Shown: positions 1 to 34,720 of the stretch, piece by piece
Position numbering within the stretch: the first letter of the stretch is position 1
How the letters are laid out: each line of letters starts with the position of its first letter
NCBI GenBank assembly: GCA_002783205.1
Contig: PFEY01000027.1
Coordinates: 1-34,720 of the forward strand
Length of the DNA: 34,720 bases
From: Rhodobacteraceae bacterium CG17_big_fil_post_rev_8_21_14_2_50_63_15
GTDB taxonomy: Bacteria; Pseudomonadota; Alphaproteobacteria; Rhodobacterales; Rhodobacteraceae
Direction of reading: 5' to 3'
Notes under the pieces: generated by a model
What the model was told of the DNA's origin: nothing
The model's database searches: none
Seen by the model: only the letters and a program-made list of their open reading frames with translations
Made by a program: the position numbers and the translations under genes

Positions 1-42
1 CGCCTCGTGTGGCGCAACCGAAAGGGATTGCTCGATGGCTGA
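1..42 (+). CDS. C-terminal end of an upstream gene, probably the YnjC-like ABC permease (partial)
   Basis: An open frame enters from the left edge and stops with TGA at 40-42, reading RLVWRNRKGLLDG before the stop. It overlaps the ATG of the ATP-binding protein at 35 by 8 nt, which suggests translational coupling. In YnjBCD-type importers the permease gene directly precedes the ATPase gene, so the permease is the natural guess. Only 13 residues are visible, so the identity comes from context, not from sequence similarity. Confidence 0.5.
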   Translation, partial: RLVWRNRKGLLDG

Positions 43-688
43 AACCATCACAATTCGACCCGGCCTGCGGTTCGAGAAACTGACGATCGCGCTCGGACCG
101 ACCCGGCTGATCGCGCTCGATTGCACCATCGCACCCGGTGAGGTGCTGACCGTGATGGGGCCTTCCGGTTCTGGCAAATCGACGCTGCTGGCGGCGATCA
201 CCGGCACGCTCGACCCGGCCTTCACGATGACCGGGCGCATCCGGCTGGACGGGCGCGACCTGTCGGACCTGCCGACAGAGGCGCGGCAGGTGGGCATCCT
301 CTTTCAGGACGAATATCTCTTTCCGCATCTCTCCGTCGGGGCCAATCTGGCCTTTGGCCTCAAGGCGTCGCTCCGGGGGCGCGCCGCCCGCCGCGCCCGG
401 ATCGAGGAGGCGCTGACCGAGGTTGGGCTGGCCGGTTTTTCCGACCGCGACCCGGCCACACTCTCGGGCGGGCAACGGGCACGGGTGGCGCTGCAACGCA
501 TGCTGCTCTCGGAACCCCGCGCGCTCTTGCTGGACGAGGCTTTCTCCAAACTCGACACCGGCCTGCGCGCGCAGATCCGCGAATTGGTGTTCGAGACCGC
601 CCGCCGCCGGGCCCTGCCGGTGCTTCAGGTCACCCATGACCATACGGATGCCGAGGCTGCGGCGGGCGAGATCCACGCGCTCGCGTGA
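35..688 (+). CDS. ABC transporter ATP-binding protein, YnjD/ThiQ-like
   Basis: This is the cytoplasmic ATPase of an ABC importer, which hydrolyses ATP to drive a membrane permease. Visible motifs are Walker A GPSGSGKST at residues 42-50, the Q-loop LFQDEYLFPH near 89-98, signature LSGGQRARVAL from 143, Walker B ALLLDE near 164-168, the D-loop SKLD and the H-loop histidine in QVTHDH near 201. The length of 217 aa fits a one-domain importer ATPase of the thiamine/YnjD type and leaves no room for a regulatory tail. An AAAGGG ribosome site lies about 9 nt before the ATG. The start overlaps the end of the preceding reading frame, so it is the last gene of an operon that begins outside the window. 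The substrate is unknown; thiamine or an iron/sulfate-like ligand are family-based guesses. Confidence 0.9.
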   Translation: MAETITIRPGLRFEKLTIALGPTRLIALDCTIAPGEVLTVMGPSGSGKSTLLAAITGTLDPAFTMTGRIRLDGRDLSDLPTEARQVGILFQDEYLFPHLSVGANLAFGLKASLRGRAARRARIEEALTEVGLAGFSDRDPATLSGGQRARVALQRMLLSEPRALLLDEAFSKLDTGLRAQIRELVFETARRRALPVLQVTHDHTDAEAAAGEIHALA

Positions 689-739
689 ACCGTACGAAAC
701 ACCGCCCGAACCGTACGGACCCTGCCCGGCTTGCCGGCC

Positions 740-1222
740 CTATCGCCGCAGCGCCCAGGCCATCTGCGCATGGGTCTCGATGGCGCAGGGGCGCAAACTG
801 CGCAGTCTCGCCAGTGCGTCCCCGGCCTCCTCGCCCGCCTCGATCATCAGGCGCAGCACCGCCATGCCGGAGCGCCCGCACCCTCCCCGGCAGTGCATCA
901 AGACCCGTCCACCCCCCGAGAGCGCGGCGCGCGCCGCGCTACTTGCGGTCTGCCACGCCTCCGTCTGATCGGGGGAAGGGATACCGAAGTCCTTGATCGG
1001 AAAGGATATCCATCTCGTACCTGCAGCCTGTATATCCCATCCGAGCGTCTCCGATCCTGCCGACACCATCTCCGCTTTCGTGGTCAGAGAGATCACCAAC
1101 GCCGGCTGCCAGTCCCGCAGATGCGCCATGTCGGCGGCATAATCGCCGCCGCTCCCCGGTAACGGCGCCAGCGCCAGCGTCCCGCCGCCAACGCTCAGCG
1201 CATGAATGACGAAATCGGACAT
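740..1222 (-). CDS. Protein tyrosine / dual-specificity phosphatase-like protein
   Basis: The 160-aa protein carries the cysteine phosphatase signature HCRGGCGRSG, with nucleophile C111 and phosphate-binding R117 (CX5R). A conserved-looking Asp in IKDFGIPS (about residue 78) would be the general acid. This is the compact fold of cyclin-dependent kinase inhibitor 3-like and other small bacterial dual-specificity phosphatases. There is no signal peptide, so it acts in the cytoplasm; its phosphoprotein or other phosphoester substrate is unknown. It starts 12 nt after the stop of the zinc metallopeptidase on the same strand, with a GGGGAG just before the ATG, so the two are probably co-transcribed. 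It ends in TAG, which shows that TAG works as a normal stop here. Confidence 0.82.
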   Translation of the reverse strand: MSDFVIHALSVGGGTLALAPLPGSGGDYAADMAHLRDWQPALVISLTTKAEMVSAGSETLGWDIQAAGTRWISFPIKDFGIPSPDQTEAWQTASSAARAALSGGGRVLMHCRGGCGRSGMAVLRLMIEAGEEAGDALARLRSLRPCAIETHAQMAWALRR

Positions 1223-1234
1223 CTCCCCACGATC

Positions 1235-2071
1235 TCAGAGACGCTCTGCCCCAAAGGTATCGCAGCGCGCAACATCTCCCCCCTCATAGCCCCGCGCGAA
1301 CCAGCGCGCCCGCTGTTCCGACGTGCCATGCGTGAAGGTATGCGGCTGCGGCACACGGCCTGCCTGACGCTGCAAATGGTCGTCACCGATCCTCTTTGCC
1401 GCGTTCAGCGCCTCTTCCAGATCGCCCGGCTCCAGCAGGCCATCCACCGCCCGAGCCCAGACACCGGCCAGACAATCGGCCTGCAATTCCAGCCGCACCG
1501 TCAGGGCGTTGGCCTCTGCCTGCCCCACGGCCTGCCGCATCCGGTTGACTTCGGGCAAAATCCCCAACTCGTTCTGCACATGATGCGCCACCTCATGCGC
1601 GATGACATAGGCAGCGGCGAAATCGCCCCTCGCTCCCAATTTCCGCGCCAGCGTGTCGAAAAATTCGGTGTCGAGATAGGCCTTTTGATCCGCCGGGCAG
1701 TAAAACGGCCCGGTCGCGCCCGATGCGCCGCCGCAGGGGCTCTGCGTCACGCCGGCAAAGAGCACCAGAACCGGCGGGCGATAGGCGCGCCCAAGCTGTT
1801 CGGGAAAGACCTGAGACCAGACCGTCTCGGTCGTGGCCAGCACCTGCGCGGAAAACGCGGCCGCATGCTCATCCGCCGCGCTCACCTCACGGGGCGCAAC
1901 CTGCGGTCCTGCCTGATCCTCCAGCAGTGGAGTCACGTCGATGCCCGCGAAATAACCGATCGCGAGCACCAGAAGCAGGCCCACGCCGCCGATCCGGGCG
2001 CTCGCGCGACCGCCCCCCATGCGCCGCCGGTCCTCGACATTCCGGCTCCGTCCGACATCTTTCAACCGCAT
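1235..2071 (-). CDS. ypfJ: Neutral zinc metallopeptidase, YpfJ family
   Basis: The 278-aa protein has a basic N-terminus (MRLKDVGRSR), then one membrane segment at about residues 28-44 (IGGVGLLLVLAIGYFAG), then a large periplasmic part. The zinc-binding motif is HEVAHHVQ (H159, E160, H163). Downstream EANALTVRLELQADCLAGVW supplies the third ligand region typical of YpfJ (neutral zinc metallopeptidase, DUF2342-like). This family is widespread in Proteobacteria, its natural substrate is not established, and it is expected to be anchored in the inner membrane. A GGGGG run precedes the ATG. It is divergent from dnaX and forms a two-gene unit with the phosphatase downstream. Confidence 0.9.
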   Translation of the reverse strand: MRLKDVGRSRNVEDRRRMGGGRASARIGGVGLLLVLAIGYFAGIDVTPLLEDQAGPQVAPREVSAADEHAAAFSAQVLATTETVWSQVFPEQLGRAYRPPVLVLFAGVTQSPCGGASGATGPFYCPADQKAYLDTEFFDTLARKLGARGDFAAAYVIAHEVAHHVQNELGILPEVNRMRQAVGQAEANALTVRLELQADCLAGVWARAVDGLLEPGDLEEALNAAKRIGDDHLQRQAGRVPQPHTFTHGTSEQRARWFARGYEGGDVARCDTFGAERL

Positions 2072-2193
2072 GACATCCCCCCCACATCAACACCCTCAGC
2101 TTTGCCGCAACGCGGGAAAAAAGCAAGGTGGACGCCCCGCCGCCCCGGCCTTACCCTATGCGCGCAGACGAATCCCGAATGAGGCCCCCGCGC

Positions 2194-3957
2194 ATGTCCG
2201 ATCCCCAAGACAAAGGCTACAGGGTTCTCGCCCGCAAATACCGGCCCGAGACCTTTGCCGATCTCGTCGGGCAGGAGGCCATGGTGCGCACGCTCAAGAA
2301 CGCCTTTCAGGCGGACCGGATCGCGCAGGCCTTCATCATGACCGGCATCCGCGGCACCGGCAAAACCACCACCGCGCGGATCATCGCCAAGGGCATGAAC
2401 TGCATCGGCGCGGATGGTCAGGGCGGCCCGACGACCGAACCCTGCGGCCAGTGCGAACATTGCCGCGCGATCATGGAAGGCCGCCATGTCGATGTGATGG
2501 AAATGGATGCCGCCAGCCGCACCGGGGTGGGCGATATCCGCGAGATCATCGACAGCGTGCATTACCGCGCGGCCTCGGCCCGCTACAAGATCTACATCAT
2601 CGACGAAGTGCACATGCTCTCGGTCAATGCCTTCAACGCGCTGCTCAAGACCCTCGAAGAGCCGCCCGCGCATGTGAAATTCATCTTCGCCACAACCGAG
2701 ATCCGCAAGGTGCCGGTGACCGTCCTATCGCGCTGCCAGCGCTTTGACCTGCGCCGGATCGAGCCCGAGGTGATGATCGCGCTCCTGCGCCGCATCGCCA
2801 CCTCAGAGGGGGCAGAGATCACCGATGACGCGCTCGCCCTCATCACCCGCGCCGCCGAAGGATCGGCGCGCGATGCCACATCGCTGCTCGATCAGGCGAT
2901 CAGCCATGGCGCTGGCGAGACAACAGCGGATCAGGTGCGCGCCATGCTGGGGCTGGCGGATCGTGGACGGGTGCTCGATCTCTTCGACATGATCCTGAAA
3001 GGCGATGCCGCGGGCGCCCTGGCAGAGCTTGGCGCACAGTATGCCGATGGCGCCGATCCGCTGGCGGTGCTGCGGGATCTGGCAGAAATCACGCACTGGA
3101 TCTCCGTGGTCAAGATCACACCCGATGCCGCCGAGGATCCGACGATCGGACCCGACGAACGCCTTCGCGGCGGGCAGATGGCCGCAGCCCTGCCGATGCG
3201 TGTGCTCACCCGGATGTGGCAGATGCTGCTCAAGGCGCTCGACGAGGTCTCGCAGGCCCCCAATGCGATGATGGCCGCCGAGATGGCGGTGATCCGACTC
3301 ACCCATGTGGCCGATCTGCCCTCGCCCGAGGATCTGGTGCGCCGGTTGCAGGACAATCCTCCCACCGGGCCGGGGAACGCAGGCGGCCTCAGGACCGTCG
3401 TCCAGCAGACCGCCAACGCCCAGAGCGGTCCGTCCGCACCCACACATTCCGGCCCATCAGGCCCTGTCGCCCATGGCGCCGGTCAGGCCATGGCGCTGGC
3501 ACAGGACCCACAAGAGGCGCTCGCGCACTATCCCAGCTTCGCACATGTGATCGAGCTCATTCGCACCAATCGCGACATCAAGCTGCTGGTCGAGGTCGAA
3601 AGCCATCTCCGCCTTGCCGCCTACCGTCCCGGACGGATCGAATTCACCCCGACCGCTGATGCACCCAGTGACCTTGCACAACGGTTGGGCAGCGCGCTAC
3701 AGCGCTGGACGGGCAATCGCTGGGCGGTCAGCCTCGTCAATTCCGCCACCGCCCCCACGATCCTCGAGGCGCGCAACGCCGCAGAGGAGGCCCGCAAGGC
3801 AGAGGCGGCCTCACACCCCCTCGTGCAGGCCGTGATGGCGGCCTTTCCGAAGGCGCGCATCACCGCAATCCGGACCGCACAAGAGATTGCCAGCGCTGCG
3901 CATGTCGAGGCCCTGCCCGAGGTGGACGAGGAATGGGATCCGTTCGAGGAAAGCTGA
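2194..3957 (+). CDS. dnaX: DNA polymerase III subunit gamma/tau
   Basis: This is the AAA+ clamp-loader subunit that opens and loads the beta clamp during replication. From the ATG at 2194 (MSDPQDKGYRVLARKYRP) it is 587 aa. It has Walker A GIRGTGKTT at 51-59, a zinc module with C70, C84, C87 and C90, DEVH Walker B at 137-140 and the sensor/arginine finger region LSRCQRF near 179-185. The C-terminal third is lower-complexity linker plus a tau-type tail. Earlier in-frame ATGs exist at 2128 and 2179, but the family consensus begins at RVLARKYRP and an AGG lies about 9 nt before 2194. I saw no slippery A-run that would force a gamma frameshift product. It heads the conserved dnaX-ybaB-recR cluster. 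Confidence 0.96.
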   Translation: MSDPQDKGYRVLARKYRPETFADLVGQEAMVRTLKNAFQADRIAQAFIMTGIRGTGKTTTARIIAKGMNCIGADGQGGPTTEPCGQCEHCRAIMEGRHVDVMEMDAASRTGVGDIREIIDSVHYRAASARYKIYIIDEVHMLSVNAFNALLKTLEEPPAHVKFIFATTEIRKVPVTVLSRCQRFDLRRIEPEVMIALLRRIATSEGAEITDDALALITRAAEGSARDATSLLDQAISHGAGETTADQVRAMLGLADRGRVLDLFDMILKGDAAGALAELGAQYADGADPLAVLRDLAEITHWISVVKITPDAAEDPTIGPDERLRGGQMAAALPMRVLTRMWQMLLKALDEVSQAPNAMMAAEMAVIRLTHVADLPSPEDLVRRLQDNPPTGPGNAGGLRTVVQQTANAQSGPSAPTHSGPSGPVAHGAGQAMALAQDPQEALAHYPSFAHVIELIRTNRDIKLLVEVESHLRLAAYRPGRIEFTPTADAPSDLAQRLGSALQRWTGNRWAVSLVNSATAPTILEARNAAEEARKAEAASHPLVQAVMAAFPKARITAIRTAQEIASAAHVEALPEVDEEWDPFEES

Positions 3958-4053
3958 CCCCGGACACCCCGCAGGCCACCTCTTGCCTGTCGCCTTTCGG
4001 ATCCGGATATGCTTAAAGGCGCCAAATCCATTTCGATCACAGGAGATCACAGC

Positions 4054-4398
4054 ATGTTCAAGGGGCTCGGTGCCATGGGCGACATGGCCAAGATGATGAA
4101 GGCCGCGCAGGAAATGCAGCAGAAGATGGCGGCCCTTCAGGAGGAAATGCACAGCCTGATGGTCGAGGGTCAGTCCGGCGCCGGTCTGGTCAAGGCCACC
4201 TGCACCGCCAAGGGCGAGCTGAAGGGGCTTGATATCGATCCCTCGATCTTCAACTCCGATGACAAGGAGGTGGTCGAGGATCTGATCCTCGCCGCGATCA
4301 AGGCCGCGCAGCAGAAGGCCAGCGCGCGGGCGCAGGAGGAAATGGGCAAACTGACCGAAGGCATGGGCCTGCCCAAGGACATGAAGCTGCCGTTCTGA
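4054..4398 (+). CDS. ybaB: YbaB/EbfC family nucleoid-associated protein
   Basis: The 114-aa protein begins [20 protein letters not shown] and is rich in Met, Gln and Lys in a long N-terminal helix, followed by a small beta-sheet core. This is the dimeric DNA-binding YbaB/EbfC fold. The start at 4054 is chosen over the in-frame ATG at 4009 because AGGAG lies 8 nt upstream and the family begins at this point. It sits between dnaX and recR, its nearly universal neighbours, which hints at a role in replication or repair, though the precise function is not settled. Confidence 0.94.
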
Positions 4399-4403
4399 CG
4401 CGG

Positions 4404-4436
4404 TTTCATCGTTCCCAAAATACTCTCGCCGAAGGC
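4404..4436 (+). repeat. Short intergenic 'TTTCATCGTTC..AAATACTC' element, copy 1
   Basis: Right after the ybaB stop the sequence reads TTTCATCGTTC, three variable bases, AAATACTC, then CGCCGAAGGC. A second copy of the TTTCATCGTTC-N3-AAATACTC part lies at 8589-8610, and a related AAATACCCCCG stretch lies on the minus strand at 10776-10806. All three are directly downstream of genes. From memory, similar post-gene elements are common in Rhodobacterales genomes. The role is unknown. Confidence 0.55.
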
Positions 4437-4468
4437 GCCTAACCCAGCCTCCCGAACGGACCTCGAGA

Positions 4469-5062
4469 TTGACCTCTACCCGCGACATCGACGCCCTGAT
4501 CGACATGATGGCCCGCCTGCCGGGTCTTGGTCCGCGCTCGGCCCGGCGCGCGGTGCTGCACATGATCCGCAAGCGCGCGCTGCTGCTCACGCCGCTCGCC
4601 GATCTGATGCAGAAGGTCGCCGCCACCGCGCGGGAATGCGCCATCTGCGGCAATGTCGGCACCACGGAGATCTGCGATATCTGCACCGCGCCGAAACGCG
4701 CCAATGGCCAGATCTGCGTGGTCGAGGACGTGGCTGATCTCTGGGCGATGGAACGCGGCCACGCCTTCAAGGGGCGCTATCACGTCTTGGGCGGCACGCT
4801 CTCGGCGCTCGATCAGGTGGGGCCCGAATCCCTGCGCATCCCGCAGCTTGTCGCTCGTGTCGCCGGCGAGGCAATCACCGAAGTGATTCTCGCCCTCAAC
4901 GCCACAGTCGATGGGCAGACCACCGCGCATTACATCGCCGATCAGCTTGAGGGTCGCGTGACGCTCACGTCGCTCGCGCAGGGTGTTCCCATCGGCGGCG
5001 AGTTGGATTATCTCGACGACGGCACGATCAGCGCGGCACTGGCTGCGCGCAAGAGCCTCTGA
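4469..5062 (+). CDS. recR: Recombination mediator protein RecR
   Basis: RecR works with RecF and RecO in loading RecA at single-stranded gaps. The 197-aa product has the N-terminal helix-hairpin-helix region ([13 protein letters not shown]), the four-cysteine zinc finger [16 protein letters not shown] and a Toprim domain beginning [15 protein letters not shown]. The C-terminal segment is typical of RecR. The start is a TTG at 4469, which gives the usual family length; no ATG is available nearby in frame. It follows ybaB by about 70 nt in the standard dnaX-ybaB-recR order. Confidence 0.95.
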
Positions 5063-5073
5063 AACCCGCCATT

Positions 5074-5442
5074 GTGCCTCCTACGGCCAGAACCGGACGC
5101 GCCAAAAACGTGATAAGCCCTGTAGCCCTCTTCCTGCTCTATCTGCTGGCACTCAACCTGCTCACCTTCGGCCTGTTCTGGTGGGACAAGCGCTGTGCCA
5201 TCACCCGCCGCTGGCGGGTGCCCGAAAGTACGCTGCTCACCCTTTGTCTTGTAGGCGGGGCGCTCGGGGCCAAGACCGGACAGGGCATCTTTCGTCACAA
5301 GACCCGCAAGGAGCCATTCCGCACCTCGCTCAATGCCATCGCGGTGTTGCATCTGACCTTTTTCGCGGCGCTCGTGCTGCCGGAATTTCGGGCGGCGGTT
5401 TTTCAGATTCTCGAGGCAATCACGCTCTGGATCTTTCGCTAG
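5074..5442 (+). CDS. DUF1294 family membrane protein
   Basis: A short integral membrane protein with hydrophobic segments at VALFLLYLLALNLLTFGLFW, LLTLCLVGGALGAKTG and IAVLHLTFFAALVLP. Between them is a charged loop (WWDKRCAITRRWRVPE) and the motif GQGIFRHKTRKEPFR typical of DUF1294. The function of this family is unknown. A GTG at 5074 gives 122 aa; a second GTG at 5110, directly before the first hydrophobic segment, would give about 110 aa and is equally possible. It begins 11 nt after recR, so it is probably read through from that operon. It ends in TAG. Confidence 0.82.
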   Translation: MPPTARTGRAKNVISPVALFLLYLLALNLLTFGLFWWDKRCAITRRWRVPESTLLTLCLVGGALGAKTGQGIFRHKTRKEPFRTSLNAIAVLHLTFFAALVLPEFRAAVFQILEAITLWIFR

Positions 5443-5507
5443 ACCAACGCCATCCAGACAGTCACGGGCGGCCGCATCGCCATCGCCCCGAACACGCAGG
5501 CGGATGC

Positions 5508-5535
5508 CTTGGATCTCCTGCATCCTCGATCCAAG
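5508..5535. repeat. Small inverted repeat between DUF1294 gene and decarboxylase gene
   Basis: CTTGGAT at 5508-5514 and ATCCAAG at 5529-5535 form a perfect 7-bp stem with a 14-nt loop. It lies in the convergent gap 5443-5614, just before the stronger hairpin at 5552-5577. Confidence 0.4.
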
Positions 5536-5551
5536 CCGCACATAACGCCGA

Positions 5552-5577
5552 AAGGCCCGGGATTTTCCCCGGGCCTT
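5552..5577. terminator. Strong GC hairpin, probable bidirectional terminator
   Basis: AAGGCCCGGG at 5552-5561 pairs perfectly with CCCGGGCCTT at 5568-5577 around a 6-nt loop. It sits between two convergent genes, the place expected for a shared terminator. Neither side has a clear T-run, so termination strength is uncertain. Confidence 0.65.
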
Positions 5578-5614
5578 GCAACACACAGTCTCATCAAAGG
5601 CGGATCGACGCGCC

Positions 5615-6787
5615 TCAGATCACCACGACATCGAGCGGCGGAAAGCCGTTGAAGCCGACTGAGGAATAGCTTGACGTATAGGCGCCGCAATTGCGGATGA
5701 TGATCCGGTCTCCGGCCTGCAATCCAACGGGCAAAGCCACCGGGCGTTTCTCGTAAAGGACATCGGCGCTGTCGCAGGACGGACCCGCCAGAATGCAGGG
5801 GCCGGTGGCCTCGTGATCGCGCTCGGTCAGGAACTGATAGCGGATCGCCTCGCCTTCGGTCTCGGCCAGACCGGAAAAACGACCGATGTCGAGATAGACC
5901 CAACGGCAGAGATCCTCGTCCGATTTGCGGCTCACCAGCAGCACCTCGGCCGCGATCATTCCCGCCTCGGCAACCATGCCGCGGCCCGGCTCTGCCATGA
6001 TCCGAAGGGCCCCTGGAAAGCGCGGCTCGACCATCGCCATGACATGCGCGGCGTAATTCTGAGGGGCCTCGATTTCCTCGCCATAAAAGGCCGGGAAACC
6101 GCCGCCGATATTGATCAGGCTCAGCGCATGGCCTGCGGCCCGCGCGTCCGCCCAGACCACCGACACCCGATCCAGCGTCTCGCGCCACATCTCCGCCTTG
6201 CGGGTCTGGCTGCCGACATGAAACGACAGGCCGACCGGATCAAGGCCGAGTGAAACGGCATGATCCATCAGCGCCACCGCACGCCCGGACGCGCAACCGA
6301 ACTTGCGGCTCAGCGGCCAGTCGGCGCCGGTCGCGCCCACCAGAAGTCGGATATAGACCTCTGCGCCGGGCGCATGTTCCGCGATCTTGTCCAGTTCCAT
6401 CTCGCTGTCGGCGGCGAAAAGCGTGATCCCCGCCTGATGCGCAAAGGCGATGTCGCTGGCACCCTTCACGGTATTGCCAAAGGAAATATGTTCGGGATGC
6501 GCGCCAAGGCCGAGGCACAGCTCGATCTCGCCGCGCGAGGCAGCGTCGAACCGGCTGCCCTCGGCAACCAGCACCTCGATGATCTCGCGGGCCGGATTGG
6601 CCTTGACCGCATAATGGATATCGGCCCGGCCAAGACCGGATTTCAGCGCGCGGTATTGCTGCGCCACGGTGTCGCGATGCAAGACCAGCGTCGGGCGGTC
6701 GAAATCGCGGCTGCGGATGAAGTCGACGATGGGCGAGGGTGCAAAAACGGCATCGCCGCCCGCAAGGGGGTTCACATAGGCGTTCAT
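5615..6787 (-). CDS. PLP-dependent ornithine/lysine-type decarboxylase (fold type III)
   Basis: The product is a pyridoxal-phosphate decarboxylase of the eukaryotic-ornithine-decarboxylase / alanine-racemase fold, probably making putrescine (or cadaverine) for polyamine synthesis. Visible features are the PLP lysine in YAVKANP (K62), glycine-rich phosphate loop NIGGGFP, EPGRGMVAEAG and the C-terminal catalytic cysteine in GPSCDSAD (about C338). From the ATG at 6787 the protein is 390 aa; this start has GGAG 6 nt upstream, better than the in-frame ATGs at 6793 and 6799. It is transcribed away from TrcR behind a leader of about 265 nt. Ornithine is favoured over lysine or diaminopimelate by overall similarity as I recall it, but the substrate cannot be proven from sequence alone. 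Confidence 0.88.
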   Translation of the reverse strand: MNAYVNPLAGGDAVFAPSPIVDFIRSRDFDRPTLVLHRDTVAQQYRALKSGLGRADIHYAVKANPAREIIEVLVAEGSRFDAASRGEIELCLGLGAHPEHISFGNTVKGASDIAFAHQAGITLFAADSEMELDKIAEHAPGAEVYIRLLVGATGADWPLSRKFGCASGRAVALMDHAVSLGLDPVGLSFHVGSQTRKAEMWRETLDRVSVVWADARAAGHALSLINIGGGFPAFYGEEIEAPQNYAAHVMAMVEPRFPGALRIMAEPGRGMVAEAGMIAAEVLLVSRKSDEDLCRWVYLDIGRFSGLAETEGEAIRYQFLTERDHEATGPCILAGPSCDSADVLYEKRPVALPVGLQAGDRIIIRNCGAYTSSYSSVGFNGFPPLDVVVI

Positions 6788-7053
6788 GGTCATCTCCAAT
6801 CAGACCCGGGCTTTCACCCGACCAGTTCATAACAGGAGACGTTACCGTCGCTACGTAAACACGAGGCGTCATTGTGCCGGCCAGAGGCGCGTGCGTTGGC
6901 GTCTATGGGTGTTGATCTAGGATCATATTCCACGTCGCGCAAGGGTTTTTTTGACCAGCGCAAAAATTGAGTTCACGCAAGGTTTTCGTGCCCCGGACAT
7001 GGTCCGCAAGAGCGCGCCAGAGCGGCCGGATCGTTGCCGCCGCAAATCTGCCC
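6788..7053 (-). promoter_or_regulatory. Long leader of the decarboxylase gene; candidate speF-type RNA element
   Basis: The gap between the TrcR stop and the decarboxylase start is 266 nt, unusually long for this window. On the minus strand it holds two related segments, AACCTTGCGTGAAC and AACCCTTGCGCGACG, and close to the start a potential hairpin GGG-TGAAAG-CCC. A conserved leader RNA called speF is known upstream of ornithine decarboxylase genes in alphaproteobacteria, so this leader is a natural candidate. I could not confirm the consensus fold by eye, so the call rests mainly on position and length. Confidence 0.35.
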
Positions 7054-7812
7054 TCAGCGTTTGTCGTTCTCGTCATCATCCTCATCTTCGAGATCGGGCA
7101 AGTTGAAAAAACTGTCGGCATCGTAGGACTTTTCCCGCTCTTCAGGATGATAATCCTGGCCCAGCGTAAAGCTCTGCAACCCCTCGATGGCGGTCGGGAT
7201 GCGCGGCTCTGCTCCGGCCCCGAGGCTCTGTTCGGTGCTCAGAAGCTTGCGCCGCTCGTCGTCACTCAGCGCAGCACCTTCCTTGGCTTTTTTGGCTGCG
7301 GCGATTTGCACCGCGGCATCCAGTTCGGACTGTTTGCACAGACCAAGTGCGATCGGGTCGATCGGCTGCATGCTTGAGATGTTCCAATGCGTGCGCTCGC
7401 GAATCGACTGAATCGTCGGTTTGGTCGTGCCGACCAGCTTGGCGATCTGGCTGTCGGCCAGTTCGGGGTGGAACTTGACCAGCCAAAGAATCGCATTGGG
7501 CCGATCTTGCCGCTTGCTGAGCGGCGTATAGCGCGGCCCACGCCGCTTTTCCTCACCATGGGCGGCGGCGTAGACCTTCAGTTTGAGCTTGCGCGTCGGA
7601 TCGCTCTGTGCGGCCGCGATCTCTTGCTCGGTCAACTGATTGTTGGCGATCGGATCGAATCCCTTGACGCCCGTCGCGACATCGCCATCGGCAATACCCT
7701 GCACCTCGAGCTCGTGCATCCCGCAGAAATCGGCGATCTGCTTGAAACTCAGCGTCGTGTTGTCCACCAGCCAGACAGCGGTTGCTCTGGCCATGATCGG
7801 CTTTGACGTCAT
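7054..7812 (-). CDS. trcR: TrcR / DUF1013 cell-cycle transcriptional regulator
   Basis: The 252-aa protein has the DUF1013 opening ATAVWLVDNTTLSFKQIADF, where a helix-turn-helix-like segment (FKQIADFCGMHELEVQGIADG) is visible. A second one follows at about residues 115-140 (LADSQIAKLVGTTKPTIQSI), and the tail is acidic (EDEDDDENDKR). The family is nearly confined to alphaproteobacteria and is annotated as a cell-cycle regulator. The ATG at 7812 has GGAG 6 nt upstream; an alternative start at MARATAV would remove six residues. It is divergent from the RNase T2 gene. Confidence 0.85.
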   Translation of the reverse strand: MTSKPIMARATAVWLVDNTTLSFKQIADFCGMHELEVQGIADGDVATGVKGFDPIANNQLTEQEIAAAQSDPTRKLKLKVYAAAHGEEKRRGPRYTPLSKRQDRPNAILWLVKFHPELADSQIAKLVGTTKPTIQSIRERTHWNISSMQPIDPIALGLCKQSELDAAVQIAAAKKAKEGAALSDDERRKLLSTEQSLGAGAEPRIPTAIEGLQSFTLGQDYHPEEREKSYDADSFFNLPDLEDEDDDENDKR

Positions 7813-7942
7813 CTCGGTCTCCTTGCCACAAATCTTCCCCGTCGCCTGAAAGGGCGGTTCCGGTCTGGCCGGAACGGGTTTCCATTGTCGGGGAACTTGC
7901 GGCGCTTATAATCACGCCATTCGGAAATTGGAAGTCCAAAGA

Positions 7943-8578
7943 ATGCGCGTTTTTTTGCTGTTCATCCTGTGCCTTTGTGCGGTGCCGGCCGCCGCGCAAT
8001 CACACCGCTCCGGCGATTTCGACTACTATGTCCTCAGCCTCAGCTGGCAACCCACCTGGTGTGCACTCGAGGGCGATGCGCGCGGGGACGCGGCGTGCCA
8101 GAACGCCACCGATCACGGCTGGCTGCTGCACGGGCTCTGGCCGCAATACCTTCACGGTTGGCCCGAACATTGCCAGAGCACACATCGTCCGCCGTCGCGC
8201 CAGATGACGCAGGCCATGGCCGATATCATGGGCTCGCCGGGCCCTGCGTGGTATCAATGGAAAAAGCACGGCAGCTGTTCCGGCCTGTCCGCACCAGCCT
8301 ATTTCGCCCTCGCCCGAGAGGCTTACGCGCGGGTGAACCGGCCGATCGTCTTTCGCAAGCTCTCGACATCCGTCAAACTGCCCGCGCAGGTCGTGGAAGA
8401 TGCATTTCTCAAGGCCAATCCGGACTGGACCCCGGACATGCTCACGATCACCTGTCGTGACGGTCGAATCGCGGAGGCGCGCCTGTGCCTGTCCAGGGAC
8501 CTTGCCCCAGTCCCCTGCGGTCCAGACCTCCGGCGCGATTGCCAGATGAAGAATTCGCTCCTTGCGCCAATCCGATGA
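7943..8578 (+). CDS. Secreted ribonuclease T2 family protein
   Basis: A T2-type ribonuclease cleaves single-stranded RNA through a 2',3'-cyclic phosphate. Both catalytic motifs are present: HGLWPQ with His63 and WKKHGSC with His109. The N-terminus MRVFLLFILCLCAVPAAAQS is a signal peptide with a cut site near AAAQ, so the enzyme acts in the periplasm or outside. Several cysteines (C40, C52, C77, C112) are spaced for the family disulfides. At 211 aa it is of normal bacterial length. An upstream TTG at 7928 would add five residues before the signal peptide and is less likely. It stands alone, facing the quinone reductase at its 3' side. Confidence 0.9.
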   Translation: MRVFLLFILCLCAVPAAAQSHRSGDFDYYVLSLSWQPTWCALEGDARGDAACQNATDHGWLLHGLWPQYLHGWPEHCQSTHRPPSRQMTQAMADIMGSPGPAWYQWKKHGSCSGLSAPAYFALAREAYARVNRPIVFRKLSTSVKLPAQVVEDAFLKANPDWTPDMLTITCRDGRIAEARLCLSRDLAPVPCGPDLRRDCQMKNSLLAPIR

Positions 8579-8588
8579 ACACCCCAGC

Positions 8589-8610
8589 TTTCATCGTTCT
8601 TCAAATACTC
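8589..8610 (+). repeat. Short intergenic 'TTTCATCGTTC..AAATACTC' element, copy 2
   Basis: TTTCATCGTTC, then TTC, then AAATACTC, matching copy 1 at 4404 except for the three-base spacer. It starts 10 nt after the RNase T2 stop codon. Confidence 0.55.
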
Positions 8611-8648
8611 AAAATCCGCATCTGAAACCGATCAAGGCTCATCCGGGG

Positions 8649-9632
8649 TCAGCCGACCTTGAGGACGATCTTGCCGATATGTCCGCTCGATTCCAGTCGG
8701 GCGTGGGCCACCGCCGCCTCGGCCAGGGGATATTCGGAATCCATCACCGGCGCGATCCGGCCCGCCGCGAGCAGCGGCCAGACTTGGCTGCGCAGCGCCT
8801 CGGCGATGCGCGCCTTGGCCAGATTGCTCTGCGGGCGCAGGGTGCTGCCGGTAATCGTCAGTCGGCGCAGCATCACCTGCGAGAAATTGAGCTCGACCTT
8901 GGAACCCTGCAGAAAGGCGATCTGCACCAGCCGCCCGTCATCGGCGAGGGCGCGGATATTGCGTGGCAGATAATCGCCACCGACCATGTCGAGAATGACA
9001 TCGGCGCCCCCTTCGGCGCAGAGCACCTCGACGAAATCCGCCTCGCGATAGTTGATGGCGCGCTCCGCACCCAGCTCTGTGCAGACCCGGCATTTTTCGG
9101 CGGATCCGGCGGTGGTAAAGACCCGCGCGCCAAAGGCATGGGCAAGTTGAATGGCCGTCGTGCCGATGCCGGACGAGCCGCCATGCACGAGAAAGCGCGC
9201 GCCGCCCTTCAGGCCCCCGCGCTGAAAGACGTTGGACCAGACGGTAAAGAAGGTTTCTGGCAGGCAGGCGGCCACCTTGAGACTCAGACCCGCAGGGATT
9301 GGCAAGCAATGCGCGGCAGGCGTTGTCACGTATTCGGCATAGCCGCCACCGGGCAGCAAGGCGCAGACCTGATCGCCAATCGCCCAGTCCGTGACGCCGA
9401 CCCCGCGGGCGACAATCTCGCCCGCGCCCTCTAGCCCCGGCAGGTCAGAGGCGGTCGGCGGCGGCGCATAGAGCCCGGCGCGTTGCAACGCATCGGGGCG
9501 GTTGACGCCGGCATAGGCCAGCCGGATCACCACCTCGTCCACGCGGGGACTCGGCACCGGGCGCAGACAAGGCTTCAAGACCTCCGGCCCGCCAGCCTGC
9601 GTGATTTCGACGGCCTTCATCAACTTGCTCAT
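8649..9632 (-). CDS. NAD(P)H quinone oxidoreductase, zinc-independent MDR (PIG3-like)
   Basis: The 327-aa protein is a medium-chain dehydrogenase/reductase of the quinone oxidoreductase group. It shows an N-terminal catalytic fold (VIRLAYAGVNRPDALQRAGLY), the domain-joining stretch LPGLEGAGEIVARG and the nucleotide-binding loop VHGGSSGIGTTAIQLA, which binds NADPH. The zinc ligands of alcohol dehydrogenases are absent. The start MSKLMKAVEITQAGG at 9632 is preceded by GGGGA; the frame is open further upstream but overlaps the COQ9 gene. It follows COQ9 by 17 nt, so both are probably one operon related to quinone metabolism. Confidence 0.9.
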   Translation of the reverse strand: MSKLMKAVEITQAGGPEVLKPCLRPVPSPRVDEVVIRLAYAGVNRPDALQRAGLYAPPPTASDLPGLEGAGEIVARGVGVTDWAIGDQVCALLPGGGYAEYVTTPAAHCLPIPAGLSLKVAACLPETFFTVWSNVFQRGGLKGGARFLVHGGSSGIGTTAIQLAHAFGARVFTTAGSAEKCRVCTELGAERAINYREADFVEVLCAEGGADVILDMVGGDYLPRNIRALADDGRLVQIAFLQGSKVELNFSQVMLRRLTITGSTLRPQSNLAKARIAEALRSQVWPLLAAGRIAPVMDSEYPLAEAAVAHARLESSGHIGKIVLKVG

Positions 9633-9649
9633 CTCGGTGTCCCCTGCTG

Positions 9650-10339
9650 TCAGTTTGGACCGTTCCATCGGCCCGGCATACCGATAGGCCGCGCGCCCTG
9701 AGGCGCGCGGATGCGGCCCAGAAACCCGAGTGGGCCTGTCATGAGACCGGAAATCAGTCGGTTGTCGCGGACCCGCGCCTTGAATTTCTCGATCTGCATC
9801 ACGTCCTCGATCCGGCGATCGAGAAATTCCCATGTGCGGGTCTGCCCCGCGCTGTCATCGCCCAGCCAGTAGAGCACGGTTGCGCCATAGACGCCCGAAA
9901 GGGTGGCGCGTTTGGTGTACCAGTTCACATCCTCGGAGGTGTCGCCGAGCGCGGTCCAGATATGATCGGCGGTCTGCCAGAGCGCGCGTGCGCCGTCGGC
10001 GACATAAGGCGGCAGGGAAAAGAGCGTCATGCCCCGGCGCACCAGTTCACGATCCTCGACGGCCTCGAGCCGGGCGCGCACGGCAAAGGCAACGCGGTCG
10101 CGGAACCGCAGAGCGCCAAGATCGGTCCCGGCCAGCCGTGCAAGCATGGCCGCGTCGCCCGCCGCGTGATAGGCCAGCGCCAGATCGACCGCGCCGCGCG
10201 GACAGATCGCGGCGACCAGTGCAGGCGCAATTCCGGCCTCCTCGGCGGCGGCGCGCAACGTGGTCTCGGTCCAGCCGTCAAAGGGCACAAGCGGCTTGGC
10301 GGCTTGCAGCAGTCGGGTCATCAGGTCGCGATCGGGCAT
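9650..10339 (-). CDS. COQ9 family ubiquinone biosynthesis protein
   Basis: COQ9 is a lipid-binding helper of ubiquinone synthesis with a TetR-like fold but no DNA-binding function. The 229-aa sequence shows the family core VPFDGWTETTLRAAAEEAGI, the FRDRVAFAVRARLE helix, DVNWYTKRATLSGVYGATVLYWLGD and FLDRRIEDVMQIEKFK. The second ATG (10339) is preferred over 10345, because the AAAGGA site is 7 nt from the former and only 1 nt from the latter. It is divergent from rpsU and lies upstream of a quinone oxidoreductase. Confidence 0.9.
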   Translation of the reverse strand: MPDRDLMTRLLQAAKPLVPFDGWTETTLRAAAEEAGIAPALVAAICPRGAVDLALAYHAAGDAAMLARLAGTDLGALRFRDRVAFAVRARLEAVEDRELVRRGMTLFSLPPYVADGARALWQTADHIWTALGDTSEDVNWYTKRATLSGVYGATVLYWLGDDSAGQTRTWEFLDRRIEDVMQIEKFKARVRDNRLISGLMTGPLGFLGRIRAPQGARPIGMPGRWNGPN

Positions 10340-10364
10340 CGGCATTTCCTTTCGGTGGGCAGCC

Positions 10365-10393
10365 TAGACAAATCCGGGGCGCTTTGCTATACG
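10365..10393 (+). promoter_or_regulatory. Sigma-70-type promoter of rpsU
   Basis: TAGACA at 10365-10370, a 17-nt spacer and TATACG at 10388-10393 give a good match to a housekeeping promoter, about 50 nt before the rpsU start codon and in the gap to the divergent COQ9 gene. Confidence 0.6.
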
Positions 10394-10432
10394 GTCCTCT
10401 CCTGCAATCTCTTGCAACTTTAACTTAGGAAG

Positions 10433-10445
10433 GTGGTGACACCAC
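10433..10445 (+). promoter_or_regulatory. Hairpin overlapping the rpsU ribosome binding site
   Basis: Directly before the ATG, GTGGT (10433-10437) can pair with ACCAC (10441-10445) around a 3-nt loop. The stem overlaps the 3' half of the AGGAAGGTGGT ribosome site and abuts the start codon, so it could lower initiation until opened. Autogenous or growth-dependent control of S21 is an inference. Confidence 0.4.
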
Positions 10446-10652
10446 ATGCAGGTTAGTGTTCGCGACAACAATGTCGATCAGGCGCTCCGCGCTCTGAAGA
10501 AAAAACTGCAACGCGAAGGCGTTTTTCGGGAAATGAAGCTCAAGCAACATTTCGAAAAGCCCTCCGAGAAAAAAGCGCGCGAGAAGGCCGAAGCGATTCG
10601 TCGTGCCCGGAAACTGGCACGCAAGAAGGCGTTGCGCGAAGGCATGGTCTGA
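10446..10652 (+). CDS. rpsU: 30S ribosomal protein S21
   Basis: The 68-aa, very basic protein begins [20 protein letters not shown] and continues with the S21 core [21 protein letters not shown] and a Lys/Arg-rich tail. S21 binds the 30S platform near the anti-Shine-Dalgarno end of 16S rRNA. The ribosome site AGGAAGGTGG and a clear upstream promoter support the start, and a hairpin terminator follows. It is a single-gene unit. Confidence 0.97.
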
Positions 10653-10682
10653 GCGTTTTCCGCGGTTTTTTGCGGCACTTTT

Positions 10683-10722
10683 GACGACCCCCGGGCGGAT
10701 GCTTCGGGGGTTTGTCGTTTTG
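10683..10722 (+). terminator. Intrinsic terminator after rpsU
   Basis: ACGACCCCCG pairs with CGGGG-GTTT-GTCGT around a GC-rich loop, and TTTT follows. It lies about 30 nt after the rpsU stop. Confidence 0.75.
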
Positions 10723-10775
10723 GGCCCGTATCAGGAGCCCGTATCTGGGGGCTCTGCCCCTGTCGCCGCAAGCGG

Positions 10776-10806
10776 TGCCCCCGGGGGTATTTGATCCGGG
10801 AAGAAG
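10776..10806 (-). repeat. Related AAATAC-type intergenic element, inverted copy
   Basis: On the minus strand the sequence reads TTCTTCCCGGATCAAATACCC followed by CCGGGGGC, resembling the AAATACTC-CGCCGAAGGC part of the copy at 4404. It lies just past the 3' end of the small minus-strand gene at 10812, consistent with a post-gene location. The match is weaker than between copies 1 and 2. Confidence 0.4.
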
Positions 10807-10811
10807 CCCGG

Positions 10812-11000
10812 TCAGGTCAGCCGACAGAGCGGCGCGTCGCGCAGGACCGAGGTGACAAAGCGGCCCTCGGCCGTGTCGCGGATCGCATAGCCATAGCCGC
10901 GCAACCGGTGCAGCCATTCGCGCTCGGAGACGGCCAGCAGGCGCTCGCGCAGGACCAGCGCGCGGATCTCGGTGGTGTTGTCCGTGTGGTGCAAGTTCAT
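10812..11000 (-). CDS. Small hypothetical protein (62 aa)
   Basis: The frame from ATG 11000 encodes MNLHHTDNTTEIRALVLRER and continues to a 62-aa, arginine-rich, soluble product with no signal peptide or membrane segment. AGG-N3-GGA lies about 6 nt upstream. The amphipathic stretch (RALVLRERLLAVSEREWLHRLRG) suggests two helices. I do not recognise a named family. It lies between rpsU and rlmN, convergent with rpsU. Its plausible residue composition and ribosome site make it likely to be real. Confidence 0.55.
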   Translation of the reverse strand: MNLHHTDNTTEIRALVLRERLLAVSEREWLHRLRGYGYAIRDTAEGRFVTSVLRDAPLCRLT

Positions 11001-11237
11001 CGTTTCCAACCCTGTTACAGTTCATTCCTGACTCAGGCGTAATGAGGCGATGTGGCGACAATCGCACCGGAATGTGTTACAGAATGGGAATCATCGAGGC
11101 TTCTCGGGGTCAATCCGTCATGCGGCGCGGTCACGTGATCGACGATGCTCCTCATCTCCCAGTCCTGGGGCCTTAGTGCATCGAATGAGCTTTTGGGCTT
11201 TACATGACTCTGGCAGGGGATGACGGCGGGAACAGCA

Positions 11238-12419
<1,182 letters not shown>

Positions 12420-12588
12420 GACTCTATCGCACGGTTTCGGATCGGTTTGACTTCCCATATAGGAGTCGCCCCCGGATTCCAAAGGGTTTGCACGGGCCGG
12501 AGCGGGAATGAGCGCAAGGGCCACTTCCCCCATCCGCTCCCCTCTGCCATACTGCTGCCCAACCCATAAAACCAAAAAGAGCAGCGGC

Positions 12589-14544
12589 ATGAACGATCTC
12601 CTCTCGTCCACCCTCAAATCCGACTACGATGCCTCTTCCATTCAGGTGCTCGAGGATATGGAGCATGTCCGCCTGCGCCCCGGCATGTATATCGGCGGCA
12701 AGGACGACCGCGCGCTGCATCACATGGTGGCCGAGATCATCGACAACTCGATGGATGAGGCGGTGGCGGGCCATGCGACCTGGATCGAGGTGGAACTCCA
12801 TGCCAATGGCCATGTCACCATCCGCGACAACGGGCGCGGTATCCCGGTTGACCCGCATCCCAAGGATCCGACGAAATCGGCGTTGGAGATCATCTTCTGC
12901 ACCCTGAACGCGGGCGGCAAGTTCTCGGGCGACAGCTATCAGACCTCGGGCGGGTTACATGGCGTCGGCTCGTCAGTCGTCAACGCGCTCTCGGATCATC
13001 TCGCGGTCGAGGTGGCACGGGGCCGCGAGCTTTACCGGATGGAGTTCTCGCGCGGGATTCCGCAAGGTCCGTTGCAGAAGATCGGCGCCGCCCCCAACCG
13101 GCGCGGCACCGCGGTCACGTTTCATCCCGACCCCGAGATCTTTGGCTCTCTGACGCTCAAACCAGCGCGGCTCTTCAGGATGGCGCGCTCCAAGGCCTAT
13201 CTGTTTTCAGGCGTCGAAATCCGCTGGAAGAGCGACATTTCCGATAACGACACACCGATGGAAGGCGTTTTCCATTTCCCGGGCGGTCTTTCGGATTACT
13301 TGGAAGAAACCCTGCATGGGGCCAGCACCTATGCCGAACGCCCCTTTGCCGGAACGGTCGATTTCCGCGAGAAATACAACCTGCCGGGCAAGGTCGAATG
13401 GGCGATCAACTGGACACCCGCGCGCGACGGCTTCATCCAGTCCTATTGCAACACCGTGCCGACGCCCGAGGGCGGCACCCATGAGGCCGGGTTCTGGGCG
13501 GCAATCCTCAAGGGGATCAAGGCCTATGGCGAGTTGTCGAACAACCGCAAGGCGGCACAGATCACCCGTGAGGATCTGCTTTCCGGGGGCTGCGCGCTGG
13601 TGTCGTGTTTCATCCGAGAGCCGGAATTTGTCGGTCAGACCAAGGACAGGCTGGCCACCGTGGACGCCGCGCGCCTGGTCGAAGGGGCGGTGCGCGACCA
13701 TTTCGACAACTGGCTTGCGGCGGATACCAAATCCGCCGGTGCGATCCTCGATTTTCTGGTGTTGCGCGCCGAGGAACGGCTGCGGCGTCGGCAAGAGAAA
13801 GAGACACAGCGCAAGACCGCGACCAAGAAACTGCGCCTGCCCGGAAAGCTGGTGGATTGCTCCTCGAACACTCGCGAGGGCACCGAGTTGTTCATCGTCG
13901 AAGGCGATAGCGCGGGAGGGTCGGCCAAGATGGGCCGCGACCGGCGCACACAGGCGCTCTTGCCGCTCCGGGGCAAGATATTGAATGTGCTGGGTGCGGC
14001 CAGCTCGAAGCTTGGCAGCAATCAGGAGATCAGCGATCTCGCGCAGGCGCTCGGCGTGGGCATTGGCACCAAGTTCCGGCTTGACGACCTGCGCTACGAG
14101 AAGGTCATCATCATGACCGACGCCGACGTGGACGGCGCGCATATCGCGGCGCTCCTGATGACCTTCTTTTTCACCCAGATGCGCCCGATGATCGACGCGG
14201 GCCATCTCTATCTCGCCTGCCCGCCGCTCTACCGGCTGACGCAGGGGGCGCGGCGGGTCTATTGCCTCGACGAGGCCGAGCGCGATCTCTGGCTCGAAAA
14301 GGGGCTGGGGGGCAAAGGCAAGATCGACGTCTCGCGCTTCAAGGGTCTGGGCGAGATGGACGCCAAGGATTTGAAGGAAACGACGATGGACCCGAATTCG
14401 CGCAAGCTCATCCGCGTGACGATAGACGAGGACGAACCGGGCGAGACGAGCGATCTTGTCGAGCGTCTGATGGGGAAAAAGCCGGAACTGCGGTTCCAGT
14501 ATATCTCCGAGAATGCGCGGTTCGTGGAGGAGTTGGATGTTTGA
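12589..14544 (+). CDS. parE: DNA topoisomerase IV subunit B
   Basis: ParE is the ATPase subunit of topoisomerase IV, which unlinks daughter chromosomes with ParC. The 651-aa protein has the GHKL ATPase motifs ([34 protein letters not shown]), the transducer domain, and the Toprim domain with [19 protein letters not shown] and the C-terminal [12 protein letters not shown]. The length and the lack of the extra GyrB insert favour ParE over GyrB. ATG 12589 is preceded by AGAGCAG; an upstream in-frame start at 12508 is unlikely because it overlaps the rlmN control region. Confidence 0.93.
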
Positions 14545-14922
14545 GGTCACGGCACGGGCGCTGATTCTCATGTCAGATGATCAAGGATGACGTTCCGAAA
14601 GATCCTGACGCCCATCCCGGTCAGGATGCCGCCCGCAAAACAGCTTTGGATCGGCCTGCATCCCGAACAAGATCACCGGTTTTCTGGAGACGACAGGATC
14701 GCCGGACAGCGTGAAGCGAAGGAGATGTCACGCTCTGGCTGCGGCGGGCCAAGATGCCGCAGAAACCGGAATTCCGGCCCGATTGCTTTGGTCCTGGCCT
14801 TGGCGGCGTTCACGGCGCAACGCTTGTGTCCTTGTCGGTCCGGGGATTTGCCTTTGCACGCCGCTTACGACATCCTGGCACTGCGCAAGGGGCCTTCCGA
14901 CTTGCTCGGATGATTCCTTTGA
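14545..14922. other. Gap without a recognisable gene
   Basis: No frame here has convincing coding character; the open frames on the plus strand (up to 108 codons) have shadow-like composition. On the minus strand, 14578-14640 reads AGGILTGMGVRIF near a TGA, which resembles the end of a LysE-type exporter, but the frame breaks by stop codons just upstream. It may be gene debris between the housekeeping block and the exported-protein block. Confidence 0.4.
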
Positions 14923-14949
14923 TATGATACTTCACGGAATCGTTACGCC
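14903..14949 (+). promoter_or_regulatory. Promoter/operator-like element shared with 23444-23493 (copy A)
   Basis: The sequence has CTTG near 14901, a TATGAT hexamer at 14923-14928 about 18 nt later, and then TTCACGGAATCGTTACGCC. The same arrangement, with TTCACGGAAGCGTTATCGCC, stands before the beta-barrel gene at 23591. In both places the element ends exactly 97 nt before the chosen ATG, so it is likely a common promoter plus regulator site. The regulator is unknown. Confidence 0.55.
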
Positions 14950-15046
14950 CGTCTGACGCGTCACCTGACGCGGGAGAATCTTACTGGGCGTGAGGGGCAA
15001 CAAGAAGCCAACCTCGATCATGAGGCGTCCGAAAGGAGATCTCGTA

Positions 15047-15835
15047 ATGTCTCGAGCAATAATCAAAAATGGATCTGGCCGTGCCCTTCGGCGGGTCCTT
15101 GCGGCCCTTCCCTTATGTGCCATGTCGACCTTTGCCCTCGCTCAGGAGGTCGAGCCCAAGGCCGACGAAGTCCTGCATGCCATGTCGGATTATCTGGCCG
15201 GCCTCATCACGTTCACCGTTACCGCAGATGCTGCAACCGACGTCCTCCTGCGCAACGGGGCAAAGATGCAGTTGACGGCGACGGGCACGCTTGTGCTCGA
15301 CCGCGAAAAGGGTTTCCGGGTTGTCCGTGAGGGGCCCCTCGGCGAGAGCACCATTGTTTTTGACGGATCGGCGGTATCAATTTCGAACAGTGCCTTGGGA
15401 GTGCATTTTTCAATTCCCGTCGAAGGAAACATCGATCAGGCGATCGACGAAGTCAGGTCCGTTCTTGGAACCGAAGTCACCGGCGGGGCCGATCTGCTTT
15501 ATGCAAATCCCTATGAAGGTCTGATGTTCGAGGTCGAAACGGGCCAGTATCTTGGAGAGGTCACAGTGGGCGGGGTCAGTGCGCATCACCTCTTCTATCG
15601 CGCCAAGGACATAGACTGGCAGCTTTGGGTGCGCTCCGAAGGAGATCCAATCCCGGTAAAATATGTCATCACGAGCAAATGGATGACGGCTGCGCCCGCC
15701 TTTTCGGTCCAGTTGTGGAATTTTGAGCCCGGCGTGACAACGGATGCCAATACCTTCAACTTCACGCCGCCAGAGGGGTCAAAGGAACTCGACCCCGCAA
15801 CGATTGACGGCGAGAACATCATCGGAGAGGGGTGA
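15047..15835 (+). CDS. DUF2092 family exported protein
   Basis: The 262-aa protein starts MSRAIIKNGSGRALRRVLAA and has a long signal peptide ending near TFALAQ-EV, so it is periplasmic. The mature part shows the DUF2092 pattern: an amphipathic MSDYLAGLITFTVTADAATD, the LQLTATG-like strand (MQLTATGTLVLDREKGFRV) and strands typical of a LolA/LolB-like half-barrel, ending in FNFTPPEGSKELD. That fold suggests binding of a lipid or hydrophobic ligand, but no function is proven. AAAGGAGAT lies about 7 nt before the ATG, which settles the start. It is followed at once by a small secreted protein and an outer-membrane protein, and preceded by the shared promoter-like element. Confidence 0.82.
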   Translation: MSRAIIKNGSGRALRRVLAALPLCAMSTFALAQEVEPKADEVLHAMSDYLAGLITFTVTADAATDVLLRNGAKMQLTATGTLVLDREKGFRVVREGPLGESTIVFDGSAVSISNSALGVHFSIPVEGNIDQAIDEVRSVLGTEVTGGADLLYANPYEGLMFEVETGQYLGEVTVGGVSAHHLFYRAKDIDWQLWVRSEGDPIPVKYVITSKWMTAAPAFSVQLWNFEPGVTTDANTFNFTPPEGSKELDPATIDGENIIGEG

Positions 15836-15840
15836 ACACG

Positions 15841-16170
15841 ATGAACAGGACTGTTTTCAGACGCCGCATGATCGGTCTGGCCGTGCTCGCTTTCGCGATT
15901 GCCGCAGAGCCTGATCCAATGTCATGGATCACGGGAAGCGCGTTGGGTGAACCCGTCGAGGCGCGCGTCGGACGGCCGGCAACGCCCGTCAGTGCGGCGG
16001 GTGTGGCCCGTCGGACAACCCGGCGCGTTGTCCGGCGCTCTGCGGTCTATGTCTCGACCCTGCCCGCAGGATGCGCGACCGTGACCATCAACGGGGCGGG
16101 CTACTATCAGTGCGGGGCGACCTATTACGAATACACCGGCACGCAATACGTGGTCGTCATCATCGAGTGA
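15841..16170 (+). CDS. Small secreted protein with cysteine/tyrosine-rich tail
   Basis: The 109-aa product begins 5 nt after the DUF2092 stop, with GGAGAGGGG about 8 nt upstream. The N-terminus (MNRTVFRRRMIGLAVLAFAI) is a signal peptide. The middle is Arg/Val-rich (RRTTRRVVRRS) and the tail has paired cysteines in PAGCATVTINGAGYYQCGAT followed by an aromatic strand (YYEYTGTQYVVVII). I recall similar small proteins with a CATV..GYYQC..YY..YVVV tail next to DUF2092 genes, but no function. A surface or periplasmic partner of its neighbour is an inference. Confidence 0.72.
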   Translation: MNRTVFRRRMIGLAVLAFAIAAEPDPMSWITGSALGEPVEARVGRPATPVSAAGVARRTTRRVVRRSAVYVSTLPAGCATVTINGAGYYQCGATYYEYTGTQYVVVIIE

Positions 16171-16187
16171 TCTCTGCAAGTATGATG

Positions 16188-16217
16188 CCTCCGCATCCTT
16201 TCGCAAGGATGCGGAGG
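16188..16217 (+). promoter_or_regulatory. Perfect 13-bp intercistronic hairpin
   Basis: CCTCCGCATCCTT (16188-16200) pairs without mismatch with AAGGATGCGGAGG (16205-16217) around the 4-nt loop TCGC. No T-run follows; the next gene starts 20 nt later. This fits a partial terminator or an mRNA-stabilising barrier that sets different levels of the genes before and after it. Confidence 0.7.
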
Positions 16218-16237
16218 GTCAATGAAAGGAAACAATC

Positions 16238-17056
16238 ATGACGGCAGGACGGTCGATGACGCGATCTGCCCTGATGGCAGCGGCGATCATCTTGGCCCTT
16301 GGCAATCCCGCGATGGCGCAAGAGGCTCAGGATCTCGCAAAAAAGCTCGCCAACCCGTTGGCGTCGCTGATCAGCGTGCCCATTCAGGGTAACTATGATG
16401 GCAATATCGGCCCCAATGACGATGGTGAGAGGTTGAATTTCAACATCCAGCCGGTCATTCCCATCACCCTGAACGAAGACTGGAACCTGATCACGCGCAT
16501 CATTCTGCCGATCACCGCCCAAGAGGACATCTTTCCCGGGGCGGGCGATCAGTTCGGGCTGGGGGACATCACGGCGAGCTTCTTTTTCTCGCCGCAGAAG
16601 CCGGCCTTTGGCAAGGTGATATGGGGGGTCGGACCGGTCGCGCTCTTGCCGACGGCCACGGATGATCTTCTGGGGGGCGAGAAATGGGGGACAGGGATCA
16701 CCGGGGTTGCCCTGTCGCAAACCGGGCCCTGGACGGTTGGCATGCTGGCCAACCATATCTGGTCTGTTGCGGGGGATGGCAACCGCGCCGACATCAGCAA
16801 TACCTTCCTGCAACCCTTCCTGAGCTATACCACGCCCGATGCCTGGACCTTCACGCTCAACACCGAGTCAAGCTATGACTGGAAGGCCGAGGATTGGGCT
16901 GTGCCGGTCAACTTTCAGGTGTCCAAGCTGACCCGGATCGGAAAGCAGCCTGTCAGCCTTGGCGCTGGCCTGCGTTACTGGGCCGAAAGCAGCCCGAACA
17001 GCCCCGAAGGTTGGGGTGTGCGGGTGATCTTGACATTCCTCTACCCGAAAGGATGA
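16238..17056 (+). CDS. Outer-membrane channel/transporter-like protein ('neuromedin U' type)
   Basis: The 272-aa protein has a signal peptide (SALMAAAIILALGNPAMAQ) and then alternating amphipathic strands: SVPIQGNYDGNIG, FNIQPVIPITLNEDWNLITRIILPI, GLGDITASFFFSP, WGVGPVALLPTATD and a C-terminal strand WGVRVILTFLYPKG. This is the pattern of outer-membrane beta-barrels often annotated as transporter or, misleadingly, neuromedin U. AAAGGA lies before the ATG. It is the third gene of the DUF2092 operon but separated from it by a strong hairpin. Its ligand is unknown. Confidence 0.78.
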   Translation: MTAGRSMTRSALMAAAIILALGNPAMAQEAQDLAKKLANPLASLISVPIQGNYDGNIGPNDDGERLNFNIQPVIPITLNEDWNLITRIILPITAQEDIFPGAGDQFGLGDITASFFFSPQKPAFGKVIWGVGPVALLPTATDDLLGGEKWGTGITGVALSQTGPWTVGMLANHIWSVAGDGNRADISNTFLQPFLSYTTPDAWTFTLNTESSYDWKAEDWAVPVNFQVSKLTRIGKQPVSLGAGLRYWAESSPNSPEGWGVRVILTFLYPKG

Positions 17057-17236
17057 ACGCTGGTGCTGGCAGAATGCAGCACGCGGAAGTCTTTTACCTT
17101 CGTAAGGATTTGATTGGATGGTTAAGCTCTCGCCGTTTGAACCGCAGTCCAGACATGAGCGTTTTCTGAGTGACGAACGCCCATTTCAATGACACAAGTT
17201 CCAGAGATTTGTCGCATAGTCAGAAGATAGAGCATC

Positions 17237-18373
17237 ATGGATCGGAAAAACCCCATGCGCGCCATGTCCTTGCTGTTGCTGCTTTCGGCGCTGGTCTTTT
17301 CCGGGTGCAGTCGGCCACCCGAAATCATGGGCATTGACAACCCGGCGGTCTCGGCCGCTTCGCTGTCCGATGTCACGCGGAACCGCATCTTCATCACCAC
17401 CACGCGACGGCCATCAGAGGAACCGGGCGTCTTCCTCGGGCCGGATCGCGTGCAAGGGCTCGGCCTTGCCTCGGTGGAGGTTACGATCCCTCCGACCCAT
17501 GTTGCAGGCGAGCTCGAGCGGCCCAAAAAACTTCCGCCCGATCCGCGAAAAGACTTCACCGTGATCAATCCCGTCAGCTATGCATCGGATGCCGAGATGA
17601 TCGCGGAAATCAAACGCGAACTGGCAAAGCGACCGCGAGGGGATCGCAAGTTGCTGCTTTTCGTTCACGGTTTCAACAACACGTCCAGCGATGCGACGCT
17701 GCGGCTGGCACAATTTGTCGAGGATACGGGATTCAAGGGGGTGCCCATGCTCTTTACATGGGCCTCTGCGGCCAAGACCTCGCGTTATGTCTATGATCTC
17801 AACAGCACGCTCGTCGCGCGCGGACAGGTCAAGAGAATTGCCGAGATCATGGTGCGCAGCAAAGCCGAAAGCGCGGATGTATTCGCCCATTCGATGGGCA
17901 CCTTCCTGACCATGGAGGGACTGCTCGACCTGCAACAGGCCGGCACTCTGGGGCGGCGCGGAGAGATCGGCCATATCATGCTGGCAGCACCCGACATCGA
18001 TCTCGATGTCTTTCGGACACAGTTGAAGCAGCTTTCCCCCGCCATCCGGAAGAAGATGTATGTCCTTGTTTCAAAGGATGACAAGGCGTTGCTCCTGTCG
18101 TCCAGGATCGCCGGCGGCGTGCCGCGCGTGGGGGTTGCGAACACGGAAGAGCTCGAAGCCCTGGGCGTCACGGTGATCGACCTGTCGGAGATCGAGGATT
18201 CCTCATCGGGCAGCCACTCGAAATATGCGGGCTCTCCAGAAGTGGTGCAGCTGATCGGGGCCGGTTTGAACTCTGGGCATAACTTCGGTCAGGACAACAC
18301 GCCGGCCATGCAGAAGATTCTCTCCGCCTCGCCGATCCAGATCTTTGGCAACGGGGCGGGACTTTTTAATTAG
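17237..18373 (+). CDS. DUF900 alpha/beta hydrolase, predicted lipoprotein
   Basis: The 378-aa protein opens with a lipoprotein signal (SLLLLLSALVFSGCSRPP), with C24 as the lipidation site. The DUF900 esterase fold is visible: the FITTTRRP strand, VEVTIPPTH, the oxyanion-region motif LLLFVHGFNNT and the nucleophile elbow FAHSMGTF. An acidic residue in LAAPDID and the late histidine in SGSHSKYAGSP complete a plausible triad. It should sit on a membrane facing the periplasm. Start 17237 is ATG; an alternative ATG at 17255 gives a shorter n-region. A separate 180-nt gap precedes it, so it may have its own promoter. The substrate is unknown. Confidence 0.85.
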   Translation: MDRKNPMRAMSLLLLLSALVFSGCSRPPEIMGIDNPAVSAASLSDVTRNRIFITTTRRPSEEPGVFLGPDRVQGLGLASVEVTIPPTHVAGELERPKKLPPDPRKDFTVINPVSYASDAEMIAEIKRELAKRPRGDRKLLLFVHGFNNTSSDATLRLAQFVEDTGFKGVPMLFTWASAAKTSRYVYDLNSTLVARGQVKRIAEIMVRSKAESADVFAHSMGTFLTMEGLLDLQQAGTLGRRGEIGHIMLAAPDIDLDVFRTQLKQLSPAIRKKMYVLVSKDDKALLLSSRIAGGVPRVGVANTEELEALGVTVIDLSEIEDSSSGSHSKYAGSPEVVQLIGAGLNSGHNFGQDNTPAMQKILSASPIQIFGNGAGLFN

Positions 18374-18477
18374 GCGAACGCCGATGCGAGATCGGAACAA
18401 GTCTGGGTGTCGCGGGGCGGTTTGATGGCGCGTCCGCAAGTTCGTATTCTGGTGGCAATCTTGGGGTGCCCTGACAG

Positions 18478-20415
18478 ATGTGGTTAATGATGCGGTGCCT
18501 GACAAAGGCAAGGCCACATATTCTGGCAATTGCGACGCTGCTTGAGCTTGGTCTAGGAGCGGGCGTGATGTGGGCAGAACCTGCCTATGTCGGATCGTCC
18601 GTCTGCACGGAATGCCACAGGCAGGTTGACGCAGCCTGGCACAACTCCGATCACGCCAAGGCCTGGACTCTGCCAGACGAGACGACGGTTCTTGGCGATT
18701 TCAGCGACGTGACCTTTACGCATGGCGGGCAGGTGACGCGGTTCTTTCGCGACGGCGATGCATATATGATCGAAACCGCAGGTGCCGACGGCCAACGTCG
18801 CGCCTACCAGGTTGTCGGGGTTGCAGGCATTGACCCCTTGCAGCAATATCTGCTCTCACCGCAGCCGGGGCGGACGCAGGCCTATGACATTGCCTGGGAT
18901 GTCGCCGGGAAACGCTGGTATCCGGTCTTTCCCGATCCGGTCCCGCCGCCCGGAGACGGGTTTCACTGGACCGGAACCTACAAGAGCTGGGAGTCGCGCT
19001 GCGCGGAATGTCATGCCACCGGCTATAGCCGGAATTACGATCCGCCAACCAATAGCTACGCCCCGAAGATGACTGAGATCGGCGTGGGGTGTGAGGCGTG
19101 CCATGGTCCGGGGGCCGCGCACATCGCCTGGGCGCGCGACCCCATGACGCGCAAGCCGGAGGACGGGCTGACCCCGATAGGCCTGACAGTCGATCTGGGT
19201 GCCTCGCAGGAGATCGAGGTGATGCAATGCCTCACCTGTCATTCCCGCCGCGAGGCGATGCAGGATGGCAATCCGATGCCAGGAACGGATTATCACGACG
19301 CCTTTTCCCTCACACCGCTGCGCGAGGGCATCTATCACCCCGACGGGCAGATCCTCGATGAGGTGTTCGAGGGCGGCTCTTTCCTGCAATCGAAAATGCA
19401 CGCGAGGGGCGTGCGCTGTTCGGATTGCCATGACCCACATTCCGCGCAGCTAAGAGCTGAAGGCAACGCCGTCTGCGTGCAATGCCATTCCCCGGCAGGC
19501 AATCCTGAATTTCCCTCGCTGCCTCTCAAGGTCTATGACAGCCCCGACCATCATTTCCACCCGCAGGCAAGCGCGGGGGCGCAATGTGTGTCCTGTCATA
19601 TGATCGAGCGGACCTATATGGGCATCGACACGCGGCGCGATCACAGTTTCCGCGTGCCACGACCTGACCTTGCCGCGACCGGATCACCCGACGCCTGCAC
19701 CGATTGCCATACCGACCGCAGCGCGGAGTGGGCAGCCAGCAACCTTGCGTCGCGCGTCCCCGACAGCCTGCATCGCGGCCCACATTTCGCGACCGTCTTT
19801 GCCGCTGCGCGGCGTGATCCTCAGGGGCAGGCACAGATGCTGCTGGAGATCGCCGAATGGGCGGACGGGCCGGGCGTGGTGCGCGCCTCGGCCCTCGATC
19901 TCCTGGGGGCGGTCGCGGATATGGCGTCGGCCGACCGCGCCACCCGGCTCTTGGGCGATCGCGATCCCCTCGTTCGTTCTGCCGCCGCCTCGGTCCTGCG
20001 CAGCCTGCCGCCCGAGGACCGCCTTGCCCGGCTTGAACCGCTCCTGTCGGATCCCCGGCGCACCGTCCGCGAAGCGGCGGCCAAGGCGCTGATCGATGCG
20101 CAGGTCACGCTGGATACACCGCAGGCTACAGCACTCGCGGCGGCGCGGCAGGAATGGTCCGAGGCGCTGCGCCTGCGCGCGGATTACCCGGAAACCCAGT
20201 TGCAGATGGGCGGCGCAGCATTGCAGGCGCGGGACTTTGCGGCGGCGCTCACCGCCTTCGAGAGAGCGGTGACACTTGATCCGCAACTGGTCGATGCCTG
20301 GTCGATGGTGGTGCGGTTGCACGCCGCCATGGGCAATACTGACGCCGCGCAAGCCGCACTCGCACGCGCGCTGACCGCCAATCCGGGGAACAGCCGGCTG
20401 TTGTCCCTGCAATAG
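18478..20415 (+). CDS. Octaheme c-type cytochrome with HEAT-like and TPR repeats
   Basis: The protein of 645 aa starts with a signal peptide (ILAIATLLELGLGAGVMWA) and then contains eight CXXCH heme-binding motifs. These are CTECH 43, CAECH 175, CEACH 205, CLTCH 251, CSDCH 314, CVQCH 333, CVSCH 370 and CTDCH 407. After residue 440 come helical repeats of HEAT type (DLLGAVADMASADRATRLLG, then PLVRSAAASVLRSL, then RTVREAAAKALIDA), and from about 555 TPR units (ALRLRADYPETQLQMGGAAL, FAAALTAFERAVTLDP). It is a periplasmic electron carrier or multiheme reductase with a protein-docking tail. Related proteins are annotated as doubled-CXXCH or tetratricopeptide cytochromes; the reaction is unknown. 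It ends in TAG. Confidence 0.88.
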   Translation: MWLMMRCLTKARPHILAIATLLELGLGAGVMWAEPAYVGSSVCTECHRQVDAAWHNSDHAKAWTLPDETTVLGDFSDVTFTHGGQVTRFFRDGDAYMIETAGADGQRRAYQVVGVAGIDPLQQYLLSPQPGRTQAYDIAWDVAGKRWYPVFPDPVPPPGDGFHWTGTYKSWESRCAECHATGYSRNYDPPTNSYAPKMTEIGVGCEACHGPGAAHIAWARDPMTRKPEDGLTPIGLTVDLGASQEIEVMQCLTCHSRREAMQDGNPMPGTDYHDAFSLTPLREGIYHPDGQILDEVFEGGSFLQSKMHARGVRCSDCHDPHSAQLRAEGNAVCVQCHSPAGNPEFPSLPLKVYDSPDHHFHPQASAGAQCVSCHMIERTYMGIDTRRDHSFRVPRPDLAATGSPDACTDCHTDRSAEWAASNLASRVPDSLHRGPHFATVFAAARRDPQGQAQMLLEIAEWADGPGVVRASALDLLGAVADMASADRATRLLGDRDPLVRSAAASVLRSLPPEDRLARLEPLLSDPRRTVREAAAKALIDAQVTLDTPQATALAAARQEWSEALRLRADYPETQLQMGGAALQARDFAAALTAFERAVTLDPQLVDAWSMVVRLHAAMGNTDAAQAALARALTANPGNSRLLSLQ

Positions 20416-20431
20416 GAGGGCGCAACGCGAC

Positions 20432-20587
20432 TTGTCGCAAGCACCTTTTCCCAAGTGGAATGAACATGAGATGAAAATCCGGAAGAAAGAAAAGCAGGCC
20501 GAGAGGGTCGCCAAGAGCATTCACGACGAGACGGATGAGCGACGCTCCGCAAAGGTGATCTTGTGGCGTTCTCACGGCCGCGTGTAA
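20432..20587 (+). CDS. Possible small protein (51 aa) after the octaheme cytochrome
   Basis: A TTG at 20432, 12 nt after an AGGAGG, opens a frame reading (M)SQAPFPKWNEHEMKIRKKEK and on to TAA at 20585-20587. A shorter form would start at ATG 20471 (38 aa). The product is highly charged, with a Lys/Arg/Glu-rich helix, no signal peptide, and no family I recognise. The strong ribosome site overlaps the cytochrome stop codon, which supports coupling, but the non-ATG start and long spacing keep this uncertain. Confidence 0.35.
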   Translation: MSQAPFPKWNEHEMKIRKKEKQAERVAKSIHDETDERRSAKVILWRSHGRV

Positions 20588-20673
20588 TCTGAGGCGTCTT
20601 CGAGATAGATTCTACCAAAGCCATTCGACACCTGCGCTCGGCTTCTCAGCATTATCAAGAGAAGGTGTAGACC

Positions 20674-22086
20674 ATGACAAAGAAAACGAGTGTAGATTTC
20701 ACCAAGGGCAGCCTGTCAAAGCATGTCCGTGTGATGTCCTTCACGGCCAGCATCGGCATTCTTGCGATCTACGTCGTCGACCTGATGGACCTGCTCTTCA
20801 TCTCGATGCTGGGCGACAAGGAACTGGCGGCGGCGGCCGGGATGGCCGGCACCCTTCTGTTCTTCGTGAGCACGATCAATATCGGGCTTTCGATCGCAAC
20901 CGGAACGCTGGTCGGACGCGCCCTGGGAAAGGGCGATGCTCAGCAGGCGCGCGAGATGACCGGCACCGCAATCATGGTGTCAACCGTTGTCGGTATCGTG
21001 GTTCCCCTGTTGATGATCCCCAACCTCTACTTTTTGTTGGGCTGGATCGGCGCCACGGGCGAGCTTGCCGATATGGCCTATAGCTACATCATCATCCTGC
21101 TGCCAGCGACGTTCATGTCCGGCATTTCGATGAGCCTCGTCACGCATCTGCGCGCCGATGGCGCTGCGCGCAAGGCAATGTATCCCTCGCTGTGCGGGGC
21201 GCTGGTCAATCTCGTGTTCGACCCGATCCTGATCTTCGGGCTCGGGATGGGGCTTCAGGGGGCGGCCGCAGCCACGGTGATGGCGCGCGCGGCCACGCTG
21301 GCCGTGGCGCTTTATCCCTTTCGGGGTGAAATCCGGGAGATTCTGTTTCCGGGCTTTCAGGCCATGCGCAAGCACATTTACGAGATCGGCAGCTATGCGC
21401 TCTATTCAGCCTTCGCGTCTGTCGCAGCACCGATCGGGCAGGCAATGATGATGCGCCAGTTTGCCTCCTTCGGGCATGAGGCGGTCGCCGGGATCTCGAT
21501 CATCGGTCGCCTTGCTCCGGTAGTCTTTGCCGTCATCAACGCGCTGTCAGGCGCGATCGGGCCGATCATGGCGCAGAACTATGGCGCGAACCAGATGGAG
21601 CGTGTGCGCGAAGCCTATAGGGACGCCGCAAAGTTTCTCGGGCTTTACGTTGCAGCGGTTGCCATCCTGCTCTTTCTGTTGCGATCGCAGATCGTTTCGA
21701 TCTTCGGTGCGACCGGCCAAGCGCAAGAGCTGATCTATCTCTATTGCAGCCCGTTCGCGATCATCGCCTTCCTCAACGGCCTGATTGCCATTTCGAATGG
21801 GGCGCTGAACAGTCTGGGGCAGCCAACCTATGTGATGGGTTTCAGCTGGGTCAAGAACACCGTGGGGCTGTGGCCGTTTCTGGTGGTTGGCTCGTATCTC
21901 TACGGTCTTTGGGGGCTTGCGTTCGGATTGCTGCTGCATACGGCAGTTTTCGCGTATATCTCGGTTCGGTTGGCAAAAAGTGTCTACCTCAAGAAGGTTG
22001 CAAGCGCTCTGCCCGAAGATGATTTCGCGCCGGATCAGGCGCAGGCCCACAGCATGATGGTGCGGGAAGGCGCGATGCAGATGTGA
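20674..22086 (+). CDS. MATE family efflux transporter
   Basis: A 470-aa inner-membrane protein with about twelve hydrophobic segments in two similar halves, as in Na+- or H+-driven multidrug exporters of the MATE family. Typical stretches are VDLMDLLFISMLGDKELAAA in the first helix pair, GLSIATGTLVGRALGKGD, SLCGALVNLVFDPILIFG and, at the start of the second half, IGQAMMMRQFASFGHEAVAG. GAAGGTG lies just before the ATG. It ends with a short cytoplasmic tail. The exported compound is unknown; no local regulator other than the disrupted AraC-type gene downstream is seen. Confidence 0.92.
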   Translation: MTKKTSVDFTKGSLSKHVRVMSFTASIGILAIYVVDLMDLLFISMLGDKELAAAAGMAGTLLFFVSTINIGLSIATGTLVGRALGKGDAQQAREMTGTAIMVSTVVGIVVPLLMIPNLYFLLGWIGATGELADMAYSYIIILLPATFMSGISMSLVTHLRADGAARKAMYPSLCGALVNLVFDPILIFGLGMGLQGAAAATVMARAATLAVALYPFRGEIREILFPGFQAMRKHIYEIGSYALYSAFASVAAPIGQAMMMRQFASFGHEAVAGISIIGRLAPVVFAVINALSGAIGPIMAQNYGANQMERVREAYRDAAKFLGLYVAAVAILLFLLRSQIVSIFGATGQAQELIYLYCSPFAIIAFLNGLIAISNGALNSLGQPTYVMGFSWVKNTVGLWPFLVVGSYLYGLWGLAFGLLLHTAVFAYISVRLAKSVYLKKVASALPEDDFAPDQAQAHSMMVREGAMQM

Positions 22087-22365
22087 GGTGGACGGGCGCG
22101 CGCCAGACCCGCTCGGGCCTTGCGATCCACGACGCCAACCAAACCTCATTGCCATTCTTGCGCATGACGCCGGGAGCTTGGCCGTGCCATAGGGGAATCC
22201 CTTCGTTATGCCGTCAGAGGCGATGGCGGCGAGACCCGTCAAGCGTGACCGTTGGTCCCTTGCGAACGCCAGATTGCCGGTGGATGACGATGAAACTTGT
22301 CTTTACGCGCCAAAACATGCTTGGACTCGCTCCGACAGGAGAACTCAGGGGCCATCTCACCTGCC

Positions 22366-23367
22366 ATGATCCCACTTATCCGCGCCGGGGCGATCATGCC
22401 TCTTGTTCACTGGATGCAAGACAATGCCCGGCCGGTCGAAGAGCGCCTGCGCGAGGTTGATCTTTGCTACGTTCTCAAGGGTGACTGCAACCTGGCCATT
22501 CCGCTTGGACCGGCGATCGAATTTCTCTGCGCCGCAATCAGGGCCGAGGGACCGGACTTTGCCTGCCGGGCCGTGACCGGTGCAAGCTTGCGGGCGCTTG
22601 GCATGATTGGCGCGGTCGCACTTGGCGCGGACACCGTGCGCGACGCGCTCTTTCGCGTGGCGGCCTCGCTGCCGCTGCACACCACGCATGAGATCATCAC
22701 GGTCAGCCCGGCCTCGGGCGGCTTGCTGGTGCGTGAGGCCTGGGGGCTGCGCATGGACGATGAAACGCGACATGTGGTGCAGCAATAGGTGGCCGCACTG
22801 ATCCAGGCAATCTGTGCGAATGCGGGGGCTTCGCTTCCGCTTTTCGGACGTATGGCGATCATGCCCCATCCCGTGCATGGCCTTGCGCATTTGCGGACCT
22901 GTTTTGGCGACGCTGTCGAAGCCTCACCGAACAAACTTCTCGAACTCTTCATGCCCGATCATGTGGCGGATCGGCCGCTGTCCCTGCGGGAGATCGCGCA
23001 ACCATCACCCGATCTCACGCAGGGGTTGATAGCGCTGCGCGGCGACGGAACACTGAGCACCTCGGCCAGAATCGTGATTGCAGCCATGCTGCTTGACGGC
23101 ACGCCCTCGATGGAGCGCCTCGCGCGTGCCGCAGGGCTCAGCGCCCGCACCTTTCAGCGCCGGTTGCGCGCGGAAGGTGCAACATTCAAGGGATTGCTGG
23201 AATCCGTGCGCCGAGATCTTGCGCTTGCCAGCCTCGTGACGGGCGGCAGTTCGGCAAATGAGATCGCGCGAACGCTCGGATATGATCAGCAATCCTCCTT
23301 GACCCGCGCGGTCCGCCGCTGGACAGGCGCATCGCCGCGCAACATAGCGCGCGGTCAAAAGCCCTGA
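22366..23367 (+). pseudogene. AraC family regulator interrupted by one in-frame TAG
   Basis: Read as one frame, 22366-23367 encodes 333 positions, the normal length of an OruR/OreT-like AraC regulator. The first part (MIPLIRAGAIMPLVHWMQDN) belongs to the arabinose-binding-like N-terminal domain, and the last about 100 residues have the two helix-turn-helix units (SMERLARAAGLSARTFQRRL and SANEIARTLGYDQQSSLTRA). Codon 141 is TAG at 22786-22788, after HVVQQ; the frame continues without shift in GTG GCC GCA. From memory, many relatives have Tyr here (QQYVAAL). The GTG right after the stop could restart a 192-aa DNA-binding fragment. I treat it as a pseudogene by point mutation unless the stop is read through. 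Confidence 0.8.
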
Positions 23368-23443
23368 GCCAGTGCCGGACAGCGCGCAAATTCGCCTTCG
23401 CACGCCATTTCAGGTGAATTGATCCAGATCAGGCAGGCTACGA

Positions 23444-23493
23444 TCTTGTAGTTGTAGCGTCTGTGTAAGACAGTTCACGGAAGCGTTATCGCC
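23444..23493 (+). promoter_or_regulatory. Promoter/operator-like element shared with 14903-14949 (copy B)
   Basis: CTTG near 23445, TAAGAC at 23466-23471 about 17 nt later, then TTCACGGAAGCGTTATCGCC ending at 23493. The element matches copy A closely in sequence and in its 97-nt distance to the start codon, here at 23591. Confidence 0.55.
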
Positions 23494-23590
23494 TCCGAGT
23501 CCAGCATTGACCTTTGGCGCGGCTCAAGCTGTGTGCGGAGAACGAGTCCGCAATTTTATTGAGGCGATGAATTCAAAGGGAGGTCGAACC

Positions 23591-24340
23591 ATGTCAATCA
23601 AGAACCTCAAGAAAGCCTGCGCCGGAGCGGTGCTGCTGGCACTGTCGACAGCCCCGGCTGTCGCGCAAGAGAGCAACTGGAAGTTCAGCACCTCGGCCTA
23701 TCTGTGGCTGAACGACACCACCGTCACGGCCGACACGCCGCGCGGCGAGGTCACATCGACCTTGGATTTCAGCGATGCAATCGACAAACTCGATTTTGCC
23801 TTTATGGGCACGGTCGAGGCCCGCAACGGACCATGGGGTGTGGTCGGGGATCTGATGTATTTCAAACTGACGGCAGAGGGTCCGAGCCCGGCCGGCGTGC
23901 TGTTCTCCGGGGTCAAGGCCGAGAGCAAAACGACGATCCTGGGCACCTATGTCACCTATCGCGTCCATCAGGACAGCATGATCGCCGTCGATCTGGGTGC
24001 GGGGGTGCGCTCGCTCTGGGTGAACACCGACACCAGGCTCCTGGCCGGTGCCCTGCCCGCGGAGCAGTTCAAGGAAAGCAAGAACCTGCTGGATCCGGTC
24101 GCGGCGGCCCGCATCCGCCTGACGTTCACCGATCAATTTTTCGGCGCGCTCTGGCTGGATGGGGGCGGCACGAATGACAGCAAGACATGGCAGGTGCTGG
24201 CGACAGTCGGATACAAGCTGAACGAGAAATGGACCTTTCAGGCGGGATACAGATATCTCGAGCACGAATGGGACACGAGCCTTGGGAAAGCATCGCTGGA
24301 GTTCTCCGGCCCGATCCTGGGCGCGACCTATCGCTTCTGA
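23591..24340 (+). CDS. Outer-membrane beta-barrel protein
   Basis: The 249-aa product begins MSIKNLKKACAGAVLLALST with a signal peptide ending near AVAQ-ES. The rest alternates polar and aromatic residues in strands such as WKFSTSAYLWLND, GVVGDLMYFKLTAEG, ILGTYVTYRVHQ and WTFQAGYRYLEHEW, closing in LGATYRF, whose terminal Phe is the classic outer-membrane insertion signal. GGGAGG precedes the ATG, and the upstream in-frame start at 23507 is not needed. Its function is unknown. It is preceded by the promoter-like element also found before the DUF2092 operon, so both may respond to the same signal. Confidence 0.82.
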   Translation: MSIKNLKKACAGAVLLALSTAPAVAQESNWKFSTSAYLWLNDTTVTADTPRGEVTSTLDFSDAIDKLDFAFMGTVEARNGPWGVVGDLMYFKLTAEGPSPAGVLFSGVKAESKTTILGTYVTYRVHQDSMIAVDLGAGVRSLWVNTDTRLLAGALPAEQFKESKNLLDPVAAARIRLTFTDQFFGALWLDGGGTNDSKTWQVLATVGYKLNEKWTFQAGYRYLEHEWDTSLGKASLEFSGPILGATYRF

Positions 24341-24525
24341 TCGCGTCGGCTTGGTGACTCAAGGGGTGGATTGAGGGCGAATTGAATGGGTAACGTGTTG
24401 TTATTGAGTAAAAGAAATCATGTGCGTCGCGCCGCAAACAACGTCATCCTGCCGGACCGGTCTCCGCTGTGCCAGGCGGCGAACTGAACATGATCAACGT
24501 CCAACCATCCTGAGAGAGGAACCGA

Positions 24526-26880
24526 GTGAAGCTGAAACTGACATGTAACCTCCCATGGCGAGAGGCCGTGCTGGCCAGCCTCGTTTCGGTCTTTGCCGCG
24601 CAGGCGGCAATCGACCGCTCGGTCTTGCCGATCCAACTGCCTGCCCAGCCCGCGATCACGGCACTGACCGTGAAGGACGCAACTCTGCCAGAGCGCCTTA
24701 CAGTGACCGCGCCAAAGGGCGCGCCGAATGTGGTGATCGTGTTGATCGACGATCTGGGCTTTGGCGCGACGGAAACCTTCGGCGGCCCGATTGCCACCCC
24801 GACGCTGGATGAGCTTGCCAGCGAGGGCCTGCGCTTCAACAGCTTTCACACCACGGCGCTTTGCTCGCCGACGCGCGCCGCGCTCAAATCGGGCCGCAAC
24901 CACCATGTCGCCTCGATGGGGTTCATCACCGAAATGGCCACCGGCTTTCCCGGATCGACGGGTCAGATCCCCAACAGCGTTGCGCCACTGGCCGAAATCC
25001 TGCGCCTCAACGGCTATAGCACCGGCGCCTTTGGCAAATGGCACGAGACCGCCGCTTGGGAAACCAGCGTTTCCGGCCCCTATGACCGCTGGCCCACGCA
25101 TCAGGGCTTTGACAAATTCTATGGCTTTCTCGGGGGCGAGACGAACCAGTGGGCGCCGTTTCTGTATGACGGTGTGACTCAGGTCGAACCGGCGGAAGTT
25201 CCCGGTTACAATTTCATGACCGACATGACCGATCAGGCGATCACCTAGATCAAGCACCAGCAGGCGATGACCCCGGACAAGCCGTTCTTTACCTATTTCG
25301 CACCCGGCGCGGTGCATGCGCCACACCATGTGCCGCAGGAATGGATCGACCGCTGGAAAGGCAAGTTTGACGCGGGCTGGGATGTGCTTCGCGAAGAGAC
25401 CCTCGCGCGCCAGATCGCCGAAGGCGTCGTGCCCCCGGATACCGTGCTTGCGCCAAAACCGGCGGCCATCAAGGATTGGAGCAGTCTCTCGGAGGATGAA
25501 AAACGTCTCTTCGCCCGTCAGGCCGAAGTTTTCGCCGCCTTCACCGAATATACCGACCATGAAATCGGGCGGATGGTCCAGAGCATCGAGGATATGGGAG
25601 AGCTGGACGATACGCTGATCTTCTACATCGCCGGCGACAATGGCACCAGCGCCGAAGGCGGCACCAACGGCATGTTCAACGAATACACCTATTTCAACGG
25701 TGTGCCCGAACAGGTCGCGGACATGCTTCCGCTGATCGACAAATGGGGTGGGCCCGAGACCTATCCTCACATGACCGCTGCCTGGGCGGTTGCCATGAAT
25801 GCGCCCTTTACCTGGGTCAAGCAGGTCGCCTCGAGCTTTGGTGGCACCCGCGTCGGCATGGCAGTGCACTGGCCCGCTGGCATCAAGAGCAAGGGCGAGT
25901 TGCGCACGCAGTTCGGTCATGTCATCGACATCGCGCCGACCATTCTGGAGGCGGTGGGCCTGCCCGAGCCGACCAGCGTGAACGGCACGCCTCAGGTGCC
26001 CATGAACGGCACCAGCCTGCTCTACACCTTCGACGACGCCACCGCGCCCGAGCGCCACACCACGCAGTATTTCGAGATTGCGGGCAGCCGGGCGATCTAT
26101 CACGATGGCTGGCTTGCCGGAACGGTTCACGCAGCCCCATGGGAAGCCAAGCCCGCCACCACGCTCGAAGACGATGTCTGGGAACTTTATGACGTGCGCT
26201 CCGACTTCAGCCTGGCCCACGATCTTGCCGCCCAGATGCCGGAAAAGCTGGCCGAAATGCAGGCGCTCTTCCTTGAGGAAGCCCGCAAGAACAATGTCCT
26301 GCCGATCGATGATCGCAAATTCGAGCGGCTCACCGATCCGGTCGGGGTGGGCCGGCCCGACCTCTTTCACGGGCGCAGCACCATCACGCTGGCCCAAGGC
26401 ATGAAGGGCATGTCGGAGTCGGCCTTCCCCAATGTCAAGAACCGCTCGCTCTCCATCGACGCCGATATCGTCGTGCCCGAGGGCGGCGCGACCGGAGCGA
26501 TCATTGCCCAAGGTGGCCGGTTCGGCGGCTGGTCGCTCTACCTCAAGGATGGTGTGCCGGGATATACCTATAACTTCCTCGGCCTCCAGATCTTTGACAT
26601 CCTCGCCACGGAGGCACTGGCGCCGGGCGCGGCCAATATCCGGGTCGATTTCGCCTATGATGGCGGCGGGCCGGGCAAGGGCGGGCTTGCGACCATTCTC
26701 GTCAATGGCAAGGCGGTGGCGGAGGGCCGGATCGAACAGACCCAAGGCGCCATCTTCTCGGCCGACGAGACGGCGGATGTGGGTGTTGATCTGGGCACGG
26801 CGGTGGTCGCTGACATCGGGGCGGGCCGCGCCTCGCATTTCTCGGGCGAGATCCCGCGCGTCACGCTCACCCTGCAATGA
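24526..26880 (+). pseudogene. Arylsulfatase interrupted by one in-frame TAG
   Basis: The joined frame encodes 784 positions, the normal size of large bacterial arylsulfatases. It starts at GTG 24526 behind GAGGA and has a signal-like N-terminus (AVLASLVSVFAAQA). The metal-binding IVLIDDLGFG and the formylglycine motif CSPTRAALKSG (C113) are present, though the usual LTG is KSG here. Later motifs GKWHE, APHHVPQEW and GDNGTS follow. Codon 241 is TAG at 25246-25248, within AIT-stop-IKHQQ, where relatives usually have Trp (TGG), so one G-to-A change explains it. The frame then continues unbroken for about 540 codons. Without readthrough, the ATG at 25267 could give only the C-terminal part lacking the catalytic cysteine. 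Sulfate-ester scavenging is the expected ancestral role. Confidence 0.88.
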
Positions 26881-27092
26881 GGTTTAAATCCGGCTAGGGG
26901 GGCCGGGCCGGATTGTGCCGTGACCGGCACGCCGATCACGATGGCCGCCGCAATTGCGCCGGGCATCGTCCTGCCCCACGGGATGCAGGCCCTTCTGGAA
27001 ACATTCCGGTGCGTTGGCGGAGGCCCGAAAGACCAAACGCCAGAGTCTATCTAATACAACCATCCTTCCTACCCAAAAGGACTGTCAAAGTG

Positions 27093-27671
27093 ATGAAAAA
27101 CCAATCCCTCCAAGCCTTCGCCCTTCGCACCCTCGTTGCCCTCTTCGTGGCAGCGATGGTGCTGACCGTTTCAAGCCCAACGGCCCACGCGACCGAAGCG
27201 GCCGAAATCGACGCCGCCGTTGACGAAGGCCTCGAAAGGCTCTTCGCGGAAGTTCCCGAGGCGCGCGAGTTGGCCGGGAAATCCGCCGGCGTTCTTCTCT
27301 TCCCAAAGATCACCAAGGCCGGCCTCGTCGTCGGCGGCGCGGGGGGAAAGGGGGCTCTTCGCGTGGATGGACGGACCAGCGGCTACTTTCAAAGCCATGC
27401 TCTGTCCGTCGGGTATCAGGCGGGAGTCGAGACGTTCGGCTACGCCTTGTTCCTGATTGGCGAGGAGGATCTCAAAACTCTTGAAGCCAACCGTGGCAGC
27501 TTTGACCTTGGCACCGCGCCTTCCCTGGTGATCGCTGACAAGGGGTTTGTCAGGGAGTTGGGCACTCGAAACATCCAGAGCGGCATTGTCGCCATTTTCT
27601 TTTCCGAGCAGGGGTTGATGGCCGGCGCCGGGCTTCAGGCGACGAAGATCAAGCAGATCAGCCCGAACTGA
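27093..27671 (+). CDS. SYLF/Ysc84-domain lipid-binding protein, exported
   Basis: The 192-aa protein has a signal peptide (LVALFVAAMVLTVSSPTAHA) and then the SYLF fold: ELAGKSAGVLLFPKITKAGLVVGGAGGKGAL, YFQSHALSVGYQAGVETFGYALFLI, IADKGFVRELGTRN and a C-terminal GLMAGAGLQATKIKQI. SYLF/Ysc84 domains bind phosphoinositides in eukaryotes; in bacteria they are periplasmic proteins of unknown use. AAAAGGA lies upstream; GTG 27090 is a possible start one codon earlier. It follows the arylsulfatase by about 210 nt with no gene between. Confidence 0.85.
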   Translation: MKNQSLQAFALRTLVALFVAAMVLTVSSPTAHATEAAEIDAAVDEGLERLFAEVPEARELAGKSAGVLLFPKITKAGLVVGGAGGKGALRVDGRTSGYFQSHALSVGYQAGVETFGYALFLIGEEDLKTLEANRGSFDLGTAPSLVIADKGFVRELGTRNIQSGIVAIFFSEQGLMAGAGLQATKIKQISPN

Positions 27672-27675
27672 CGCC

Positions 27676-27715
27676 TGATCCGCCCCCGGGCCTGATGGAG
27701 GCCGAGGGCGGATCA
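27676..27715. terminator. Strong hairpin after the SYLF gene
   Basis: TGATCCGCCC (27676-27685) pairs perfectly with GGGCGGATCA (27706-27715), and an inner GGCCT/AGGCC stem can extend it. It begins 4 nt after the stop codon. There is no T-run, so it may be a weak or factor-assisted terminator. Confidence 0.6.
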
Positions 27716-27760
27716 CCCGCCGTGCTTGGTCCGCCATTTTTGGAACGATGTGCAGATCCA

Positions 27761-28036
27761 ATGCTTGCGGCACGGCTCCGCAACCGGCTGCAACTGGCCA
27801 TCGACGCGATGATCGACCAGGACTTCCAGTCACGCGTCCTGTCCTTCGACAGCCTTGCCGCCAAAGCCTATGCGGAAATCGCAGCCCGGCGCCGTGCGTC
27901 GGGCCGCCCCATCGCCGAGGCCGACTGCCAGATCGCCGCCATCGCCCGCGCCACAGATGCCCCCATAGCCACCCGCAACGTCAAGGATTTCGACGGCTGC
28001 GGCGTTCGCGTGATTAACCCCTGGAATGCCGACTGA
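27761..28036 (+). pseudogene. C-terminal fragment of a VapC/FitB-type PIN-domain toxin
   Basis: The frame reads MLAARLRNRLQLAIDAMIDQ, then VLSFDSLAAKAYAEIAARRR, EADCQIAAIARATDAPIATR and NVKDFDGCGVRVINPW. This is the second half of a VapC/FitB-like PIN ribonuclease, with the conserved EAD and TRNVKDF segments. The N-terminal half, including the first catalytic Asp and the antitoxin gene, is missing, so it cannot be an active toxin. The frame is open back to 27695, but that extension lies in the hairpin region of the SYLF gene and is not PIN-like. Confidence 0.72.
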
Positions 28037-28090
28037 ACGCCGTTGAAATCGAACAGGCCATTTCCGAACTGGCCGAAAAACCCTTGGACC
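28033..28090 (+). pseudogene. N-terminal remnant of an MmeI-like DNA methyltransferase
   Basis: Overlapping the PIN stop codon, the frame CTG-AAC-GCC reads (L)NAVEIEQAISELAEKPLDR. This resembles the conserved opening MNAVEIEQAISELAE of class I SAM-dependent, MmeI-like methyltransferases as I remember it. The expected ATG is CTG here. After DR the sequence turns into GTAAGCG, the start of an IS66-type end. So the gene is cut after about 19 codons and is dead. Confidence 0.5.
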
Positions 28091-28216
28091 GTAAGCGTCC
28101 GGCCTGACTGCTCTGCCGCGGGCTGAGAGTGCGGGATAGTGTCCCCCATTGATAGTGGACACTATGGTGATGGCGTGGCGCGTCGGACGAAGCGGCTTTG
28201 GGCGGATGAGAAAAGG
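28091..28216 (+). mobile_element. IS66-family left-end remnant with first codons of the accessory transposase gene
   Basis: GTAAGCGTCCGGCC at 28091 has the GTAAGCG opening typical of IS66-family terminal repeats. About 85 nt later a GTG at 28175 opens MARRTKRLWADEKR, similar to the start of IS66 TnpA proteins, and the frame stops at 28217. Between them lies a perfect 9-bp inverted repeat, ATAGTGTCC/GGACACTAT (28136-28144 and 28157-28165). The rest of the element is gone; at about 28216 the sequence passes into the binding-protein remnant. Confidence 0.55.
28136..28165. repeat. Inverted repeat inside the IS66-type end
   Basis: ATAGTGTCC at 28136-28144 and GGACACTAT at 28157-28165 are perfect inverted copies with a 12-nt loop, just before the start of the truncated transposase frame. 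They could form a hairpin that blocks incoming transcription or overlaps its promoter. Confidence 0.7.
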
Positions 28217-28294
28217 TGAACACCATTTCCTGCGCCATTGCACCATGCGCCATCACGGCACCGGCTGTGGTCAACGCGAACAGGGTCTTTTCAT
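28217..28294 (-). pseudogene. Signal-peptide remnant of an exported protein at the operon end
   Basis: Thirty nt after the aldehyde dehydrogenase stop there is GAGGGAG, a short A-run, then an ATG at 28294. Just after it, in the +1 frame, runs KTLFALTTAGAVMAHGAMAQ, a clear signal peptide, followed by EMVFTF. One A is missing from the AAAA run, so ATG and peptide are out of frame, and the sequence enters the IS66-type end after about 25 codons. The start of a periplasmic substrate-binding protein is likely, but which class is unknown. Confidence 0.5.
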
Positions 28295-28322
28295 CTTTTT
28301 TCTCCCTCAGATGATCTCAGTT

Positions 28323-29789
28323 TCACCGCATCACGAACGGGTCCGGGATCGGATCGTCCGCGGTGCGCAGCCAGACGGTTTTCACCGTGGTGTAGTCGAG
28401 CGCCGCCGCCATGCCGCCTTCGCGGCCGTGGCCGGACAGGCCATGGCCGCCAAAGGGCGCGATGGGCGATACGGCGCGATAGGTGTTGACCCAGACGATC
28501 CCGGCGCGGAGGCCGCGGATCATCCGATGGGCGCGGGTCAGATCGCGGGTGAAAACGCCTGAGGCCAGGCCGAATTCGGTGCCATTGGCCAGCGCCAGCG
28601 CCTGATCCTCGGTCTCAAAGGTGACCACCGACAGCACCGGGCCAAAGAATTCCTGCTGCAGGCAGGGCGCATCGGGGGCGTCGGTGCAGTCAAGAATGGT
28701 CGGCGGGAAGTAGAACCCCGCGCCCTCAACCGATTGCCCGCCGGTCACCAGCCTGGCGCCGGCCGCCAGGGATTGCGCGATCAGCGCCCCGATCCGGTCG
28801 CGCTGCCGCGCGGTGCAGAGCGGGCCGATCTCGGTTTCCATCCGGTCGGGCGCGCCGATCCGCGCCGCTTCGGCTTTGGCTTTCAGCCGCGCCAGAAAAG
28901 CATCCTTGACCGACGCTTGCACCAGCAGCCGGGATCCCGCGACGCAGCTTTGCCCGGTTGCGGCAAATATCCCCGACACCTGGGCGTTGGCGGCACTGTC
29001 CAGATCGGCATCCTCGAACACGAAGAACGGCGATTTGCCGCCCAGTTCCAGCGAGGTGCGGGCCAGGTTTTCCGCACTGGCGCGCACGATATGGCGCGCC
29101 GTGTCCGGCCCGCCGGTGAAGGCGATATGCGCCACCTTTGGATGACGGGTCAGCGCCTGCCCCGCCTCTGGCCCGCCGGTCAGGATATTGACCACGCCCG
29201 CAGGAAACCCCGCCTGATCCACCAGTCGCGCAAACTCCAGCAGCGGGGCCGGGCCGTCTTCGCTGGCCTTCAGGACCACGGTGCAACCCACCGCCAACGC
29301 CGGGCCCAGTTTCACCGCCGACAGGAACAACTGGCTGTTCCACGGCACGATGGCGGCGACCACGCCCACCGGTTCGCGGCGCAACCACACTTCCATGTCG
29401 GGCTTGTCGATCGGCAGATGCGCGCCTTCGATCTTGTCGGCAAGGCCCGCGTAATAGCGGTAATATTCGGCCACATAGGCGATCTGGGCGCTGGTTTCGC
29501 GGATGATCTTGCCGGTGTCGCGGGTTTCCAGCGCCGCCAGACGCGGCGCCGCCGCCTGCACCAGATCGGCCAGTTGATAAAGCAGCTTGCCGCGCTGGGT
29601 CGCGGTCAGACCAGCCCATTGCGGGGCGTGAAAGGCCCGATGCGCCGCCATCACCGCCCGGTCGATATCCGCCGCATCGGCCAGAGGCATCACCGCCCAG
29701 GCTACCCCCGTGGCCGGGTCCAGGCTTTCGAAGGTCGCGGCCCCGTCCTCGAACGCGCCGTCGATATAGTGCTGGAAGCGCTCCATCAT
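28323..29789 (-). CDS. NAD(P)-dependent aldehyde dehydrogenase
   Basis: A 488-aa aldehyde dehydrogenase oxidising an aldehyde to its acid. Motifs are VVAAIVPWNSQLF for cofactor binding, FTGGPDTARHIV, the general base Glu in SLELGGKSP and the catalytic cysteine in ATGQSCVAGSR, with EEF-like QQEFFGPVLSVVTF near the end. It begins 9 nt after the luciferase-like gene on the same strand, so it is translated from the same mRNA. Two adjacent ATGs (29789 and 29786) are possible starts. In this operon it would oxidise an aldehyde produced after monooxygenase attack; the specific aldehyde is unknown. Confidence 0.93.
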   Translation of the reverse strand: MMERFQHYIDGAFEDGAATFESLDPATGVAWAVMPLADAADIDRAVMAAHRAFHAPQWAGLTATQRGKLLYQLADLVQAAAPRLAALETRDTGKIIRETSAQIAYVAEYYRYYAGLADKIEGAHLPIDKPDMEVWLRREPVGVVAAIVPWNSQLFLSAVKLGPALAVGCTVVLKASEDGPAPLLEFARLVDQAGFPAGVVNILTGGPEAGQALTRHPKVAHIAFTGGPDTARHIVRASAENLARTSLELGGKSPFFVFEDADLDSAANAQVSGIFAATGQSCVAGSRLLVQASVKDAFLARLKAKAEAARIGAPDRMETEIGPLCTARQRDRIGALIAQSLAAGARLVTGGQSVEGAGFYFPPTILDCTDAPDAPCLQQEFFGPVLSVVTFETEDQALALANGTEFGLASGVFTRDLTRAHRMIRGLRAGIVWVNTYRAVSPIAPFGGHGLSGHGREGGMAAALDYTTVKTVWLRTADDPIPDPFVMR

Positions 29790-29798
29790 GTTCCTCGT

Positions 29799-30836
29799 TC
29801 AGGCAAAAGCGGGCATCACGTCGCGGATCAGGCGTTCAAGCGAGGCTTTCTTGCGGGCAAAACTCATCCCGGTGTCGATCCAGAAGCTGAACTCGTCATA
29901 GCCCAGTGCCTCGTAGCCCTTGATGCGTTCAATCACCTCGGGCGGCTCGCCAATGATCTGGTTCTTGCGCATCGCCGCCGCTGAATAGAACGGATGGGCC
30001 GCGATTTCGGCCTCGGTCAGTTCCTGAATCAGGCCCTGCGTGATCGGGCGCTCGTTTTTGAACCAGGCGCCGAAATAGCAGTAGAACCTGTTGATCTCAT
30101 CGGCGGCCAATTGGGCATCGGTCTCGCTGTCGGCGACATAGGCGTGGCGAAGCACCATGATCCTGGGGCGCTCTATTTCAGGATGAGCGGCGCAGGCGGC
30201 GTTGAAACGCTCCATCAGGCTGACCACCTCTTCATCGCCCAGATGCAGCGGCGTGACCTGCACGTTGCAGGCCTGCGACACGGCGAAGTCGTGGCTGTTG
30301 GGGTCGCGTGCGGCCACCCAGATCGGCGGGCCGGGTTGTTGCTGAGGCTTGGGCGAGGCGGTGGTCTTGGGGAACTGCCAGTATTCGCCCTGATGTTCGT
30401 AGTCGCCTTGCCACAGCGCCTTTACCGCCGGGATCAGTTCGCGCATCCGCCCGCCAGCACCCCAAGCGTCCAGCCCCGGCAACAGGCGTTCGTATTCAAA
30501 CCCATAGGCCCCGCGCGCAATGCCAAGATCCAGCCGGCCATCCATGATGATGTCGGCCATCGCCGCTTCACCCGCGAGCCGGATCGGGTGCCAGAACGGT
30601 GCAATCACCGTGCCGGTGCCAAGCCGCACGTTCTTGGTGCGCCGCGCCAGATCCACGAGATTGAGCAACGGGTTCGGCGCGATGGTAAAATTCATGCCGT
30701 GATGTTCGCCGGTCCAGATGGCGTGCATCCCGCCTTCGTCCGCGATGAGGCACAGTTCGATCATTTCATCATAAAGCTGTTTCTGGTCTTCGTTGGCCGA
30801 AACACGCTCCATATGGATAAAGAGAGAGAATTTCAT
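29799..30836 (-). CDS. LLM-class flavin-dependent monooxygenase (bacterial luciferase-like)
   Basis: A 345-aa TIM-barrel protein beginning MKFSLFIHMERVSANEDQKQ, with IWTGEHHGMNFTIAPNPLL, RLGTGTVIAPFWHPIRLAGE and LDLGIARGAYGFEYERL, all typical of luciferase-like monooxygenases using reduced FMN and O2. AAAGG precedes ATG 30836; the frame is open upstream but overlaps the flavin reductase gene. Its reductant most probably comes from that reductase, 4 nt upstream. The nearest functional analogies are RutA (pyrimidine ring opening) and PyrA (pyridine), so attack on an N-heterocycle or a ketone is a reasonable hypothesis. Confidence 0.92.
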   Translation of the reverse strand: MKFSLFIHMERVSANEDQKQLYDEMIELCLIADEGGMHAIWTGEHHGMNFTIAPNPLLNLVDLARRTKNVRLGTGTVIAPFWHPIRLAGEAAMADIIMDGRLDLGIARGAYGFEYERLLPGLDAWGAGGRMRELIPAVKALWQGDYEHQGEYWQFPKTTASPKPQQQPGPPIWVAARDPNSHDFAVSQACNVQVTPLHLGDEEVVSLMERFNAACAAHPEIERPRIMVLRHAYVADSETDAQLAADEINRFYCYFGAWFKNERPITQGLIQELTEAEIAAHPFYSAAAMRKNQIIGEPPEVIERIKGYEALGYDEFSFWIDTGMSFARKKASLERLIRDVMPAFA

Positions 30837-30840
30837 AGGA

Positions 30841-31767
30841 TTACCTTTCCCGGATTCGTGTGACGCGGCCCTGCTCATGCGTGCCGACGTAGACACCGTA
30901 ATTGCCGATGCGGCTTTCGTCGGCCAGTCGCTCCAGCATGATGCGCATGGCGGGGTCGGTGACATCCGATACGCTTTCGGCTGACAGTTCGACAAAGCCG
31001 CCCTTGGCGGGTTTGCCGATTGTGGCAGGACAGCGAAAGGCGATGTGCTGCTGGGCAAGCGCGACATCTTCGTAGACCGCATAGATCGAGCCCGGTTCGG
31101 CAGGAACACCGGTTGCGGCCAACAAGCCGGCCAGCGCGCTTTGCACACCTTCCTTGCCGACGCGGGCCATCGGCAGGGTCAGTCCGCCATGCCCGTCATC
31201 CATCAGCAGCACCTGACCGTCGGCCTGAAGAATGGCAGTCAGCACCACATCGGGGCCGGTAGGCAGCTGCGCCGCCGTCTGCGCCGGGGTGACATAGGCA
31301 CCGCGATAATACCCAAGACCGGGGGCGGGCGTCGCCTCCATTGCGCCGATCCGGCCGATCAGGATGGTATGGTCGCCAGCAGAAACCACCTGTTCCATCG
31401 CGCAGTCGAACCATGCCGAAACCCCGGCGATCAGCGGCGATCCAATGGGGCCACGCCGCCAGTAAGTCTGGGCAAAACGATCTTCAGACGGGCGGGCAAA
31501 GGTGCCTGAGACATCCTTTTGCCCTTCAGCCAAGATGTTCACGGCAAAGCCCTGACCCGCCGCAAACGCCGTCAGATTGGCCGAGCTGTTGGCGATCGAC
31601 ACGAGCAGCAGCGGCGGGTCCAGCGACACCGACGAAAACGAATTGGCAGTAAAGCCAAGCGGCTTTCCGGCAGAATCCAGGGTGGTCACCACGGTCACGC
31701 CGGTCATGAAACAGCCGAATGCGTCCCGCAGGGCACGCGGATCAATCGCGGGACCTTCAGCGTTCAT
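30841..31767 (-). CDS. Flavin reductase with C-terminal Nudix-like domain
   Basis: The first about 165 residues are a flavin reductase of the HpaC/RutF type (DAFGCFMTGVTVVTTLDSAG, GFTANSFSSVSLDPPLLLVS, and GDHTILIGRIGAM), which supplies reduced flavin to a partner monooxygenase. Residues about 180-265 form a second domain, DVVLTAILQADGQVLLMDDG, then GGLTLPMARVGKEGVQSALA and GLLAATGVPAE. Its layout matches a Nudix fold, but the catalytic REXXEE residues are missing. The total of 308 aa is nearly double a plain reductase. It overlaps the alpha/beta hydrolase by ATGA and precedes the luciferase-like enzyme by 4 nt. Confidence 0.88.
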   Translation of the reverse strand: MNAEGPAIDPRALRDAFGCFMTGVTVVTTLDSAGKPLGFTANSFSSVSLDPPLLLVSIANSSANLTAFAAGQGFAVNILAEGQKDVSGTFARPSEDRFAQTYWRRGPIGSPLIAGVSAWFDCAMEQVVSAGDHTILIGRIGAMEATPAPGLGYYRGAYVTPAQTAAQLPTGPDVVLTAILQADGQVLLMDDGHGGLTLPMARVGKEGVQSALAGLLAATGVPAEPGSIYAVYEDVALAQQHIAFRCPATIGKPAKGGFVELSAESVSDVTDPAMRIMLERLADESRIGNYGVYVGTHEQGRVTRIRER

Positions 31768-32558
31768 TGCTCACCCTCCTTTGTGGACAGCCAGCGTCGC
31801 AGCTCGGATGTGACGGCCGCGGGGGCGGTCAGGTTGACCATGTGCCGGTGTCCGGCAATCACCGCAGCGCGCCCCATTGGGGCCATGGCGGCCATGGCTT
31901 CGGTCATGGCGGGGGTGGAATTGGCGTCGCCATCGCCTGTCAGCACCAAGAGCGGGCAGCGGATCTGGCCCAGCCGGTCGGCATAGATTGTGTCGCCCTC
32001 GGCAAAGGCGCGGTAGGCGGCGGCGTAACCGCGATGCGAAACCGCGCGCAGCCAGCCTGCCACCTGATCGCGCACTGCCGCATCTTCGGGGGTGAACCAG
32101 CGGGCGAGCGGACCTTCGATCCCACCCGCATCGGCGGCAATCTCGGCCGCCCGTTTCAGCACCGCGTCACGGGCCTCCGGGCTGCGGCGGTGCACCCCGT
32201 TCAACAGCGCGGCGCGGCACACGAGGTCGGGACGCTCCACCGCCAGCCCGGCGATGATCAGCGCCCCCATCGAATGTCCCGCAAGGCTGACAGGGCCAAG
32301 GTCCAGCGCCTCGATCACCCGTGCGGCCCAAGCCACATAGTCCGGCAGCAGCGCCTCTTCGGACAGCGGGTCGCTGTCGCCATGCCCCGGCATGTCCACC
32401 GCGACAACCCGGTGATCCGCCGCGAGCGCCGCAATCTGCGGCCCCCAGGCCTCGGCCAGCATCCCCACCCCGTGGATCAGCACCACCGGCGCGCCAGCCC
32501 CCGCCATCAGGGCGCGGACGGTCAGGCCATCAGACAGCCGCAGGGTTTGCGACATCAT
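31764..32558 (-). CDS. Alpha/beta hydrolase (RutD / enol-lactonase-like)
   Basis: A 264-aa cytoplasmic alpha/beta hydrolase with the oxyanion loop VVLIHGVGM, the nucleophile elbow AGHSMGAL, an acid in VLTGDGDANS and the terminal histidine in AGHRHMVNL. This is the group that includes 3-oxoadipate enol-lactonase and RutD. It would cleave an ester, lactone or amide-like product of the monooxygenase. Its ATG lies inside the end of the AA_synth gene (29-nt overlap) and its stop overlaps the flavin reductase start by 4 nt, so translation is tightly coupled. Confidence 0.9.
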   Translation of the reverse strand: MMSQTLRLSDGLTVRALMAGAGAPVVLIHGVGMLAEAWGPQIAALAADHRVVAVDMPGHGDSDPLSEEALLPDYVAWAARVIEALDLGPVSLAGHSMGALIIAGLAVERPDLVCRAALLNGVHRRSPEARDAVLKRAAEIAADAGGIEGPLARWFTPEDAAVRDQVAGWLRAVSHRGYAAAYRAFAEGDTIYADRLGQIRCPLLVLTGDGDANSTPAMTEAMAAMAPMGRAAVIAGHRHMVNLTAPAAVTSELRRWLSTKEGEQ

Positions 32559-33132
32559 GGCCCAGATCCTTCAAGTCTTGATAACGGTCGCCGATGCGGT
32601 GATGCGGTCGCCCCCCGGAAGAGGCCCCAAGCGCCACCACGATCTCATCCGCCGCCGGCGCATCCGGGATCGAGAAATGGATGGTCTGATAATGCGAGCG
32701 CCGGCCTTCGTCATTCTTGTCCATCAGCGGAATCATGATCGGGCAATTGGCCGGGCCGCGCACATTGGTGAAGGCCAGATAGGTTTTCGCCCCAAGGGCC
32801 TGACGGTAGTGGTTGCCAAAGCGCAGCGTGTGGATCAGCGCGTTGGCATGTTCCAACTCGCCGTCCAGCCCGACAACCGCGGCTTTGCCATAGCCTTCGA
32901 CGGCATCGGCACCGCCGGCAGCGTCAAGGATCATCGCTGTCAACAATGCGCCCAGTTCGGGGGCAACGGCGTGGATCGCCGGCTTCAGATCCGCGACAAA
33001 GCCCATCCCGGCCCAGGGGTTTTTCAAGACTGCAACGGCAGAGATCAGCTTTAGCGGCCTCGGCGCCGCCCGCCCGCCTTCGATCAGCGTTGTCTCGATA
33101 GTGGTGAAAGTCTTCCGAATCTGCGCCGACAT
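32530..33132 (-). CDS. Amino acid synthesis (AA_synth, PF06684 / DUF1185) family protein
   Basis: The 200-aa protein begins MSAQIRKTFTTIETTLIEGG and has VAVLKNPWAGMGFVADLKPA, GYGKAAVVGLDGELEHANAL and CPIMIPLMDKNDEGRRSHYQ, all features of the AA_synth family. Despite its name the family's reaction is not known to me; it often lies in catabolic operons with flavin monooxygenases. GGGAG lies about 8 nt before ATG 33132. It is the first gene of the minus-strand operon and faces the GntR regulator across about 100 nt of shared control DNA. Confidence 0.82.
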   Translation of the reverse strand: MSAQIRKTFTTIETTLIEGGRAAPRPLKLISAVAVLKNPWAGMGFVADLKPAIHAVAPELGALLTAMILDAAGGADAVEGYGKAAVVGLDGELEHANALIHTLRFGNHYRQALGAKTYLAFTNVRGPANCPIMIPLMDKNDEGRRSHYQTIHFSIPDAPAADEIVVALGASSGGRPHHRIGDRYQDLKDLGHDVANPAAV

Positions 33133-33151
33133 GTTGGGCTCTCCCGTTTGC

Positions 33152-33179
33152 TTGACCGTAAGGTGGTATACCATATGAT
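33152..33179 (+). promoter_or_regulatory. Promoter of the GntR regulator, overlapping its probable operator
   Basis: TTGACC (33152-33157), a 16-nt spacer and TATGAT (33174-33179) form a good sigma-70-like promoter reading toward the regulator at 33233. The palindrome TGGTATACCA fills the 3' half of the spacer. On the opposite strand TTGACA at 33184-33189 could be the -35 box of the catabolic operon, but no well-spaced -10 box is evident. Confidence 0.55.
33164..33173. promoter_or_regulatory. Palindromic operator TGGTATACCA
   Basis: A perfect 10-bp palindrome between divergent operon and regulator, of the TGGNNNNCCA-like form bound by many FadR/FCD-type GntR proteins. It lies within the promoter spacer of the regulator gene, so binding would give autorepression and could also block the opposing operon. 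Confidence 0.6.
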
Positions 33180-33232
33180 TGCATGTCAAGAAAAACTTGC
33201 GTTGCCTTGGGACCGACCCTATTCTGCGGGCC

Positions 33233-33916
33233 ATGGATCAGACACCAGAAAACGATCTTCGCATTGCCCATTCCCACACCACCCTGCGGGAACTGGTGGT
33301 TGAGAAGATGCGCCAGGCCATTATTTCTGGCCGTTTCGACGGTGGTGATCGGCTGGTTGAGCGCACGCTGTGCGATCAACTGGGCGTGTCGCGGTCGGTT
33401 GTGCGCGAGGCGATCCGTTATCTTGAGGCTGAGGGGCTAGTGGAAACCTTGGCGCGCAGCGGCCCGGTTGTCGCCAAGCTGGATTGGAACGGCGCGCGGC
33501 AGATCTATGAAATCCGCCGATTGCTTGAAGCCGAGGCCGCCGCCGCCTGCGCCCGCGTGGCCGATGCAGCCGTAAAAGCGCGTCTGTGCGATGCATTGGC
33601 CGCGCTGGAATCTGCGTTTCAGGATGCGGCCCCGCACAAGCTTTATGCCGCGACCACGGATTTCTATCAGGTGATTTTCACTTCTGCGAGGCACAACATC
33701 GCGTGGGAGGTTGTCCAGCGGCTGAATGGCCGGATCTCGCGCCTGCGGGCCCTGACCTTGGCCACGACCAATCGGCGCGTGTCGGGGCCTGCCCATATGG
33801 CCCGTATCTGCGCTGCCATCTGCGACAACGCCCCCGAGGCTGCCGCCGAGGCCGTGCGAAACCATCTTGTCGATGCGGCCGAAATTGCCCGTACTCTGTT
33901 GGAAAGCCCGCCATGA
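33233..33916 (+). CDS. GntR family transcriptional regulator with FCD domain
   Basis: A 227-aa regulator: residues 15-80 are the GntR winged helix (LVVEKMRQAIISGRFDGGDR, then CDQLGVSRSVVREAIRYLEA) and the rest is the all-helical FCD ligand-binding domain (IYEIRRLLEAEAAAACARVA, with the metal-site-like DFYQVIF and later NHLVDAAEI). It is divergent from the catabolic operon with a palindrome between them, so it most likely controls that operon in response to a pathway acid. The ATG at 33233 is used; an earlier in-frame start lies inside the promoter. Its stop overlaps the next start by ATGA. Confidence 0.9.
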   Translation: MDQTPENDLRIAHSHTTLRELVVEKMRQAIISGRFDGGDRLVERTLCDQLGVSRSVVREAIRYLEAEGLVETLARSGPVVAKLDWNGARQIYEIRRLLEAEAAAACARVADAAVKARLCDALAALESAFQDAAPHKLYAATTDFYQVIFTSARHNIAWEVVQRLNGRISRLRALTLATTNRRVSGPAHMARICAAICDNAPEAAAEAVRNHLVDAAEIARTLLESPP

Positions 33917-33946
33917 CGGCCTACTATGACGGCCTATTGGATTGCC
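33913..33946 (+). pseudogene. Truncated start of a gene coupled to the GntR gene
   Basis: An ATG at 33913 overlaps the GntR stop (ATGA) and reads MTAYYDGLLDCQ before entering the IS3-type end. The overlap is typical of real operon partners, so the second gene of this unit seems to have been cut after about 11 codons. What it encoded cannot be told. GACGGCCTA occurs twice within these bases (33916 and 33929). Confidence 0.35.
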
Positions 33947-34106
33947 AGAGGTGGCTGCGGAAAACTGAACAGTTTCCGAGTGTCTCTTAAGTGGTTTTCC
34001 GCCTTGGTTATGCCGCCACCGCTTCGGGCATCGGCAGGTTGGAGTAGGCCTGATCGGGCGTTTTCCCGTCAAGCGACGAATGTGGACGGCGGCTGTTGTG
34101 GAATGC
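33945..34106 (-). mobile_element. IS3-family remnant: transposase C-terminus and one end
   Basis: On the minus strand 34103-34008 reads FHNSRRPHSSLDGKTPDQAY and continues NLPMPEAVAA to TAA. This is the well-known C-terminus of the OrfB integrase of many IS3-family elements (YNxRRPHSSLDG). Downstream of that stop, the plus-strand sequence CCAGAGGTGGCTGCGGAAAA looks like an IS3-type outer end at 33945. Everything upstream of FHN, including the DDE catalytic core, is missing. Confidence 0.75.
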
Positions 34107-34112
34107 GTGTTC

Positions 34113-34241
34113 GTGGGCATCACCGCCGGTTTTGCCTTCGATGTGCCGGTGCGGTTCGACACCGATGCGCTCGACGTCACCCGCGATGTCGAGCGGCTCG
34201 GATCGATCACCTCCATCCCGCTCGTGGAGATCCGTCGATAA
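34113..34241 (+). pseudogene. C-terminal fragment of a gene transfer agent orfg12-like (DUF2460/TIGR02217) protein
   Basis: The frame reads GITAGFAFDVPVRFDTDALD, then VTRDVERLGSITSIPLVEIR, and stops with TAA at 34239-34241. The segment GFxFDVPVRFDTD and the ending SIPLVEIR are the C-terminus of the DUF2460/TIGR02217 protein (orfg12) of the Rhodobacter-type GTA, a tail-associated component. The upstream about 170 residues are absent; the junction with the IS3 remnant is near 34107. The next GTA gene (DUF2163) does not follow, so only an isolated piece remains. Confidence 0.75.
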
Positions 34242-34670
34242 AACTGCGGGTGGTCAAACGTGGCCTGTGCGCGGCGCAAGCTCGGATGCAACCCGCGTTG
34301 CCTGGTCCGGAGGCCGGGCTTTCGTACCAGCGGGACAACACTCCCGTCTTCCGGAGGCATGGCCTGTTTCAACGCGCCCAGAAACACCTCACGCGTCACC
34401 ACGTCGATGTTCAGATCGGTGCGCTCAGATGCGGCCTCAGTCGCCGCATCACCGTCGGCGTCAGGTTCCTCTGGAACAACCGCACTTCAGATCCCGTATT
34501 GGGTTGCAGCACCTTGATTTTTGAAAGACAGGTGACCAAGATGATCGTCGCAAGCGCTGCCGAGTTCCTGTTCTCTGGCATTCTTCGGTGTCACGGCGTA
34601 AAGCACAAAAAACACTCACGGTGGAACGGTTGCTCTTACTCAATGCCTTAATCATGCGGCCTGCCCCCGA
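34242..34670. other. Unidentified stretch, possible minus-strand gene debris
   Basis: No intact gene is recognisable. On the minus strand, from about 34470 down to 34250, one frame reads with plausible protein composition (EAASERTDLNIDVVTREVFL, then GALKQAMPPEDGSVVPLVRK), but it has a stop just upstream and runs into the GTA fragment on the other side. I cannot assign it to a family. The last 150 nt before the regulator are AT-richer and probably hold its promoter. Confidence 0.35.
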
Positions 34671-34720
34671 ATGAAACTGATCGAGCTGGACGCCGCCGAT
34701 ATCCGAATTCTTTGCGCGTT
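34671..34720 (+). CDS. Lrp/AsnC-type transcriptional regulator, N-terminus (partial)
   Basis: An ATG at 34671 opens MKLIELDAADIRILCA and runs off the window. The pattern LDxxDxxIL is the opening of the Lrp/AsnC helix-turn-helix domain (usually LDxxDrkIL.aLq). Only 16 residues are available, so the family call is based on this short match. Confidence 0.5.
   Translation, partial: MKLIELDAADIRILCA

Follow-up and report, generated by a model that had tools for sequence, protein, structure and literature searches.

A probable trigonelline (tgn) operon without its adjoining transporter genes in a Rhodobacteraceae bacterium

The window analysed here, a stretch of 34,720 nucleotides from a Rhodobacteraceae genome (contig PFEY01000027.1), contains on its minus strand a five-gene operon at positions 28323-33132, with the coordinates given in the initial annotation. 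The genes had been named AA_synth, alpha/beta hydrolase, flavin reductase, luciferase-like monooxygenase and aldehyde dehydrogenase, and Pfam agrees with all five names at scores above the cut-offs (Table 1). In translation, the five frames are intact, with zero internal stops. The genes were also said to be spaced by overlaps or by less than 10 nt, which is borne out by gaps of -29 nt between AA_synth and hydrolase and of -4 nt between hydrolase and reductase (both overlaps), of +4 nt between reductase and oxygenase, given an oxygenase start at the ATG at 30836, and of +9 nt between oxygenase and aldehyde dehydrogenase. Divergent from the operon lies the gene for a GntR/FCD-family regulator, which was absent from the initial annotation. 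The oxygenase query used for the Pfam, PK01 and A. baylyi comparisons carried two or three extra residues at its start.

Of 80 named tgn loci, which by their record titles span alpha-, beta- and gammaproteobacteria, 73 keep the five genes on one strand in the same order, and blastn against a Gemmobacter fulvus plasmid gave a single alignment with 81.5% identity, covering window positions 28214-33923. Because of this alignment and the recurrent order, the arrangement is not due to chance; judged from sequence, the five-gene operon is real.

Table 1. Features of the tgn-type locus, with positions in the window.
Feature	Position	Strand	Evidence
Repeat adjoining truncated transporter gene, perhaps insertion-sequence end	28090..28210	.	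Three other partial genome copies
Remnant of ABC-transporter substrate-binding protein gene, codons 2-27	28215..28292	-	84.6% identity over 26 aa, E 1.9e-8, to G. fulvus gene after tgnC
Aldehyde dehydrogenase, TgnC orthologue, 488 aa	28323..29789	-	Pfam Aldedh 533.2 bits; 70% to A. baylyi
Luciferase-like monooxygenase, TgnB orthologue, 345 aa	29799..30836	-	Pfam Bac_luciferase 187.4 bits; 75% to A. baylyi; 76.5% to Acinetobacter sp. PK01 tgnB; shares a 100/100 tree clade with A. baylyi
Flavin reductase, TgnA orthologue, 308 aa	30841..31767	-	Pfam N-terminal Flavin_Reduct 134.4 bits, NUDIX-related C-terminal extension; 50% to A. baylyi over 295 aa
NUDIX-related C-terminal domain of TgnA	30844..31266	-	29-member profile against PDB
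Alpha/beta hydrolase, TgnD orthologue, 264 aa	31764..32558	-	Pfam Abhydrolase_6 85.3 bits; 51% to A. baylyi, equivalent place; GHSMG motif in translation
AA_synth (PF06684), TgnF orthologue, 200 aa	32530..33132	-	Pfam 229.8 bits; 67% to A. baylyi, 93.5% to G. fulvus
Palindrome TGGTATACCA, probable GntR operator, between regulator and operon	33164..33173	.	Conserved across upstream regions
GntR/FCD-family regulator, probable tgn regulator	33233..33916	+	Pfam FCD 70.1, GntR 63.0 bits; 50% to A. baylyi gene at equivalent place, 81% to G. fulvus

Trigonelline (N-methylnicotinate) is common in plants and algae, and its degradation is reportedly encoded by the tgn operon that Perchat et al. are said to have described in Acinetobacter baylyi in 2018. 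The A. baylyi operon has the content and order seen in the window: AA_synth (TgnF), hydrolase (TgnD, the name that we take to belong to the alpha/beta hydrolase of tgn operons), reductase (TgnA), oxygenase (TgnB), aldehyde dehydrogenase (TgnC) and a divergent GntR gene. In the A. baylyi genome compared, which was that of DSM 14961 and not of ADP1, all six counterparts are collinear with the window genes, at the identities listed in Table 1. The record of Acinetobacter sp. PK01 names tgnA, tgnB and tgnC, which follow AA_synth and hydrolase genes in the same order and are divergent from a GntR gene; the protein matched by the window oxygenase (76.5% over 99%) is named 'flavin-dependent trigonelline monooxygenase oxygenase component'. 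A tree of luciferase-like oxygenases unites the window protein and A. baylyi TgnB in a 28-row, 100/100 clade, and the oxygenases of AA_synth operon types B, C and D fall outside it.

The upstream palindrome TGGTATACCA occurs in its exact form in 59 of 79 upstream regions, and with one mismatch in the remaining 20, compared with base-shuffle means of 0.02 (exact) and 0.48 (one mismatch). The window holds a single exact copy and a further one-mismatch site at 9913, and the A. baylyi tgn palindrome differs from the exact form by one mismatch. From this we infer that GntR probably controls the operon at the palindrome.

Very probably, the operon in the window is of the tgn kind and serves trigonelline catabolism, because the named PK01 match, the six collinear A. 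baylyi matches, the 100/100 oxygenase clade, the gene order kept by 73 of the 80 named loci and by Sinorhizobium meliloti, the common palindrome and the presence of a succinate semialdehyde dehydrogenase (SSADH) gene in the genome all point to it. The proposal of a two-component flavin monooxygenase operon of an N-heterocycle-opening kind thus agrees with tgn, whereas that of an unknown substrate and a possible new pathway is not supported, because tgn, as PK01, A. baylyi and the tree indicate, is a homologous operon that has been characterised and whose substrate is known. What looked like a lead to a new heterocycle pathway was a false one.

By analogy with published work on Acinetobacter, which reportedly covers the individual reactions, TgnA would provide reduced flavin, and TgnB with O2 would open the pyridinium ring of trigonelline between C5 and C6 to yield formamido-hydroxybutyrolactone. 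TgnC would oxidise this product to (N-methylformamido)methylene-succinate, from which TgnD would release formate, methylamine, CO2 and succinate semialdehyde; SSADH, helped by TgnF, would convert the semialdehyde to succinate, and GntR probably regulates the operon via TGGTATACCA. One study states that TgnA/TgnB open the trigonelline ring and that Ruegeria pomeroyi DSS-3 grew better with trigonelline than with homarine (PMC8269262). In the window genome, the SSADH gene (C96, 53%; TIGR01780 680.7 bits, cut-off 646.35) lies on another contig, outside the operon; SSADH adjoins the tgn genes in 45 of the 80 named loci, within the locus DNA examined. The PK01 and A. baylyi loci carry SSADH as well, together with PurU and sarcosine-oxidase-like genes, a set in keeping with formate and methylamine as products. 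PurU is present in 5 and a sarcosine-oxidase-like gene in 10 of the 80 named loci, so neither is general; the best source-genome match to the Acinetobacter sarcosine-oxidase-like gene reaches 41%.

At the downstream flank, 26 codons of the binding-protein gene remain before transporter similarity breaks off at 28214, and the adjoining repeat has three further partial copies in the genome (83-90% identity, two at contig ends) and is perhaps the end of an insertion sequence. On the other side, the G. fulvus alignment ends at 33923, short of the DUF1330 gene of that plasmid, which has no match in the window at E 0.01, and the 797 bases past 33923 have zero other copies in the genome. In the source genome (completeness 94.5%), a close orthologue of the G. 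fulvus-type tgn transporter was not found, the best matches being 37% for the binding protein and 41% for the permease, and the Acinetobacter-type permease, in a search run without a positive control, had zero matches at E 1e-5. By these comparisons, the ABC-transporter genes adjoining the operon are lost in the window strain, so that trigonelline must enter by some other system, or else the operon may have little activity left.

These ends, the repeat abutting the cut gene and the missing transporter would also be left by a decaying, functionless tgn operon, which lost its transport by rearrangement and whose genes persist because the loss is recent. Such decay is compatible with the tgn identity, and its odds are separate. 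We consider it rather unlikely, given that all five frames are intact, AA_synth and oxygenase retain 93.5% and 91% identity to G. fulvus, the palindrome is exact and another uptake system is possible; moreover, the Leisingera and Caballeronia loci are likewise without G. fulvus-type ABC genes beside tgnC.

Relatives contain diverged tgn-like oxygenases with 59-63% identity to PK01 TgnB, the border between 'tgn' and 'tgn-like' having been set by us at 66% identity, as were the other class limits of the survey. Five of their rows sit on a long branch nested within the 28-row clade, and another two lie just outside it; because such proteins exist, a drift in substrate specificity is plausible in this family. 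A tgn-derived operon that kept its ring-opening chemistry and moved to a related N-methylated or substituted pyridine would also be in line with the only 50-51% identity of reductase and hydrolase to A. baylyi. However, the window oxygenase, at 75-77% to Acinetobacter TgnB, belongs to neither diverged group, and gene order and palindrome are unchanged, and we regard a shifted substrate as highly improbable. The closeness to Rut- or pyridine (Pyr)-type ring opening that was initially seen, with AA_synth replacing RutB/RutC, deserves hardly any credence. The general architecture (two-component flavin monooxygenase, hydrolase and dehydrogenase) is alike and the RutF and RutD models do match, but their scores (92.4 vs 254.75 and 55.8 vs 238.5 bits) fall far short of the equivalog cut-offs and speak against Rut membership, the RutA model is absent among the 25 models listed for the oxygenase, and every gene has a close, same-place counterpart in tgn operons. 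AA_synth itself is the usual TgnF and not a substitute, occurring in 79 of the 80 named tgn loci, with a contig that starts at the hydrolase as the single exception.

The reductase of the tgn operon has a C-terminal extension, for which a profile of 29 members retrieved 3rh7 from the PDB at 1.2e-40, followed by NUDIX chains at 1.1e-5 at best. Against a NUDIX label counts that the Pfam NUDIX model matched only 2 of these 29 members (best E 0.014); a Pfam search with the C-terminus of the reductase alone gave nothing convincing. An extended reductase of 301-323 aa was present in all 78 loci with a same-strand match, of 84 searched. The S. meliloti pSymA reductase (SMa0793) is identical, letter for letter, to the 3rh7 chain, and the structure deposited as a hypothetical oxidoreductase is that of the S. 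meliloti tgn reductase.

AA_synth had been noted as a family lacking an assigned reaction, and our literature search, in the excerpts it returned, likewise found none. In such excerpts, the AA_synth of the tgn operon is named TgnF and presented as assisting the oxidation of succinate semialdehyde: in A. baylyi ADP1, this PF06684-type protein stimulates the TgnE-dependent semialdehyde oxidation (PMC7913881). The same excerpts place AA_synth in the 7-hydroxycoumarin hcd operon, where every attempt to see an effect of HcdD failed (PMC7913881). Our PF06684 survey comprised 62 loci, which remained from 70 matches once the match from the window itself, a fragment of 40 residues and one member of each of six tandem pairs had been removed; the 18 genus loci are a chosen subset of those found. 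AA_synth adjoins 6-hydroxynicotinate reductase in 25 of the 62 loci, one of them in the source genome, which suggests that it may act on the ring-opened formyl or enamine dicarboxylate expected from the trigonelline and 6-hydroxynicotinate-reductase routes. Other surveyed loci place it beside FAA-hydrolase and zinc-alcohol-dehydrogenase genes or beside FAD-monooxygenase genes, and 22 of the 62 were classed as 'other'. Because of these loci and the hcd operon, a narrow role on 2-formyl-dicarboxylates is less likely, and a constant link of AA_synth to N-heterocycles is unsupported.

An AlphaFold2 model of the window AA_synth resembles the PF06684 structures 3byq (BB2672, Z 23.4) and 2qtp (SPO0826, Z 21.6), which belong to PF06684 by sequence too, are about 32-38% identical to the window protein and have unassigned functions in the excerpts seen (PMC2954203). 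Matches to Rid-family chains reached Z 5.4-6.7 (RutC 5.6), and below Z 8, according to the comparison tool, similarity may reflect no more than a shared arrangement. AA_synth as a plain RidA replacement is weakened by these values and by a Parasedimentitalea locus annotated with both; searched against 11 other type C loci, however, the RidA protein of that locus matched none of them at E 0.001.

On a more speculative reading, whose odds we put well below even, AA_synth would be a small enzyme in general use by pathways that open heteroaromatic rings; it might hydrolyse, tautomerise or decarboxylate a post-opening enamine, enol or 2-formyl-dicarboxylate and so free the semialdehyde for the dehydrogenase. 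The invariant residues Lys83, Glu94, His95, Arg110 and Arg179 would form the site, in which Lys83 could act through a Schiff base. The substrate would be 2-formylsuccinate or the methylamine enamine in the trigonelline route, and 2-formylglutarate or an enamine in the nicotinate 6-hydroxynicotinate-reductase route; the help given to SSADH would follow, because free semialdehyde would then reach the dehydrogenase. AA_synth is widespread and has two solved structures, and the survey links one of its two main branches to ring opening of the trigonelline type and the other to that of the nicotinate type; specific substrates are therefore predicted that can be assayed directly. For finding other tgn operons, the TGGTATACCA palindrome offers a simple marker.

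Intact homologous operons with transport genes were found on G. fulvus con5 plasmid p1 (NZ_CP076362) and on S. meliloti 1021 pSymA, both with an ABC transporter. In A. baylyi, tgnC is followed by permease, SSADH and CMD genes, which the window lacks at that place. S. meliloti pSymA, whose sequence record came without annotation, retains the ABC transporter after tgnC, unlike the window, with which it is otherwise collinear (AA_synth 79, hydrolase 50, reductase 46, oxygenase 71, aldehyde dehydrogenase 75 and GntR 45% identical). The G. fulvus locus carries its ABC transporter and DUF1330 genes, both absent from the window, and its AA_synth, oxygenase and GntR proteins are 93.5, 91 and 81% identical to those described here.

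Five intact frames with Pfam matches above cut-off bear out the five-gene operon of the initial annotation, and the gaps between its genes are -29, -4, +4 and +9 nt when the oxygenase start is taken as the ATG at 30836. The pathway with unknown substrate that had been proposed for it is not upheld, as the operon belongs to the already known tgn kind and very probably serves the degradation of trigonelline (N-methylnicotinate). When plasmid records were searched by tblastn, the third match of the window's oxygenase was 'tgnB: flavin-dependent trigonelline monooxygenase oxygenase component' of Acinetobacter sp. PK01 (76.5% over 99%). The annotated order of the PK01 locus is a divergent GntR gene, AA_synth, hydrolase, tgnA (reductase), tgnB and tgnC, then a permease and a succinate semialdehyde dehydrogenase (SSADH); nearby lie genes for FolD, PurU and a sarcosine-oxidase-like protein.

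Features of the window, with positions, strand and evidence
Feature	Positions	Strand	Evidence or remark
AA_synth, alpha/beta hydrolase, flavin reductase, luciferase-like (LLM) oxygenase, aldehyde dehydrogenase (ALDH)	33132-28323	-	Pfam over cut-off
GntR/FCD regulator, divergent from the five-gene set	33233-33916	+	Pfam
TGGTATACCA	33164-33173		sole exact copy in the window
NUDIX-related C-terminal domain of TgnA-type reductase	30844-31266		profile; Pfam NUDIX in only 2 of 29
ABC binding-protein remnant, 26 codons	28215-28292		84.6% to Gemmobacter fulvus; similarity ends beyond
Repeat beside truncated transporter gene	28090-28210		three other partial genomic copies
Sulfatase gene, seemingly split in-frame by stop codon 25246-25248	24526-25248 and 25267-26880	+	both halves match Pfam Sulfatase
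645-aa protein	18478-20415	+	multihaem cytochrome motifs, HEAT and TPR repeats

When 47 LLM oxygenases were placed in a maximum-likelihood tree (midpoint root; one long branch flagged, an Arthrobacter row), the window's protein paired with that of G. fulvus con5 (100/99) within a 28-row clade (100/100) that also holds A. baylyi. Outside this clade fall the LLMs of types B (R. phaseoli/Agrobacterium), C (Parasedimentitalea) and D (Arthrobacter), all from AA_synth-bearing operons, while seven diverged tgn-like oxygenases (59-63% to PK01) are distributed with five inside and two just outside. The type B sister operons (L137, L141, L188, L200) comprise AA_synth, LLM oxygenase, ALDH, hydrolase plus flavin reductase, and CMD or NIPSNAP; those of type C (L140, L207, L213, L215, L216, L218, L220-L225) comprise AA_synth, LLM oxygenase, ALDH and hydrolase, with RidA and a CoA transferase in the annotated example L140. 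The LLMs of both types are distant from TgnB.

The gene order was compared among 80 named loci, the best of at least 559 PK01 TgnB relatives in named genomes. The five genes lie in the window's order on one strand in 73 of these best 80, a count that measures conservation within the group and not the group's limits, because the loci were picked as best matches. Among the seven exceptions, the DNA of L109 starts at the hydrolase; L061, L072, L073, L076 and L078 have no sufficiently close reductase match, with the best ALDH match of L073 and the best hydrolase match of L078 on the opposite strand; and L077 has its best matches to hydrolase, reductase and ALDH all on the opposite strand.

The predicted reaction steps follow published Acinetobacter work, namely a 2018 paper, individual statements in PMC8269262 and PMC7913881, and the PK01 gene names; the names TgnD (hydrolase) and TgnE (SSADH) come from the literature on the pathway, PMC7913881 included, and are absent from the PK01 record. 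TgnA/TgnB open the trigonelline ring (statement in PMC8269262), tgnC is named in the PK01 record as the dehydrogenase of methylformamido-hydroxybutyrolactone, and TgnF, a homologue of the PF06684 kind, stimulates the TgnE-dependent semialdehyde oxidation (statement in PMC7913881). An SSADH for the final step is encoded on another contig of the same genome, C96 (53% to the PK01 enzyme, above the TIGR01780 cut-off). Sarcosine-oxidase-like and PurU genes lie near only 10 and 5, respectively, of the 80 best of at least 559 loci, and the window's genome matches the former at 41% at most, which counts against a fixed handling of the products.

The window's flavin reductase carries about 140 additional C-terminal residues, and such an extension recurs in every reductase measured (n=78, 301-323 aa); six of the 84 loci searched gave no same-strand match. 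A profile from 29 of these C-termini matched first the solved S. meliloti chain 3rh7 (1.2e-40), followed by NUDIX proteins with a best value of 1.1e-5; Pfam found NUDIX in only 2/29 (best E 0.014). As the Nudix box is degenerate by eye, a sensor or structural role of the domain appears likelier than hydrolase activity. 3rh7, deposited as a hypothetical oxidoreductase, is identical to the tgn reductase of S. meliloti 1021 pSymA (L237:9452-10372).

Of 299 genomes sampled from the phylum, 49 encode PF06684, and the window's genome is one of them. Sixty-two loci drawn from these 49 comprise 25 beside 6-hydroxynicotinate reductase and UPF0280, 8 tgn, 4 tgn-like, 2 type B, 1 type C and 22 other; another 18 loci, selected within the window's genus, comprise 10 of type C, 3 tgn-like, 4 other and a single tgn locus with an adjoining nicotinate-type cluster. 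The second AA_synth of the window's genome is nicotinate-type (contig C20, L187:2120-8567), encoded with FAD and molybdenum dehydrogenase subunits, 6-hydroxynicotinate reductase (65%) and UPF0280, and this genome thus has two AA_synths for two pyridine-carboxylate routes. A quick tree of 110 AA_synths (SH-aLRT only, midpoint root) divides 55/55: the nicotinate side holds all 31 rows from nicotinate-type loci and 21 'other', the opposite side the LLM operons and 7 'other', and the three tgn-locus rows on the nicotinate side are second, nicotinate-type AA_synths. Within the LLM half, nine of 12 type C AA_synths are nested among those of tgn, as if the gene had moved between pathways, whereas the type C oxygenases form a separate, distant clade (100/100) in the 47-sequence tree. 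This points to a tie of AA_synth to some later intermediate common to the pathways, and not to the compound whose ring is opened. Its presence in a coumarin operon (statement in PMC7913881) and in several further settings counts against so narrow a reading. Lys83, Gly88, Glu94, His95, Arg110, Pro135, Pro159, Glu163 and Arg179 are invariant in all 110 sequences. The AlphaFold2 model of the window's AA_synth (pLDDT 87.5) matches the PF06684 structures 3byq (Z 23.4) and 2qtp (Z 21.6). Lower matches at Z 5.4-6.7, interspersed with unrelated folds, include chains of the Rid family, RutC and chorismate mutase and show no more than a common arrangement.

The TGGTATACCA site lies within the 100 bases separating GntR and AA_synth, and one more window site resembles it with one mismatch. 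The comparison of upstream regions (n=79) took in the window, L033-L036 and 74 out of 79 AA_synth-bearing named loci, the others dropping out for identical or unusable proteins. The motif is exact in 59/79 and has one mismatch in 20/79 (means of 0.02 and 0.48 in simple base shuffles). It is common to alpha-, beta- and gammaproteobacteria, although many of the 79 loci are closely related and hence not independent cases.

Window positions 28214-33923 form a single DNA alignment (81.5%) with plasmid p1 of G. fulvus, which has an ABC transporter after tgnC and a DUF1330 gene after GntR. The repeat that adjoins the transporter remnant in the window is perhaps an insertion-sequence end; its translation looks by eye like the start of a transposase frame. 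The closest binding protein and permease of the genome reach 37% and 41%, both on contig C95, and a search without positive control gave no own-genome match to the Acinetobacter-type permease at E 1e-5. The operon may be orphaned of its transporter; absence from a 94.5% complete genome is no proof. Transporters vary among tgn loci, with ABC binding-protein matches near 33 and Acinetobacter-type permease matches near 51 of the best 80 of at least 559.

The trigonelline route was reportedly elucidated in A. baylyi strain ADP1. The gene order of A. baylyi DSM 14961 is that of the window, with identities of 67% (AA_synth), 51% (hydrolase), 50% (reductase), 75% (oxygenase), 70% (ALDH) and 50% (GntR), and pSymA of S. 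meliloti 1021 also carries a tgn operon, whose AA_synth and oxygenase are 79% and 71% identical to those of the window.
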